From Paraglaciecola psychrophila 170 (GTDB taxonomy: Bacteria; Pseudomonadota; Gammaproteobacteria; Enterobacterales; Alteromonadaceae): a stretch of DNA of 64,000 nt. Of this stretch, positions 1-64,000 are shown in pieces (the stretch's first letter is position 1; every line of letters starts with the position of its first letter). The notes beneath the pieces were generated by a model. That model was given only the letters and a program-made list of their open reading frames with translations, was not told where the DNA came from and ran no database searches. The position numbers and the translations under genes are program-made. The stretch covers positions 1,240,001-1,304,000 of the forward strand of contig NC_020514.1 in the NCBI RefSeq assembly GCF_000347635.1, in the 5' to 3' direction.

Positions 1-1564
1 CTTGAGCCTGACCAGTTGCAAGGGTCTATAAAAAAGTCCACTTTTATAAAAGGGCGTGGTGGCTGGCAATCTTCAACTTATAATCAAGATTATGATGCTA
101 TTGGTTTTGCTACCTATCATTTAGATGTTGCTCTTGAAAAAGATGCTAATAATTTAGCTATCCGAATTCCCAAAATTGAGAGTGCTTACAGGTTATATAT
201 AGATACTAAGTTTATGGCATCAGGTGGTTTAGTGACAGACACTGAACCAGCTGGAACACCGGGATTCAATACTGCCATTGTTAGAATACCTGATGGACTA
301 AATACTTTTCTATAACGATACAAGTATCAAATTATCATTCGAGTTGGGGCGGATTATGGGCGCGCTGCTAATTACGGCGATCCACTCATTGATCCAATTC
401 TTCTTAAGGCCAACAGATAACATTCCTCTGGTGTTTGCATGTTTATGTCTACTATTTTTTCTTCGAGAGTTTACGGTCGATCATATGAGTTTTGCATTAT
501 TAGCACTTGCGGGTGGTTTTGTGTTGAGAACCAAGTTAAATTTCTTAAGTTTATGCTGGTATTCCTACTGCATTGTATTTCTTTCACTTAAGCTACAATC
601 AAGAGTTTCACCGTAAATTTTGTTGTTTTATTTATATTGTGAGTATTGTTTTTTTGGCCTTTGTTTTATTTTTTCCTACACGTTATTTTGGCATTCCATT
701 AGTTTTATTCGAAGTTTTTGCTGTGTTCGTTATGCTCTAAATGTTGCAGAGGATCTGGGTTGCTACGACTAATAAGCAGAGAGACGCTGGAGTGATGTTG
801 ATTGGATCGTTAATTGCTTTCTCTTTTGCGGTGAATGACATTTTAAATGTGAGTGGTGTGATTACTACAGGCAGATTTATTAGCTTAGGTATTATTGGTT
901 TTATCATGTCTCAGAGTTTTGTGACAAATAATCGATTTAATCAGTTGAGTAATCATAACGAAACACTGACTGACAAGCTTAAGGAGCACAATGCAGATTT
1001 GGAGCTGATGAGTGAGCTACTTGAGACTAAAGTTGAACAACGAACGCGACAGCTTAAGTTAGCCAACATAGAACTTAAAGCTTTGGCTAATAACGATTCT
1101 CTGACCAACACCTTCAATCGACATGGATTACAACAGTATATTCAGGTCGCTTTTGAGAGTTATCGTCGTTCCCAAAATTTGTTTTGCATCCTACTGATTG
1201 ATTACGATAATTTCAAAGACATTAATGACATTTATGGACACGATGTGGGGGACCATGTTTTGCTCATTGGGGCAGACCTGATTAAATCCGGAATGCGAGA
1301 ACAAGATAAATTAGCCCGTTGGGGGGCGAAGAGTTTCTCATTTTGCTACCAAACACTGATTTGCAAGGCGCACTGGCTATAGCCAATAAACTTAAAGATG
1401 CCATTAGTGCTGACCCTATAGGGCATCCCGTTGGTGTAAACGTGTGGGTGACAGGTGGGGTCGCTCTAATCAATCATAATGATACTTTCGAAACGCTGTT
1501 TAAACGAGCGGACGATGCCTTGTATCAAGGTAAGCAGAATGGAAAAAATCAAATTTGCAGTTAA
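1..1564 (+). pseudogene. 7TMR-DISM-type membrane diguanylate cyclase, 5'-truncated by the window and frameshifted
   Basis: Pieces of one protein lie in three frames. Residues encoded at 16-315 look like the periplasmic 7TMR-DISM sensor domain, 344-616 and 741-930 are hydrophobic membrane segments, and about 940-1090 is a coiled coil. The GGDEF domain spans 1090-1564. Its N-half carries DYDNFKDIND and the inhibitory-site motif REQD. The GGEEF motif is readable only after a -1 shift at the six-G run 1321-1326; seven Gs would give LARWGGEEF directly. Frame breaks in the membrane part (near 315-344 and 616-741) are not explained by one base. The intact family makes cyclic di-GMP at the inner membrane. 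I read this as a decayed gene; the G-run break alone could be an error. Confidence 0.75.
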
Positions 1565-1638
1565 CCTAAGTCTGCACATAGTAAGCATAATTAGTTGTCT
1601 CTATGTTGGCTAGTGTTGCGTGCAGATTACCCAAAAAA

Positions 1639-2016
1639 TTAAAAGCCGTTCAACATTTCACGCAATTTTTTTTCAGCCAGTTCAGTCGGTGATAACGATT
1701 CATCATCTTGATTTTTTTCAGGAACTACATCGCCAAACAAGGCGGCTAATTCAGCCTTGGCTTTAGCCGCTTTCTGGTTGTCGGCCATTTTAAATACCTT
1801 GTTGTTAGGTTTGAAATAATCGCAAAAATTAGCCTTTTTAGTGTCGCTTATATGCTCAGCTCTTTCTTCTTCACAGCGGTCTTTGACAAAGTACAGGCAC
1901 ATATTGCAAACATGCTGATCTGCTTTGCATTTGTCACACTCTTCACGCCTTGACATTGGGAGGATGACATTGCTTAGAGCCTCGTTACAATTCCAACAGA
2001 TAAATTCATTAGACAT
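1639..2016 (-). CDS. conserved zinc-ribbon-like small protein
   Basis: A 125-residue protein with two or more cysteine pairs in its first half: CWNC at the N-terminus, then CDKC, CNMC and a further C before CDYF. This spacing suggests a zinc-binding treble-clef or ribbon fold. The C-terminal half is Ala/Lys/Glu-rich and probably helical. It has no signal peptide, so it should be cytoplasmic. It lies 14 bases downstream of the glyoxalase-fold gene on the same strand and is probably co-transcribed with it. Function is unknown to me; I recognise it only as a conserved hypothetical of marine gammaproteobacteria. Confidence 0.8.
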   Translation of the reverse strand: MSNEFICWNCNEALSNVILPMSRREECDKCKADQHVCNMCLYFVKDRCEEERAEHISDTKKANFCDYFKPNNKVFKMADNQKAAKAKAELAALFGDVVPEKNQDDESLSPTELAEKKLREMLNGF

Positions 2017-2030
2017 AAAAATAGTGGCCT

Positions 2031-2366
2031 CTAAAACTGGTCAAACATAATGCTGTTATCATCAGGATCTTTCAACACACAATGAGTTGGGCCTGAGTCA
2101 CCTTGGGTCGGCGTATCAAACGCAATACCGTTGTCTTTAAGATGTTTTTCTATTGCTCTGACATCGGGTGGATTAAAGGTGAGAATATTAGCCTCGAACA
2201 TGCCTTCAAATAAACCTATTACGGTAGTTCCCTTTTCTAAAACAAGCCATTTATCTGCGATAGAACCGCACTTCGGATCGATTATAAATCCTAGGGTTTC
2301 ATAAAATTCTTTTGACTTAATTATATCCTTCACTTTAAGGCCAACTGAAAACTGACCTAATTCCAT
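2031..2366 (-). CDS. VOC/glyoxalase superfamily protein
   Basis: 111 residues with the paired beta-alpha-beta-beta-beta pattern of the vicinal-oxygen-chelate fold. The N-half has VGLKVKDIIKSKEFYETLGF and the C-half ends with LKDPDDNSIMFDQF, the usual 'DPDGN' closing strand. The length fits a single-domain member acting as a dimer. The substrate cannot be told from sequence; members include glyoxalase I-like lyases, antibiotic-binding proteins and dioxygenases. It precedes the zinc-ribbon gene by 14 bases and follows the DUF4199 gene by 27 bases, so the three may form one transcript. Confidence 0.85.
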   Translation of the reverse strand: MELGQFSVGLKVKDIIKSKEFYETLGFIIDPKCGSIADKWLVLEKGTTVIGLFEGMFEANILTFNPPDVRAIEKHLKDNGIAFDTPTQGDSGPTHCVLKDPDDNSIMFDQF

Positions 2367-2393
2367 TGGGTGCTCTCCATTGTATTTTTGGGG

Positions 2394-2927
2394 CTATTTT
2401 CGAGGGGTACGCAGCGCTATAGCACTGACTATAGAAAACAGCAGTCCAATCACAAAAACAGTAGCAAACATCATCATAGACGGTGTGAAATTGTTACCCA
2501 CCAAGTCTGCGTAATCGGCTAATTCCGAAAGCTGTTGCTCTATTACCGTTGGCTCTAGACCGCTTGAGATGATTTTTTGCTCTGAATATCGGATGTATGA
2601 GGAGGTAAATGTTGGGTTAATGAACACTAAATAAAACCAGTTATATAATATAAAGATGTGCGCGGCAATCAGGCTGATCCCTAAACCAACACCTAACGCG
2701 CCCATAAAACCTAAAGGAGCAGGCGAACGCTTTTGTTTATAATCTTTTATTCCCATGATGATAGCTAACGAACTTATGAACATCACGCTGTAACCAACAA
2801 TTTCACCCGTAGTGAAGTTGTCAGTAGTTGAACCTAAGGCTAAATGAGATGTGTAAAATCCAATAACTAACGCCAAGCCACAAAGTGAGCCAAAGCGAAT
2901 AATCGAATACATGTTGCTGCTTGTCAT
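2394..2927 (-). CDS. DUF4199-type four-helix membrane protein
   Basis: 177 residues with four predicted membrane segments. Helices 1 and 2 are about 10-30 and 40-58, followed by a basic loop (KDYKQKRSPA). Helix 3 is about 72-100 and helix 4 about 148-168. A long polar region between helices 3 and 4 contains a Thr/Tyr-rich stretch and acidic residues. The arrangement matches the DUF4199 family, which has no established function. It is first in a possible three-gene unit with the glyoxalase-fold and zinc-ribbon genes. Confidence 0.75.
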   Translation of the reverse strand: MTSSNMYSIIRFGSLCGLALVIGFYTSHLALGSTTDNFTTGEIVGYSVMFISSLAIIMGIKDYKQKRSPAPLGFMGALGVGLGISLIAAHIFILYNWFYLVFINPTFTSSYIRYSEQKIISSGLEPTVIEQQLSELADYADLVGNNFTPSMMMFATVFVIGLLFSIVSAIALRTPRK

Positions 2928-3008
2928 GTTTTTAAATGCCTAACTGTATGTTATTTAAATGAAAGGTAAAGCTTTTGTCTGTTGTAAATTGGGTGACATT
3001 ATATTTGT

Positions 3009-3042
3009 GAGTCGCAATGAGTCGCAATGAGTCGCGACGAGA
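3009..3042. repeat. 10-bp tandem repeat GAGTCGCAAT, three units
   Basis: Units begin at 3009, 3019 and 3029; the third has changed to GAGTCGCGAC. The array lies in the spacer between the amtB 3' end and the DUF4199 start. It is too short to assign a role. Confidence 0.7.
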
Positions 3043-3077
3043 CTCCATCATTGAAGTCCCTTGCAAGCGTAACGTCT

Positions 3078-4286
3078 CTAGTCGTGATTAACTGAACCGA
3101 TACTATGAATGCTCAAATCGGCACCTATAAATTCTTCTTCCTGGGTGAGCCTTATGTTTGTCACTTTATTCAAAACTCCATAAACTACTAAGCCACCTAC
3201 TAAGGCAACAACGATGCCTGCAACTGTGCCTATTACTTGTGCGCTAAAAGCTACACCGCCCATTCCACCTAAAGACTCAAGGCCAAATATGCCAGTTGCA
3301 ATCCCACCCCACGCTCCACATACTCCATGCAATGGCCATACGCCTAATACATCATCTATTTTTTTAGTTTGTTGCATGATAGTGAACAGTTTTACAAAAA
3401 TCCAGCCGGCTATTAATCCTACAAATAATGACCCAATAGGATGCATGACATCTGAACCTGCACATACTGCAACTAAACCTGCCAATGGTCCGTTATGAAT
3501 AAACCCAGGGTCATTTTTACCGAACCATAATGCCGCCAAAATACCGCCTACCATTGCCATAAGTGAATTCATTGCTACCAGACCGCTTATCCCGTCCATG
3601 CTTTGTGCCGACATGACATTAAAGCCAAACCAACCAATACATAATATCCATGTGCCTAGAGCTAAAAATGGGATATTCGAAGGAGCAAATGCGATAAGTT
3701 TATTATCTTTTTCACGGCCTTTACGCAAACCCAAAAAGTAAATACCTACTAGGGCTAACCACCCACCCATTCCATGCACCACAACTGAGCCAGCAAAATC
3801 ATGGAAACTAGCACCTGTGGTTTGCTCTAACCAAGCCTGAAAACCGTAGTTACCGTTCCAAATTATGCCTTCATAAAATGGGTATACCACTGCAACAATA
3901 AGTGCAGAGGCAATTAAAAATGGATAAAACTTTGCTCTTTCAGCAATGCCTCCAGAAATGATGGCAGGAATAGCTGCGGCAAATGTCATTAGGAAAAAGA
4001 ATTTTACTAAGTCATAGCCGCTATTCGCTGCTAGCTCTTTAGCATTGCTAAAAAATGTAACGTCGTATGCTATCCAATAACCAATAAAGAAGTAGGCAAT
4101 ACAGGAAACTGCAAAGTCAGTAATGATTTTTACCAGGGCATTTACCTGATTTTTGTGCCGCACTGTTCCGACTTCTAAGAAGGCAAATCCTGCGTGCATA
4201 GCAAACACCATGACCGCACCAATCAGTAAAAAGTAGGTGTTGGAGCTTTGCACCAATGTTTCAACGGCGCTGTTAATATCTTGCAT
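3078..4286 (-). CDS. amtB: ammonium transporter AmtB
   Basis: 402 residues and about eleven membrane helices, the standard size for Amt/MEP/Rh channels. The twin histidines of the conduction pore are visible at H171 (VVVHGMGGW) and H320 (VWPLHGVCGAWGG). It moves ammonium/ammonia across the inner membrane as a trimer and is gated by the PII protein. It lies 73 bases downstream of glnK on the same strand, the classic glnK-amtB operon expressed under nitrogen limitation. A short N-terminal segment precedes helix 1 and there is no separate long signal peptide. Confidence 0.96.
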   Translation of the reverse strand: MQDINSAVETLVQSSNTYFLLIGAVMVFAMHAGFAFLEVGTVRHKNQVNALVKIITDFAVSCIAYFFIGYWIAYDVTFFSNAKELAANSGYDLVKFFFLMTFAAAIPAIISGGIAERAKFYPFLIASALIVAVVYPFYEGIIWNGNYGFQAWLEQTTGASFHDFAGSVVVHGMGGWLALVGIYFLGLRKGREKDNKLIAFAPSNIPFLALGTWILCIGWFGFNVMSAQSMDGISGLVAMNSLMAMVGGILAALWFGKNDPGFIHNGPLAGLVAVCAGSDVMHPIGSLFVGLIAGWIFVKLFTIMQQTKKIDDVLGVWPLHGVCGAWGGIATGIFGLESLGGMGGVAFSAQVIGTVAGIVVALVGGLVVYGVLNKVTNIRLTQEEEFIGADLSIHSIGSVNHD

Positions 4287-4359
4287 GTGGAGTCTCAGTT
4301 TATAATTAGAATAATATGCTTGAGGAGGTTATGGTTAAAGCGAAGTTTAACTGTATTTC

Positions 4360-4698
<339 letters not shown>

Positions 4699-4744
4699 TT
4701 AGTTAACCCATCTTTTAATTTATTTATTTAATATACAGTAGCTT

Positions 4745-4815
4745 CTCAACGAGTTGAGTTGTACTTTTAGAATTAAAATAGATAGTTAATAACTATGTGT
4801 TAACTAGTTGTTAAC
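4745..4815. promoter_or_regulatory. candidate operator sites between glnK and lspA
   Basis: The divergent spacer contains the inverted repeat CTCAACGAGTTGAG (4745-4758) and two GTTAAC boxes at 4799-4804 and 4810-4815. The boxes are 11 bases apart, one helical turn, with a weaker GTTAAT at 4785. The regulator is unknown; this is only a pattern. Confidence 0.35.
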
Positions 4816-4932
4816 TTGTGGTGTGTAAAATAGTTCAACTTTAAGACAGCCCGTTATGGACTGGGACTAGAAGAGCATGAAATAATCGGTGCCTAATTGA
4901 AATCACAGACAATCATGGTTGAAAACAGATAA

Positions 4933-5430
4933 ATGAATGCATTAAAACGTTTACAAATGATATTGGTTATTTGTTTAGTCAGTATTGGAATTGACCAAGG
5001 AACCAAATGGTATGCTTCTGAGTACTTACCCAAATTTGAAATGACCAGTTATTGGGGAGATTTGTTGCGTATTGGTTACGCTGAAAATACTGGTGCATTT
5101 TTAGGTTTAGGTAGCGGTATGTCAGACTCCGCCAAGTTTTGGATATTCGTTTGTGCGGTGGGATTTATTCTTTCTGCTTTGCTGATTTATATTTTAAGAA
5201 CAAAGACACAAACTGCTTACGGATTATCATCGTTAATGATTATCTTTTCAGGGGGCATCAGTAATTTTTTCGATAGGGCTGTCAATAACGGCGCGGTGAT
5301 CGACTTTTTAAATGTTGGCATTGGTTCCCTCAGAACGGGGATTTTCAACGTTGCCGATATGGCAATCATGTTGGGTGTGTTTTTATTGTTGTTTGCTAAA
5401 GATAAAAAGGCTGACAGCAAGGACGAATGA
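4933..5430 (+). CDS. lspA: lipoprotein signal peptidase (signal peptidase II)
   Basis: 165 residues with four membrane helices. Family boxes are present: ENTGAFLGLGS near 51-61, GGISNFFDR at 107-115, VIDFLN with catalytic Asp124, and FNVADMAI with catalytic Asp142. It cleaves prolipoproteins after diacylglyceryl transfer at the inner membrane. In most gammaproteobacteria lspA follows ileS; here it stands alone between glnK and a small ORF, so it could be a second or relocated copy. The ribosome site is weak (AACAGAT before ATG). Confidence 0.93.
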   Translation: MNALKRLQMILVICLVSIGIDQGTKWYASEYLPKFEMTSYWGDLLRIGYAENTGAFLGLGSGMSDSAKFWIFVCAVGFILSALLIYILRTKTQTAYGLSSLMIIFSGGISNFFDRAVNNGAVIDFLNVGIGSLRTGIFNVADMAIMLGVFLLLFAKDKKADSKDE

Positions 5431-5434
5431 TGTG

Positions 5435-5614
5435 ATGGCTAATAAAGCAAAGTCAGGCGTCTATCAGTCACCCTTGAATAAGTTATTTACTCGCCAGCAA
5501 CCCAGAGTCAAAACCAAAAAAAATATGGCCAAGTTACTCCTTACCTATGCTGAAAATGACAATCAACGTATTGCTCAACTTTTAAGCGTTTGGATCGACG
5601 AAAAAGCTAAGTGA
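5435..5614 (+). CDS. small basic protein downstream of lspA, unknown function
   Basis: A 59-residue ORF starting at ATG 5435, four bases after the lspA stop, with AAGGA about 12 bases upstream. It is rich in Lys/Arg/Gln in the first half and amphipathic in the second (MAKLLLTYAENDNQRIAQLL). The frame stays open upstream inside lspA, but translation from 5435 is the sensible reading. It is probably translated with lspA. I do not recognise the family. Confidence 0.55.
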   Translation: MANKAKSGVYQSPLNKLFTRQQPRVKTKKNMAKLLLTYAENDNQRIAQLLSVWIDEKAK

Positions 5615-5650
5615 TTTCAATTATGTCTATTGAATCACGGCTGCAACACT

Positions 5651-5805
5651 CTAAATCTGGGTATTTTGGCGGATAAGGTTATGGTAAATATGGTGCAGTC
5701 GGTCTAGTTTCTCACGCTTAACATGAGGATTTTGTAGCAGGGTTTGAATGCTTTGGTCTAGTGCATATATGGTGTCGCGTTTATCTGCATTAGTGCATCC
5801 AAGTG
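5651..5805 (-). pseudogene. remnant of PKHD-type Fe(II) hydroxylase (PiuC/YbiX family), C-terminus only
   Basis: Minus-strand translation gives about 50 residues containing DTIYALDQSIQTLL and LDRLHHIYHNLIRQ, ending at a stop at 5651. This is the helical C-terminal tail of PKHD-type 2-oxoglutarate hydroxylases, whose family ending is a similar '..YHNLLR.W..'. The catalytic jelly-roll is gone. In intact genomes this gene follows a catecholate siderophore receptor (fiu-ybiX, piuA-piuC), and a receptor remnant does lie just upstream here. Dead gene. Confidence 0.6.
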
Positions 5806-5819
5806 CTTACTGCACTGAC

Positions 5820-6153
5820 TTGTACACTGAGTTTTTCGGTAAGGTTACCGTTTAATGCTAACTCAAATCTGTTTTCTCGTTTTTTTCCTGTGTTTAATTT
5901 ACAGAAGGTAGAGTAGGCGTCACCTACATTTTCCATTACGTCTTACTTCGTCATTTGGAACCATGTAGCCGCTAAACATAGTTTTTAATCTAATAATGAC
6001 CACTTAGTGCCAAGTTCAATATTTTCGACTAACTCAGGATCCGCCACTGATTCTTGCTCAGGATCGCCACATAAACCGCCGTAGCCGCAACTTGCGCATA
6101 CATCTAATTCGCCACCATGGATGTTGGTTGCTGTGGCATAAATGCGTTGCCCT
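5820..6153 (-). pseudogene. remnant of TonB-dependent catecholate siderophore receptor (Fiu/PiuA-like)
   Basis: Minus-strand fragments in more than one frame read like the barrel of a TonB receptor: a Cys-rich loop (ELDVCASCGYGGLCGD), then PELVENIELGTKW, then DVMENVGDAYSTF and FELALNGNLTEKLSVQ. Signal peptide, plug and most of the barrel are missing, and a stop interrupts the fragment near 5940. Together with the PKHD hydroxylase tail it is what remains of an iron-siderophore uptake pair. Confidence 0.65.
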
Positions 6154-6519
6154 TTAGCTTAATCGAATTAACGCCAAGCCATCAAACTTTACCCCTGACC
6201 AGCCTGTCAGTATAAAGTTACGGATATTGCCATGGTCTGTTCCCGCTGGGTTTTCCAATACATCATTACGATAAAAGTTTCCAAATAAATTGAGGGTTTC
6301 AAGTTCAGTTAATTCATGTAATTGCGCAAAGTAAAAGATTTTACAAGAACCCTCGTTGCTGCCTGCTGCATTTAACAAGAGCCCATTGCTAAAAGTTGTT
6401 GGCGTATAAGTATAAAATTGACTAATTACCTGCATCACGCTGGCAAATTCAATGTTGTCTGGGGTCGAGCGTAACTGCGTGATCAAATTGGTTATCGTCG
6501 TCAATTTATTTAAAGTCAT
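6154..6519 (-). CDS. HopJ-family protein
   Basis: 121 residues matching the HopJ type III effector family, which is widespread in bacteria without type III secretion. Recognisable pieces are FSNGLLLNAAGSNEGSCKIF, FAQLHELTELETLNLFGNFY and the ending GTDHGNIRNFILTGWSGVKF. No signal peptide is present, so it is probably cytoplasmic; its biochemical role is unknown. It overlaps the preceding gene by four bases (ATGA at 6516-6519), a translationally coupled pair. It survives intact while the iron-uptake genes downstream are decayed. Confidence 0.85.
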   Translation of the reverse strand: MTLNKLTTITNLITQLRSTPDNIEFASVMQVISQFYTYTPTTFSNGLLLNAAGSNEGSCKIFYFAQLHELTELETLNLFGNFYRNDVLENPAGTDHGNIRNFILTGWSGVKFDGLALIRLS

Positions 6520-6863
6520 AGTGTGTCCGTTGTTTTACTAAGGTCAAAAGAAAAGGTTAATAGGCAGTCAATATGTTTGAGTACTTTATTGACGAACATC
6601 GGGGTGGCAACGGTATCAGTAACATTTGCTGATGTGACCACAATGCAGATATCACAGTCCTGTAAAGCTATTTGCTGGCGTACATAAAAGATGTTCAGGT
6701 CGTCTAAATTATCTAGGTTTTCATTTAAACAAACTAAACCCACAAAACAGTCATTTTTAGGATGATTATCGAATGTTGCACCCGCTATTTCTCTGGTGAG
6801 GGTAATTGCTTGGAATTTGTCTAAATTTAATAGACGAAAAGTGACTTCAATATTGATACTTAT
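6516..6863 (-). CDS. unrecognised protein coupled to the HopJ gene, start uncertain
   Basis: The frame is open from 6869 to a stop at 6516. Translating from about 6857 gives about 114 residues, including FRLLNLDKFQAITLTREIAG and IALQDCDICIVVTSANV. The alternating hydrophobic strand and small-residue turn (CDICIVVTSAN) suggest a Rossmann-like alpha/beta domain. An AAGGAG ribosome site lies at 6866-6871, but no ATG follows at a good distance; the first GTG is at 6743, well inside. Either a rare start (ATC 6857) is used or the start codon has been lost. Its stop overlaps the HopJ start. Confidence 0.45.
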   Translation of the reverse strand: MSINIEVTFRLLNLDKFQAITLTREIAGATFDNHPKNDCFVGLVCLNENLDNLDDLNIFYVRQQIALQDCDICIVVTSANVTDTVATPMFVNKVLKHIDCLLTFSFDLSKTTDTL

Positions 6864-7097
6864 AGCTCCTTACTGCTGATGAAAGCCAGACTTAATGATG
6901 CCTAGTTGGCAGCCAGTAATTATATTCTAAGTGTTTATCAAATATCGAATTAGATCTCATTTTTGTTTTAAGATACCTAAAGCGTCATTTAGATCTAGAC
7001 GTGGAAAAATGATCCACATTCTGTGCAATTTAAATGATATGAAGTCAAAACAAGGTTTTTAGTTTACGCTAAACAAAATAAGATCAAAGGAGCAAAT

Positions 7098-7454
7098 ATG
7101 AAAGTTGTGGTAGGAAAGTTCAGCAGTGAACCTTTCCATGCATTGTCAAAAAAAGAAATCAGCCTCTTATTAAAATTGGTACCTAACGATTGGATAAAAC
7201 AGGTATCCAATGTGGTACTTAGCTCAAAGATATTAAAGAAAAGAAAATTATCTAAACCTGTTGAATATTCAGTTTCTAAAAAACAACTATCCATTTTTTC
7301 AAGGGGCTTAGTGCGCGAAGATATTGCCAAACAAGTGCTGCTTGAATTAGCTTCAATTGGTGGTGAACTTGATGAAGGAAACTTTAACAATACCTTTGAA
7401 CTAGATAGCGTGATTAAGCCTTATATGGATAAATTTTTAAAGGTTAGGGTGTAG
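7098..7454 (+). CDS. unknown 118-residue protein
   Basis: It starts at ATG 7098 with a good ribosome site (AAAGGAG, 7085-7091) and stands alone. The protein is Lys- and Leu-rich, mostly helical by eye, with no signal peptide or membrane segment. It opens with MKVVVGKFSSEPFHALSKKE and carries a basic patch KILKKRKLSKPVEY near residues 45-58. I recognise no domain. It is the only ORF with a healthy translation start in a stretch otherwise full of decayed genes. Confidence 0.6.
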   Translation: MKVVVGKFSSEPFHALSKKEISLLLKLVPNDWIKQVSNVVLSSKILKKRKLSKPVEYSVSKKQLSIFSRGLVREDIAKQVLLELASIGGELDEGNFNNTFELDSVIKPYMDKFLKVRV

Positions 7455-7577
7455 ATTCTCAGAAAATCTGCCTGCGACGAGCTGAAGGCACCTATTGAAA
7501 TTTAATCAAATGTGAAGATTTATTAGGTCAAATTTATAATTTTTAGCTTGATAAATATCAGCATATTGTTGTTACTT

Positions 7578-8247
7578 TCAGAATTCAGTAGTGTTTGTAT
7601 TATCGGTTGCCGCGTAACGTTGACATATGGAATGACAAAGCGCATCACTGATAGGATTTTGTAAGTTGTTAGAGCGAAGCAGCACAATGTCTGCAGTGGG
7701 TAATTGGGGTAAGTTTTTACTGCTTAATTGTTGTAAGTCGCCAATGCTAAGCTTTGCCATAGCGCCGATTGCTTCCCCGCTCTGTACAATGCCTCTTTGC
7801 GCGCTGGCACTGGCGCTACAAGCGATAACCTTGTATGCCCGACCTTGCTTATGCAGCCCTTCAGTTGCTGCTTGATGAAATCGACAGTCTCTTTGAAATA
7901 TTGCAATCGGTAGAGGATGTTGTTGAGCCGCATCAAAATCTGAGTTGTGGACTCAAACACCTTGACTGGATTTTAGGAAATAGCCTTCTTCCGAGTCAGC
8001 AGAACGGGTAATGATCCCCGGGTCTAGGTGACCGCTATCCAGCATAAGTTTGACTCGATTACTTGGAGTACAGGTGATTTGTAAGTCAAGGTTTGGCCAC
8101 TGCTGATGTAATAACTTCACTAAAATAGGCAATACTGATTCTGAGTAATCATCGGGACATCCCAAGCGCATCAGTGTGCTTGGCTGCACGGGTAAAGCTG
8201 CCAGTTTCGACGAAGGCTAAAAAGCTACGTAACGCCTCAATGTCCAT
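7578..8247 (-). pseudogene. LysR-type transcriptional regulator, decayed
   Basis: The N-terminal helix-turn-helix starts at ATG 8247: MDIEALRSFLAFVETGSFTR, the classic LysR opening. It breaks off after about 30 residues, and the next readable part (LMRLGCPDDYSESVLPILVKLL) belongs to the effector-binding domain. The recognition helix and linker have therefore been deleted. The effector domain is further split into three frames (7953-8189, 7724-7960, 7578-7760). It faces the GST remnant on the other strand. Clearly dead. Confidence 0.8.
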
Positions 8248-8373
8248 GTTCTTACCAATATTACCTATCAGGTTTACTAATAGGTAATATCAAGATTATC
8301 CGTTAGTCAGCTGCTTAATGTCAGCGTAGATTAGATTTTATTCAGTGAATCTAGGAATAAAGTAGGAAGATGT

Positions 8374-8954
8374 ATGCAGCTTTACATCGGCAATAAAAAT
8401 TATTCATCTTGGTCGTTACGTGCATGGATAATGCTAGCAAAATCAGAGGTTAAGTTTGAAGAAGTTAAACTGTTATTGGGTACGTCGGAGTTTTATCAAC
8501 GTTTAGAAAAAGTTACACCAACGCATAAAGTACCAGCTGTAGTGGATGGCAATGTGAAGGTGTGGGACTCGTTAGCTATTTGCGAATACATCAATGATGC
8601 TTATTTGTCAGGAAGCGCTTGGCCAGAACTCGCCAGACAAAAGGCTGAAGCGCGGGCAATCGCCTGTGAGATGCATTCTGGGTTTAATGGTGTGCGTAAC
8701 GAAATGCCAATGAATATAAGAGCAAAACGCAAAATAGTCCTGAGTGAGCATGCTAAAAATGACATTCTACGCATCCAACAAATATAGAGTGAACAGTGGT
8801 ATTACGTTTTCAGACTTACGACATAGTGGTAGATGTCAAAGCAAAGCGCTACATGGAACGTGTATTAGCTTGCCCTGAACTCAACCAATGGATAACAGCT
8901 GCACTGCAAGAAACAGAGGTAGTAGATGTTGATGAAGCCGGGGTACCCCACTAA
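8374..8954 (+). pseudogene. glutathione S-transferase family protein, decayed
   Basis: The N-terminal thioredoxin-like domain is good: MQLYIGNKNYSSWSLRAWIM, VPAVVDGN and the SLAICEYI segment that binds glutathione's gamma-glutamyl group. At 8785 a TAG stop appears where the family has a Trp codon (IQQI*SEQ). Immediately after, a different frame continues with VVLRFQTYDIVVD and YMERVLACPELNQW to a stop at 8954, the usual C-terminal end. About 50 residues of the helical domain are missing. Two independent lesions argue for true decay. Confidence 0.8.
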
Positions 8955-10000
8955 GAATTAATGCTTTGAAGTATAAGCGAGTTGATACTTCTTACTTTAA
9001 TTGCTCTGGGCCATTTTTATAGCCTCTACCTTGACCTTATTTTCCAGAACATTCAAGCCAGATTCGGTATCTATAATAATACCAAAGCGTACGCCAAGCT
9101 TAGAGAATTTACAGCGACAGCAGATTGGTAGGACCAAATCGGTTTGGCCATGCCAGTTCAGGCATCTTCGGGCTGAGGACTATCGGTCACGGGAGCAGCA
9201 ACGGTTTCAGCTATCTTCTTATGTGAAAAACCCTTATGCCAACTTCCATGTTAATTATATACGTTCCTCTGGTGTTCCATTCCATCACGGAATGGCGCCA
9301 GTGGTGAGACATAACAAACGCTGTGCTTTCTCGCAGGCGTCGCTCAGGGAATTCCGACAACTGTGGCTGCTGGATTTAACTGGCACGGCATTTACGGGAT
9401 CCATTTTCAAGGAACTGCGCCTCTGGGAAATGATCGCAACGGGAGCCATTTTTCGGCAATATGGCGCCACCATTTCTATGCCAATCCTATGTAAGGCGTA
9501 TTTGGTCATGTAAAAAACACTCATGCCTATCCTAGAACCCAAGTCGCTGCTTTTTGCCGTGTCTTCCTCAACGACATCCTATTTGGCGATTTAAATATCA
9601 ATATACGAAGCGCACTTATCCTCGCTTCTTTGGCGGCTTTAGTGGCGGGCACACATCAAATTTTACCTATGAATACAGGCTTTTGCCCCTGTTGCACCTT
9701 GTATTTTCACCCGTTAAAATGCCTTAGAAGGCGGAACGTCTAGCATCGACTTCGCAATGCCCCCTAATACCTATGTTGCGAACATCGAAATATCGGTTCA
9801 CAAACCCGAGCCTGTTATGTCTCTTACCAGAAGTGGGTCAGATCATAGCGCACTGAAAGGCATATATGTTCGATACAGCTCCTTTTGCTAATGTCAAAAC
9901 AGGATTCGTATAAACCAACACACGATGGATAATACAATTATGGGCCTAGGGCTTGATAAGTCGTTGTTGCTGGTTGAAAACGTTAAATAAAATAAAATAA
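8955..10000. other. about 1 kb without an intact gene; decayed coding sequence likely
   Basis: One plus-strand frame is open at 9001-9513 but has no convincing start, ribosome site or family resemblance. Other plus-strand frames give short protein-like stretches: YPRFFGGFSGGHTSNFTYEY near 9610-9680, and TYVANIEISVHKPEP with LTRSGSDHSALKGIYVRYSS near 9760-9890. The last looks like the beta-strand pattern of a lectin-like fold. They are in different frames separated by stops. I cannot name the ancestor and call no gene here. Confidence 0.4.
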
Positions 10001-11314
10001 TTAAGCTAGTTTCTTCATGCTATCAACCAGTTTTTGAATTTCATCAGCACCTGTAAAAACTTGAGGCGTGATACGAATGCAAGCTCCTGAGTGCAAACCT
10101 TTGCGCACCACAGTGAAGATCCCATAATCATTTTCAAGTGTTTGCTGTAGTTCTTTTACATCTTCTATGCTAGTTTTTCCAGTCATCCTAAATGAACTCA
10201 TGCCAGTGGATGACATCTCATCTTTACCGCCTAATACTTCGATATGTGACATAGTTTGCGCTTCGCTAAACCACAAATTACGTAAATATCTGAGCCGTGC
10301 TTCTTTGTTTTTAGCGCCAATGGCTTGGTGATAGTCTAACGCAGCTGGCACCGTCATAAAGGCTGCAAAGTTAGAGGTAGCGATGTGTACCCGACTATAT
10401 GCACGATTATTATCGGGATCAGACTCACCAGGGTAGGGAGCTATTTTATCGAGAGTGCCTTTTTGCATATACAAGGCACCTACTCCGACAGGTGATCCTA
10501 TCCACTTGTGTAAATTAAATCCTGCCCAGCTCACTTGTAAATCACTAATTTTATAGTCAATTAATCCCCAAGATTGCGCACAATCACAGATAACATCAAT
10601 GCCGCGTTTTTTGGCTTCGTTGACAATGGCTTTAACCGGAAAAACTAGACCATGTTGATTGCTAACATGGGTAAGTAACATCAGTTTAATATTCGGATGC
10701 TGATCGAAGGCATTAATATAACACTCCAATAATTGTTCTTGTTCGGCAACTGTGGGCGTAATCAATTCAATGGTATCAACGCCTCTGTCTTGTTTTAACC
10801 ACTGCATCGCGGTTTTAAAACTGGGATAGTCGCTATCGGCCATGAGCACAGCATCGCCTGACGTTAATCCTTGATATTGACGAATAAGGTTGTGAATGGC
10901 TTCTGTGGCATTGCGAGTCAATACAATTTCACCATCCTCTGCCCCAAGCCCTTGAGATACGCGGGCCATAGCTTGACGCATATCGGATGGAAAACCTTTT
11001 CGGGCGTAGAATGAATTTTGGCTATTCACCATTTTATTGGCTGTGTGATAGGCGTCTAATACAGGTTTCGCCATTTTGCCCCAATAGCCGTGTTCAAGAT
11101 TAATGATACCTTTGGTGCGATCATAATCTGTGGCTATTTCGCGCCAAAAAACCTCATCAGACGCTAAACTGTTCGGCGATTTTTTGATTGAAGTGGGCAA
11201 AGACAATGTGTCTTTAGGTGTCTGTGCTGTTGTTCTCATCGATGAAAGTGCAGCAGTTGCAGCGACCCCTGTTAGCAATTGACGACGATTCAAAGAAAAT
11301 TTTAGTGGATTCAT
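10001..11314 (-). CDS. Tat-exported class V PLP-dependent aminotransferase (isopenicillin-N-epimerase-like)
   Basis: 437 residues from ATG 11314. The start carries a twin-arginine signal (SLNRRQLLTGVAATAALSS), suggesting export of the folded, cofactor-loaded enzyme to the periplasm. The fold-type-I core follows: TRNATEAIHNLIRQY binds phosphate, CDCAQSWG carries the Asp that pairs with the pyridine nitrogen, and FNLHKWIGSPVG has the Schiff-base Lys. Relatives are annotated as cysteine desulfurase-like or isopenicillin N epimerase. The substrate is not deducible. It is divergently transcribed from a TonB receptor, so a shared substrate is possible. Confidence 0.85.
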   Translation of the reverse strand: MNPLKFSLNRRQLLTGVAATAALSSMRTTAQTPKDTLSLPTSIKKSPNSLASDEVFWREIATDYDRTKGIINLEHGYWGKMAKPVLDAYHTANKMVNSQNSFYARKGFPSDMRQAMARVSQGLGAEDGEIVLTRNATEAIHNLIRQYQGLTSGDAVLMADSDYPSFKTAMQWLKQDRGVDTIELITPTVAEQEQLLECYINAFDQHPNIKLMLLTHVSNQHGLVFPVKAIVNEAKKRGIDVICDCAQSWGLIDYKISDLQVSWAGFNLHKWIGSPVGVGALYMQKGTLDKIAPYPGESDPDNNRAYSRVHIATSNFAAFMTVPAALDYHQAIGAKNKEARLRYLRNLWFSEAQTMSHIEVLGGKDEMSSTGMSSFRMTGKTSIEDVKELQQTLENDYGIFTVVRKGLHSGACIRITPQVFTGADEIQKLVDSMKKLA

Positions 11315-11550
11315 TCGATAAACTTTTTGAGTCAAAATAAGATCAACAGCATAACGGTATTTTGTGACAACTTTATAAAATAAAAAATTGATGTTATTTA
11401 TTATTTTAATGAGTGTTTATTCTAGCGGCTTTTACTTAAGTAAGAAAAGTGAAATAAAAGTTACATTTTTCAATAACATAATTGTCATTATTCCGTGACA
11501 AAGTAACGCCGCCAATTACTCGGTCATAACTATTTATAGGGTCTTATTTT

Positions 11551-13977
11551 ATGTTTACATTGTCTACAATCTCACGTTCTGTGTGTCTCATTTTAGGTGT
11601 TAGTGCGCAGCTACCAACGCTTAGTTATGCCGAAGAGGCTTCGCATTCTGAACTCAAAAATAACATGGAAAGTATCATCGTCACGGGGACCCGCTCTTCA
11701 GAGAAAACGGTTTTTGATTCGAGTGCCCCGATTGATCTTATTTCAGCTAATGAATTAAGCAGCACAGCTTCTGAAGACTTATCTGATTCCCTCGCACAAA
11801 TAGTACCTTCATATAAAATACAACGTTTGCCCATGGCTGATGGTCAAGTATTTGTAAGACCAGCCACGTTACGAGGTCTATCACCTGACCATACTTTAGT
11901 GTTGATCAATGGTAAGCGCCGTCATCGTAGTGGTTTATTGGGTGGCAATGGAGCACAAGCCCCTGATTTAGCGCAAATACCTTCTTCTGCTATTAAGCGG
12001 ATTGAAGTGTTACGAGATGGAGCATCTGCGCAATATGGTTCTGATGCCATCGCCGGCGTGATTAATATCATTCTCGACGACGGGGCTGATCTGAAAGGTT
12101 TTGCTCAGTATTCAGAGTACAGTGAGGGGGATGGTGAGAATATAAGAGCAGGTATTAAGGCCGGCACTAAATTGGGTGGTGATGGATTTATAACCACTAG
12201 TTTTGAATATTCGAATGCTGAAAAAACCTCGCGCAGTCGTCAGCGTCCCGATGCTATTCAGTTTGCTGTAAACCATCCCGAAGTCACTGTGCCTAATCCC
12301 GTACAAAATTGGGGGCAACCAGAAACAGAAGTGTTTCGTTTGGCAATTAATTCAGGGTTAGATACACAATTTGGATCCGCATATTTGTTTGCGACCCTCG
12401 GCCGAGGTAAGGGGCTGAGTGATTTTAACTGGCGTAACCCAGACAGCACCAGTGCTTTTAATCTTACTGACGTGTTTCCAGATTTTGATCTTAAGGATAT
12501 CTATCCTGCGGGTTTCTCGCCTCAGTTTAAGCAGGACGATAGCGACAATGCCTTAAATATGGGATTAAAAGGAACCATGTTCAACGATCTAGATTGGGAT
12601 ATGAGTGCAGGTTTTGGACAAAATAGTATTGAGTATAAAATGTCGCAGAGTATTAATGCTTCTTTGGGCTCTGCTAGTCCGACTTCATTCAGCATAGGTG
12701 AGTTAATTCAAAGCGAAACAAATTTAAATGCAGATTTCAATTATATATGGTCCTCGCCTATATTATTTGAAGATGCCAATGTTGCCTTTGGTTTAGAGTA
12801 CCGCAAAGAAACCTATGAGATAAAACCTGGAGAACTAGCGTCTTACGAAATAGGGGCAGGTGCATCAGCCGGTTTGCCTTCTGGGTCAAATGGTTTTCCT
12901 GGCTTTTCCCCAAGTCAATCGGGTGAATCGAGTCAACACAGTAAATCAGTTTATATGGATGTTGATTTACCTATGAGTGAAAGTTTGAATATGGGCTTAG
13001 CGACTCGCTATGAAAAATATTCCGAATACGGTAATGGTAAATTAACGGGCAAATTATCGACTCGTTACGAAGTCAATAATGACTTAGCTTTGCGAGCCAC
13101 ACTTTCAACTGGTTTTAAAGCGCCTACGCCTGGACAGTTATTCAGCGAACGCACATCGCAGGGTTTGGACACAAACACCCTGAATATTTATACCTCTGGT
13201 CGCTTTTCACCTGAAGGCGCTGTAGCGAGAGTGATATCAGATCGTGCGGACGTTTCTATCAACCCACTTGAGGCTGAAGAGTCTAGCAACATCAGTGCTG
13301 GTATCGTCTATCGCAATAACAACGGATTTCATTCCTCTGTCGATATTTATCAAGTTGATGTTGATAATCGGTTAAGTACGTCAGAAACTTTCACCATCAG
13401 CGATAGTGAGAAATTGCAGCTAGTAGGATTAAATGTTGTTGGTGGTGAAAGTATTACCCGCGTTAACTTTTTTCAAAATGACTTTGATACTCGCACTACT
13501 GGTGTGGATTTAGTGTTAGGTTATACCGCTAACGTAAATAGTGGGAGTTTATCGCTCACTTCGGCATTGAATCATAACAAAACGGAAGTACTTAATGGGA
13601 GTTTGGTTGACAACGTCACCACCCGTAATCGCTTTGAAAAACTACTACCGCAAAACACGGCTAGTTTCGCTGCAAATTATGATTTGGATATTATTAGTTT
13701 AATGGCTAGAGTCAGGTATTACGGCTCCTGGACTGACTATTCTGGAAATAGTGACGGGGATGTGTTTCAAGACTTTGGTTCAGAATTTTTCACAGATATC
13801 TCAGCTAGTTATAAATTGAGTGAAGATATCACCCTGAGCGCTGGCGCTGAAAATATTTTTGATTCCTACCCTGAAGAAGCAACATATCAAGCTAACCGAG
13901 GCTTGATTTACTCGCGAAATGCACCCTACGACACGGATGGACGTAATATATATATTAAAGTAGCGTTTCAGTTATAG
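11551..13977 (+). CDS. TonB-dependent outer-membrane receptor
   Basis: 808 residues. A signal peptide spans about 1-27. A TonB-box-like stretch precedes ESIIVTGTRSSEKTVFDSSA, and the plug covers about 45-170 with DHTLVLINGKRRHR and IKRIEVLRDGASAQYGSDAI. A 22-strand barrel fills the rest and closes with IYIKVAFQL, the terminal aromatic-rich strand needed for BAM assembly. The type resembles receptors for vitamins, plant-derived or other organic molecules more than classic siderophores, but the ligand is unknown. It is divergent from the exported aminotransferase. Confidence 0.92.
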   Translation: MFTLSTISRSVCLILGVSAQLPTLSYAEEASHSELKNNMESIIVTGTRSSEKTVFDSSAPIDLISANELSSTASEDLSDSLAQIVPSYKIQRLPMADGQVFVRPATLRGLSPDHTLVLINGKRRHRSGLLGGNGAQAPDLAQIPSSAIKRIEVLRDGASAQYGSDAIAGVINIILDDGADLKGFAQYSEYSEGDGENIRAGIKAGTKLGGDGFITTSFEYSNAEKTSRSRQRPDAIQFAVNHPEVTVPNPVQNWGQPETEVFRLAINSGLDTQFGSAYLFATLGRGKGLSDFNWRNPDSTSAFNLTDVFPDFDLKDIYPAGFSPQFKQDDSDNALNMGLKGTMFNDLDWDMSAGFGQNSIEYKMSQSINASLGSASPTSFSIGELIQSETNLNADFNYIWSSPILFEDANVAFGLEYRKETYEIKPGELASYEIGAGASAGLPSGSNGFPGFSPSQSGESSQHSKSVYMDVDLPMSESLNMGLATRYEKYSEYGNGKLTGKLSTRYEVNNDLALRATLSTGFKAPTPGQLFSERTSQGLDTNTLNIYTSGRFSPEGAVARVISDRADVSINPLEAEESSNISAGIVYRNNNGFHSSVDIYQVDVDNRLSTSETFTISDSEKLQLVGLNVVGGESITRVNFFQNDFDTRTTGVDLVLGYTANVNSGSLSLTSALNHNKTEVLNGSLVDNVTTRNRFEKLLPQNTASFAANYDLDIISLMARVRYYGSWTDYSGNSDGDVFQDFGSEFFTDISASYKLSEDITLSAGAENIFDSYPEEATYQANRGLIYSRNAPYDTDGRNIYIKVAFQL

Positions 13978-14309
13978 TAACTCTAAACCTAGTCTAATCG
14001 TGATCAATCTAATCCAGTGATTGATCATCATTGGATTTCTTTGAAAGTAAATTACTAAGTTTATATAATCAAATTTATTAAGCCACCCATATTAATATTC
14101 TGTGCTTAACTAATAAGTTAATAAAGGTGTTGTATTTGAGTATTGATTTTGGCCCACAACATTTGGTCCATAATTATGGGAGACTTGTTAGTTATCGAGT
14201 GCTAATTAGCTCGCATGCCCTTGATTGCAGAATCAAGTATGGCGCAGTCAATAAAAACCGGCTTTCGCCGGTTTCATTTTATACTCTTAAAAGTTCGCCG
14301 CTAATTACT
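13978..14309. other. intergenic region after the TonB receptor
   Basis: AT-rich spacer between the receptor and the dead chemoreceptor, which converge. The only clear structure is the AAACCGGC/GCCGGTTT hairpin at 14255-14274. I see no gene. Confidence 0.5.
14255..14274 (-). terminator. intrinsic terminator, first of three identical hairpins
   Basis: Perfect 8-bp stem AAACCGGC/GCCGGTTT with a TTTC loop. The A-run on the plus side gives the U-run for minus-strand transcripts, so it would end the chemoreceptor transcript. The same hairpin recurs at 16211 and 18497. Confidence 0.75.
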
Positions 14310-15869
14310 CTACTTTTGTGCGAACGTCAGTCCTAAGGAGCTTAACACATTAGTTCGTTGCTCAATTTTATTGGCTTCCTCTTCAACCACTTCGGCTTGC
14401 GCAAGATTTTGTCTTGAGGCGTCATTAATATTAGAAATGTTGCGACTGATTTCCTGTGAAACCATGCTTTGTTCTTCCGATGCAGCTGAAATTTGTATAG
14501 CTAGGTCTGCTATCGAAGACACGCCATTATATACTTTCAGAACAATATCTCTGGACTGGGTGGTTTCAGACACACATAAATCAGCTGATTCTTTACCTTT
14601 TAACATGATTTTAGACCAGCTCAAAAACGTGGATTGAATTTCACCTACTGAACTTTGTATTTGTTTGGTTGCTGAATGAGTTCTATTTGACAGGGCCCTC
14701 ACTTTGTCAGCTACAACAGAAAACCCTCTTCCTTGCTCAACCGCAAGTGCGGCTTCAATCGCGGCATTAAGGGCAAGTAAATTTGTTTAGTCAGCAATAC
14801 CTTGAATCTTTTGCATAACCACACTAATTTGCTCTGCTTCTTTAGCTAGTTCACTGGCAGCAGTCGCTGATGCAGATACATCATCAGCTAACTTGGAGAC
14901 TTGTTGCATTGTTTGAGACATAGAATCAGTTGCTGATTTGCAGTCTATATGCAACGACTCAACTTTTGCCGACGTTTTCGTAGTGTTGTTAGCCACCTCA
15001 GAAATAGTTGCTGTCATCTCTTCTATTGCCGCAGAGCCTTGAAATAATTCATTGGCTTCTTGCTCGACACCTTTTTTAGCAAGTTCAGACGATTTTTTTA
15101 ATAAGACAGCACCCATAGAAAGTACGTTAGTGCTATCCATAACTCTCCCAAGTATTGTTTTAACTCGACCTTCACTTAGTTTTTGGGGGAAATCGACAAT
15201 ACTCGCTAATCCTTCACCATAAAATACATGCCGAGAAATACTGTCGTATTTTTTTGCTGGTCAGCCAAATAATGTTGCATTTGGATTAATTCAGTATTAA
15301 AAACTGCATAGGGTAGCGCCATAAACAATAACGAAAACTATGGCGAATAAAAACACAAAATTATAGTAACAAGCGACGTAATCAAGAAAACTGAATTCTT
15401 TACTATAGGCTTAGTAAATACTCCATCACCTTTGAATTTGCCACTATTTATATGTGTGTATATTCGTTCAGCATTTTTACGATAATCGGCTGCACAACAC
15501 TGTGCGTAAAGATTGATAACCAGTCAATGTGCCTTTTTCATAAACATGGGTTACAAATGCATCTACCCAATAATACTTTCCATCGTTACAACGGTTTTTA
15601 ACTGCACCTTGCCAAGCTTGTTTATTCTTCAACTTTCCCCACATATCAGCAAAGGCCGCTTTGGGCATATCAGGATGTCTTACGACATTATGATTTTTAC
15701 CTAAGAGTTCTTGCTGGAAATATCCTGCTACTCGACAAAATGCTTCATTAGCATAGGTAATTACACCCGCTGTATCTGTCACAGATACGAGCTCTTCGTC
15801 AGATCTTAATGGTACTTCTTCATTTATTATGCCCTGGTTACCTTTAGATATTATTGTTAGCTCTTTATG
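14310..15869 (-). pseudogene. Aer-like PAS-domain methyl-accepting chemotaxis protein, decayed
   Basis: Read on the minus strand, the N-terminus has the Aer-type start (NEEVPLRSDEELVSVTDTAG) and a PAS domain with CRVAGYFQQELLGKNHNVVR and KYYWVDAFV. The membrane region near 15141-15476 is scrambled across frames. The signalling domain resumes at 15140. In the hairpin tip, normally [18 protein letters not shown], the Gln is a TAA stop at 14787-14789. The rest runs to a normal end at 14310. No ATG precedes the PAS domain. Multiple lesions make this a true pseudogene of an energy-taxis/redox receptor. Confidence 0.85.
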
Positions 15870-16277
15870 TTCTTTATATTAATGTTTTATCATTTTGTTA
15901 AACGCTGTTATTGCATTAAGAATTTGTAGCCCGACTGTTTTCTATACTTAGTTATGACAGGCACTTGCATATCATCCGACTAAGTATATTTAGATTGTTA
16001 ATCTCAAAGGAATTTGGTTGAATTATAGGCAAAATTTAGTGCATAAAACTTTATTAATTATCGAGCCTTAAGAGAACCTTGGTAATTAACAAATACTGGA
16101 TTTCGCGATATAAGATGTAAAAAGGTAATGATATTTTGGGCTTTTTTCTTTTAAAAACGCGGGTGAATGAGGTGTGTATTAGATATAACCTAGACATCAC
16201 ACAAATATAAAAACCGGCTTTCGCCGGTTTCAATTTCATCTGATTTTTATTAGAAATTTTAGCTCGAAAGCTTAAAC
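15870..16277. other. intergenic, about 400 bp
   Basis: AT-rich sequence between the first typA copy and the dead chemoreceptor. It contains the typA terminator at 16211-16230. I saw no coding sequence with a credible start. Confidence 0.5.
16211..16230 (-). terminator. intrinsic terminator of typA copy 1
   Basis: Same 8-bp stem and TTTC loop as at 14255, with the poly-A on the plus strand giving a U-tract for minus-strand transcription. It lies 47 bases after the stop codon of the first typA copy. Confidence 0.85.
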
Positions 16278-18116
16278 TCAGCTCTTAGTTGGTCGCCCAG
16301 CTTGCTTTCGCAAGTTTTCAGTCAACAACTTCTTACGAATTCGTGTGCTTAAAGGTGTCACTTCAACCAATTCATCATTGTCGATGAACTCAAGCGCTTG
16401 TTCTAGCGACATGATAATCGGTGGTACTAAACTTTGCGCTTCGTCGGTTCCTGATGCACGAACGTTAGTTAGCTGCTTACCTTTAAGGGCGTTCACCGTC
16501 AGGTCATTTTCACGAGCATGAATACCAATTACCATGCCTTCGTAAACTTCAACACCGTGACCGATAAATAACCGTCCGCGACTTTGTAAGTTAAACAATG
16601 CGTTAGTTAGTGCTTTACCGGTTGCGTTGGCAATTAATACGCCACTCTTACGCTTACCGATTACGCCGCCTTTATGGGGGCCGTAATGATCAAAGGTGTG
16701 GTAAATCAAACCAGAACCTGACGTCATGGTCATAAAGTCAGTTTGGAAACCAATCAAACCACGGCTAGGGATCATGAAGTCCATACGAACACGACCTTTA
16801 CCATCGGGTGTCATATTGGTTAACTCACCTTTGCGTAAACCAATTTGTTCCATAATGGAACCTTGATGTTTTTCTTCCACATCTATAGTCACTGTTTCGA
16901 AAGGTTCGTGGGTCACACCATCCACTTGTTTCAAAATTACTTCCGGACGAGAAACCGCTAATTCGTAGCCTTCACGACGCATGTTTTCAATCAATATACC
17001 CAAGTGAAGTTCACCACGACCTGATACGCGGAACTTGTCCGGATCTTGGGTTTCTTCCACTTTAAGCGCCACGTTGTGGATCAATTCAGTTTGCAAACGT
17101 TCATGGATATTACGTGATGTGACGTATTTACCTTCTTTACCACAGAACGGTGAATTATTGACTTGAAAAGTCATGGTCACTGTTGGTTCATCAACTGAAA
17201 GAGGCGGCAATGCCACAACTGCACTTGGATCGCACACGGTATCGGAGATTTTAAGCTCACCTAAACCTGTTATAGCAACAATGTCACCCGCGTCACCAGA
17301 ATCTACTTCGAGGCGCTGAAGCCCTAAATAGCCTTGAACCTGCCCGATTCTTCCGTTGCGGGTCTTGCCATCAACACCAATAACACTGACTTGTTGGTTA
17401 GGCCTAACCGAACCACGTGTAATACGCCCTATACCAATTACACCCACATAGGAGTTGTAATCCAATTGCGACATTTGCATTTGTAATGGGCCGTTGATAT
17501 CGGCAACAGGTGGTTTAACATGTTTGATGATAGTTTCAAACAAAGGCGTCATGTTATCGCTAGGCACATCTAAATCGTTGGTAGCCCACCCATTTATGGC
17601 TGATGCGTATACCACTTGAAAATCTAATTGGTCGTCAGTTGCACCTAAGTTGTCGAACAAATCAAATACCTGATCTATTACCCAACTCGGACGAGCACCA
17701 GGCTTATCAATTTTGTTAATAACAACAATCGGCTTGAGACCTTGTGCAAAAGCTTTTTGTGTTACAAAACGCGTTTGTGGCATAGGGCCTTCTTGTGCAT
17801 CTACCAATAACAATACTGAATCGGCCATAGACATCACACGCTCCACTTCACCACCGAAATCGGCGTGTCCAGGAGTGTCTACTATATTTATGCGGTATTC
17901 ATTCCATTTAATAGCGGTGTTTTTCGCAAGAATGGTAATGCCACGCTCCTTTTCAATATCGTTTGAGTCCATCACACGTTCTTCGGCTACGCCGCGGCTC
18001 TCTAAAGTGCCAGACTGTTGTAGTAACTTATCAACTAGGGTGGTTTTACCGTGGTCAACGTGGGCTATAATAGCTATATTCCTCAAATATTCGATTGAGG
18101 TGTTTGATGAACTCAT
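16278..18116 (-). CDS. typA: ribosome-associated GTPase TypA/BipA, copy 1 (diverged)
   Basis: 612 residues, a full-length TypA. GTPase motifs are intact: AHVDHGKTT (G1), DTPGHADFG (G3), NKIDKPGA (G4). The EF-G-like domains and the BipA-specific C-terminus ([19 protein letters not shown]) follow. It binds the 70S ribosome and supports 50S assembly and growth in cold or stress. Compared with the neighbouring copy it lacks single residues in two places ([11 protein letters not shown] versus [22 protein letters not shown] versus [11 protein letters not shown]). It also carries local changes such as [18 protein letters not shown]. It appears functional but is the faster-changing copy. Confidence 0.95.
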
Positions 18117-18565
18117 TTTTTCTTTCTCTGTTAAGGGCCACGTATTCGTCTTGAATGACTATCTACTTGTAAAAGTAATACGTAGCTAGATTGTTTAAAT
18201 TTTGCGCGCGGATTATACAGTTTAAAAGAGAAAAGGGGATAAGTCTTTTGAACATTCATCGATATAAAATTTTTACCGTCCACTTATAGTAATTTCACTG
18301 CAAGTTATCATATGTCCATGTTGGTTCGCATGTTAGTTCATATAAGTTGTTCATCAATAGTTAGGACACTTTATAGAACTTACAGTTTCCTGCTAGGTCA
18401 TTATTGTTAATAGTGATTCATACATCAAATAATTAACATAAGAATTAAATGCTAAGAGCTTAATGAGATTCTTATAATTTTAACGTAGCCAATAAAAAAC
18501 CGGCTTTCGCCGGTTTCAATTTAATCTTTTAAAAGCTCGAAGCTCGAAGCTCGTAATTCGAGAGT
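18117..18565. other. spacer between the two typA copies
   Basis: It holds the upstream region of copy 1 (about 18117-18240) and the terminator of copy 2 (18497-18516). The upstream part resembles that of copy 2: a 'GGGCCA' leader, 'AAAGTAATAC' and 'GCGCGGATT.TACAG' occur in the same order in both (18130-18225 and 20420-20535). Near 18537-18553 there is a short GCTCGAA triple repeat. No gene. Confidence 0.6.
18497..18516 (-). terminator. intrinsic terminator of typA copy 2
   Basis: Identical hairpin to those at 14255 and 16211, followed on the minus strand by a U-rich tract. It lies 50 bases beyond the stop of copy 2. Confidence 0.85.
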
Positions 18566-20410
18566 TTACCCTTTAGCAGGTCGTCCAGCTTGCTTACGCA
18601 AGTTCTCAGTCAACAACTTCTTACGAATACGCGTGCTGATAGGTGTCACTTCGACCAATTCATCATTGTCAATGAACTCAAGTGCTTGCTCTAACGACAT
18701 AACAATCGGTGGCACTAAGCTTTGCGCTTCGTCGGTACCTGATGAACGTACGTTAGTTAACTGCTTACCTTTGAGGGCGTTAACAGTCAGGTCATTTTCA
18801 CGAGCGTGAATACCAATCACCATTCCTTCGTATACTTCAAGACCGTGACCGATAAATAAACGTCCGCGGCTTTGCAAGTTAAACAATGCGTTAGTCAATG
18901 CTTTGCCTGTTGCGTTGGCAATCAATACACCACTTTTACGCTGACCGATTATGCCGCCTTTATGGGGTCCGTAATGATCGAACGTGTGGTACATCAAACC
19001 AGAGCCTGATGTCATGGTCATAAAGTCAGTTTGGAAACCAATCAAACCACGACTAGGGATCATGAAATCCATACGGATACGACCTTTACCATCTGGAGCC
19101 ATGTTGGTTAGCTCACCTTTACGTGTTCCTAGCTGTTCCATGATAGAACCTTGATGTTGCTCTTCAACATCAATAGTAACCGATTCGTAAGGTTCGTGAG
19201 TCACGCCATCAACTTGTTTCAAAATAACTTCTGGACGCGAAACAGCTAACTCGTAACCTTCACGGCGCATGTTTTCAATCAATATACCTAAGTGAAGTTC
19301 ACCACGACCAGATACGCGGAATTTATCCGGATCAGTTGGTATTTCTTCCACTTTAAGTGCCACGTTGTGGATTAACTCGTGTTGCAAACGCTCAAGAATA
19401 TTACGTGAAGTCACGAATTTACCTTCTTGGCCAGCAAAAGGAGAGTTATTGACTTGGAATGTCATGGTGACTGTAGGTTCATCCACAGAAAGAGGCGGTA
19501 AGGCGACAACTGCACTTGGATCACAAACAGTATCTGAGATTTTAAGTTCGCCCACACCTGTTATGGCAACAATATCACCTGCATCACCAGATTCCACTTC
19601 GAGGCGCTGTAGCCCTAAATAGCCTTGCACCTGACCAATTTTACCGTTACGAGTTTTACCATCTGCGCCAATAACAGTGACTGCTTGGTTAGTCTTAACC
19701 GAACCACTAGTAATACGCCCTATACCTATTACACCCACATAAGAGTTGTGATCCAATTGCGATATTTGCATTTGTAATGGGCCATTGATATCGGCAACGG
19801 GTGGCTTTACATGTTTGATGATAGTTTCAAACAAAGGCGTCATGTTATCGCTAGGCACATCTAAATCGTTGGTAGCCCAACCATTTATGGCTGATGCGTA
19901 AACCACTTGAAAATCTAGCTGATCGTCAGTCGCGCCTAAGTTATCGAATAAATCAAATACTTGATCTATTACCCAATCAGGACGTGCGCCTGGCTTATCA
20001 ATTTTGTTGATAACAACGATTGGCTTCAAACCTTGAGCAAACGCTTTTTGTGTAACAAAACGGGTTTGTGGCATCGGGCCTTCTTGCGCATCTACTAACA
20101 ACAATACTGAATCGGCCATGGACATAACACGCTCTACTTCACCACCGAAATCGGCGTGACCAGGAGTGTCAACTATGTTGATGCGGTATTCGTTCCACTT
20201 GATAGCAGTGTTTTTCGCAAGAATGGTAATACCACGCTCTTTTTCGATGTCGTTTGAGTCCATCACACGTTCTTCGGCTTCGCCGCGGCTAGCTTCTAAT
20301 GTGCCAGACTGTTGTAATAACTTATCAACTAGGGTGGTTTTGCCGTGGTCAACGTGGGCTATAATGGCTATGTTCCTCAAATTTTGAATTGAGGTGTTTG
20401 ATGAACTCAT
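18566..20410 (-). CDS. typA: ribosome-associated GTPase TypA/BipA, copy 2 (probable ancestral copy)
   Basis: 614 residues from ATG 20410; an in-frame start 36 bases further upstream would add a tail absent from copy 1. All G motifs and the C-terminal BipA domain are present, and the sequence keeps the standard family spacing in the two places where copy 1 has lost residues. It is nearly identical to copy 1 over most of its length. Position next to divergent glnA matches the usual typA-glnA arrangement of gammaproteobacteria, so this is probably the original gene and the other the duplicate. Confidence 0.96.
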
Positions 20411-20669
20411 TGTTTTGTCTCTATTTAGGGCCAGATATTGTATCAAAGATGATTATTAATTTTTTAAAGTCACATTTTCTAAAGTAATACACGGCTAAAT
20501 TTACTGAAATTTTATGGGCGCGGATTGTACAGTTTTATCCTCCATTTAGCGAACTTCAAATGCATATCGCTGTTAATAAAGAAAAGACCCCTAGTTTATT
20601 AACCTCGCATTAACATCTTAATGGTAATTTGGAGTTTTTAAACCAGTGTGACCCAATGTAGTGCTTTGG

Positions 20670-20686
20670 CGCACTTTTTTGGTGCG
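20670..20686 (+). promoter_or_regulatory. putative NtrC (GlnG) binding site upstream of glnA
   Basis: CGCACTTTTTTGGTGCG matches the NtrC consensus pattern TGCAC(C)-N5-(G)GTGCA at the GCAC and GTGC cores. It lies about 75 bases upstream of the candidate -24 element, a normal enhancer distance. Confidence 0.7.
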
Positions 20687-20759
20687 AACGGTGCTATCCT
20701 TTTCGTTTACGCTATGCTAAAAAAACATAAACAAAAGACATTCCAATCACTTAGGTATG

Positions 20760-20775
20760 TGGCATGATTATCGCT
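20760..20775 (+). promoter_or_regulatory. putative sigma-54 promoter of glnA
   Basis: TGGCATGATTATCGCT fits TGGCAC-N5-TTGCA, with GG and GC exactly ten bases apart (the -24 and -12 elements). Two positions differ from consensus. Transcription would begin near 20787, leaving a leader of about 60 bases before glnA. Confidence 0.7.
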
Positions 20776-20849
20776 TCATGCAGGCACACTTTGTATTTGG
20801 GTTATTTGACTCCCAATAATACATTTATACTTTTAATCTGGAGGACACC

Positions 20850-22259
20850 ATGTCAGCACAAAAGGCCTTAGACCTTATTAAAGAAACCGAAGCTAAATTT
20901 GTTGATTTACGCTTTACTGATACAAAAGGCAAGGAACAACATGTTTCTATCCCTACTCATCAAGTGACTGAAGACTTCTTCGAAGAAGGCAAAATGTTTG
21001 ACGGTTCTTCTATCCTAGGTTGGAAGGGTATTAACGAATCAGACATGATCTTGATGCCTGATGGCGAAACGGCTGTACTTGACCCATTTGCTGAAGAAAC
21101 TCAAATTAATATTCGTTGTGATATTTTAGAACCAATGACCATGCAGGGCTATGACCGTGATCCTCGTTCTATTGCTCGTCGCGCAGAAGAATATTTGAAG
21201 TCAACAGGTATTGGCGACAAAGTGTTAGTCGGACCTGAGCCAGAATTTTTCTTGTTTGACGATGTTCGTTTCCATACCGATATGGCTGGTTCTTTCTTCA
21301 AAATTGATTCTAGTGAAGCCAAGTGGAATTCAGGCTCTGAGTTTGAAGAAGGTAATATGGCCCACCGTCCTGGTGTTAAAGGTGGTTATTTCCCAGTTCC
21401 TCCAGTCGATTCGGCTCACGATACACGCGCAGCTATGTGTATGGTTATGGAAGAAATGGGCTTAACTGTTGAAGCGCATCACCATGAAGTAGCGACCGCC
21501 GGTCAAAACGAAATTGCATGCCTTTTCAATACATTGGTTAAAAAAGCTGATGAAGTTCAAATCTATAAGTATGTTGTACATAATGTTGCTCATGCTTACG
21601 GACAAACAGCTACCTTTATGCCAAAGCCTATTGTGGGTGATAATGGTTCTGGTATGCATGTTCACATATCAATTTCTAAGGAAGGCAAAAATGTCTTTGC
21701 TGGAGACAAATATGCTGGCATGTCTGAAGAAGCTTTATTCTATATTGGCGGTATCATTAAACATGCTCGCGCAATTAACGCTTTCACTAACGCATCGACG
21801 AACTCCTACAAACGTTTAGTACCTGGTTTCGAAGCACCTGTTATGTTGGCATATTCTGCACGTAACCGTTCTGCTTCTATTCGTATTCCTTTTGTGACTA
21901 GCGAGAGAGCTCGTCGAATCGAAGTACGTTTCCCAGACCCAACAGGTAACCCTTATCTAGCTTTCACTGCATTGTTGATGGCCGGTCTTGACGGGATCAA
22001 AAACAAGATTCATCCTGGTGATTCAATGGACAAAGATTTGTATGACTTGCCCCCTGAAGAAGCTGCGGCAATCCCACAAGTATGTAGTTCACTTGAGCAA
22101 GCGTTGGAAGCCCTTAATAACGACCGTGAGTTCTTAACTGTCGGTGGTGTTATGACTGACGACTCGATTGATGCTTACATAGCACTTAAGAGTGAAGAAG
22201 TGCAATTACTAAACATGTCAACTCATCCAGTTGAGTTTGATATGTATTACAGCGTTTAA
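20850..22259 (+). CDS. glnA: glutamine synthetase, type I
   Basis: 469 residues, the GS-I beta length. Metal and substrate motifs are intact: [39 protein letters not shown] and the ATP-site box [10 protein letters not shown]. The adenylylation target is Tyr398 in [10 protein letters not shown], so GlnE control is expected. It makes glutamine from glutamate, ammonium and ATP as a dodecamer. It has a strong ribosome site (CTGGAGGACACC before ATG). Upstream sigma-54/NtrC elements and downstream glnL-glnG complete a nitrogen-response locus. Confidence 0.98.
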
Positions 22260-22309
22260 CGTTGCAATGATTTAGTTGACTGTCTTTGATAGTTATTAGA
22301 ATTAATAAC

Positions 22310-22335
22310 AAGCCCGCATTTGCGGGCTTTTTTTA
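22310..22335 (+). terminator. intrinsic terminator after glnA
   Basis: Stem AAGCCCGC/GCGGGCTT (22310-22317, 22322-22329) followed by a run of Ts. It separates glnA from the DUF4124 gene. Confidence 0.9.
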
Positions 22336-22427
22336 CCTGTAATCAGGCTACAATTGACTATGAGCTTTGGGTTTTAGACTGTGATATTAGAGTCTTGGGC
22401 TAGGTCTTGGTATGGAGGTAGGTGATT

Positions 22428-22955
22428 GTGCGGATATTTTATACTTTTTGTTTATTATTATTGTGCCTTGGTGTGTCTGCACAGGTGGTATATAAAACGG
22501 TAAAGACTGATGGCAGTGTGGTTTATAGTGATGTGCGAAGCGATGGTGCTGTAGCCGTTAATCTATCTTCAATGAATACTGTCGTTGTTCCTGCTCTCAA
22601 TAATGCTACGAGCCAAAAAATCGGCCGAATTAATCCAGCGAAAACCCCCAGACCTGAAGTGCAATATATCGTGTCCATTCGTTCGCCAGATGCCGAACAA
22701 ACATTGCGTGATAATTCTGGTGCGGTAATGATTGATGCAGAAGTGTTACCAAAAAGATCGGGTAAGTATCAATTAATCATTGATAATCAGGTAGTTAAAA
22801 CTCAGTCAAACAGAAAGTTTCAATTAGAAAATATAAATCGTGGTGCCCATACCATTCAAGTTAATTTTCTCGACAACTCAGGCAAGATCCTTGCATCGTC
22901 TAAGCCGCAGACCTTTTATCTGCAAAAAGCTTCTGCTCTGATCAATGTTAACTAG
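22428..22955 (+). CDS. DUF4124-domain secreted/periplasmic protein
   Basis: 175 residues if translation begins at GTG 22428: GGAGG at 22414-22418 is nine bases upstream of it, but only three bases from the in-frame GTG at 22422. A signal peptide (FYTFCLLLLCLGVSAQ) is followed by the DUF4124 core, VVYKTVKTDGSVVYSD. A C-terminal beta-rich part (about 80-170) resembles an Ig-like strand arrangement. The family sits between glnA and glnL in many Alteromonadales and is likely periplasmic. No enzymatic role is known. Confidence 0.85.
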   Translation: MRIFYTFCLLLLCLGVSAQVVYKTVKTDGSVVYSDVRSDGAVAVNLSSMNTVVVPALNNATSQKIGRINPAKTPRPEVQYIVSIRSPDAEQTLRDNSGAVMIDAEVLPKRSGKYQLIIDNQVVKTQSNRKFQLENINRGAHTIQVNFLDNSGKILASSKPQTFYLQKASALINVN

Positions 22956-23084
22956 TGCTAACTGATACAAAACAAGCATATTGTATAAAAAGTAGTATCT
23001 AAATTAGAGCAGCTAAATAATACTTTGCACTAAATAAGTGCGCTCTATACGTGCATTAAATAAGTGCATGAAAAAGTTGAATTT

Positions 23085-24164
23085 ATGTCTGAATCTATTA
23101 CTACTGAATACTTATTAGAAAACCTATCGACTGCTGTTCTCGTGTTAGATGACAGCATGATAGTGCAATATGCTAATCACGCTGCTCAAGCCGTATTTGA
23201 ACGCAGTTTGAACTTACTGATTGGTTGTTCGTTTAATCATTTTATTGCATCTTCGAGCCTTGATTTTCTGCGTTTCCAAAATTCTATGCAATTTGGTGAA
23301 GTTTACTCTGACAGTGAAGTCACCTTCAAATTTATAGATGGTCGACATACCCAAGCTGATGTTTCTGTTACCAGCATACTTGAAAACCAAGATAAACGAT
23401 TATTAGTTGAAATTAGACTAGTAGAACAGCAAAAAAAGATCAGCCAAGAAAATCATCAATGGGCGCAACAGCAGGCTGCCCGTGAATTGGTGCGCGGTTT
23501 AGCACATGAAATTAAAAACCCACTAGGTGGCATTAGAGGAGCAGCGCAACTCCTAGCTAAACAGCTAACCAGTGATGAATTAAAAGAGTTTACTGAAGTT
23601 ATTATTGAACAATCCGACAGGCTTACCAATTTAGTGGATCGCTTATTAGGGCCAAATTCACGGCCTAATTTTGATTGGCACAACGTGCATCAAGTACTCG
23701 AAAAAGTATGTACTTTGGTGCGGCTTGACCCTAGCCATAATATTGAGATAACAAGGGATTATGACCCGAGCATACCTGATATATATCTTGATCAAGATAT
23801 GATGCAGCAAGCCACATTAAATGTAGTTCGCAATAGTGTGCAAGTGCTGTCTGAACACCAAGAAATAGCAGGTGAGATCAAAATCATCACCAGAATTGAA
23901 CGCCAAGTGATAATTCATGGCGCGTGTTTCCCGCTATGCGTAAAAATTCAGATTATTGATAATGGTCCAGGCATACCAACCGAACTTAAAAACACGCTAT
24001 TTTACCCTATGGTTACCAGTAAAAAAGAAGGCAGCGGTTTGGGTTTATCTATATCTCAAACCTTGATCGGCCACCACAGAGGAAAAATTGAAGTAGATAG
24101 TTGGCCTGGCAGAACAGAATTTACGTTGTATTTACCCATTGATAAAAAGGATCCCCAGACATGA
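23085..24164 (+). CDS. glnL: nitrogen sensor histidine kinase NtrB/GlnL
   Basis: About 359 residues from ATG 23085; an in-frame GTG at 23064 would add seven. The N-terminal PAS domain (about 10-110) precedes the phosphoacceptor box RGLAHEIKNPLGG (His141). The N-box (LNVVRNSVQ), DNGPGIP and GSGLGLSISQ complete a soluble kinase with no membrane segments. Under PII control it phosphorylates or dephosphorylates NtrC. Its stop overlaps the glnG start by four bases (ATGA), showing translational coupling. Confidence 0.96.
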   Translation: MSESITTEYLLENLSTAVLVLDDSMIVQYANHAAQAVFERSLNLLIGCSFNHFIASSSLDFLRFQNSMQFGEVYSDSEVTFKFIDGRHTQADVSVTSILENQDKRLLVEIRLVEQQKKISQENHQWAQQQAARELVRGLAHEIKNPLGGIRGAAQLLAKQLTSDELKEFTEVIIEQSDRLTNLVDRLLGPNSRPNFDWHNVHQVLEKVCTLVRLDPSHNIEITRDYDPSIPDIYLDQDMMQQATLNVVRNSVQVLSEHQEIAGEIKIITRIERQVIIHGACFPLCVKIQIIDNGPGIPTELKNTLFYPMVTSKKEGSGLGLSISQTLIGHHRGKIEVDSWPGRTEFTLYLPIDKKDPQT

Positions 24165-25567
24165 GTACAGAACCCGTATGGATAGTCGATGATGACAGCT
24201 CGATTCGCTGGGTATTACAAAAAGCGTTACAGGCGGCAAATATCCCTTGTTTCAGTTTTGAAAACCCCGAAGATTTATTGTTGCAATTAGAAACAGCACA
24301 ACCGCCTGAAGTGATAGTGTCGGATATTCGCATGCCCCAGATGGATGGTATGGTTTTATTAGGCGAAGTGCACAAGCGGTATAAAAACATCCCTGTCATC
24401 ATTATGACCGCCCATTCTGATTTAGACAGTGCAGTGAATGCCTATCAAAGTGGTGCATTTGAATACTTACCCAAACCTTTTGACATCGATGAAGCAGTGA
24501 ATTTGGTGCGACGGGCGTTAACCCATGCACGTGAGCAGTCTAGCAAAAACCAACCGCCCGAACTGGTCAAAGCTACCGAAATTATTGGTGAAGCGCCTGC
24601 TATGCAAGAAGTGTTTAGAGCCGTGGGGCGTTTATCTCGTTCTAGCATTAGTGTATTGATTAATGGTCAATCAGGCACCGGTAAAGAGTTGGTGGCTCAT
24701 GCATTACATCGCCATAGCCCACGTTCAGAAAATACTTTTATTGCGTTGAACATGGCGGCCATACCCGCCGACCTGATTGAATCTGAATTGTTTGGTCACG
24801 AAAAAGGCGCGTTTACTGGAGCACAAGCAGCAAGACAAGGGCGTTTTGAACAAGCTAATGGTGGTACATTATTTTTAGATGAAATAGGCGATATGCCCAT
24901 AGACGTGCAAACCAGATTGTTACGCGTTTTAGCAGACAGGCAATTCTACCGTGTGGGTGGCCATAACCCCGTTACAGTAGATGTACGTATTATTGCTGCA
25001 ACTCATCAAAATTTGGAACAACGTGTATCTGAAGGTAAGTTTCGCGAAGATTTATATCACAGATTAAATGTCATACGTATTCATATTCCAACGCTCAGTG
25101 AAAGGCGTGAAGATATTCCCATTTTGGCAGCGCACTTTTTGCAAAAAGCGGCGGCAGAGCTAGCTGTTGAGGTTAAATCCCTTAGTAAAGAGACGAAACA
25201 AATTCTATCCAACTTACCGTGGCCAGGAAATGTGCGTCAGCTTGAAAATATGTGTCGTTGGTTAACGGTAATGGCCAGTGGTCAAGAAGTTCTGCCTCAC
25301 GACCTACCGCCAGAAATACACCAACAACCAGTCTCAATTGTCAATCCTGCGCAATCTGGTGATTGGCAAACACTTTTAGCCAGTTGGGCTGATAACCAAT
25401 TGCAATCTGGTCATAATAATATTCTCGACGATGCGATTATGAGCTTTGAAAGGATTTTGTTAGAAAGGGCATTACATTATACTCATGGCCATAAACAAGA
25501 TGCGGCTAAACGTTTGGGGTGGGGTAGAAATACACTGACACGTAAACTTAAAGAGTTAGATATGTAG
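24161..25567 (+). CDS. glnG: nitrogen response regulator NtrC/GlnG
   Basis: 468 residues with three domains. The receiver has DDD near 10-12 and phospho-Asp55 in [11 protein letters not shown]. The sigma-54 AAA+ domain (about 140-370) has Walker A (GQSGTGKE), the sigma-54 contact loop GAFTGA, and Walker B ([10 protein letters not shown]). A Fis-type helix-turn-helix ends the protein ([19 protein letters not shown]). It activates sigma-54 promoters of nitrogen genes, probably including the glnA promoter proposed at 20760. Confidence 0.97.
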
Positions 25568-25579
25568 AGTGGAAACAGC

Positions 25580-26343
25580 CAGTTAGTTCATCACTGGCTT
25601 GTTATCTGCTGTTTTATCCAGTTGAGTGATATTGGCTGCAGATTGTTTAATCAGGACTTCAAAATTATATTTTTGTAACAGTCAATTATAATCACCGTTT
25701 ACATGCATATTGAGTATGCATTCATCAACGTGATCTAAAAGCTCCGAAATATGTGTGATATTTTGGGTGTTTTTGGAAACAGTGATGAAGTGTTTTTTAA
25801 AATCTTTAGCGAAGTGTTATAATTTAAACTTATTGGCAATTCCAAGACAATTAGCAAATCAGTAAAATGTCTGTTTGCTATTAGCCATAATATCAAATTT
25901 TGGCGTAGAACTTAATAACTGAGCAAACATTGCATCGATATTATGTCCTTCAGATAATTGGCCATTCAAACCTTTTTTTCAATGACTATTGAAACTTGTG
26001 ACGTGTGAGATAGCCCTACCAGATGGCCAATAATTCAGTCGTCTAAGTCTTCACTCTTTTTAATGTCAATATTACTATCAGACCGCAGGGCAAACCCATA
26101 TTTAGTGGTAAATACTGACACCTTTGAGAAGACAATAAATGTTTCACGTTATTTTTTAAAATTACATAAACTAATGTCTAGTTCACCGCTTTGCATATAT
26201 AGATGGGTGCGTTTTACTGGCAGTTTGATGTGCTTTATGATGAAGTTTTTTTTAGGTACACATTCATTTAGTACATCTTTACCTAAGCCAGATAAATGAC
26301 TTTTTTGATTCAGGAAAGAGAAATGGAGACCAATCGATATCAT
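25580..26343 (-). pseudogene. periplasmic amino-acid-type solute-binding protein (SBP family 3), decayed
   Basis: Minus-strand fragments in several frames follow the order of a family-3 solute-binding protein or its truncated, transporter-less relatives. They are LPVKRTHLYMQSGELDISLC (26149-26343), YFTTKYGFALRSDSNIDIKK, then NGQLSEGHNIDAMFAQLLS, ITVSKNTQNITHISEL and NFEVLIKQSAANITQL. At least three in-frame stops and frame changes interrupt it. In related bacteria such proteins occur next to signalling genes. Dead gene filling most of the 0.9-kb gap after glnG. Confidence 0.65.
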
Positions 26344-26484
26344 TTAAAATAATACTATTTTAAATGAATCATGTTTTTTCATAATTTAAACGAATATATC
26401 AATATAGTCTTGAGCCCTAAAACTCCATCATTATACTATTCTGCTATTTAGTTGGTAGAGAATAACTAGGTATTCTAAACCTGA

Positions 26485-27633
26485 TTATTTAGCTCGTTCA
26501 TTCGTTAACAACGAAGCCATTCCGCTGTTAAAAGCCTGCATCCATTTAGTTGAAAATTGGCCTTTAGAGATGCGGTTGATTTCGATGACCGCTTTTTTCT
26601 TAGGGCGCTGCAAATGGCTCTCATGTGCTCGGGCATGGGTGATGGCGTCAAAGGTGTCCAATATAGCTAATAATTTTGCACCTTCGCAAATGTCATTTTC
26701 TTTAATACCCAGGGGGTAACCGCTGCCGTCAATTCGCTCGTGATGTTGCATCACGATTTTACGGGCCTCGTTCCATTGATTGAGATTTTCTAGTAAGCGC
26801 GCGCTTTTATATACATGTGAACGCATCAGGTTAAACTCTAATTCTTCAAGTTTTTCTTGTTTATGCAGCACTGCAATAGGCATAAAAGCCATGCCAAAAT
26901 CATGCATGTAACAGGCAACAGCAAGTTGCACTTCATCGACTGGCGAACCAGCAACTTTATTAATGTAGCCAGCTAGTTTGGCAATGCGGTCACCTCTTCC
27001 GTCCCAGTATTTCGAACGTTTTTCTATGGGTTTCATTAATTCTCTAAAAAACATCAGATCTTCACGTTCTTCGTTAGTAATAGATTTGGGTATGCCTATT
27101 GTTGCTATGCTAAGAGACGCACTAGCAGTAGTTGTTTCGCCCGAATCTGCTTCATTACCTAGGTCAAGACTAGGATCTAATATCAAAACTGCTTTGGCTA
27201 ACAATTGTTCATGAGCATTACCATTTTCAGGCGTAATATGTTTGATAGCCTCAACAAGCCGCTCAAACGTCGCCTTGTCATATTCAGCTTGCCCAGTTTG
27301 AATACAGCTTTGCACGAATACTTTAACTTTATCCATGATCAATAAAACCAAGTCACTCATATTACTGGTGTATTGAATTTGCCCTTTACGTAAGTAATCA
27401 AGAAGGTCTTCGGCGTATTGCAAAAGTGGGATGAGGGGTGAAAAGTTAACTAGGCCTAAGTCACCTTTAATGGTGTGAATTGAGCGAAATAATGAACGTT
27501 GTAATTCGTTATCTTCTGGCTTTAACTCCAATTCAATTAAGGTTTGTTCGCTGGCTTCATAAAGTTCGTTTATTTCTTCCAATAGGTCGGTGAGAATATC
27601 TTCGTCGAGATCTTCATGTTTAAACATTTGCAT
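26485..27633 (-). CDS. HPt-domain/HD-GYP-domain signalling protein
   Basis: 382 residues. Residues 8-110 form a histidine phosphotransfer domain with phospho-His53 in SIHTIKGDLG. Residues about 190-350 carry an HD-GYP domain: H244-D245 in CYMHDFGMAF and HHERIDGSGYP at 297-307, so both metal and GYP motifs remain. HD-GYP enzymes hydrolyse cyclic di-GMP. Coupling an HPt directly to the hydrolase would let a phosphorelay set c-di-GMP levels without a receiver domain. No membrane segments. The partner kinase is not in this window. Confidence 0.88.
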   Translation of the reverse strand: MQMFKHEDLDEDILTDLLEEINELYEASEQTLIELELKPEDNELQRSLFRSIHTIKGDLGLVNFSPLIPLLQYAEDLLDYLRKGQIQYTSNMSDLVLLIMDKVKVFVQSCIQTGQAEYDKATFERLVEAIKHITPENGNAHEQLLAKAVLILDPSLDLGNEADSGETTTASASLSIATIGIPKSITNEEREDLMFFRELMKPIEKRSKYWDGRGDRIAKLAGYINKVAGSPVDEVQLAVACYMHDFGMAFMPIAVLHKQEKLEELEFNLMRSHVYKSARLLENLNQWNEARKIVMQHHERIDGSGYPLGIKENDICEGAKLLAILDTFDAITHARAHESHLQRPKKKAVIEINRISKGQFSTKWMQAFNSGMASLLTNERAK

Positions 27634-27826
27634 AGAATCAATAGCCTTAATGATTGAAAGTGTGAATAGCGTTATTAAGTATCTGCTAATTAAGAATATT
27701 ATTCATTTATTTGTGCGCTAACTAAAACGCAAAAATACACGAACTTATAAATCAAGTGGTATAAGTGTTTTAGCTAATGACTAAAAATGCGTATACTCTG
27801 CAGCCACTTATTGATGAGGGTACGCT

Positions 27827-28546
27827 TTGTTAGCGCTTTTACGCATAGTTGCGATATTCTTTTATTTTTTGCTGATCAACCTTGTACTCGTATTGATTTG
27901 TTTAGTGCGGCCTTTTCATCGGGATAACGTACATGCTTGCGGTGCTTTGTATAGTTCTGTTTCTGTTCTGTTCGGATTAAAAATAGAAATCCGGGTACCA
28001 GACAGTGTTAAACAAGGTGGACCATATGTGTATATCGCGAATCATCAAAATAGCTATGATTTACTGACTATTTGCGGTGCTACTCAAAAAGGTACAGTAA
28101 CAGTCGGGAAAAAAAGTCTCGTATGGATACCTGTGGTTGGCCAGATATATTGGTTAACAGGTAACATTATGATTGACCGAAATAATTCAGGTCGCGCCCA
28201 TGATACCTTGCAAAGTACAGTACAGAAAATTCAAAAAAAGCGTTTGTCGGTGTGGTTTTTCCCTGAGGGAACGCGCAGTTATGGTCGCGGATTGTTGCCT
28301 TTTAAAACAGGTGCTTTTCGTATAGCCAAAGCCACCAACGAACCCATAGTGACAATTACTGCCAGCCGATTATATGATAAAATAAAATTAAATCGATGGG
28401 ACAATGGCACGTTATTAATCGAACTGTCAGAGCCGGAGTTTATGGATGAAAATAAATCTTTAAAACAAAATGCTGAATATTTCCATCAGAAAATGCAACA
28501 ACAGATTAAAAAAGTAGACGCAGAAGTAGATAATAAAATCGGGTAA
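27827..28546 (+). CDS. plsC: 1-acyl-sn-glycerol-3-phosphate acyltransferase
   Basis: 239 residues. An N-terminal membrane anchor (about 5-30) is followed by the acyltransferase motifs NHQNSYD (the NHx4D catalytic pair) and FPEGTRS. It acylates lysophosphatidic acid to phosphatidic acid at the inner membrane. The start is TTG 27827, chosen because GAGGG lies seven bases upstream and no ATG is suitably placed. It is followed 25 bases later by rraB, probably co-transcribed. Confidence 0.92.
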   Translation: MLALLRIVAIFFYFLLINLVLVLICLVRPFHRDNVHACGALYSSVSVLFGLKIEIRVPDSVKQGGPYVYIANHQNSYDLLTICGATQKGTVTVGKKSLVWIPVVGQIYWLTGNIMIDRNNSGRAHDTLQSTVQKIQKKRLSVWFFPEGTRSYGRGLLPFKTGAFRIAKATNEPIVTITASRLYDKIKLNRWDNGTLLIELSEPEFMDENKSLKQNAEYFHQKMQQQIKKVDAEVDNKIG

Positions 28547-28571
28547 TCCGGTTAGCATAGAGGCAAATTTT

Positions 28572-28934
28572 ATGAATTCAGAAGAAACATCCGAACTAGC
28601 CGAATGGCATGAATTTAACCAAGAAACTATCGAAGCATTGATCGAAGATGGCAGCGATGCCAGTCAAGCACATACCATTGAGTATCACTTCGCTAGTGCT
28701 GACTTTGACGTATTAGAAAAAGCGGCTGTTGATGCTTTTAAAGCCGGCTTTGAAGTGGGTGATGCCGAAGAATTAGAGTTGGAAGATGGTGAAGAGGTCT
28801 TTTGTTTTGATGCCGTGGTCGAACGTATGTTGGATGCAAAATTAATCAACCAAGATACTGACAAGCTTTTTGCTATTGCCATCAAACATAACGTAGATTA
28901 CGACGGCTGGGGCACATTCTTTATTGAAAAGTAG
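28572..28934 (+). CDS. rraB: ribonuclease E regulator RraB family
   Basis: 120 residues, strongly acidic, with the family landmarks EDGSDASQAHTIEYHFAS, EEVFCFDAVVERMLDA and the closing NVDYDGWGTFFI. RraB binds RNase E and modulates mRNA decay. A GAGG ribosome site is nine bases upstream. It ends before a strong hairpin terminator. Confidence 0.93.
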   Translation: MNSEETSELAEWHEFNQETIEALIEDGSDASQAHTIEYHFASADFDVLEKAAVDAFKAGFEVGDAEELELEDGEEVFCFDAVVERMLDAKLINQDTDKLFAIAIKHNVDYDGWGTFFIEK

Positions 28935-28961
28935 TCATCATCCGTCAGTATAAAAAATAGA

Positions 28962-28993
28962 CCAATGACACAAAAGTGTCATTGGCTTGTAAA
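28962..28993. terminator. intrinsic terminator after rraB
   Basis: Perfect 10-bp stem CCAATGACAC/GTGTCATTGG with an AAAA loop (28962-28985). It is flanked by A-rich and T-poor sequence, so it is strongest as a hairpin; the U-tract is weak on the plus strand. Confidence 0.65.
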
Positions 28994-29101
28994 AAAAACG
29001 CAGTAAAACCATCATCTAAGTGTCATTAAAAGTACATCTCAGATTCACATTGCTCATTCATATTACCGCCCATAATAAATATTAAATCGGTTAACACATT
29101 A

Positions 29102-31438
29102 ATGAGCACCAAAACTCTTTCCAAACTAGCTTTATCTGTATCTGCTGCACTGGGTACCTGTGCTTTTATGGCTCCTGCTTTAGCAGCAGAAGCGTCAGAA
29201 GAAAGCATGGAGTCGATCACAGTAGTCGGCAAAAGCGTTTCTTATGCCAACAACCAAACATCAGACGAAATGATGAAACAGCAAACATCCATGACCAGCG
29301 TATTGGCTGCTATTGATAATTTGCCAGGGGTATTAATAAACGAAGGTGATACTTTTGGTGCTGATGATTGGTCCACCAGTATTTCTATTCGTGGATTCCA
29401 AGTAGATTTGTCACAGCAGCAAATTGGTATGACGGTAGATGGCATTGCCAATGGTAATTCTAATTATGGTGGCGGCGCTAAAGCTAACCGTTATATTGAT
29501 ACTGAAAACTTAGCCAGAGTCGACGTATCCCAAGGTACAGCAGATATTGCTTCTCGCTCCCATGAAGCATTAGGTGGTACCCTCGATTTTGTTACTTTGA
29601 TGCCTGGCGTAGACGAACGTTTGGTGGTCAGCGCTACACTTGCTGAGTTTGATGGCAGAAAGTTTTTTGCACGTTATGAAACAGGTGAAATCGCTAAAGA
29701 TACTTTTGCATGGTTCAGTGTGTCTAACCAAGAAAGTAGTGACTGGATGGATCAAACTGCTGAAAATGTGCGTGACCATTTTGCTGCAAAAGTGATTAGC
29801 ACTATCGGTGATGTTAATTTGACTGCTTATGCATCTTACGACGATACCCATGAAGACAATTACCAACGTATATATGGCTTGTCGCAATTTGAGCAAAACT
29901 CTAATTGGGATCAGCTGACTAGCGAGTGGACAGGTATCCCTTACCAAGATCAAGCTTATCGCCGTGGTTGGTCTACGTTAAGAGAAAACTTTTTTACTTA
30001 TTTAAAGGCTGACTTTACTGTGGGTGAAGTAGCTTTTAGTACCAATGTTTATTATCACAATAACGAAGGTCGTGGTGATTGGGTGCCGCCTTATCTGGTG
30101 AATGTGACTGATGACGGAGAAGGCGTTGGTCATTCTGAAGTCGTATCGGGCAACACGGTTTATGGTGGTGACATTTTAGGTCAAATTTTCTTTGTTGACA
30201 GAGCGGGTGTTCAGCTTAGTCCTATCGATGGTTGTGTAAGCTCTATTAGTTTCCCTTACGGAGGCGCAGGCGCTGAGTATGACCCAGGTTGTCATGAACA
30301 AGGGGCTATTCCAGTAGGTTCATATCGCACGACTAATTATGAAAAATCACGTATTGGTATCAACGGTGACTTTATCTGGGATGCGCGTATAGCCGATATG
30401 GATAATACGCTACGTGGTGGTTTTTGGTACGAAGATTACACGCGTGATGAAACTCGTAGCTGGCAGAAAATCATCGATTCGGCGACTAGTTACCGTTTTG
30501 ATGAAACTCCTTATTGGGTTCAGTATGATCGCGAATTCCCAGTAGAAACCACGATGTTTTACCTTGAAGACCAACTTGATTTAGGTTTTGCTAAAGCTCA
30601 CTTCGGTATCAAGCAGTTTTTTGTTGATGTGTCGAAAAATGACCGATTTAATGCAATCAACGATCAGGGTGTATCTTCAGATTCAGACTTACTGTTCTCA
30701 GCGGGTTTTGTTGCACCTTTACCTGTAACTGGACTTGAGATGTTCGCTGGTTTTGCACAAAACTACGCTTCCATCAAAGATGCTGTATTAGAGCGTGATG
30801 ATTCAGATTTAAGCTTAGTGAAACCAGAAACCGCAGACAACTTTGATTTGGGTCTACGTTTTTCTTCTAGAGATGTAAGCGCTAGCTTGACCTATTACGC
30901 CACTAAATTTGATGACAGGATCAACTTTGTGAGTAATGAAACTGTGACAGGTATCGACTTCTTAGAGTCGGCTGCTGGTGGTTATATTAATGATGGTGGC
31001 ATAGAGTCGACAGGTTTTGAAGCATCGTTAAGTTACCAACTTTCTGAAAACTTCAGCGTGTATGGGTCTTATACCAGCAATGATTCAGAATATACCGACG
31101 CCGAGTATTTAGGTAATGGTGTCATTGGTGCCGCTGAACAAATGGGTGTGGTGAGCATTGATTGGGTACGAGGTAACCATTATGCAGGCCTAAGCACTAA
31201 ATATGTTGGCGAACGTTGGATGAATCAAGCGAATACCGCAGCTGTAGAAGCTTATACAGTCAGTGATTTTTACTTGGGTACGTCCATTGACGACTTAGGC
31301 AGTAGTGTTGAGTCGATTGAGATTAACCTTACCATCAACAATCTGTTTGATGAAAGTTACCTTGGTACTGTTGCCACTAATGCAGCATGGATAGGAGCTC
31401 CTCGTACGGTTGCCCTAAATCTAAAAGCCGCTTTTTAA
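29102..31438 (+). CDS. TonB-dependent outer-membrane receptor of the phosphatase locus
   Basis: 778 residues. The signal peptide ends near AALAAEA (about residue 29). The plug carries ESITVVGKSVSYAN, ISIRGFQVDLSQQQIGMTVD and VDVSQGTADIASRS. The barrel runs to the closing strand RTVALNLKAAF. A pair of cysteines in an extracellular loop (GCVSS ... PGCHEQ, near 378-400) may form a disulfide. It heads a set of exported hydrolases of the alkaline-phosphatase, PhoD and esterase types, so the imported ligand may be an organophosphate or the product of ester cleavage. A terminator separates it from the next gene. Confidence 0.92.
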   Translation: MSTKTLSKLALSVSAALGTCAFMAPALAAEASEESMESITVVGKSVSYANNQTSDEMMKQQTSMTSVLAAIDNLPGVLINEGDTFGADDWSTSISIRGFQVDLSQQQIGMTVDGIANGNSNYGGGAKANRYIDTENLARVDVSQGTADIASRSHEALGGTLDFVTLMPGVDERLVVSATLAEFDGRKFFARYETGEIAKDTFAWFSVSNQESSDWMDQTAENVRDHFAAKVISTIGDVNLTAYASYDDTHEDNYQRIYGLSQFEQNSNWDQLTSEWTGIPYQDQAYRRGWSTLRENFFTYLKADFTVGEVAFSTNVYYHNNEGRGDWVPPYLVNVTDDGEGVGHSEVVSGNTVYGGDILGQIFFVDRAGVQLSPIDGCVSSISFPYGGAGAEYDPGCHEQGAIPVGSYRTTNYEKSRIGINGDFIWDARIADMDNTLRGGFWYEDYTRDETRSWQKIIDSATSYRFDETPYWVQYDREFPVETTMFYLEDQLDLGFAKAHFGIKQFFVDVSKNDRFNAINDQGVSSDSDLLFSAGFVAPLPVTGLEMFAGFAQNYASIKDAVLERDDSDLSLVKPETADNFDLGLRFSSRDVSASLTYYATKFDDRINFVSNETVTGIDFLESAAGGYINDGGIESTGFEASLSYQLSENFSVYGSYTSNDSEYTDAEYLGNGVIGAAEQMGVVSIDWVRGNHYAGLSTKYVGERWMNQANTAAVEAYTVSDFYLGTSIDDLGSSVESIEINLTINNLFDESYLGTVATNAAWIGAPRTVALNLKAAF

Positions 31439-31463
31439 ATAAATTTCCCTGTGTGTCACTTTG

Positions 31464-31492
31464 GGACGAGCTTATGCTCGTCCTTTTTTTTT
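31464..31492 (+). terminator. intrinsic terminator after the TonB receptor
   Basis: GGACGAGC/GCTCGTCC stem with a TTAT loop and an immediate run of at least eight Ts. It would reduce read-through from the receptor to the phosphatase genes. Confidence 0.9.
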
Positions 31493-31514
31493 GCCTAATG
31501 AAAGTGAGTTTGAA

Positions 31515-32637
31515 ATGAAATTAATCTTCTTTTTTGGTTTATGCTGCTTTGTCTTAACAAGCAAAGCTGCCGATAATTTAATATTAGTCAGTATTGACGG
31601 ATTGCGTTGGCAAGAAGTATTTCAGGGGTATCAGGATGATGTGCTTGATTTAGAAACATTTAAGGAACAAAAAGAAGGCTTAGTTAAACAGTTTTCAGGC
31701 ACAAGTGCTGAGAGTAAACGTCAGAAGTTGATGCCTTTTTTTATGGAATGTATTGGCAAAAGAAGGGGTGTTAATAGGTAATCGTGATCTAGGCTCACAG
31801 ATGCAAGTCACAAACGGTTATTGGTTTTCGTATCCAGGTTACAATGAGTTGTTGACAGGAAAAGCTGACCCGAACATTGATTCAAATAAAGCCATCGAAA
31901 ATCCCAATATCACTATATTGGAATGGCTAAACAAACAATCAGAATACCAAGGGAAAGTAGCTGCTTTTGGCAGTTGGGATGTGTTTCCTGCCATTATTAA
32001 TCGGACACGCAGTGGTTTACCTATTAATGCGGGTTTTGAATCTGCCGATTGGGCAGGTTTATCAGATAAAGCTCAGTGGTTAAATACGTTGCAAACACAA
32101 GTTCCCAGTCCTTGGCATAACGTGCGTTTAGATGCATTTACCTTCGGATTTACTAAAGAATATATATTGTTACATCAGCCAAAAGTGATTTATGTGGCAC
32201 TAGGTGAAACAGATGACTTTGCTCATCAAGGTAATTACCCTGAATACTTACGGGGTGCTAACCGAGCCGATAAATTTATTGCTCAGTTGTGGACATTGTT
32301 GCAATCAATGGAGCAGTACCAAGACAATACCAATCTGATAATTACAGTGGATCACGGTCGTGGTGACTCAGCACAGTCATGGCAACACCATGCTAGCCCA
32401 AAGGCTGTAAAAGGTTATTTAAACGGATTAAAACAATATCAGGATGGCATACCCGGTGCAGATCAGATTTGGCTAGCCGCGATGGGCCCAGATGTGAAAG
32501 AATCAGTTGGAAGCCAGCAGACCTCAAACTTCACCTTGGATCAAGTTGCGGCGACTGCCGTGCAATTGCTTGGATTCGACTATTTGCAATTTGCAACGGA
32601 CATTGGCCGACCCTTACCGATAATCAAACAAAGGTAA
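31515..32637 (+). pseudogene. alkaline phosphatase/phosphodiesterase-superfamily enzyme, frameshifted at a T7 run
   Basis: Start ATG 31515 gives a signal peptide (LIFFFGLCCFVLTSKAAD) and the first metal motif LILVSIDGLRWQEVF. The frame is lost at seven Ts (31736-31742). Removing one T gives LMPFLWNVLAKEGVLIGNRD and runs without interruption to 32637. The second part has SYPGYNELLTG, where the nucleophile region of the family lies, and metal-binding GETDDFAHQG and VDHGRG. A working protein would be about 373 residues, periplasmic, hydrolysing phosphate mono- or diesters. The single lesion could be a sequencing error or slippage. Confidence 0.8.
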
Positions 32638-32643
32638 ATCATC

Positions 32644-33672
32644 ATGAAATGTATCACTACCTGTATTTTCTTTTTGATAACAATTAATACAACAATGGCG
32701 GCTAAGCAGGTATCTGATGTGCCGATTAAAATTCTATTTGGCTCATGTTTACACCAAGATAAGCCGCAACCTATCTGGCAAGCGATGAACCAAGAGCAAG
32801 CCGATTTGTTTGTGTTACTTGGAGATAATGTTTACGGTGATACCGAAGATATGCAGGAGTTAAAAGCCAAATATGCCAAGCAGTGGGCAACATCGGGTAT
32901 GCAAACCATGTTGGCGAATACCCTGACTATTGGTATATGGGATGACCATGACTTCGGTGAAAATGATGCTGGTGCAGAATACCCACAAAAAGAGGCGTCT
33001 CGGCAGATCATGCTTGATTATTTTAATGTGCCTAAAGATAGCCCAAGACGCATTAGAGCAGATGGTATCTATACCAGTCATATTTTGACTCAATCCAATA
33101 AAAAAGTGCAGATTATATTGCCCGACTTGCGCTGGAATCGAAGTCCTCTTGAATCAGTAGATAAGCTTCATTATATGCTCAGCAAAGCACCTAATGATTT
33201 AGGACCTTATATACCCAGCAAAGATGAAGCGTCCACTATGCTTGGCGAAACCCAATGGCAATGGTTAGAACAACAATTACAACAACCTGCAGATGTGCGC
33301 GTTTTAGCGACTAGTTTACAATTTCTACCTGAGTTTTCTGGATGGGAATCGTGGGCAAACTTACCCCATGAAAGACAACGGTTTTTAGCCTTGCTCGATA
33401 AATATCAAATAGATAACCTGGTGATTGTTAGCGGCGATACTCATTGGAGTGAATTCAGCCAAATAGCCCGAAATAACCAAAAGTTATTGTGGGAAATGAC
33501 AGCCTCTGGCCTTACTGAAGAATGGAAAAATGTCAGCCCCAATCAACATAGGGTAGGGGAGAGTTATGCCAAGGCAAACTATGGTGTGATTGAACTATCA
33601 GGTAAACAATTAACCATGAGCATTAAAGATGTATCTGGCAATACCGTTATGTCACACATAATCGAACTATAA
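32644..33672 (+). CDS. PhoD-like metallophosphatase
   Basis: 342 residues with a signal peptide (ITTCIFFLITINTTMAA). Metallophosphoesterase motifs are in order: FGSCLHQ, LLGDNVYGD, GIWDDHDFGENDAG and, late, VSGDTHWSEF. This is the PhoD/alkaline phosphatase D pattern (calcium/iron enzymes for phosphodiesters and monoesters). An AAAGG site precedes ATG, and only six bases separate it from the preceding gene, so the two are coupled. Length is shorter than classic PhoD, as in the exported marine subgroup. Confidence 0.9.
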   Translation: MKCITTCIFFLITINTTMAAKQVSDVPIKILFGSCLHQDKPQPIWQAMNQEQADLFVLLGDNVYGDTEDMQELKAKYAKQWATSGMQTMLANTLTIGIWDDHDFGENDAGAEYPQKEASRQIMLDYFNVPKDSPRRIRADGIYTSHILTQSNKKVQIILPDLRWNRSPLESVDKLHYMLSKAPNDLGPYIPSKDEASTMLGETQWQWLEQQLQQPADVRVLATSLQFLPEFSGWESWANLPHERQRFLALLDKYQIDNLVIVSGDTHWSEFSQIARNNQKLLWEMTASGLTEEWKNVSPNQHRVGESYAKANYGVIELSGKQLTMSIKDVSGNTVMSHIIEL

Positions 33673-33740
33673 AATCGAACTGACAAGCCCTTGTCTTCAG
33701 AGGTAGACTTAAACTTCACTCCCCTTGTTTGGAATCGCTT

Positions 33741-34827
33741 ATGAGAACGTGTTGCCTAGGTTTTATCTTAATGTTATTGAATGTCATCACTGCACAGGCC
33801 AAAGAGAACGATGCAGAAATGACTATTGCTAATTCGCAAGTGCGGCTTTTACAATCTGAAATTGTCAAACAAGAATACCAACTGCTGATTAAGACGCCTG
33901 CCGGTTATGGGAAAACAGATAAAACCTATCCCGTTATCTATTTTCTCGACGCTCAATGGGATTTCCCTTTGATGGTCTCTACCTATGGGCAATCTTATTA
34001 TGATGGTTTTATACCAGAAGCCATTTTAGTCGGTATTCAATGGGGCGGTGAAAATCCCGACCCAAATGTATTACGCGTTAGAGACTTCACCCCTAGTCAC
34101 ATGTCTGGCGTCCCTAATTCAGGCGGCGCTGGCAAATTTTTGCAATTTATCAAACAGGAGCTCATTCCTTTCATGGGCAACGAATACCGCACCAATAACA
34201 ACAGAGTATTGATGGGAAGCTCATATGGTGGTTTATTTACCTTGTATACTTTATTTAACGAGCCCAGCTTATTTAATGGTTACATACCCACATCATCTGC
34301 ATCCGCATGGGATAACAACCTTATTTATTCTTACGCTAAGGCTTTTGCTGAAAAGAAACTGACGCATCCAATCAGGCTTTATTCTGCCATAGGTGAATTC
34401 GATGTCTTAATGCCTGTCTTTGATGATTTGTCGGCATTTTTTTGTGAAGCAGAATTTCAAAGAGTTATCTTTTAAATTCGAACGTATAGCAGGCTTAGGT
34501 CATGCCAGTTTAAAAAGCGCAGGTAACACCTGGGGATTACATTATGTGTTTGCGAAGCCCAAGTTGGCTTTGAGCAACGCACAGCTTTTACAGTTTGTAG
34601 GCCAGTATCGAGGCACAAAATCTGATGACTTAGTGAATGTGTTGATAGAAAAAGGGCAATTACAGCTTCAAATTTCCGATAAAAAACATCTTCTTTTTGC
34701 TAGCACAACACGTAATTTTTATCAGGAAGGTGAGTTTCAACAAGCTAGTTTTGATTCCATAACCAAGCCTCAGAAAATGATTATTGAGAACTTCTTTAGT
34801 GTTGAAACTTTTTTACTGGTTGAGTGA
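33741..34827 (+). pseudogene. exported esterase (IroE/Fes-like alpha/beta-hydrolase), frameshifted at a T7 run
   Basis: From ATG 33741: signal peptide, then an esterase-D-type alpha/beta hydrolase with YPVIYFLDAQWDFP and nucleophile Ser in LMGSSYGGLF. The frame breaks at seven Ts (34437-34443). Deleting one T continues FFVKQNFKELSFKFERIAGL, which contains GLGHASLKSAG with the catalytic His, and ends at 34827. The family cleaves ester bonds of siderophores and acylated compounds in the periplasm. It is last in the phosphatase locus. The lesion type equals that in the first gene of the set. Confidence 0.78.
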
Positions 34828-34863
34828 TTTTATGTTGAAAACAGCATTTGGTTGAGCAGGAAT

Positions 34864-34901
34864 AAGGTAACTCACTCAACGTCAGCTGAGTGGGTTGCCT
34901 T
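34864..34901. terminator. bidirectional hairpin between esterase and dapD
   Basis: Arms AAGGTAACTCACTCA and TGAGTGGGTTGCCTT pair at 13 of 15 positions around an eight-base loop, between convergent genes. Confidence 0.65.
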
Positions 34902-34908
34902 AAAAAGT

Positions 34909-35805
34909 CTAATCGTTGCTATGTAAGCTAGCGTTTAGGCCGCCCCATTTAGATGGATCAGCGACGACTGCTTCAACTACTCCTGATTGGCTGTTACGGC
35001 GGAATAATAGGCCATTCATACCTGATAACTGACGTGCTGCAACCACTTCGCCATCTGGTGTGGTAACTTTTGTTCCAGCGGTTACATACAAGCCTGCTTC
35101 AACAATACAATCATCGCCTAAAGAAATACCGATACCGGCATTGGCACCGACCATACAGTTTTTACCAATTGCATTAATGGTTTTACCGCCACCAGACAAA
35201 GTACCCATAGTAGAGGCTCCGCCACCTATATCAGACCCATCAGCCACTACAACACCCTGGGAAATGCGGCCTTCAACCATTGAGCTACCTAAAGTACCAG
35301 CGTTGAAGTTAACAAAGCCTTCGTGCATCACAGTTGTGCCAGACGCTAAATGTGCGCCCATACGTACTCGGTCGGCATCACCAATGCGCACACCTTCTGG
35401 GATAACGTAATCGACCATTCTTGGAAATTTATCAATAGAAGTAACAGCTAAGTGATGAACTTCAGTGGCAATCAACTCTCTTAATTCTTCCACCTTACTG
35501 GGTAATATGGGGCCAGCAGATGTCCATGCTACATTGGTTAATAAACCAAACACACCTTCAAGGTTAATGTTGTTGGGTTGCACTGCGCATTCTGATAATA
35601 AGTGAAGTCGTAAATATGCGTCTTCAGCAGATTGTGGAGTGGCATCTATATCTAGACTAATTTCGACAAATTCGCCTTTAATCAAACCTACTTTACTGGC
35701 TAAGCAGTGACGCTCAATTTTTTTATTGCTGCGAGGAAACCATACATCTAAGGTTTTGCCAGTTTCGACATCGATGTATCGATGTCCATTACGGGTGATT
35801 GTCAT
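34909..35805 (-). CDS. dapD: 2,3,4,5-tetrahydropyridine-2,6-dicarboxylate N-succinyltransferase
   Basis: 298 residues. The C-terminal half is a left-handed beta-helix of hexapeptide repeats, including GAHLASGTTVMHEGFVNFNA, TLGSSMVEGRISQGVVV and NCMVGANAGIGISLGDDCIV. The N-terminal domain binds the amino-acid substrate. It catalyses the succinylation step of lysine/diaminopimelate synthesis. Length and the FNAGTLG signature fit the longer DapD type rather than the 274-residue E. coli type. An AGGAC site precedes ATG 35805. It is isolated from other dap genes, as is common. Confidence 0.9.
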   Translation of the reverse strand: MTITRNGHRYIDVETGKTLDVWFPRSNKKIERHCLASKVGLIKGEFVEISLDIDATPQSAEDAYLRLHLLSECAVQPNNINLEGVFGLLTNVAWTSAGPILPSKVEELRELIATEVHHLAVTSIDKFPRMVDYVIPEGVRIGDADRVRMGAHLASGTTVMHEGFVNFNAGTLGSSMVEGRISQGVVVADGSDIGGGASTMGTLSGGGKTINAIGKNCMVGANAGIGISLGDDCIVEAGLYVTAGTKVTTPDGEVVAARQLSGMNGLLFRRNSQSGVVEAVVADPSKWGGLNASLHSND

Positions 35806-35918
35806 TGTTATGTCCTAAATTGGAGGATTCATTATGATCTTATTATTACGTGAATTACGATTAATCGCAGCCAGTTTTTGTTTATAGGTTATGCCAAATG
35901 AGGCGTTGGTCGCTTTTA

Positions 35919-36767
35919 CTACAAAGAAAGTTCTAATTTAGCGTGAGGATTACCTAAATCTTTTATCAGTTGTATAACTGGAAAGTTATGTAAATCGAAC
36001 TCTACGCCTCTACTATTAGGGTTAGCGCCAGTTTCATCAAAGAAACAAAATGTCAGTATTTGATTAAACGAGTTGCTGTTCCACAAATAACAGCGGTCAA
36101 ATCCGCTTTGCATGAGAGCATAATTTTGTTGGCCTTCAACCCATTTTGAACTTCTCGAAATATTACGCTTTTGAAAATATTCTAGCCCCAAAGGATGTAT
36201 CTGATTCTGTTCTTGCAGGCTATTAATAAATTTATCTAGCGGAATATCACCGTCTTTTTGTCCACTTAAATCATGGACTTGTTGCATAGTTAAGGGTGGC
36301 CCAAATTTGTCAACGGCGGCACTAAGGGTTTGTTCACGTATGGGGGTCATACTCATATAGGCGTCTTGCAGATAATAAGTGCCTGTAATCTGCTTTATAA
36401 AACCGTTGTGTTTGTCGAAGTAAAGCTCTACTTTTTGCTCAAGGCGGCTATTTTCATATGGCTGATAAAAACTAAACTTGATTTTGTCACTTACGGTTCC
36501 TCCTCGAATATTACCCAACTCACCCCCTTTTCTGTCAAGGTTTATGGCTTGTTGCAATACATTGTCACCGACTTTAACACCTTTAATTGAGAGTAACGTA
36601 TCGACTGTTTGGCTCGTGTCATCCAAAGATAAAGAGTTTGATTTGTTAAAGCGCTCTAGACCACGCAATGCTTCAAAAGGATGCGACTGTTGCAGCGTCT
36701 GGGCCAAAGCCAAAGGCGTTGCCAACATTGCCATCAAACTACTTACTAATACAAAAAGTTTAACCAC
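35919..36767 (-). CDS. unknown secreted protein with signal peptide
   Basis: 282 residues from GTG 36767 (AGGAG nine bases upstream). A signal peptide ends at ALAQ (residue 23). The mature part alternates charged and aromatic residues, with two close cysteines near residues 225 and 240 (DRCYLW, LTFCFFDE) that could form a periplasmic disulfide. It has no membrane segment and no domain I recognise. It lies upstream of dapD on the same strand, with 113 bases between, so co-transcription is possible but not evident. Confidence 0.7.
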   Translation of the reverse strand: MVKLFVLVSSLMAMLATPLALAQTLQQSHPFEALRGLERFNKSNSLSLDDTSQTVDTLLSIKGVKVGDNVLQQAINLDRKGGELGNIRGGTVSDKIKFSFYQPYENSRLEQKVELYFDKHNGFIKQITGTYYLQDAYMSMTPIREQTLSAAVDKFGPPLTMQQVHDLSGQKDGDIPLDKFINSLQEQNQIHPLGLEYFQKRNISRSSKWVEGQQNYALMQSGFDRCYLWNSNSFNQILTFCFFDETGANPNSRGVEFDLHNFPVIQLIKDLGNPHAKLELSL

Positions 36768-36960
36768 TTTTATTCACTCCTGATTGACTAAATATCGCGG
36801 TTTTTGTCATACCGCCATGTATCTTGTAAGACTCAAGTCTACGCTATTCAAACGAATGAAACACAAAGACGTAAGCACTTACACTTTTAAAGTTTTTCCC
36901 ATGAATTAATTTGCTAATGTATGTCACAAATTATAAATGCATTTGGAGCTGAGTTACTTG

Positions 36961-38514
36961 ATGTCTCACTTTTTTCGTCACATACTTTTATCTGGAAACC
37001 GTTGTCTTATAAGTTTAGGACTGGCGAGTCTAGGACTTCTGACATCACCGGCATATGCCAAATACACAGATATTTTTACTCAGCACCAGATTGACCTTAA
37101 ATTTAATGTTAATCAACCGGTGTTAATTGCTGACCTTTTGCCACAAGCCGGCGCAGAACTTGTGATAGTCGGTGTGGATGACAAGCAACAGCGTATGTTA
37201 GCTATTTATTTCTTTGATACACAAACCAATACCTACATTCAACAAGACAAGATCAATATTGCGGACAATGTTTTTGCCTATGATGTGGGTGAAGCACAAC
37301 AAGACGGTTTTCAGCGTTTGTACCTTTTAGACAAATCTATGGTGCATCGTTATGTGCCTGCCCACTTATCACACGAGTCGACATGGGTGAATGGCGAGAC
37401 GGTTTCATCTATGTATCTTAGCGATAAAGCAGAATCGTTTAGGGAAATGGACTTTATCCAAGATTTAAATAACGATGGTCTTGATGATATTATACTGCCG
37501 CACTTTGAACAGCTTAATTTATGGTTGTCCGATTGCTGCGGTGATAGGCATCCCCAAAGCTTACCTATTGCTGCACGGATTGAAATCAACCAAAGCAGTG
37601 TCAGTTATGACGACCAAGAGCTGTATTTTCAGGATATGGATTTAGATGGGAAAACAGACTTGGTGACAGTAGAACAAGGTCAATTGAATGTTTTTACTCA
37701 GAACGAAAATATGCAGTTTTCACTGATCCCCATCAATATTAAAATTGATCAATCCATTTATGCTGTGGATTGGTGGAAAATGAAAGGTCCTAGTGGACAA
37801 GAAATGGATCAAAGTGATATTCAACATCGTGCTGTCAAAGCCATTGATGACTTTAATAGTGATGGCATCCCAGATATCGCCTTGCAGTTTACGAAAAGCT
37901 CTGGAGTATTAGATAAAACCATTGATTTTGAGTTTTTCTATGGGGCGTTAAAAGAAGGCAAGTTAAGCTATTCTGATCAAGCCAGTACCAATATCACCTC
38001 TGAAGACACCTTATCTAACCTAACATTTTTAGACAGAGACATGGATGGCAGACAAGAAGTGTCGGTATCGTCTTTTGATATTGGTATCTCCCAGATTGTA
38101 GGGGCTTTGTTATCCGGTAGTATCGACCAAGATGTGTTGATTTTTTCTATGAATGAAAATAATCAATTTGGTAAAGTGCCCCTTGTCAGTCAAGAAGTGG
38201 AAATTACTTTTAGTTTATCTTCGGGTACACGAGGCCAACCTTTGATTAAAATGATTGATATCAATGGCGATACGTTTAAAGACATAGTGTATTCAGATGG
38301 CGACGAGTTGATTCGAGCGTTATTAGCCACACCTGATCAGCAAAAGCCTTACGCCAATCGTTCACTTCGTCAGAAACTGCCTATGCCAAAAAATCCCTCA
38401 AATGCCACAACAGAAGATCTCAATAGTGACGGAAAGATAGACGTGGTGTTACATCATGGCCCCGCAGACAACTCTGAGCTATTGAAGAGAGTCATAGTGT
38501 TGTTGGCGAATTAA
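36961..38514 (+). CDS. FG-GAP/VCBS-repeat exported calcium-binding protein
   Basis: 517 residues from ATG 36961, which puts a normal signal peptide (LSGNRCLISLGLASLGLLTS) at the start and leaves TTGGAG 15-20 bases upstream. At least six DxDxDG-type loops are spread along the chain: DLNNDGLDDIILP, DMDLDGKTDLVT, DFNSDGIPDIALQ, DRDMDGRQEVSVS, DINGDTFKDIVYS and DLNSDGKIDVVLH. This is the beta-propeller FG-GAP pattern, each blade binding calcium. Such proteins are surface or periplasmic and act in adhesion or as binding platforms; nothing shows an enzyme. Confidence 0.85.
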   Translation: MSHFFRHILLSGNRCLISLGLASLGLLTSPAYAKYTDIFTQHQIDLKFNVNQPVLIADLLPQAGAELVIVGVDDKQQRMLAIYFFDTQTNTYIQQDKINIADNVFAYDVGEAQQDGFQRLYLLDKSMVHRYVPAHLSHESTWVNGETVSSMYLSDKAESFREMDFIQDLNNDGLDDIILPHFEQLNLWLSDCCGDRHPQSLPIAARIEINQSSVSYDDQELYFQDMDLDGKTDLVTVEQGQLNVFTQNENMQFSLIPINIKIDQSIYAVDWWKMKGPSGQEMDQSDIQHRAVKAIDDFNSDGIPDIALQFTKSSGVLDKTIDFEFFYGALKEGKLSYSDQASTNITSEDTLSNLTFLDRDMDGRQEVSVSSFDIGISQIVGALLSGSIDQDVLIFSMNENNQFGKVPLVSQEVEITFSLSSGTRGQPLIKMIDINGDTFKDIVYSDGDELIRALLATPDQQKPYANRSLRQKLPMPKNPSNATTEDLNSDGKIDVVLHHGPADNSELLKRVIVLLAN

Positions 38515-38580
38515 GGTTTTCTTTGCAGGATTAAAATTTCATTCTGTTTAGGTGTTTGTTATCCACCAACTGCTGATTAA

Positions 38581-38604
38581 AAGGCTGCAATAAGGAGCAG
38601 CCTT
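38581..38604. terminator. bidirectional terminator hairpin
   Basis: AAGGCTGC/GCAGCCTT, perfect 8-bp stem with an eight-base loop, between the convergent FG-GAP and peptidase genes. Confidence 0.75.
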
Positions 38605-38626
38605 AAATAAATGTGCTGAGCCAAGA

Positions 38627-39943
38627 CTAATCCAGCATATCTGATGCCGTTGATAATTCAGTTAACATACGTTCAAAGGCTTGCCATTTCCCCGCTTCGT
38701 CTTGACTTTGTTTACTTATGTAGGCTGAAACAATGTCCTTGCCTACATTATAATTCAGCACGTAAGCACGATATTGTTCAATAAATCGAACACTTTGCTC
38801 CGCTTTTTGTTGCGACACTAACGCATACTTTCGTCGCTGTTCAATGGCCTGCATACGGCTGATTTCACCATTTAAATATAGCTGCGCAGTGGCGGTAATA
38901 GAGTGGGATAATTGATCGGTTAAATGGTTTAGTTTGTCTAATACGTCTGCAGTAGTAGGATCCAATCCTGCAATAGGAAATAACACATTCCGTTCGTACA
39001 GCACTTTTTGATTATCAGGGAAAGCCAACTCGACCCCATAATTAGCACTACCCTCAGCAATCAATGCATAAGGACTAAATAATGGAAAAATGGAGTATTC
39101 AACCCAACCTTTTTTATTCAGCAAGTTATTTTCAATCAGTACATTCCAAACATGATGACCCGGGTAACCTTCATGACACCCTAGCACTATTGCTCTTTCG
39201 ATTTGCATCGGGAAATCTTGATTGATTTGCATCAAACTCTTGTTGTCGCCTTGATACCAATTATACCCAGACCAGCTTTTGTTGGTGACATATTCCAACT
39301 CAAACCTTTCGTCCTTCGGCAATGTAATGTATTTGTCTGAGCGCTTTTTACATTCTGCAATGGCAATATTTACCACCTCACTGACTTTTCCTTCGGTAAT
39401 TGCAAACTGCTTGCGAAAGGCATCAACGCGCTGTGCCAAATCACCTTCGCCTGGCACCAATTTGTTTATCTCACTTAATGTTTGATCAGATTTTGTGAGG
39501 TCATATTCAGGAATGCTAGTGTCGTAAATAAGTCGCGCTTCTTCAGCAAAGGTGAATGTTTCGCCAACTAACATACGTGCTCGAACATCCATAGCCCGTA
39601 CATTGCGAAATAAAGCTTTGTGACGCAATTTTAGGTTTTGATTAACTACATCAATTGCTGCTAGTTTTTGCAGCAACTGACTAATATCAGAGGCGAGTTG
39701 TTGTTTAGAGCGCAGCTGCGCCTTTGCGCGTTTTTTCCATTCATCGGGGCCTAGATAAGCGTCAATGAAGTCCTTATCATATTCGCCCAGTTCTAATCCT
39801 AGTTTCACATAGTGTTCGGCGGCTTGATTTAGCACATTCGCCGTGTCTGATGACTTTTTCTCAACTGCAGCGCAGCCACATAGCAGTGCCATTAGGCTGA
39901 AAAGTAAAGGAATAGAAAATTGTCGATACCGTGTTGTTATCAC
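38627..39943 (-). CDS. DUF885-like putative metallopeptidase lipoprotein
   Basis: 438 residues. A lipoprotein signal ends at the lipobox LLCGC, so the mature protein is lipid-anchored, probably in the outer membrane. The zinc-site motif HEGYPGHH is present, with a downstream glutamate in ALIAEGSANYG, the layout of DUF885/Gly-zincin peptidases. The chain is otherwise helical. The start is GTG with AAGGA nine bases upstream. Shorter than many DUF885 members (about 550-600), so it may be a separate subgroup. Substrate unknown. Confidence 0.8.
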   Translation of the reverse strand: MITTRYRQFSIPLLFSLMALLCGCAAVEKKSSDTANVLNQAAEHYVKLGLELGEYDKDFIDAYLGPDEWKKRAKAQLRSKQQLASDISQLLQKLAAIDVVNQNLKLRHKALFRNVRAMDVRARMLVGETFTFAEEARLIYDTSIPEYDLTKSDQTLSEINKLVPGEGDLAQRVDAFRKQFAITEGKVSEVVNIAIAECKKRSDKYITLPKDERFELEYVTNKSWSGYNWYQGDNKSLMQINQDFPMQIERAIVLGCHEGYPGHHVWNVLIENNLLNKKGWVEYSIFPLFSPYALIAEGSANYGVELAFPDNQKVLYERNVLFPIAGLDPTTADVLDKLNHLTDQLSHSITATAQLYLNGEISRMQAIEQRRKYALVSQQKAEQSVRFIEQYRAYVLNYNVGKDIVSAYISKQSQDEAGKWQAFERMLTELSTASDMLD

Positions 39944-40466
39944 TGATGATTGTCCTTCAATAATTATCTTTATACTCTATCTTACAGCAAACGTCACTTC
40001 TCATTTTTTAGACATCTTTAGCTCTGAAATCAGAGTTTGTTTTGCTCTTGGTGTATTTAAAAATTGCCACTGACTTCCCTTGTTTTAATACTGACTAAGT
40101 CTGAAATAATAAAATGAGGTGTCATCTTTCTATACCTGTTTGGTCTGGGTTAGATTATGTAGTTAACTAGGGGGAATGTCTTTAGGGCCACCACTGGTGA
40201 GTTGAGGCATAAAATAACGTTTATTTTCAGATAGTTTATAACGTTAAACATCACTTCTAATGATCAATTGATGTTTCTAAATTTAAGCATCATTTATTTA
40301 TTTTTCAGACATTCTAGCGCTGTGGTGAAATTTGTTACTTACTTAGATATCATTGTTCTGAAAAAACTTGATATCATACCCCTCGTTTTTTAAAGGTTTC
40401 AAATCTAAATGATTTGAGTGATGTAATAATTGAACCAACAGAATACGCTGTTGGCCTTAGGTTTTA
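39944..40466. other. intergenic region before the RIO kinase
   Basis: 523 bp with no credible gene. Two hairpins stand close to the kinase start: CAAATC/GATTTG at 40400-40416 and CCAACAG/CTGTTGG at 40435-40454. The second ends only 12 bases before the ATG, so it could affect ribosome access. Confidence 0.5.
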
Positions 40467-41324
40467 ATGAAAATACCAAAAAGATTACAACCACTTGTAG
40501 ATGATGGTCTGATAGATGATGTGCTATATCAGCTTATGAGTGGTAAAGAAGCCACCGTATATGCGGTACAATGCGGTACTGAAGTGCGCTGTGCCAAAGT
40601 GTATAAAGAAGCAATGAAACGCAGCTTTAAAAAAGCTGCGCAATATCAAGAAGGTCGTAAAGTCAGGAATACGCGTCGTGCCCGTGCGATGGAAAAAGGT
40701 TCTAAATTTGGCCGTAAGCAACAAGAAGATGCCTGGCAAAACACCGAGGTTGACGCTTTGTTCAAACTCGCTAAAGCTGGGGTTAGAGTGCCTGAGGCCT
40801 TTGGCTGTTATGAAGGCGTGTTACTTATGGAATTGGTCACAGATGACCAAGGCGACGTAGCACCCCGGCTAAACGATGTATCTATGTCAGCAGAACAAGC
40901 CATTGAAGATCATGCTCTGGTGATGGTTTATGTGATGCGTATGTTATGTGTGGGTTTGATACATGGTGACTTGTCTGAATTTAATGTGCTGGTAGACGAT
41001 TATGGTCCGGTGATCATCGATTTGCCTCAAGTTGTGGATGCGGCGGCAAATAACAATGCCTTTAGTATGTTACAGCGTGATGTGCGAAATATGAGTGAAT
41101 ATTATAGCCAATACGCTCCTGAACTGGCTAACACCTTTTATGCTGAAGAAATGTGGGCTTTGTTTGAAGCAGGTGAGCTAACGCTAGAGTCAGAATTGAC
41201 TGGTCACTATGAACTACCTGATGACGACGCAGACGTAGACTCGGTATTAGAAGAAATCAAAGCCGCCTTCGCTGAAGAACAAGAACGCCTAGAAAGAGTA
41301 AAAGAAGCTAACGAACCTCTTTAA
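40467..41324 (+). CDS. RIO1-family serine protein kinase
   Basis: 285 residues. RIO kinase features: glycine-poor ATP loop MSGKEATVYAV, catalytic Lys44 in CAKVYKEA, an inserted basic flexible segment (about 48-85), the catalytic loop IHGDLSEFN (Asp168) and VIIDLPQ (metal-binding Asp185). The C-terminus is very acidic. This bacterial subgroup (PA4780-like) occurs in Pseudomonas and Alteromonadales; substrates are not known for certain. Monocistronic by position. Confidence 0.92.
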   Translation: MKIPKRLQPLVDDGLIDDVLYQLMSGKEATVYAVQCGTEVRCAKVYKEAMKRSFKKAAQYQEGRKVRNTRRARAMEKGSKFGRKQQEDAWQNTEVDALFKLAKAGVRVPEAFGCYEGVLLMELVTDDQGDVAPRLNDVSMSAEQAIEDHALVMVYVMRMLCVGLIHGDLSEFNVLVDDYGPVIIDLPQVVDAAANNNAFSMLQRDVRNMSEYYSQYAPELANTFYAEEMWALFEAGELTLESELTGHYELPDDDADVDSVLEEIKAAFAEEQERLERVKEANEPL

Positions 41325-41687
41325 TATATCGGGGGAATCGCAAATTCTGAATATGACACGCCTTTTATCTGAGAATGCGTAAATCTGTGGGAAAGAAAGT
41401 GCCAAAACCGGAGGTAGCGGAGGCTCAAAAAAACTAGTTTTGACGATCTCGTTTGCAATTATTTTCGCCGTTCGGAACCTGCCTCATTTTAAAACCAAAT
41501 GAGGGCCAAAGCGGCCGCTTAGTTGAGTTACTGAAATCCACTATTTTGATAGCTGCTCCTCTGTGCAATAAATTAATTTTGCCACGGCCCCAGCTATTAC
41601 CAATAGCTGTAAGTGCACCCCTGAAGAAAGTCGGTTTAGGACGCGAGTTGAGGGATTGATTAAGAGTATTGTGAAGCAAACAACTTG
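41325..41687. other. intergenic, about 360 bp, no gene seen
   Basis: Open frames on both strands at 41434-41679 lack starts with ribosome sites and any family resemblance. The base composition becomes richer in G+C from here on, as in the following cluster. Confidence 0.4.
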
Positions 41688-42101
41688 ACCATTTTCCTCA
41701 TTGGAGCTGTTCTAGCGCGCCCAGCAATGACATGTTCAAGGGGACAAACATTGGATCAACCAGCGACAACGGGCATCCTGAAGAATATAGGTAAGTTGTT
41801 CACTGTATAGACGGGGGGTGACGGTATGACAGATGGCTCCCAGACAAGGCACGGCAAAGTATATTTCCATGTGACGCTGAGCGTTCCAGGCCAATGTTGA
41901 TATACAGTCGCCGTCTTGAATGTTTAATCGTTGCAAGGCATTGGCTAACTGCGCCACTCTGTCAACTAGCCCTTGATAATGAATACGCTGTACTTGCCCG
42001 TCGGCGTTTAAGCTGACGACGTGTTGTTTAGCATGGACCCGACTCATGTGGCTCAGAATGTCACTGATATTTAGCTCTTTATTGGGAACCAGTTGCAACA
42101 T
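41688..42101 (-). pseudogene. acyl-CoA synthetase (AMP-binding), N-terminal stub
   Basis: From ATG 42101: MLQLVPNKELNISDILSHMS, then LNIQDGDCISTLAWNAQRHM and GAICHTVTPRLYSEQLTYI. This is the opening of fatty-acyl-CoA synthetases ('..GD.VATLAWN..RHLE.YF....GA..H..NPRL'). The reading frame ends at 41736, while another frame continues with DPMFVPLN and LEQLQ to about 41690, then nothing. The adenylation core is deleted. It was probably part of the hydrolase/receptor/TetR cluster for an acyl compound. Confidence 0.75.
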
Positions 42102-42132
42102 ACCACTCTCCTTTTGTCGTTTTTATTATGTT

Positions 42133-44391
42133 TTAGAACTGGTATGTGGCACGTAATGTTAAGGTGCGAGGATTACCATAGTAGCCAATTAAAATAGGAA
42201 AACCGCTATCGGTCAAATCATAACCTGTCGTGCGATATTCAACGTCACCCAAATTTTTAGCTTCTAATGCCAAGCGCCAATGACTATCTTGTGGAGTCAA
42301 TAACAAGGTGGCATTTAGCAGACCAAATGCAGGCTGTTTTAGTAGCACACTTTGATTGGTAACAGGCTGCACTTCGTCTCGCCATTGATAACTCAATGTG
42401 GCAGACAACTCGGCGCTATTGTTCCATGACCAGAGCTTTTGAATGTTGAAACTATAGGCTAGCTTAGGCACATCGGTGAATTCCTTTTGATCGGCCAGAT
42501 TGACCCCACCAGACATGTATTCCTGATATTGGGCATCTAAGTAGGCGGCATTCCCCCACAGGCGCCAACCTTGACCAGGAGTCCAAAGATAATCAAATTC
42601 AACCCCACGAATTCGACCGCGTCCTGCATTGGTAAAATCGCCAAAAAAACCATCATTGTTACCGTCGTTATCACTGTCTACGCCAGTAAATATGCTGAGC
42701 TGAATATCTTTGTATTGACTGAGGAAAAACGCCATGCTCAATTGTAATTGGTTGGCTAGGGTGGGTTTAAAACCTAATTCGTAAGTTAATACACTTTCAG
42801 GTTCATAAGGCTTCGCTGAGTCGGGTACTTGTAAGGTATTGGCTCGTACATTGAAGCCGCCACTTTTGAATCCCTTGGCCACAGAGCCATAAATCAACAA
42901 GTCATCATTGGGTTGATAATCCAGTGAGATACGGGGGGAGACATCTGTCCAACTTTCCTTATTGGTAAAGTTGGCACTGATCAGACCATTAGCTTGAGTG
43001 AAACTGTTATCGGTGAAGCCTTGGTTCAGTACTTCGGCTTCTTTGCTTTCTCGCCCTGCGCGCAACCCTAGGCTAAGGCGCCAGAGATCGCTGAATTGCC
43101 AGCTACCATCACCGTATAGCGCCACTGAATCGGTATCAACCTGGCCGCCACTGGCGCCGAATTGATAATAAATTGGGCCGGGGATAAGGGTTGCTGGCGC
43201 TAAACCTAATGCTGCAAAGGGCAGGCCGAATTGGTTGTGTACCTCACCACCGGCTTTAGCCTGCATATAATAGAGGCCAAACACAGCTTGCCATTGAGCT
43301 CCATCGTAATTGAGCTGCAATTCTTGACTACGTTGCTCGTCAAAGTAATGGGCATTGACGTCGGCAATGGGGTAAGGGCCGAGATCAAAATCAATGGCAC
43401 CTTCGGTATCACCGTCTCGCCAGGCAGTCACAGATTTGATGGACCAAGTGTCGTTGACATCCCAGTCAATGGTCAATGAAGCACCTTGGGTGTCAGTGGT
43501 ATTACGCTGTAGTTTTGCTCCACTGTTTGTATCATAACGATCCTCACTGATAGGCAAGGGGGGCAGGCCTTCAAAGTAGAGTTCAAAGCCATTGACCAAC
43601 ATCCGTCTGGCCCCTCTGACATTAGAGTTGTCTCGTGTTTTATCCAGAGCCAATGCTAAGCTGAGATTGTCGTTTGCCAGCCATAACAAGCTGGTTCTCG
43701 CAGCGAGAATATCCTTGTCACTGACGTCTGATCCGTTGTAGAGGTTCTCACCAAAACCATCGTGGTTGAAAGAGCCAACCGCGATGCTTGCGAGCAATTT
43801 ATTTTTCACTAATGAGCCGGCAGCTGCCATTTTGGCATCAACCTGGCCGTAACTGCCCAGCGCGACATCTGCTTTTGCGCTAAATTCATCGCTAGGTCGA
43901 CGCGTAATATATTTGATTGCACCGCCGACGGTATTACGTCCGTATAAGGTACCTTGTGGACCACGTAAAACTTCCACTCTCTCTACATCGAGTAAGTCGA
44001 GTAAGGCGCCTTGGGGTCTAGCCAGATAGACGTCATCCAGATAAATACCGACGCCGGGTTCGGCTCCCCATAGTGGGTCGGATTGGCCGACACCTCGGAT
44101 ATAAACGGTGGCGGTGGAGCTGGTGCCACGGGCAGCGTAAATACTCAACGACGGAACCTGGCTTTGCAGATCAACTAGATTATTAATCGCACTGCGTTCT
44201 ATGGCGGTTTTGTCGAGTGCTGATACGGCCAACGGAATATGTTGCATGGTTTCACTGCGTTTTCGGGCAGTCACTTGAATCTTTTCTATAGACGTTTCTT
44301 GTTGTTGCAAGTCAGAGGATTGGGCCACAGCGGGTAGGATGCATAAGGTGGCCAGTAATGTTAGTGGAGTTCGGCACATATTCATATTCAT
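42133..44391 (-). CDS. TonB-dependent receptor as a separate product (alternative start inside the fused frame)
   Basis: Translation from ATG 44391 gives about 752 residues, the normal size for a TonB receptor. It begins MNMNMCRTPL with a cleavable signal ending near AVAQS. The plug motif (RGPQGTLYGRNTVGGAIKYI) and barrel are typical of the large family of receptors for carbohydrates and aromatic or lipid-like molecules. The ligand is unknown. The hydrolase, acyl-CoA synthetase stub and TetR gene beside it suggest an ester or acyl compound. Confidence 0.7.
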   Translation of the reverse strand: MNMNMCRTPLTLLATLCILPAVAQSSDLQQQETSIEKIQVTARKRSETMQHIPLAVSALDKTAIERSAINNLVDLQSQVPSLSIYAARGTSSTATVYIRGVGQSDPLWGAEPGVGIYLDDVYLARPQGALLDLLDVERVEVLRGPQGTLYGRNTVGGAIKYITRRPSDEFSAKADVALGSYGQVDAKMAAAGSLVKNKLLASIAVGSFNHDGFGENLYNGSDVSDKDILAARTSLLWLANDNLSLALALDKTRDNSNVRGARRMLVNGFELYFEGLPPLPISEDRYDTNSGAKLQRNTTDTQGASLTIDWDVNDTWSIKSVTAWRDGDTEGAIDFDLGPYPIADVNAHYFDEQRSQELQLNYDGAQWQAVFGLYYMQAKAGGEVHNQFGLPFAALGLAPATLIPGPIYYQFGASGGQVDTDSVALYGDGSWQFSDLWRLSLGLRAGRESKEAEVLNQGFTDNSFTQANGLISANFTNKESWTDVSPRISLDYQPNDDLLIYGSVAKGFKSGGFNVRANTLQVPDSAKPYEPESVLTYELGFKPTLANQLQLSMAFFLSQYKDIQLSIFTGVDSDNDGNNDGFFGDFTNAGRGRIRGVEFDYLWTPGQGWRLWGNAAYLDAQYQEYMSGGVNLADQKEFTDVPKLAYSFNIQKLWSWNNSAELSATLSYQWRDEVQPVTNQSVLLKQPAFGLLNATLLLTPQDSHWRLALEAKNLGDVEYRTTGYDLTDSGFPILIGYYGNPRTLTLRATYQF

Positions 44392-45246
44392 AAGTTTCTC
44401 TGGTTTATTGTTGTAATGAAGTTTGATGGGAAAATTTATCGGGTGGGGGACTTTTTTTTCTTGCCCATGTGTGTGCAAAAATTGACTTAGAATGAGGTTC
44501 AGTTTATCGGGTTGGTCCATGGGGGTTGCATGACGTGAATCTGCTATTACTTCCAGTACGGCATTTGGCATGTTTTGCACATAATCGGCCTTCATACTGA
44601 CCGGGGTATAATCCTGATCAGCACTGATCACCAAGGTAGGTTGTTGCATCAGGTGTATATGTTGCTGGACTGAAAATGCAGCAATCGCCTGCAAAGCCAA
44701 CTTATAACTGGTGGCGTCCATTGCGGTCATACGTGCTTCGAAACGGCTGCGCAGTGCTTGCTGACCTTCCAGCGGGAAGAGTTTTTTGCCAATTAAGTGG
44801 CCTAGTCGGCGCATACCCAACACTTTAATCACCAATAATCTTATGCCAAGTTGCCAGCGCAAAGAACGAGACATGCCGGCGACCTGTGGTCCTGAATTGA
44901 TGATGACCATGGCTTGCAGTGTGGTTTTTGCTTGCAAGGCCAGTTCAAAGGTCACCATGCCACCTAAAGAAAAACCGACGACTTGATAGGCTGGTAGCTC
45001 AAGATTTTTCATTAGCGCCATGGCGTCACTGGCGAGGTGTTTCATCTCATAGGGACGACTGACTGTTTCACTTTCACCATGACCCCGCAAATCCAAGGCA
45101 ATAACTCGGTGGTGCTCAGACAATGCCTCAATTTGCAGTAACCAATCCTGTGCACACGAGCCTAGTCCATGGAGCAGCAGCACGGGGCTTCCCTGACCTT
45201 GATCCAGATAATGCATACGTAGATTGTCATGATAAAAATAGGCCAT
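42133..45246 (-). CDS. single open frame: alpha/beta-hydrolase (1-262) joined to TonB-dependent receptor (286-1037)
   Basis: 1037 codons with no stop. Residues 1-262 are a complete hydrolase: oxyanion LLLHGLGSC, nucleophile Ser93 (GFSLGG), acid Asp210 (ISADQD), His239 (DSRHATP). Residues 286-1037 are a complete receptor with its own signal peptide (LTLLATLCILPAVAQS), TonB-box region IEKIQVTARKRSE, plug (VEVLRGPQGTLYGRNTVGGA) and terminal strand LTLRATYQF. The internal ATG at 44391 has only a weak AGAGAA site. A secreted receptor cannot easily be made as a C-terminal fusion to a cytoplasmic enzyme, so I expect two products, with translation re-starting at 44391. The region has higher G+C than the surroundings. 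Confidence 0.8.
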   Translation of the reverse strand: MAYFYHDNLRMHYLDQGQGSPVLLLHGLGSCAQDWLLQIEALSEHHRVIALDLRGHGESETVSRPYEMKHLASDAMALMKNLELPAYQVVGFSLGGMVTFELALQAKTTLQAMVIINSGPQVAGMSRSLRWQLGIRLLVIKVLGMRRLGHLIGKKLFPLEGQQALRSRFEARMTAMDATSYKLALQAIAAFSVQQHIHLMQQPTLVISADQDYTPVSMKADYVQNMPNAVLEVIADSRHATPMDQPDKLNLILSQFLHTHGQEKKVPHPINFPIKLHYNNKPEKLMNMNMCRTPLTLLATLCILPAVAQSSDLQQQETSIEKIQVTARKRSETMQHIPLAVSALDKTAIERSAINNLVDLQSQVPSLSIYAARGTSSTATVYIRGVGQSDPLWGAEPGVGIYLDDVYLARPQGALLDLLDVERVEVLRGPQGTLYGRNTVGGAIKYITRRPSDEFSAKADVALGSYGQVDAKMAAAGSLVKNKLLASIAVGSFNHDGFGENLYNGSDVSDKDILAARTSLLWLANDNLSLALALDKTRDNSNVRGARRMLVNGFELYFEGLPPLPISEDRYDTNSGAKLQRNTTDTQGASLTIDWDVNDTWSIKSVTAWRDGDTEGAIDFDLGPYPIADVNAHYFDEQRSQELQLNYDGAQWQAVFGLYYMQAKAGGEVHNQFGLPFAALGLAPATLIPGPIYYQFGASGGQVDTDSVALYGDGSWQFSDLWRLSLGLRAGRESKEAEVLNQGFTDNSFTQANGLISANFTNKESWTDVSPRISLDYQPNDDLLIYGSVAKGFKSGGFNVRANTLQVPDSAKPYEPESVLTYELGFKPTLANQLQLSMAFFLSQYKDIQLSIFTGVDSDNDGNNDGFFGDFTNAGRGRIRGVEFDYLWTPGQGWRLWGNAAYLDAQYQEYMSGGVNLADQKEFTDVPKLAYSFNIQKLWSWNNSAELSATLSYQWRDEVQPVTNQSVLLKQPAFGLLNATLLLTPQDSHWRLALEAKNLGDVEYRTTGYDLTDSGFPILIGYYGNPRTLTLRATYQF

Positions 45247-45294
45247 ATATATCTCTTTTTATGGAATCGGTAGATCCATTCCGATATAGATGTT

Positions 45295-45312
45295 ACGGAA
45301 TTTGAATTCCGT
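45295..45312. promoter_or_regulatory. perfect 18-bp palindrome, candidate TetR operator
   Basis: ACGGAATTTGAATTCCGT: 8-bp arms around TG, located 49 bases upstream of the hydrolase start and between it and the tetR gene. A looser GGAAT/ATTCC pair lies at 45263-45282. The size and symmetry fit a TetR-dimer site. Confidence 0.65.
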
Positions 45313-45427
45313 TTTCAACGGGGTTTGTTAAATAAAATGTTTTTTATTGCTTATTAATTCTTAAGTATTTGAATTATAATGAAATGTATTTTTACTTTTG
45401 ATTAACAATTGGCGGGGTGTTAGCTTA

Positions 45428-46072
45428 TTAACTGTGGATATCCAGATAGAACACTAGGATACGGCTGAGCTCTTGCACTAATTCTACCTGACTTAAATGA
45501 CCAAGATTACCGGTGACCGTATGTTGATTCAGTGCACCCAATAGAATATGTACTGCTGCCTGCATGGCCTTGAGGGGGTTAGGATGGTGAACTTCCTGTT
45601 GATGAGCCTGAAGTACACGGACTACTGATGCAGCGATATGTTCATTGAGTTGGTGTACTCGGTCGCGAAAATCGGCATCGCGGGAAGCTCTCAAAATCAG
45701 TGCTCTAAGTACACCTCTGCGTCCTTGATAGAGAGCCGCTACTTGCTCGGTCAGGGCTTGAATAAATTTTTGTAGTGGTTGAGTTGTCCATTGTTCTGCG
45801 TCAGTCAAAACATTAATCGTCGACACTGCAGAAAGGAAAAATCGCTGCAAAAGAAGCTTAGATAGGGTGTCTTTATCACCTAGTATCCGGTAAAAGGTAC
45901 CGACAGATGACTTAGCGAGTTCGGCAATCTGGGCAACACTCGCTTCTTCGAAGGCATTTTGAGCTAGCAATTGTTCACCTGCGTCGAGCAACCTGTCCAA
46001 TGCATCACGACTGCGTTGTTGAGCCGGTTCTGGTAGAAAAATAAAGCGGGTAAATTCGGGGCTGTCCAGCAT
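45428..46072 (-). CDS. TetR-family transcriptional regulator
   Basis: 214 residues. The N-terminal DNA-binding domain has RDALDRLLDAGEQLLAQNAF and the helix-turn-helix SVAQIAELAKSSVGTFYRIL, the '..VG.FYR.F..K' signature. The rest is an all-helical ligand domain. It lies upstream of the hydrolase/receptor frame on the same strand; the palindrome at 45295 is its likely site, giving local repression relieved by the imported or hydrolysed compound. Confidence 0.88.
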   Translation of the reverse strand: MLDSPEFTRFIFLPEPAQQRSRDALDRLLDAGEQLLAQNAFEEASVAQIAELAKSSVGTFYRILGDKDTLSKLLLQRFFLSAVSTINVLTDAEQWTTQPLQKFIQALTEQVAALYQGRRGVLRALILRASRDADFRDRVHQLNEHIAASVVRVLQAHQQEVHHPNPLKAMQAAVHILLGALNQHTVTGNLGHLSQVELVQELSRILVFYLDIHS

Positions 46073-46600
46073 AGATGTCTCTGTACGGTAAGACTGACTT
46101 TAGATTTTGTCAGCTGGTTAATCGGAAACTTTCGTCCATTTAACCACGGCTTAAAGGCAGTGCCAAGTAGGTGACAGAATTAGGGCGTCAAAAGAAGGTT
46201 TAAATAAGTCGTATCACAATTTTGTGGTTTAAGGTTAATCAGTACGTGTGCTGCAAGAATATATCTGGAACCTCATGACTTAGCACCAATTTCTCAAATA
46301 TTTAAGGGGCATGTTTTAAGTTGTTCTTGTGTGAGCATGAAATATGCGCATAATGTGTGTCTTTAGTCTACTGGCTAAAGGTGAAGTTATGGCGAGAGTA
46401 TAGGAAAAATAAGATGTTATTTTTCATAAAATGAAAATATATCCTGCATATCGTCATCTCCTTTATATCAACAATGTCCCGCCTGTCGTCTATTCCTTAG
46501 CTGTTTTTATATAATTCAGAATTTAAAACAAGCGCCTTCCTCTGTTGTGTAAACCAGTTTTGAATATTACTTTTGTTTACATGCCTATGCACCTGGCCAG
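46073..46600. other. intergenic; holds left copy of a degenerate flanking repeat
   Basis: No gene. Sequence from about 46412 to 46570 resembles 50605-50785 in order and content, and its first third also resembles 48555-48635. Confidence 0.5.
46412..46570. repeat. degenerate ~170-bp repeat, left copy
   Basis: Shared blocks with 50605-50785 are 'TTTTTC.TAAAAT.GAAAA', 'CGTCTATT', 'ATAATTCAGAAT' and 'GCCTTCC/GCCTGCC.CTGTTGTG', in the same order and orientation. The transposase region lies between the two copies. Confidence 0.5.
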
Positions 46601-46705
46601 GTCGATTTTACAGGTAAGTGAATTATTGCTAAGTTTAACAATCAGTTAGGTTGTTGTTTTTCGATAAATCGACGATTGAACCGATAACAGCGGAATATAA
46701 AGAAG

Positions 46706-46789
46706 AATATAAAGAAGACAGCCATCATTAAAGACACCGGAGGCCAAAATATAAAGAAGACAGCCATCATTAAAGACACCTGAGGCCTG
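46706..46789. repeat. 42-bp direct repeat, two units, left of the transposase
   Basis: Units 46706-46747 and 46748-46789 differ at few positions. Each begins AATATAAAGAAGACAGCC and contains ATTAAAGACACC. A partial unit precedes at 46694. The AAAGAAGAC core recurs in inverted orientation at the right side of the transposase. Confidence 0.85.
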
Positions 46790-47032
46790 TTTTATGTTGA
46801 ATAAATCAATGTAAATAAGGGCTTTACGGCGATTCATTAAAGACAACAACAAAACGCCCTAGATGCAGGATTAAATCGCACAAAGCTGCACGTTTTTAGT
46901 AAATAAGGTGTTGAGTTACTGCTGTGTCTGCGCCGGATGTGAATTCGCTTTCACAACCCTTCCAAATACCCAAATATTAGACAAACGGATTTATCCAAGC
47001 TGTATTCGAAAGGTTGGTTTTTGTTGGTTTAT

Positions 47033-48013
47033 TCAAGCCTGTTGCAATAAGGCTCTAGCCTTGGCCATCCCTCGTGCGCGTTTGTGCTGGGTATGGTGTT
47101 TGAATTGTTGCAGCATGTGCTCACTGCCAACGGCGGTGCTGAAGTGTTGTTCGAATTCAGTGGTTAAGGTTAACCATTGCTCAGTATCTAGGCCAAGGTG
47201 CTCTAGTATAGGGCTGTGGTGATGCTCTATGTAACCCGATTTATCCTCTCGAATACAGCGCCCTGTGCAATCCATTAATTCACAATAGTCAATCAAGCTG
47301 TAAGCTATGCCTTTAGGCATATCTTGTCTGTGATTGCCCACAAAACGCATGAGTTTTTTAGGTTGCTCACCTTTGATAAGAGCCTGTATACGTTGCCGGA
47401 TACTGGTGTGTTTTGATGTTTCTGGTGTGGTATCCATCTTGGCACGAATAGGGTTTAAATCTACATAAGCCATGCAGGCTAATACTGCACTTTCATCTAA
47501 CAGAGCTTGAGATTTGAATCGGCCTTCCCAGAACCTGCCTGTGCAACCATCTTCCTTGTTAGCCTCTCGGGCTATGTGTTCATTGAGGTTACGCATGAGC
47601 CAACTGATGTCGTATAAACGCTGACGGTAAATTGTCACTGTTTCTTCTAGGGTAATCAGTTCACCTTTACTAAGTGCATCCCCTCTTTGATACTTTTGAC
47701 TCAATAATGTGCCTTGGTAAAGCTGATGCCAACGTCTTATAATTTCTTTCATCGACCAGCTTTCAGCCATATTTTTGTCCACATACAGCACCACATGGGT
47801 ATGATTACTCATCACCGCATAAGCGCAAATGTCGATAGCAAATACCGACGACAAAAATAACAAACGCTCTTCTACCCACCCACGGCGATGCTCGTAACTC
47901 TGCCGAGTAAACTTATCCGTACCGCACAAAAAAGAACGGCGAACACAGCGGGAAACACAATGGTAATAAGGGGTATCAATTAAACTGATTTGATTCTTAC
48001 GTGGCTGAGGCAT
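47033..48013 (-). mobile_element. Y1/HUH transposase of the IS200-like, REP-associated (RAYT) type
   Basis: About 326 residues from ATG 48013 (an ATG nine bases upstream is poorly spaced from AAGG). The N-terminus has [18 protein letters not shown]. The HUH metal motif is in AYAVMSNHTHVVLYV. The family box FWEGRFKSQALLDESAVLAC is followed by MAYVDLNPIRA. This is the TnpA_REP class, single-strand nucleases linked to short palindromic repeats. Its ends here are repeats rather than an IS605-like tnpB. It looks intact, but the element's 5' end is present in several partial copies. Confidence 0.88.
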
Positions 48014-48514
48014 AACGACCATCCTTGGTTGTGTGAATACCTTAAAGCTTAGGACATAATGCTTGTTTTGCTACATTTTTAAAATGGGTGTCTTCTTTAT
48101 GTTTTTACGTGGCTGAGGCATAACGACCATCCTTGGTTGTGTGAATACCTTAAAGCTTAGGACATAATGCTTGTTTTGCTACTTTTTTAAAATGGGTGTC
48201 TTCTTTATGCAAGCGCAAATGTCGATAGCAAATACCGACGACAAAAATAACAAACGCTCTTTTACCCACCCACGGCGGTGTTCGTAACTTTGCCCAGTGA
48301 ATTTATCTTCGCCGCACAAAAAAGAACGGCGAACACAGCGGGAAACACAATGGTAATAAGGGGTATCAATTAAACTGATTTGATTCTTACGTGGCTGAGG
48401 CATAACGACCATCCTTGGTTGTGTGAATACCTTAAAGCTTAGGACATAATGCTTGTTTTGCTACATTTTTAAAATGGGTGTCTTCTTTATGTTTAGGTGT
48501 CTTCTTTATGTTTA
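48000..48514. repeat. three partial copies of the transposase 5' end plus a 19-bp tandem repeat
   Basis: A ~100-bp block (start of the ORF, leader and right end) occurs at 48000-48100, 48108-48209 and 48390-48490. Each ends in GGTGTCTTCTTTATG. At the far right the unit GGTGTCTTCTTTATGTTTA is repeated head to tail at 48477-48495 and 48496-48514. Confidence 0.85.
48179..48412 (-). pseudogene. N-terminal fragment of the same Y1 transposase
   Basis: The first about 67 codons repeat the intact transposase with a few substitutions ([21 protein letters not shown] against [21 protein letters not shown]), then jump at AIDICAC into the element's own right end. It looks like an internal deletion of a second copy rather than a new gene. 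Confidence 0.85.
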
Positions 48515-49141
48515 ATACTTATTTTGAGTGCCAATTGGTGGGGGATAAAGGTAAACCAAAACGTTATTTTTCATAAAATGAAAATGCATGTTGCTTCTTA
48601 TTTACCACATTGACATCTTTTCATATCCTTGAAGGTCTATAGATCGCTCGAAGCCGTCTGTCGCTTGAGTGCCAGTTGCAGACCTTCACGGAATTAAGAT
48701 TTAGGTTCAAGAAGCTTAAGTTTTAGCAAATTAGGTTGGCTGGCTCTGCAACTGCTGTAAGTCATTATTGTATACCTTTTTATGATACCCCAGAGCGGGT
48801 AATATAAAGGCACAGCCTGCCGCAAACCCTCGCTCTGCAAAAGGTGCAATGTTTTGTAAGGTAAAGACCTTTCCACCTTGCTGTTTGCCTGTAGCGATGT
48901 GGTAATTGAATACCCGTGAATTTGCGATATCGGATCGTCTTCCGGCCTACCAAAGCTAGATAATCATTGTCACCCTCCCTCACTAATAAGCCGCCGCGCT
49001 CAAGAAAACACGCCTCGTTCTGGCCAATGCGGTGAGTAAGGTTGTTCTGTTCACTTTTTGTCGGGTGACTAATTCATCGGGAATGAATTTATTCATTACA
49101 TCCATGTAATTCACCCTACGGGCCAGCAAAGCTGTTGCTGT
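48515..49141. other. decayed sequence between the two transposase regions
   Basis: The repeat block shared with 46412 and 50605 appears near 48555-48635. A minus-strand frame around 48740-48960 reads SRVFNYHIATGKQQGGKVFT and IAPFAERGFAAGCAFILPAL, a protein-like stretch without start or recognised family. No intact gene. Confidence 0.35.
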
Positions 49142-49790
49142 TTATTCCAGATAAATAGGCTGAACAACCTCAGGTTGCCCGTAGGGTGGTGAACAAGGAT
49201 GCTTCTCATCTAAACGCGTTTTGCCATAGTTATCTTCACCATATACACCATCGAGGTAGAGCATGTGAAATTGAATATTTAAATTGAGCGCTGAGCCAAA
49301 TCGTTGGATCAATGTAACCGCTCCTGTTTGTGCCATCTTTTTGTTGTAGCCTGCTATTTTAGTGATATGTGTAGCAAGTGTTCGATAGACAATACCTAGT
49401 ACTTTTCCCATGATCTGAGGATAGCTGGTAAACAGAAATCTAAGTTGAAAAGGTAAGCTCAATACCCATTGCCTAATGGGCTCATGGGGCAACACAACAT
49501 CAAGGCGGCGATTTTCTGCCATTCGCCGTGCACCACAGCTCGGTCTGGCAGACCACGACTAAAAGACTCTGCGTTATGAAGTGCAGGATGCACAAATGCC
49601 GCGGGCGCATAGATGCGCAGGAGCTGCCAACTGAATGTAACCAGGTGTTCATGATGACAATCCTCACAACGTACTCGCAAAAACTCATATTCCAAACGGC
49701 CGCACTTGAGGTACTCTTCAAATTCTAACCGCACATATTGCGGATGTGCTGAATATGGCAAGGCGCGTTCCAGCGAATTTGTTAGGTATT
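49142..49790 (-). mobile_element. IS91-family transposase remnant
   Basis: Two overlapping frames (49459-49761 and 49142-49522) give consecutive pieces of one IS91-type transposase. The first has the zinc-binding N-terminal part, RCEDCHHEHLVTFS. The second has the central core PIRQWVLSLPFQLRFLFTSY, MGKVLGIVYRTLATH and TGAVTLIQRFGSALNLNIQF, ending LYLDGVYGE. The zinc finger is partly deleted, the frame is shifted, and the catalytic tyrosine region is missing. Inactive. Confidence 0.8.
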
Positions 49791-49913
49791 GTGGATAGAG
49801 GAAGCCTTAAGGTGGGTAATAAAGCTGAGTTTGTTTTACTTAGCGATGATTTGCTTGTAAAAGGGGCTTAGGCCTGAGGTATAAAGATCGATATTAATAA
49901 TAGCGAGTACATG

Positions 49914-50525
49914 CTATACCAATAAATTATCCAGTGCCGCTTCAATCCATTCTTTACTCGCGACGCCATCATATCTTGCCTCACCAATAATGATCGTCGG
50001 TACCACCGAGATTTTATCTTCCAGGTTTGCTCTACGCAGGGCACGTTGGTGTGCTTGAGTAAATTCATTAGTCTCAAGTGCGCGTTTTAGTGCTTGTCGC
50101 TCAAGACCGATATCATCGGCGATAGTTAACAACACATCGATATCACCAATATCCTGATTTTTTTGAAAAAAGGCGGACAATGTAGCCATAGAAAACTCAT
50201 CACCTAAACCTGCTTGCTCAGCAAACGCAAAGGCCTCGAACGCTTTATCGGTTCTTGGTTGCGGAGAGATAGTAGGTAACTTTATATCAATACCTAGCTT
50301 TTCAGCCATGGGGTAAACTGCACGTTGCCAAATAGCGGGTAAATATTCATCTTCTACTTCTAGAGTAGGAACCGGGAATGGTCTTAATTCAAATGGACGC
50401 CACGTGATTTTTACCGGTTTCCCCGCAACCACATCGCGGAGTAATTTTTCTGCTAGTAAGCAAAATGGACAGACATAATCGGTATAAACTATGATTTCAC
50501 GCTTTACGTAGTTGCTAGGCTGCAT
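49914..50525 (-). CDS. DsbA-family (FrnE-like) thioredoxin-fold oxidoreductase
   Basis: 203 residues from ATG 50525; the frame is open upstream but without a better start. The thioredoxin-fold active site is VYTDYVCPFCLLAE (CPFC), and the cis-proline loop is SVVPTIIIGEARYDG. No signal peptide, so it belongs to the cytoplasmic 2-hydroxychromene isomerase/FrnE-like branch rather than periplasmic DsbA. Substrate unknown. It sits just inside the right repeat copy and is intact next to dead mobile elements. Confidence 0.85.
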   Translation of the reverse strand: MQPSNYVKREIIVYTDYVCPFCLLAEKLLRDVVAGKPVKITWRPFELRPFPVPTLEVEDEYLPAIWQRAVYPMAEKLGIDIKLPTISPQPRTDKAFEAFAFAEQAGLGDEFSMATLSAFFQKNQDIGDIDVLLTIADDIGLERQALKRALETNEFTQAHQRALRRANLEDKISVVPTIIIGEARYDGVASKEWIEAALDNLLV

Positions 50526-50604
50526 AATTGAGCTCACTGTTTGGTTTGTTAAAAGAATACACAACAACACGGGTAAACGACGGGTAGAGTATAGGTAAAA
50601 TATA

Positions 50605-50785
50605 AAGTCATTTTTCCTAAAATAGAAAAACATGATGCCTTATATTTTCCACATTGACATCTATTTCATATTCTTAAGGGAGTGAAAGTCGGTTATTTTT
50701 CGTCTATTAATTTACCGTTTCCAAATAATTCAGAATGCAAAAAAAGTGCCTGCCGCTGTTGTGCAAAAACTGCACTGAAGATTGC
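50605..50785. repeat. degenerate ~170-bp repeat, right copy
   Basis: Partner of 46412-46570 in direct orientation. It occupies the spacer upstream of the FrnE-like gene. The remaining spacer to 51013 shows no gene. Confidence 0.5.
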
Positions 50786-51013
50786 GATTATTTATGATGA
50801 TGAACTGCTTTATTCAAACAGACTTATTTGAGACTGCGGTATATTTTGCCGTTAAATGCTTGCTTTCAGTTCGTACTTGGTATTTGAACGGTTAGAAAAG
50901 CTAATCCTCCCACTGTCTGCTGAGCGTTCAAACTAGCCCGTCAAACTAGTTTTACCCGTTAATCTGAAAGATGAGTGCAAATATGGATACTAGATACTGC
51001 AATCTAGACGCTA
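50786..51013. other. intergenic, no gene seen
   Basis: Part of a 488-bp gap between the FrnE-like gene and the retropepsin-like gene. No hairpin with a U-tract and no credible ORF. Confidence 0.4.
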
Positions 51014-52195
51014 TTATTTAATAAACATCACTGACTGACGTTGGTCTATTTTGAAGTCAAATTCTCGTAGAAAATTCATGCCTAATAGACCATCGGCGTT
51101 TGCAATGCTTTGCATGGGCAATATCACTACAGGTAGGTTTTGGACTGTGACGTGATTGATGGTTAATTCTTGAAATTGATAAATAGGCGCCATAATACTG
51201 CCACCTGCAGTGCCAATACTAAAGCGCCCTAGGTAATTAATTTTGTATCTGTTACTTAAATTATCAAAATATTGTTTTGATATGGCGGTGACAGACGCAC
51301 CAGTATCAATTAATAGTGCCACTGGGTTGCTGCTTAGTTGAGCCGCAACTACATATTGATCGCCAAATTGTTTAAGTGGGATAGGTTGCCCTAGGTTGGT
51401 GTTTGTTTCGCCGGCATCTAATTTATCACTCTCATCATTATCATCATTAACGGGTGATATTTGTTGCGCCACTATGATGTTTCTAATTCGTTGTGCGTCA
51501 GTGTCGTTAAAATCTAGGGAAGCCAATACATTTTCCATTAACCCTTCTTGAAAAAGTTCGGCATAAGCCATCGCAAGGGACAAAATATATAGTCTGTTGT
51601 TCGGCTCAAGTTGTAACAGCGGCTCCACAAACATAGCTAAAATATCCCAAGAGTAGTTATGCCTTAACTGCTTAATGGTGTTTTTGCTCAACTGTTCGAT
51701 TTGTTGTTCAATCTCATTATGCTGAACACTCGTCATTGGCTTTCTTAACAAGTCGTAGTAGTGAGCAATAGCATCACTTAACAGAGTGGTTTCCACTTTT
51801 AATTTTGCTTCTAACAACAAAAAGTCCATATCTTGTGGGTATTGTTTCAAATAGCGTTGTAAAAATGCACCCAGTTTTAAAACCTTATGCTCTGTTAACC
51901 ACGAGCTTGCTTGTGCTAGTAACTCGGCTCTGCTGCTCTCAGTTTGTTTAAATGGTGGGCTATGGTTTGGATTATCGGAGTCTATTGCTGGTGGCGTTTG
52001 GCTGCTCTGATTAGCCAAATCATCGGTGAAGGTCAAGTTTAACCGTGGCTCAGATGATGTCTTGGGTTGAACCATACTATTTTTATTTTCAGAGCTGGTT
52101 AACAAGTTTCGTTTGGGCGTGTTGGATAAAAAATATAGGTTTAGCGCTAAAGAAGCGCCAAGACATAAAAGTAGTAAACTTGTCCACCTGTTCAT
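51014..52195 (-). CDS. membrane-anchored retropepsin-like aspartic protease
   Basis: 393 residues from ATG 52195, fixed by AGGAG six bases upstream. A single N-terminal membrane segment (SLLLLCLGASLALNLYFL) anchors a periplasmic chain. A helical middle region (about 85-260) resembles TPR-like repeats. The C-terminal 130 residues form one retropepsin lobe: catalytic Asp in VALLIDTGASVTAIS, flap region, and ADGLLGMNFLREFDF. Such single-lobe enzymes act as dimers. The start lies seven bases after the thioesterase stop, so they form an operon. Confidence 0.88.
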   Translation of the reverse strand: MNRWTSLLLLCLGASLALNLYFLSNTPKRNLLTSSENKNSMVQPKTSSEPRLNLTFTDDLANQSSQTPPAIDSDNPNHSPPFKQTESSRAELLAQASSWLTEHKVLKLGAFLQRYLKQYPQDMDFLLLEAKLKVETTLLSDAIAHYYDLLRKPMTSVQHNEIEQQIEQLSKNTIKQLRHNYSWDILAMFVEPLLQLEPNNRLYILSLAMAYAELFQEGLMENVLASLDFNDTDAQRIRNIIVAQQISPVNDDNDESDKLDAGETNTNLGQPIPLKQFGDQYVVAAQLSSNPVALLIDTGASVTAISKQYFDNLSNRYKINYLGRFSIGTAGGSIMAPIYQFQELTINHVTVQNLPVVILPMQSIANADGLLGMNFLREFDFKIDQRQSVMFIK

Positions 52196-52202
52196 TTTGC
52201 TC

Positions 52203-52661
52203 CTATTGATATGGAAGTGGTTGCGAGGTTTGAATCTGCGCGGCTGGCCCATAAATATCGGCAAACTCTTTTGGCATACGTTTTGGTTTACCGGTTGATA
52301 GAGCAATACACACAAACTCGGTACGGGCTGTTAACAGTGTTTGTTGATCGCTGCGGCGGATAAACTGAAATTGCCGAGCTAACTTAAGTTTGTTGTCGCA
52401 CTGAACTATCCAAGTGGCACAATCAATCACTTCATTTACATGGGCTGCTGCTAAATAGTTGATTTCGTGACGAGTGATGGCCATGCCTCTGTCTAAAGCC
52501 TGATATTGTTCAATCGTTAATCCCAAATGCTTGGAGTGTGCCCATGAGGTCAATTCTAGTTGACTGACGTAGGCTACATTATTTGCATGTTGATAATGAT
52601 CAATCTGCTCAGGTGAGACTTGCCACTTGTTTAAAAAGGGATTGGGAAGATTCCAAGTCAT
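52203..52661 (-). CDS. hotdog-fold acyl-CoA thioesterase (4HBT/YbgC-like)
   Basis: 152 residues. The 4HBT signature is DHYQHANNVAYVSQLE, in which the Asp/His/Asn cluster is catalytic, followed by the beta-strand series ITRHEINYLAAAHVNEVIDC. It hydrolyses acyl-CoA thioesters in the cytoplasm. Eight bases lie between it and the preceding gene, and seven to the protease gene, so these three minus-strand genes are probably one transcript. Confidence 0.88.
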   Translation of the reverse strand: MTWNLPNPFLNKWQVSPEQIDHYQHANNVAYVSQLELTSWAHSKHLGLTIEQYQALDRGMAITRHEINYLAAAHVNEVIDCATWIVQCDNKLKLARQFQFIRRSDQQTLLTARTEFVCIALSTGKPKRMPKEFADIYGPAAQIQTSQPLPYQ

Positions 52662-52668
52662 AGGTTAA

Positions 52669-53364
52669 CTATACATCGGGTAAGGGATTAGGGATATTTG
52701 GATTGGCGAGTTGTTGCATGATCTGATGTTCTTTATTCACCACAGGAATAATGAAATCTTCAACATTGCCAAGGTTTTTAAAGGATTTAAAGCCTTTATC
52801 TAGAAATTCGTGTAAAGCTAAAACACCTGCCAACTTTGCCGGTTTGCGCGAGATAAATAACAAGCTTGAAATACCTTTCATTTTGACTACTTCAGCCAAG
52901 TCGTTACCTAAGGTGCGAATATAGTCAATTTGTTGTTGTCTGTTGGCAAGATTGTCGCAACTGACGTAGGCCTTGGCATAGGTATCGCGATTGATTTCGG
53001 CATTCACTAGCTGTTTTGCTAAATCAAAATCTAGCTCAAAAGATAAGGTATTTAAGTATAACGCTGAGGCCAATGACTGGAGTGCTTTTTCCGGCAGAAA
53101 TTTCGACATTTTTGGTACGATCCGGGCAATGTCTTGGTCGCGCTGACTAAAGTCATTGGGTCCATAGAGTTCATTAATAAAAAACTCTACCGCTGGTTTG
53201 AAACGTTTTTGTTGATACATGTCCTGATGACTGACTAACAAACGTTTGCACTGCCAAGCCTGAACCGCTCTAATTGAAGGCATTAATCCCGCTTTTTCTG
53301 CAATTTCTTGCATCGTACTAATACCGTGTAAATGGCGAATAATTTGTTTGGTGCAGTCACTCAT
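52669..53364 (-). CDS. conserved hypothetical protein, all-helical
   Basis: 231 residues, no signal peptide or membrane segment. A conserved-looking box is FKPAVEFFINELYGPNDFSQ, followed by RDQDIARIVPKM; this 'FF...LYG..D...RD' pattern occurs in an uncharacterised family found beside thioesterase genes in marine gammaproteobacteria. The remainder is helical and Leu/Lys-rich. It lies 12 bases after the CBM9-like gene and eight before the thioesterase gene. Function unknown. Confidence 0.75.
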   Translation of the reverse strand: MSDCTKQIIRHLHGISTMQEIAEKAGLMPSIRAVQAWQCKRLLVSHQDMYQQKRFKPAVEFFINELYGPNDFSQRDQDIARIVPKMSKFLPEKALQSLASALYLNTLSFELDFDLAKQLVNAEINRDTYAKAYVSCDNLANRQQQIDYIRTLGNDLAEVVKMKGISSLLFISRKPAKLAGVLALHEFLDKGFKSFKNLGNVEDFIIPVVNKEHQIMQQLANPNIPNPLPDV

Positions 53365-53376
53365 TATTAAACATGC

Positions 53377-54123
53377 TCACTTTTTCGATTTATTTTTCAA
53401 TTGAATGTTGCCAAATACGTTTGCATCTATCCAACCACGGTTGGTGTCACCGTTTACCGGTTCGATTTTATGTGAACCCATAAAATGTTCCCGAGTGGCA
53501 CTGCCATCGTTATCACAATAGGCCAACATAAAGCCGATTTTTTGTTCAGATTTTAAGATGATTGAAGGTAAAGGTTTGTTGTCGCTGTAATTATTAGGAA
53601 ACAGTTTGAGTGCCACTTCCCAAATTATTTTTTCAGGTTGTATCTGATCGCGTTGCCAGCGGCTTATTACGTGATCATTATACAAATGGACTTGTTTATC
53701 GTCGCCAATATCAACAGCTTGATTATCTAGTGCGATGTGGTACGCAAATGCACTGTGATTATATTGATGGTTGCCACCTGATGCATCGCTGTCTATGAAG
53801 ACTTCTAGACAATCATCATCCCAATAATTGACTTTAGGATCTGGCGTTTTATCAAATAATATATCGTCAATAATCTCTGCCTGTAAATAGAGATATTGGT
53901 TATCCCATAACAATTTATAGCGTCCAGAAAAATCTTCGGGCTTAGGTTCTGACTCAGCCATCAAGTAAGCCATAGGTTGCCATGTTGCATGGTCCCATGT
54001 TTGTTCAGAAATTCCATCTATCTTAATAGGAGTTGATGTAGAGCTTACATCTGTGGCGTAACTAAAATCTGCAATAATGTGTGAGCAAAATAATACACTG
54101 CCAAACAGAAGCGTTCTAAGCAA
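53377..54123 (-). CDS. exported CBM9-like carbohydrate-binding protein
   Basis: 248 residues with a signal peptide ending near ADFSYAT. The mature part is a beta-sandwich of the CBM9 type: IKIDGISEQTWDHATWQPM, YKLLWDNQYLYLQAEIID and the conserved NYWDDDCLEVFIDSDASGG. This module binds sugar chain ends. The start appears to be TTG at 54123. It is first in the run CBM9-like, hypothetical, thioesterase, protease. The periplasmic or outer-membrane role is not known. Confidence 0.82.
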   Translation of the reverse strand: MLRTLLFGSVLFCSHIIADFSYATDVSSTSTPIKIDGISEQTWDHATWQPMAYLMAESEPKPEDFSGRYKLLWDNQYLYLQAEIIDDILFDKTPDPKVNYWDDDCLEVFIDSDASGGNHQYNHSAFAYHIALDNQAVDIGDDKQVHLYNDHVISRWQRDQIQPEKIIWEVALKLFPNNYSDNKPLPSIILKSEQKIGFMLAYCDNDGSATREHFMGSHKIEPVNGDTNRGWIDANVFGNIQLKNKSKK

Positions 54124-54331
54124 AAGATTTACACCTAATCATGGATAAATTGATTTTTATAGCTTGGCGTAATCTGTGAGTGAAAACAATAGGTGAAACC
54201 AAACACCGATACAAATTGTTAGAATGGATTGGTATATAGCGGTTTTGTGTATAAAATGCTGCCAATATGAATATGAATGCCGTCTTTCCTTTTAAAAAAC
54301 TTTTTTTTCGCTGTCTTCAGCTGGGACAATA

Positions 54332-54862
54332 ATGCACAACTCTCAAGATTTGATTGTATTATTTGATGCGACTTTTACCGAGACTGAAAATACAGTTTTG
54401 GTCAGGGGAGAGCACGAACCTATCTACACTCCGGCTAAAAGTGCACAACAACGTCACCAGATTGTATTTGCCCACGGCTACTTTGCTAGTGCATTACATG
54501 AAATCTCCCATTGGTGTATAGCCGGTAAACAAAGACGCTTGTTAGAAGATTACGGCTATTGGTATAGCCCTGATGGCAGAGATGTGACACAACAGGCTGA
54601 ATTTGAAAAGGTAGAAGTGAAACCCCAAGCTATTGAGTGGGCTTTCTCCTGTGCGTCGGGCAAACCTTTTACGGTAAGCACCGATAATTTAAATGGTGCA
54701 GATGCAGACACTCAAGGTTTTCAAAAGGCAGTAAAACAACAAGTCATGTTTTACTTAGAACATGATTTTCCCGCTCGTGCTGCAGCGTTTATTGACGTGT
54801 TACAAGTGTTTTATCAAACTGACAACCTACACCTGGAGATGTTCGATGTTAAACCAGTCTAA
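54332..54862 (+). CDS. epmC: elongation factor P hydroxylase
   Basis: 176 residues. The conserved metal site is LHEISHWCIAGKQRR, with EDYGYWYSPDGR and a second conserved region AIEWAFSCASGKPFTVS. EpmC hydroxylates the lysylated Lys of EF-P, after EpmA/EpmB. In E. coli the gene (yfcM) neighbours yfcL, mnmC and fabB, exactly as here. It ends 17 bases into the next gene, so the two are coupled. Confidence 0.92.
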   Translation: MHNSQDLIVLFDATFTETENTVLVRGEHEPIYTPAKSAQQRHQIVFAHGYFASALHEISHWCIAGKQRRLLEDYGYWYSPDGRDVTQQAEFEKVEVKPQAIEWAFSCASGKPFTVSTDNLNGADADTQGFQKAVKQQVMFYLEHDFPARAAAFIDVLQVFYQTDNLHLEMFDVKPV

Positions 54863-56021
54863 GCCTAACAGATTGTTTAAGTTAGGTTTGTTAGTTAATC
54901 CTTATGCCGGTATTGGTGGGGCATTGGCCTTAAAAGGCAGTGACGGTGTTGAAATCCGCGAAAAAGCTTTGGCTCTAGGAGCAGAAAAAAAAGCGCTGGA
55001 TAAAACCCGTTTAACCCTTGAGCATATTCTACCCATAAAAGACCAAGTACAGCTGTATGTTGCATCAGGTGAAATGGGCGAAACCTTAGCTAAGGATATG
55101 GGCTTTAATTATTCAGTGGTCTATCAGCCTGAAAACACTCAAACAGAAAGCCAAGATTCTGAAGCGACGGCAAAGGCTTTGCTTGCCCACCAGGTCGACT
55201 TGATTTTATTTGCAGGTGGCGATGGCACCGCGCGTAATGTTTGTCATGTAGTGGGAAATTCAGTACCTGTTTTGGGCGTACCAGCGGGCTGTAAAATTCA
55301 TTCAGCTGTTTATGCTATTACCCCAGCGGCCGCCGGAAGAGTATTAAAGCAAGTCATAAAGGGTGAAATTGTCAGTGTCAGCGACGCCGAGGTCATGGAT
55401 ATTGATGAAGCGCTGTTTAGAAAAGGTAAAGTTAATGCTCGTCAATTTGGTGAAATGCAGGTACCCACGGAACTGAGATATATTCAGGCCGTCAAAATGG
55501 GCGGTAAAGAGTCTGATGAACTGGTTTTGGCGGATATCGCCGCGCATATCATTGAGATCATCGAGGACAACCCTGAGCATCTATTTATAATGGGCTCGGG
55601 CTCTACCGTTGAATTTGTGATGCAAGAGCTAGGCATTGAAAACACCTTGTTAGGTGTGGATGTGATTAAAAATAGACAACTGCTGGCCAGTGATGTGACT
55701 GCTAGCGAATTATTAATCCTGACCATGAATCAAAGCTGTAAGTTGGTGCTGACATTAATTGGTGGGCAGGGTCATATCATTGGCCGCGGTAACCAGCAAT
55801 TGAGTGCGGACTTTTTAAAACGTTTAGATAAAGATAATATTCTATTAGTCGCGACCAAGACCAAATTATCTAACTTGTCTGGTCGTCCGTTGATTGTAGA
55901 TTCTGGTGATACACATGTAGATCTTCAACTTTCAGGGTTAATCAGCATTATTACCGGATACCACGATCAAGTGTTATACCCCATCGCCAATTTAAATTTA
56001 TCCATTAAGGACACAGTTTGA
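54846..56021 (+). CDS. ATP-NAD kinase-like protein
   Basis: 391 residues from ATG 54846. The N-terminus (FKLGLLVNPYAGIGG) and the NAD-kinase box LILFAGGDGTARNV are clear, followed by GVPAGCKIHSAVYAI. The family is a longer relative of NAD kinase, seen next to epmC and yfcL in marine gammaproteobacteria. It may phosphorylate a nucleotide-like or other small substrate; NAD is not proven. It starts inside the end of epmC, and its TGA overlaps the yfcL TTG start. Confidence 0.9.
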   Translation: MLNQSKPNRLFKLGLLVNPYAGIGGALALKGSDGVEIREKALALGAEKKALDKTRLTLEHILPIKDQVQLYVASGEMGETLAKDMGFNYSVVYQPENTQTESQDSEATAKALLAHQVDLILFAGGDGTARNVCHVVGNSVPVLGVPAGCKIHSAVYAITPAAAGRVLKQVIKGEIVSVSDAEVMDIDEALFRKGKVNARQFGEMQVPTELRYIQAVKMGGKESDELVLADIAAHIIEIIEDNPEHLFIMGSGSTVEFVMQELGIENTLLGVDVIKNRQLLASDVTASELLILTMNQSCKLVLTLIGGQGHIIGRGNQQLSADFLKRLDKDNILLVATKTKLSNLSGRPLIVDSGDTHVDLQLSGLISIITGYHDQVLYPIANLNLSIKDTV

Positions 56022-56311
56022 CATCATCTGAGCAGCAACAAAACGAGCTTACTACGTTTATACAGAAAACCGAACGTTATTTAGATCAAGTGGTAGAGCA
56101 TGGTAACGATCAACAGTTGTTTATTGCCAGTTATTTGCAAGGGCACTTTGCTGTTGAGGCGGGGCAAAGCCAAGTGCAACAAATGACACAGATTCAACAA
56201 TTAGCTGAGCTTATGGACACAAGTTTGACCTCTGCTTTTAGTAACCAAGAACTCTCTACAGATGATCAGCAACAAGTGTTCAGTTTATGGCAGACATTAA
56301 AAACGAATTAA
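56018..56311 (+). CDS. yfcL: YfcL family protein
   Basis: 97 residues, all-helical and Gln-rich, with FIASYLQGHFAVEAGQS as the family core. Start is TTG 56018 (AAGGA seven bases upstream), overlapping the previous stop by four bases, so translation is coupled. No biochemical role is known. Its place between the epmC pair and mnmC/fabB supports the assignment. Confidence 0.88.
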   Translation: MTSSEQQQNELTTFIQKTERYLDQVVEHGNDQQLFIASYLQGHFAVEAGQSQVQQMTQIQQLAELMDTSLTSAFSNQELSTDDQQQVFSLWQTLKTN

Positions 56312-56356
56312 GTCAGTCTCGCTAAGGGTATATCTTTAATTGAGTGGCTTGTCTTG

Positions 56357-58365
56357 TCAGCCCTGTCGGCGAATAAGCCCCCTGACTAAAAATCGATTTG
56401 GGTTTAAAGCATCCAACAAGTTGCTCGACAGGGGCAACGGCTCATTTAATATCTGACTGACTAATATCTCGGCGCAAAGTGGCGCCGTGGTTAATCCTCT
56501 GGAGCCTAAACCACAGAGCATAAATAAATTATTGTGATTAACAGGTTGCGGGTAATGTTTGGCAGGCAAGGCTTTATATAAGTCTTGATATTGTTCAGAT
56601 TGTATCTTGCTATCGGGTACTGCTCCCACCATAGGTAAATGATCGGGTGTACTGCATCTTATTGCTGCTCGGCCATGTGTTGTGGGCTGAATATCTTTCA
56701 TCCAGTCACATTTCATCATAGCTTGCTGATGCATAGTGAGATTGGTTTGTTGTTCGGATAATCGATAATCGCGGCTTTTATCATCTTTGACATAAGTTGA
56801 CCCCATTGCGTGACAACCTTGCCATGCAGGAGTTAAATATCCTTTATGGCATAAAACTGTAGACAAATCAGCCAGCTGGTTTTGACTGTTAATCGCTTCT
56901 ACTTGGCCTCTGACTAAGCGAAATGGTAGTGCTGACATCTGCTGGAAATCTCCGCTATCACTCCCCGTTGCCATTATCACAATATCGGCGTCAGATTGGC
57001 CACCATTTTGCCAATTGAGTCGCCATGCGCCGTTTTCACGCTCTAATGAGGTAAGTTGTTGATTAATAACGATGCTCGAATCGGCTGCTTTGACTAGCCC
57101 TGCGACTAACTCTGGCAGATTAATCCATCCTCCTTGTGGTATATATAAACCCGGATAGGGTAACTCTAGGTTGGCAATTTTTGTCGCTTGTTGCGCGTCA
57201 ATCCAATGTATTAACGCATCTGGCCATGTCTTATTTGCAATTAATTTGCGATAACGACTGGCTACCTTGTCATTAAACGCTATCTGAAAAGTCCCACACC
57301 ATTGATGGCTATAATGAACACCTTGACTGAGTAACTGGCGATAAAGTTTGCTTGCGTAATTAAAAGACAATGCATGGATTTGACTAGCGTGTCCTGCTTC
57401 TGCATTGAGTTGCGGGTAAAACCCACCTTGGGCATTACCCGAAGCGCCTTGGGCTAAGGCATCGTCTTGACAATAAATTGTTGCTCGTAAACCTCTTTTA
57501 CTCAGTGCGTAGGCACAATTGGCTGCTGCTACCCCTCCACCAATAATGGCAATTTTGGTTTTTTTGTGCAGCGTTGCAGGCATTCGAGCAAAATAGGGTA
57601 ATCGGCTTAGGTTATCTGCTAATTTATCAATTGTTCCCACCAACATATCTTTTTTTGCGACCATGGGCGGGTTGTTTTTGCACCTTAAACCCGGCTTCTC
57701 TTAAGCCTCGTTTGACATGGCCTGCTGCGGTAAAAGTGGCAAAGTGGCATTGATCTTTAGCCAGTAACGCCATGTTTTCAAATAAGCTTTGAGTCCACAT
57801 ATCAGGGTTTTTACTAGGCGAAAAGCCATCAAGAAACCAAGTGTCGATTAGGCCCTGTGGTTTATTTTCAATCTTGGGCAAGACATCATGCACATCACCT
57901 AACCACAAGTCCAAAATAACTTGGCCGCCAAGAAAAGTCAGGCGATGACATCCCTCCACGGAAATCGGGTATTGCTCAAGTAAAGGTTGAGAGTATTTTT
58001 TCTAACTCAGGAAAAAGCGACAGAGCTTTGGTTAAATCGGCATGACTAATAGGAAATTTTTCGATTGAAATAAAGTGCAGTCTAAATTTTGGCGCGTCGC
58101 TTTTTAGATTAAATTCATGTTGATTAAATTCATCAAAGTGCAACATTGTCACCAATACATTAAGCCCAGTGCCAAAGCCTGTTTCTGCTATGACAAACTG
58201 TTTTTCTTGCCATTTTCCCCAACGCTGTAGCAGTTTGTTATTTTTAATAAACACGTGAGTCGTTTCATCGAGCCCCTTAGCATCTGAAAAGTAAAGGTCT
58301 TCAAACTTTGTGGCATAAGGGGTGCCATTTTCATTGAATCGAATGTGGGCGTTGGCAATAGTCAA
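56357..58365 (-). pseudogene. mnmC: bifunctional tRNA wobble-uridine enzyme MnmC, with two single-base homopolymer frameshifts
   Basis: The N-terminal SAM methyltransferase has FVIAETGFGTGLNVLV, then breaks at six Ts (57996-58001, plus strand). With five, ELEKYSQPLLEQYPISVEG is continuous. The middle piece has DTWFLDGFSPSKNPDMW and ends at a second break of seven Ts (57650-57656). With six, GRKKDMLVGTIDKL is continuous. The FAD oxidase half then has IAIIGGGVAAANCAY, GASGNAQGGFYPQL and LCGLGSRGLTTAPL. Corrected, it would be about 668 residues, the normal MnmC size. It converts cmnm5s2U34 to mnm5s2U34. Start is TTG 58365. No other lesion is visible, so sequencing error is possible. Confidence 0.88.
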
Positions 58366-58565
58366 ATTAAATAAACTCTAGGTAGTCATACATACAAAGC
58401 ATTGTGTATTATACATTTTAAGGTATTAGTGATTTCACAACAATCACAGTTATCATTTGCAAGGCTTGGATTTTCTATTTAAGCTAACACGTGTACGCTC
58501 AAAGCAGACCAGTTGGCTGAGCAAAATCATTAGAATGTGGACAAATTTTTCCTGAAGGGTTAATC

Positions 58566-59780
58566 ATGAGAAGAGCGGTAATCACTGGACTAGGCATAGT
58601 ATCCAGTATTGGTAACAATAAAGATGAAGTCACAACCTCTTTAAGGGAAGGGCGTTCGGGCATTACTTTTTCTGAAGAATTTGAACAAGCGGGTATGCGC
58701 AGTCAGGTTTGGGGTAAAGTGAATCTTGATATTAAAGAGCACATTGATCGTAAAATATTGCGCTTTATGGGCGAAGCGGCAGGTTACGCTTACATCGCAA
58801 TGCAACAAGCGATTGAAGATTCAGGCTTGACCGATGACTTGGTTTCAAACGTAAGAACGGGCATTATTGCTGGTTCTGGTGGGGCGTCGTCAAAAAACCA
58901 AGTTGAAGCTATCGACATTTTGCGTGAAAAAGGCGTAAAACGTATTGGGCCATACATGGTAACCCGTTGTATGGGCAGTACCGTATCAGCTTGTTTGGCT
59001 ACTCCTTTTAAAATCAAAGGGGTGAACTACTCGATTAGTTCTGCTTGTTCAACCAGCGCCCACTGCATTGGTAATGCGCTAGAGCAAATTCAATTAGGCA
59101 AACAAGACATTGTTTTTGCTGGTGGTGGTGAAGAATTACATTACACTTTATCAGCAGAGTTTGACGCTATGGGCGCCATGTCAACTAAGTATAACGACGA
59201 CCCAACCAAAGCATCTCGTACCTATGATACCGATCGCGATGGATTTGTTGGTGCTGGCGGCGGCGGTATTGTGGTGGTCGAAGAGCTTGAGCATGCCTTA
59301 GCTCGCGGTGCCAAAATTTATGCTGAAATTGTGGGTTATGGTGCCACATCAGACGGTGCCGATATGGTTGCTCCTTCTGGTGAAGGTGCGGTACGTTGTA
59401 TGCAACAAGCCATGCAAGGCCTAGATAAACCGATTGACTATATCAATACTCACGGCACTTCGACCCCAGTGGGCGACGTGAAAGAGCTATGGGCAATTCG
59501 CGAAGTCTTTGGTGATAAAACGCCGCCACTAAGTGCAACCAAAGCCATGACAGGTCATGCCCTTGGAGCAGCTGGTGTAAACGAAGCGATTTACAGTATT
59601 TTGATGATGGAAAACGATTTTATCGCACCGTCAATCAATATTGAAAACCTAGACGAGCTAGCAAAAGGTATGGACGTAGTCACTGAAACTCGTGAGAGTA
59701 AATTAACCACAGTCATGTCCAATAGCTTTGGTTTTGGTGGCACCAACGCCACTTTGGTAATGCAGAAGTACCAGGGATAG
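58566..59780 (+). CDS. fabB: 3-oxoacyl-[acyl-carrier-protein] synthase I
   Basis: 404 residues, FabB length. The catalytic triad is Cys161 ([11 protein letters not shown]), His296 ([11 protein letters not shown]) and His331 (TGHALGAAG). It elongates acyl-ACP and is required for unsaturated fatty acids. A GAAGGG site precedes the ATG. It is divergent from mnmC across 200 bp, as in E. coli. A strong terminator follows. Confidence 0.96.
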
Positions 59781-59824
59781 TTAAAACCTTAAACATTGGG
59801 TTTACCAAGCTTAAAATGATTAAC

Positions 59825-59856
59825 AATACCGCTCACTAAAAAGAGCGGTATTTTTT
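59825..59856 (+). terminator. intrinsic terminator after fabB
   Basis: AATACCGCTC/GAGCGGTATT, perfect 10-bp stem with an eight-base loop, then Ts. Confidence 0.9.
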
Positions 59857-59980
59857 AATTATTGTTCAGACAATACAGCACAAACATTAGCTATGCTGCT
59901 TTTATCAGCAGTTAGCGCTTATTTAGAAAACATAGCTTGCTTAGTCGAACCATAGCGGCTATCTTGCCGCTTGAATCGGA

Positions 59981-60057
<77 letters not shown>

Positions 60058-60115
60058 ACCGATTCTTTAAAAACATCAAAAACACAATCGCCCTTCGGCT
60101 CGCTCTTATTATCCG

Positions 60116-60254
60116 CGAAAGGTCGTAGGTTCAAATCCAGCTCCGCACCAATTCCGATCTTTAAAACATCAAAAACATCAAAAACACAATCGCCCTTCGG
60201 CTCGCTCTTATTATCCGCGAAAGGACGTAGGTTTAAATCCTGCTCCCGCAACCA
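60116..60254 (+). repeat. two degenerate copies of the tRNA-fMet 3' half with shared spacer
   Basis: The tRNA 3' half recurs at 60116-60150 and 60215-60254. The first has lost bases in the acceptor stem (CCAGCTCCGCACCA). The second has GGACGTAGG and a TTTAAATCC T-loop, keeping CTGCTCCCGCAACCA. A nearly identical spacer (CACAATCGCCCTTCGGCTCG and surrounds) follows the true tRNA at 60061-60115 and the first copy at 60160-60214. No 5' half or anticodon is present, so these are not tRNAs. Confidence 0.9.
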
Positions 60255-60317
60255 ACCGATTCTCCAATTTATTTTTTTCAACAGATATCAAAAGCATCAT
60301 CGATTTTGTGTTCGCTG

Positions 60318-60743
60318 TTATAACCCTTGTTCGGGCAGTATCCATTGATTATTTTGGTCTTTAATAAATTGAGTCTTCTGCTCTACCATGGATAAATCTA
60401 ACCCAATATAATAGTCGGGATTATCACCGATCCATTTTAGGTTTATGTCATCATCACTAAAGGTCACCTTCAACAAAAATAACTTTTTGGCACTCTCACC
60501 CTTATAAAGCTCATTGGCGTAGTAATGGATAAGGGACAATTTAGAAAAATGAATGTAGCCTTCTTTGGCAAAGTTCAAAGGTGTATACACATTATCTTTG
60601 GTTAAGGTCGCTAATTCTTGTTCGCTTACAATGTGATATAAGGTAGTGCCCGCTAAGCTTGCAGTGCTCAATAAAAAACTTAACAGTACACAGCCTCTCA
60701 CTAATAGCCGTTTTAGACTTATAATCAAGTTAAAATTCTCCAA
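60318..60743 (-). CDS. DUF952-family exported protein, paralogue 2
   Basis: 141 residues. An N-terminal signal (LLVRGCVLLSFLLSTASLAG) precedes a DUF952 core: TTLYHIVSEQELATL, YTPLNFAKEGYIHFSKLSLI, and a final IKDQNNQWILPEQGL. Function of the family is unknown; it resembles ADP-ribosyltransferase-like or small beta-alpha folds in size only. It lies 12 bases downstream of a second DUF952 gene, so they are a tandem pair. Confidence 0.75.
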   Translation of the reverse strand: MENFNLIISLKRLLVRGCVLLSFLLSTASLAGTTLYHIVSEQELATLTKDNVYTPLNFAKEGYIHFSKLSLIHYYANELYKGESAKKLFLLKVTFSDDDINLKWIGDNPDYYIGLDLSMVEQKTQFIKDQNNQWILPEQGL

Positions 60744-60755
60744 TAATGTTGCACA

Positions 60756-61268
60756 TCACATATCTTCAATGATGTTAGATACAGATAAAAATGTACCGTC
60801 GTCTGCCCTTGATACGGTATGTACTTGCATCACTGCTGATGGGTTAATGCCGCCTAATATATGAGGGAAAAGCTCGCTGTCGGTCCCCGGAAAATCAGGC
60901 TGTTTGTCACCTACGGGCTCAGTACCTTCAAATATAGTTTTTACTCCGGTAGCAATCAACGTGTCGACTGACATCCTCAGACATAACCAATCTCCCACCA
61001 CATCTTTATAAAAATGATTACCGATAATCAGTAAAAAATCTGGGTTAGCCGTGGCGTGAGTGAATTCGTCTTGGCTATAAGTAGGTGGGTAATAAGTGCT
61101 CTTGTCAGCCAGAGTTTTTTCCCATAATTCTTTTTGTACAAGATGGAATATATAAGGGTATTTTGTGGTGTACTCGCTCGCTTTATCCTCTTTAGCTGCA
61201 AAAGCGGGTGATTGAAATAACATCGTAAAAATTGATATCAATGTACTGATTAAAATGATTTTCTTCAT
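60756..61268 (-). CDS. DUF952-family exported protein, paralogue 1
   Basis: 170 residues with a signal peptide (ILISTLISIFTMLFQSPAFAA). The core follows DUF952: YIFHLVQKELWEKTLADKST, then DEFTHATANPDFLLIIGNHF and the hallmark FPHILGGINPSAVMQVHTV. It is first in the pair with the next gene. DUF952 proteins are normally cytoplasmic; both here carry export signals, which is unusual. Role unknown. Confidence 0.8.
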   Translation of the reverse strand: MKKIILISTLISIFTMLFQSPAFAAKEDKASEYTTKYPYIFHLVQKELWEKTLADKSTYYPPTYSQDEFTHATANPDFLLIIGNHFYKDVVGDWLCLRMSVDTLIATGVKTIFEGTEPVGDKQPDFPGTDSELFPHILGGINPSAVMQVHTVSRADDGTFLSVSNIIEDM

Positions 61269-61736
61269 ACTTTATAGTTACTCTAATTGCTCAAGGTCTT
61301 TAAGCAAAATATATATATAAAAACCTAATGTCAAAGTTTACTTTATGAAGTGTTTGCCATGCTTTTTTTTGGTGCAAATCACTCGTTTAAAAAATGTAAA
61401 TGCACCAAAAATAATGTTAGAAATGTTATTTTTGACCCTTTATGATGCACAGCGTAAATCTCTAAATGGTTAACTGGGGTCAAAAACTGGGTCGGAGTAA
61501 ACTTAAATTCCTGAATTAATAGAAGGTAAGTATTTTTGTTTTTAAGCAATGAAGTAGGTCAGTTTTAGACTGTCGTTGAGACGACTCTTTTGCTGCGGTT
61601 TGGACATCAAAAATCAAAGACCTGACCTGTGGTTTCAAAAGTCAACAATGACGTCTTAAATACCCTTTGATTACCGAAGCACCGCGTTCACATAAGGGCT
61701 AGACAGCACAAATGTGAAAGTATGAGCGGCTGGCGC
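61269..61736. other. intergenic with palindromic elements
   Basis: 468 bp without genes. Perfect 10-bp inverted arms occur twice: TTTTGGTGCA/TGCACCAAAA (61367-61376 and 61401-61410) and TTTTTGACCC/GGGTCAAAAA (61429-61438 and 61477-61486). AGACCTGACC at 61619-61628 matches the large palindrome at 63865-63912. Confidence 0.6.
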
Positions 61737-62492
61737 TTACTTGTCCTTGCTGCTCACCAGTAAATCTTTAGCCTGATTTATTTTTGTTGCCAGATAATTG
61801 CTTCCACCCTTATCGGGGTGGAGCTTCAGCATCAGTTTACGGTGAGCGGCAATGATCTCTTCCTCTGTTGCATTATTATCAAGGCCCAGTACTGCATAAG
61901 CTTCAATGACAGTCATCTCAGTGTTGTCGCTTTCGCGAGCGTTTTGCCCGCTCTCTTGAGAACCACTCTCTGCATTGGCCGCTTCGCGCCAGTCAGTACC
62001 GTATTTACGATCAAGATAGGTGGCCAAAATCTCAGTAGAATCCGGATATTGCTTGCCCGCTAGGATATACAGAGAAATTAAATCTGGCAGCTCAAATTCA
62101 GACAGATATTTACCCTCGCTAACAGTGTCCAATAATTCACCATCTATTTCACCACTTTCGTGATCAAGTGTCATTTTGAGTAAACTGGTTTCAACGGTAG
62201 AATTCTTAGACGAACCTGCACTCTGTTTAGCTTTCTGGAAAAGGCCTTGAAAAAGCGGAAAGTAACGTAAAAAGGGAAACAATCGCTTAGCAAATACAAT
62301 TAAACCTGTTCCCAGTGCTGCCAAAATATAAAGCTTTCCAGTGACCGTTAGCAAAATCAGCCCCGCGATAAAAGCCAGCACGCCGGCTTTCGCACCGGCT
62401 TTTTTTCTTTGTTCCTGTTTCAGGGTTTGAATATATCCCACTGTGATATAGCCGATGATGACAACCGCTATTAAAGCGACAAATACTAACAT
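61737..62492 (-). CDS. membrane protein with C-terminal J-domain
   Basis: 251 residues. Membrane helices lie at about 2-22 and 36-66. A variable acidic middle (about 95-180) leads to a short C-terminal J-domain: MTVIEAYAVLGLDNNATEEE, then HRKLMLKLHPDKGG with the HPD triad. J-domain at the C-terminus with an N-terminal anchor resembles TIM14/DjlA-like co-chaperones rather than DnaJ. It should recruit DnaK to the inner membrane. The next gene on the strand, upstream, encodes a VWA protein. Confidence 0.87.
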   Translation of the reverse strand: MLVFVALIAVVIIGYITVGYIQTLKQEQRKKAGAKAGVLAFIAGLILLTVTGKLYILAALGTGLIVFAKRLFPFLRYFPLFQGLFQKAKQSAGSSKNSTVETSLLKMTLDHESGEIDGELLDTVSEGKYLSEFELPDLISLYILAGKQYPDSTEILATYLDRKYGTDWREAANAESGSQESGQNARESDNTEMTVIEAYAVLGLDNNATEEEIIAAHRKLMLKLHPDKGGSNYLATKINQAKDLLVSSKDK

Positions 62493-62606
62493 AGAGTTTT
62501 CACTTATTTGAGTTACCCATTAAGCCGCAAAGCCAATCATGCTTTAATTTACGGTGTGATTATTTTCGTGGAAACAGTTGAATTATTCACGGCTATTTAA
62601 TCATGA

Positions 62607-63305
62607 TTATTTTAGCTGCTGCAATAACCGGCGTACGTTCGTATCCTTACTCAATAAATGACTTTCCAGGGCAGGTTTACCGCCCGCTGCATATACCGCA
62701 ACCGCCGATAAGAGCTGACCTAACTGTTTGGCACTGCCTTGATCAAACTGGCAATGTGCGCCGCCACTCAATGTCGCTAGCTGTGAGAATATACTGCCAA
62801 CCTTTGAATTTTTTCCTTCCTGAAAAATAAATAAAGGTAGGTTTAGTATTCCCAACTGCCCTGCTAATGCGCCAAGTGAATCCGGGTTTTCTTCGACACA
62901 ATCACCCACAAATACCAGCGCGTTTACTTTACTGGTGCGAGTCTCACGCACTGCATGTGTGAGTACTTTGGCAATCTGGGTTTGTCCAGCTAGGCATCGC
63001 ACCGAAAGTAAGGCTTGTTTGATGTCATCCGCGCTGCGTGTCCAAGGAAGCGCTGTAAAGTCTCCCATTCCCCGGTAATAACAAAGCTGCACATTCAGTG
63101 TACTCACCTTATATGCTTCTACAAACATAGCCGCATGATTTTGACTCGCCATATCCCAGCAGTGCTCACGACTTGCTGTGGCATCCATTGCAAATATTAA
63201 TCTGCCCTTGTCCACACCAGTGACCAGCGGTGTATTTTTGACTTTACCAAGAAATGCCTGAACATCTTGGGCGCTCGACTTTTTAACAGGGAGCTTTGAG
63301 GTCAT
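62607..63305 (-). CDS. von Willebrand factor A-domain protein
   Basis: 232 residues from ATG 63305 (AGGAG five bases upstream). The VWA fold begins RLIFAMDATASREHCWDMAS, where DATAS is a degenerate MIDAS (DxSxS becomes DxTxS). Later elements are TQIAKVLTHAVRETR and ALVFVGDCVEENPD. No signal peptide. VWA proteins mediate metal-dependent protein contacts, often with AAA+ partners, but none is seen here. It lies 114 bases upstream of the J-domain gene on the same strand, a plausible functional pair. Confidence 0.82.
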   Translation of the reverse strand: MTSKLPVKKSSAQDVQAFLGKVKNTPLVTGVDKGRLIFAMDATASREHCWDMASQNHAAMFVEAYKVSTLNVQLCYYRGMGDFTALPWTRSADDIKQALLSVRCLAGQTQIAKVLTHAVRETRTSKVNALVFVGDCVEENPDSLGALAGQLGILNLPLFIFQEGKNSKVGSIFSQLATLSGGAHCQFDQGSAKQLGQLLSAVAVYAAGGKPALESHLLSKDTNVRRLLQQLK

Positions 63306-64000
63306 GTAATTCTCCTGTTTTATTAAACCCAAAGTAAAAATAAATTCAATATTTGGCTAAAGACTTAATAAGCAATGAATAAGATAAAAACACTGATACC
63401 ACGACATTAATATCACAATATTAATGTCGCCCATAATAAGTACAGTATGTCAGCTCTGTCGGATCTGTTGTTATTAGTATATCAACAGATCTAAAAATAC
63501 AGAGATTGCTTGAACAAGTGTTGACGTTTTATGGATATGAATAGTTATGGCAAGTGATTTGGAGTTGGTACACCTTGGATTTAATCGGTTATAGCCATCG
63601 TCACTTGTGTATGGTGATTTGGTGATTAAATTCTTAATCTGATTTCTGTTTTTCAACGAACCTGACACCGCAGGTTCCAACTAAAACTGGTAAGGTAAAA
63701 CTGCAGGGTCAACTTAAATTAACATTCTGGGCTATGGGCTATACTTCAATTTCGTTAATTTACATGGATGTAAATAAATGGCTAGATTACTTCGGTCAGC
63801 CCGGTAAATGTTCCTCAACATATTATTCTAAGGGGAATAATCGCCAAGCATGCTTCGCCCGCGATTAGGGTCAGGTCTTGAATTTTGTGCAAAATACAAG
63901 ACCTGACCCTAAGGTGCTGAGGTGCATTACTGACTAGACACATTATTGTCTTGAGTTTTTCCTAGCGCCCTTAATTTTTTATCAACACTTCTGCTATACA
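63306..64000. other. non-coding right end
   Basis: About 695 bp with no gene I can support; short frames lack starts and family resemblance. The main feature is the palindrome at 63865-63912. Confidence 0.5.
63865..63912. repeat. 48-bp near-perfect palindrome, REP-like
   Basis: Perfect 16-bp arms TTAGGGTCAGGTCTTG (63865-63880) and CAAGACCTGACCCTAA (63897-63912). The inner arms ATTTTG/CAAAAT also pair around TG, so only one A-A mismatch breaks the hairpin. The same GACCTGACC core occurs near 61619. No gene or U-tract flanks it, so it is more like a mobile palindromic repeat than a terminator. Confidence 0.85.

Follow-up and report, generated by a model that had tools for sequence, protein, structure and literature searches.

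Paraglaciecola psychrophila 170, an Arctic sea-ice bacterium, carries two complete typA (bipA) genes arranged head to tail on its chromosome, both on the minus strand. We read the pair, with a probability of about 0.6, as a tandem duplication that has left two working TypA isoforms served by differently regulated promoters, through which this 50S-assembly factor would be set by condition. The genes lie at 16278-18116 (copy 1, the downstream copy, 612 aa) and 18566-20410 (copy 2, the glnA-proximal one, 614 aa) of the window, the 64,000-nt stretch of the 5,413,691-bp chromosome that was analysed here. We propose that a single tandem duplication in one Paraglaciecola lineage copied a typA unit reaching from roughly the -10 element to the terminator, leader and gene included, and that copy 1 would then have been placed under a new upstream segment, conserved since. 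Gene conversion would have swapped short tracts whose positions vary with the species, with the stretch around residues 326-359 staying paralog-specific; copy 2 would have gained two single residues, and recombination would later have carried the pair from one species of the genus to another. With two isoforms and differently regulated promoters, the cell could adjust to conditions how much TypA it makes and perhaps which type.

Two intact TypA GTPases, one beside glnA

The two proteins share 574 of 612 residues (93.8%) and the genes 1615 of 1836 bases (88.0%), at a dS of 0.61, so that the duplication is both real and old; the identity between the copies is far beyond chance. The original prediction of a full-length, head-to-tail typA pair is borne out by the coordinates, by this identity and by the TIGR01394 (TypA_BipA) scores of 953.4 bits for copy 1 and 943.3 bits for copy 2 at a cut-off of 757.3, and the alignment confirms the clustering of substitutions between the copies that it described. 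Scores for the narrower curated family NF007583 (PRK10218, ribosome-dependent GTPase TypA) are 1052.4 and 1041.2 bits, below its cut-off of 1260, and neither copy is filed there. Each copy carries PF00009, PF03144, PF00679 and PF21018 above their cut-offs, in the domain order GTPase, EF-Tu-like domain 2, EF-G C-terminus-like domain and BipA C-terminal domain. What we take to be the GTPase motifs, said at the outset to be intact in both copies, are identical between them, including the catalytic histidine, which is presumably that of the DTPGH motif. This histidine corresponds to E. coli His78 (PMC8313970).

Both copies are complete TypA GTPases under strong and equal purifying selection. Over 15 ortholog pairs, dN/dS is 0.0365 in copy 1 and 0.0411 in copy 2, and two groups of single-copy genes give 0.026 and 0.043. 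All seven copy-1-type genes are free of internal stops, and inactivating changes, which would have spoken against a working copy 1 in relatives, are likewise absent from all seven. These absences, the constraint and the spacing described below rule out copy 1 as a degenerating copy. Codon adaptation is slightly lower in copy 1 in five of the five genomes with rpoB.

As had been noted, copy 2 adjoins glnA, its divergent neighbour on the plus strand (20850-22259), and the same adjacency holds in 21 of 21 genomes of the genus in which the region was read (22 genomes, with G016 outside the count). A TTG at 20446 given as the start of copy 2 in the ORF list is a mechanical extension, and the ATG at 20410 fits the family. 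The predicted common terminator stands behind each gene on the minus strand as the hairpin AAACCGGCGAAAGCCGGTTT (33-nt repeat, 97%): that of copy 1, at 16210-16231, was found by the repeat and hairpin search and also by the consensus scan, and that of copy 2, at 18496-18517, is the same hairpin, which the consensus scan did not list. A search of 16000-20900 for Rfam elements at gathering scores returned none.

Upstream segments and paralog-specific residues

The promoter region had also been described as duplicated, which holds from about the -10 element downstream but not for the 44 nt before it. On the minus strand, the 5' leaders (18117-18211 for copy 1, 20411-20523 for copy 2) are homologous and are preceded by putative -10 elements at 18212-18217 (TATAAT then CCGCGC, kept in six of six copy-1 genes) and 20524-20529 (TACAAT then CCGCGC, a form shared with the single-copy relatives in the comparison). 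The sequence further upstream of the copy-1 -10 is particular to that copy. This 44-nt segment (18218-18261, minus strand) is 64-95% identical within the six copy-1 genes; its counterpart before copy 2 (20530-20573, minus strand) belongs to the same class as those of the single-copy relatives compared, with 66-98% identity within 12 copy-2 and single-copy genes, and between the two sets identity is 30-52%. The typA upstream segments form two conserved classes. A scan for sigma-70 consensus promoters yielded 9 sites where 10.6 were expected by chance and matched neither -10, so such promoters were rejected, and our promoter calls for both copies are drawn from conservation. It seems that the copies are served by separate promoters, which suggests a division of labour between them. 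In the G019 genome a gene on the opposite strand intervenes between the copies, making read-through from copy 2 unlikely there; G019 retains the upstream segment of copy 1.

At the protein level, the original claim that copy 1 had lost residues and copy 2 kept the family spacing has to be reversed. One-residue insertions at copy-2 positions 39 and 359 occur, within a 43-sequence alignment, only in the six copy-2 proteins and in that of the single-copy relative G008; they are missing from seven of seven copy-1-type proteins, from all four close single-copy relatives and from 25 of 25 further sequences, as well as from the solved BipA chain 4zcm_A, to which copy 2 was aligned. As judged from this alignment, the two extra residues are gains in copy 2, and copy 1 keeps the ancestral spacing. 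In addition, a stretch of about residues 326-359, which we take to be domain III, is paralog-specific in every carrier seen and holds four of the eight residue positions without a shared state between paralogs, the clustering of fixed sites being weak (p 0.015 and 0.032, for seven sites and a window picked after looking). The early suggestion that the second copy may be specialised is plausible, and it is made more so by the conserved upstream sequence specific to copy 1 and by the paralog-specific residues.

Gene conversion, descent and distribution

Gene conversion has homogenised short tracts between the copies. Runs of agreement between copies of the same genome go beyond shuffles at p<0.05 in four of six carrier genomes, although 5 of 30 pairs from different genomes also show conversion-like runs at p<0.05; the longest same-genome run is 167 identical nt in G018. 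Codons 221-390 split the paralogs (88/91 and 83/91) and the flanking thirds mix them. Tracts within this middle third, at codons 287-304 in G002 and 243-254 in G014, rule out the idea that conversion is restricted to the GTPase domain and spares the middle third, and placing the two G014 copies as sisters there is not rejected (p 0.081). The same tracts weaken any two-isoform reading with a protected domain III, and we regard as tentative the version in which domain III is kept paralog-specific, the promoters differ, the pair passes as a unit and one isoform serves a task that the other cannot, for example near-freezing 50S assembly.

A comparable minority share of our confidence goes to simple dosage, by which interchangeable copies would make more TypA available, for instance to assemble ribosomes in cold water, and their differences would be drift. 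Such a supply effect is compatible with the equal strong constraint, the shared catalytic motifs and the conversion-like tracts, with the impaired growth and ribosome assembly of an E. coli bipA deletion at suboptimal temperature (PMC8313970), and with growth of strain 170T at 4-15 C (PMC3642286). The equal constraint and the only slightly lower codon adaptation of copy 1 also fit dosage or redundancy and speak against two isoforms with separate promoters, as does a single typA in five close relatives (G004, G020, G001, G021 and G008). Dosage, however, has no need for a separate upstream segment conserved in six of six carriers, or for shared paralog-specific residues, and P. arctica A3R16 (L053) shows one typA.

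Searching related genomes for a second adjacent typA recovers the tandem in 6 of 22 Paraglaciecola genomes, in the same order and orientation. None of 279 other family genomes sampled has a second typA match at E<=1e-100, and in class scans that scored the best three or four candidates per genome, one of 368 other class genomes sampled (G594) has a second match that is partial (model positions 3-543 of 594), below the family cut-off, on another contig and not tandem. This match was the sole candidate in the wider class for another full-length typA and was rejected, and the expectation that TypA is normally single-copy holds in nearly all other genomes sampled. The typA of G003, an 84%-complete MAG, lies on a 5.6-kb contig next to a pnp-like gene and is of copy-1 type, with a last third that groups with copy 2 and a copy-2-like upstream segment; given these mixed features and the incomplete MAG, we doubt that G003 can be counted as a clean case of a lone copy-1-type gene.

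In trees of the locus, which gene conversion could mislead, the copy-1-type genes fall in a single clade (98/94), and a wider clade (100/99) unites copy 1, copy 2 and G008 and excludes the other single-copy genes, the grouping of copy 2 with G008 having little bootstrap support (51/96). The gene tree conflicts with the species tree, pointing to lateral passage of the pair within the genus. We consider it rather unlikely that the duplication instead arose early, at the root of this section of the genus, and descended vertically with many losses and no lateral transfer. Synonymous distances from G014 copy 1 to copy 1 of the five other carriers (0.81-0.92) do resemble those of rpoB (0.81-1.03, from the four carriers that have rpoB); a tree that keeps the other copy-1 genes together and leaves G014 out of their group is not rejected (p 0.061); and the single-gene gyrB tree sets G014 apart from G001 and G021 at a support of 0.07. 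Against such vertical descent, the tests reject trees in which the four single-copy genes join copy 1 (p 8e-5) or copy 2 (p 6e-4), and likewise one in which G014 copy 2 joins G001 and G021 (p 6e-4); rpoB and gyrB combined reject a grouping of G014 and the remaining carriers (p 1e-6, with G018 lacking both genes); and in G014 the copy-1 leader resembles that of other carriers, the copy-2 leader those of G008, G021 and G001.

Less probable still is the import of copy 1 from an unsampled relative, landing beside the resident typA in place of a duplication: the ancestral spacing kept in copy 1 and not in copy 2, the tree conflict and the leaders of two origins in G014 would suit it, but copy 1, copy 2 and G008 are mutually nearest kin (100/99), and leader and terminator are homologous between the copies. 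Although the genome was finished from 454 reads (PMC3642286), an assembly artefact or a decaying second copy is scarcely credible, as assembly duplication is excluded by the 12% DNA difference and by the tandem in five other genomes, including the one-contig G014 and G018 (also in MAG record L052), and inactivating changes affect none of the seven copy-1-type genes.

Comparison with known systems

A duplication with two isoforms and differently regulated promoters would set this locus apart from the single-copy gammaproteobacterial TypA/BipA (TIGR01394), which both copies resemble in their full domain set, GTPase motifs and scores far above cut-off, and which copy 2 resembles in adjoining glnA as typA does across the genus. 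Here there are instead two tandem paralogs with different upstream segments, and copy 2 has two extra residues otherwise seen, among 43 aligned proteins, only in G008. A survey of 191 bacterial genomes reports one typA in 165 and none in 26 (PMC1780047), which makes a maintained pair unusual, and a literature search conducted mostly outside subscription journals found no paper on a TypA pair or typA duplication by title. The action of TypA on the ribosome is described as needing more study (PMC8313970). A natural TypA isoform pair with different upstream sequences would offer a built-in comparison, both for a cold-responsive promoter and for mutual replacement of the isoforms.

Duplicated EF-Tu genes, which we take to be tufA and tufB, are likewise copies of a translational GTPase with gene conversion. 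The two EF-Tu copies are described as nearly identical, with gene conversion assumed (PMC1780047), whereas the typA copies lie in tandem, agree in 88% of their DNA and are converted only in short tracts. EF-G has been duplicated at least eight times in bacteria (PMC4342817), and its copies differ considerably, with PMC1780047 calling it unclear whether their functions differ. Unlike those of EF-G, the TypA pair is seen, among the genomes sampled here, only in part of one genus; like them, it consists of retained and diverged translational GTPase paralogs.

Two typA genes in tandem and their distribution

Two complete typA (bipA) genes indeed lie head to tail on the minus strand of the window (bases 1240001-1304000 of a 5,413,691-base genome assembled as one contig), with copy 1 (16278-18116, 612 aa) downstream of copy 2 (18566-20410, 614 aa), which adjoins the divergent glnA. 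The copies are identical at 574 of 612 aligned residues and 1615 of 1836 bases (dN = 0.033, dS = 0.61, NG86). Both exceed the TypA_BipA cut-off, carry the full domain set and score below the cut-off of the narrower model NF007583; copy 2 is alignable to solved-structure BipA over nearly its entire length. Six of 22 genus genomes have the tandem, with order and orientation unchanged (the carriers G000, G002, G012, G014, G018 and G019), G018 being an uncultured Paraglaciecola MAG, record L052. That record was the only one with two typA genes among the best 80 of 584 named loci, the other 79 having one, in a motif search spanning up to 10 kb on each side; this set of loci excludes genomes very near that of the window. 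In a family sample of 295 genomes (16 belonging to the genus itself), typA was found in 290 and twice in G000 and G002 only (E<=1e-100). A class sample had it in 326 of 369 genomes (E<=1e-180), with a second match in G000 and in G594, where the match is partial, below cut-off and on a different contig. A published survey counts typA once in 165 of 191 bacterial genomes and not at all in 26 (PMC1780047).

Downstream of copy 1, ORF fragments occupy 14310-15782 on the minus strand; at the corresponding position in G012 (oriented locus L132, 11092-12633) stands a single intact 513-aa gene, a PAS-type chemoreceptor as named by eye. The window gene looks broken, or affected by 454 read errors.

Constraint, residue spacing and exchange between the copies

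As far as sequence can tell, both copies should work. All seven copy-1-type genes are open, and dN/dS summed across 15 ortholog pairs amounts to 0.0365 for copy 1 and 0.0411 for copy 2, next to 0.026 and 0.043 for two single-copy gene sets taken for comparison. Codon adaptation, with rpoB as reference, is slightly weaker for copy 1 than for copy 2 in all five genomes compared (G018, without rpoB, was left out), and in both copies exceeds that of ntrB.

The original prediction was of residue losses in copy 1; aligning 43 TypA proteins reverses this polarity. Positions 39 and 359 of copy 2 hold extra residues that are shared by all six copy-2 proteins and by G008, a close relative with one typA, and are absent from the seven copy-1-type proteins, four close single-copy relatives, 25 more distant proteins and the solved BipA chain 4zcm_A, which we take to be that of E. 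coli; the ancestral spacing is therefore that of copy 1, and the two residues are gains of copy 2. One gain lies slightly ahead of what is presumably the second GTPase motif, the other in what we take to be domain III. The remaining fixed or nearly fixed differences in this alignment arose on both branches. Copy-1-type and copy-2 proteins share no state at eight positions, four of them within residues 326-359; the chance of four of 7 fixed positions (those from the 43-protein alignment) falling in such a window, itself picked after the fact, is 0.015 with all sites as background and 0.032 with variable sites.

In a conversion test of same-genome copy pairs, runs of agreement at variable sites exceeded in length those of 1000 shuffles in G018 (p<0.001, codons 85-140), G002 (p = 0.006, codons 287-304), G014 (p = 0.008, codons 243-254) and G000 (p = 0.011, codons 179-200), were borderline in G012 (p = 0.052, codons 445-468) and showed no such excess in G019 (p = 0.132); 5 of 30 between-genome pairs had runs with p<0.05. 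The tracts are scattered, two of them within the middle third (codons 221-390). The tree of this third sets copy 1 apart from copy 2 plus G008 (88/91 and 83/91), and same-genome copies as sisters are rejected there in five of six genomes, G014 being the one not rejected (p 0.081). The clade of copy 2 plus G008 is rejected over codons 1-220 (p 0.042), as is the copy-1 clade over codons 391-613 (p 0.043).

History of the locus

The copy-1-type genes are monophyletic (98/94), and a larger clade (100/99) unites copy 1, copy 2 and G008 to the exclusion of the single-copy genes of the close relatives G004, G020, G001 and G021. Grouping these four with copy 1 (p 8e-5) or with copy 2 (p 6e-4) is rejected; gene conversion aside, the duplication therefore postdates their divergence. 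Where a clade was defined after viewing a tree, the p-values are weakened. G008 joins copy 2 in the best tree, weakly supported (51/96), and a copy-2 clade without it is rejected (p 0.007).

Five markers (rpoB, gyrB, ntrB, ntrC, glnA) place the carrier G014 with single-copy G001 and G021 (100/100), as do rpoB and gyrB alone (69/95) and 4 of 5 single-gene trees, the exception being gyrB with support 0.07; odd base make-up was flagged in the marker trees for G008, G014 and G015. The rpoB and gyrB data, from which G018 is absent for want of both markers, reject a grouping of G014 with the remaining carriers (p 1e-6). The copy-1 leader of G014, between -10 element and start codon, shares 76-90% identity with its counterparts in four other carriers and 53% with the longer one of G018, and the copy-2 leader of G014 is closest to those of G008 (85%), G021 (70%) and G001 (68%). 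The simplest account is that the typA locus was exchanged laterally between members of the genus, reaching G014, and that its copy-2 coding region likewise reached G008. Two results speak against this: dS between G014 copy 1 and other copy-1 genes is about that of rpoB, and G014 copy 1 outside the other copy-1 genes is not rejected (p 0.061), so any transfer would have been old.

In the MAG G003, an entire 5617-base contig (L136) carries glnA divided between two overlapping ORFs, an upstream segment of the copy-2 type, a pnp-like gene and a typA that is mostly of copy-1 type but clusters with copy 2 in its last third; the contig is either a collapsed tandem or a chimera.

Upstream segments and possible roles of the second TypA

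The duplicated unit starts at about the -10 element and extends across leader, gene and terminator. The 44 nt upstream of the -10 fall into two classes with 30-52% identity between them, one of six copy-1 genes (64-95% mutual identity) and one of 12 copy-2 or single-copy genes, including G003 and G008 (66-98%). The putative -10 reads TATAAT in copy 1 and TACAAT in the others, with a G+C-rich stretch next in both; since a sigma-70 consensus scan found neither site, the reading of these segments as candidate promoters rests on conservation. In G018 (L135) an insertion makes the copy-1 leader about 58 bases longer than that of the other copy-1 genes, the -10 lying 151 bases from the start codon versus 93-95.

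In G019 the gene separating the copies (L133, 8804-10690; GGDEF-type, named by eye from its translation) sits on the opposite strand, so that transcription running on from copy 2 into copy 1 is unlikely in that genome. Three same-strand genes separate the copies in G002 (L134, 8697-11001; methyltransferase-like, aminotransferase-like and sulfotransferase-like, likewise named by eye from translations); coordinates of both loci refer to the orientation in which typA is on the plus strand.

For a bacterium of cold waters, a second TypA with a separate upstream region is compatible with either division of labour or a dosage role; strain 170T of Glaciecola (now Paraglaciecola) psychrophila is an Arctic sea-ice isolate growing at 4-15 °C (PMC3642286). 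We favour division of labour, with a probability of roughly 0.6, because the second upstream class is conserved and paralog-specific residues are shared; a plain dosage role appears rather unlikely. Division of labour could include cold specialisation of one copy, which we offer as a hypothesis. Published accounts describe BipA as a 50S assembly factor: its deletion is detrimental to E. coli at suboptimal temperature (PMC8313970), and bipA deletion in Salmonella impairs ribosome assembly at 20 °C (PMC12013901).
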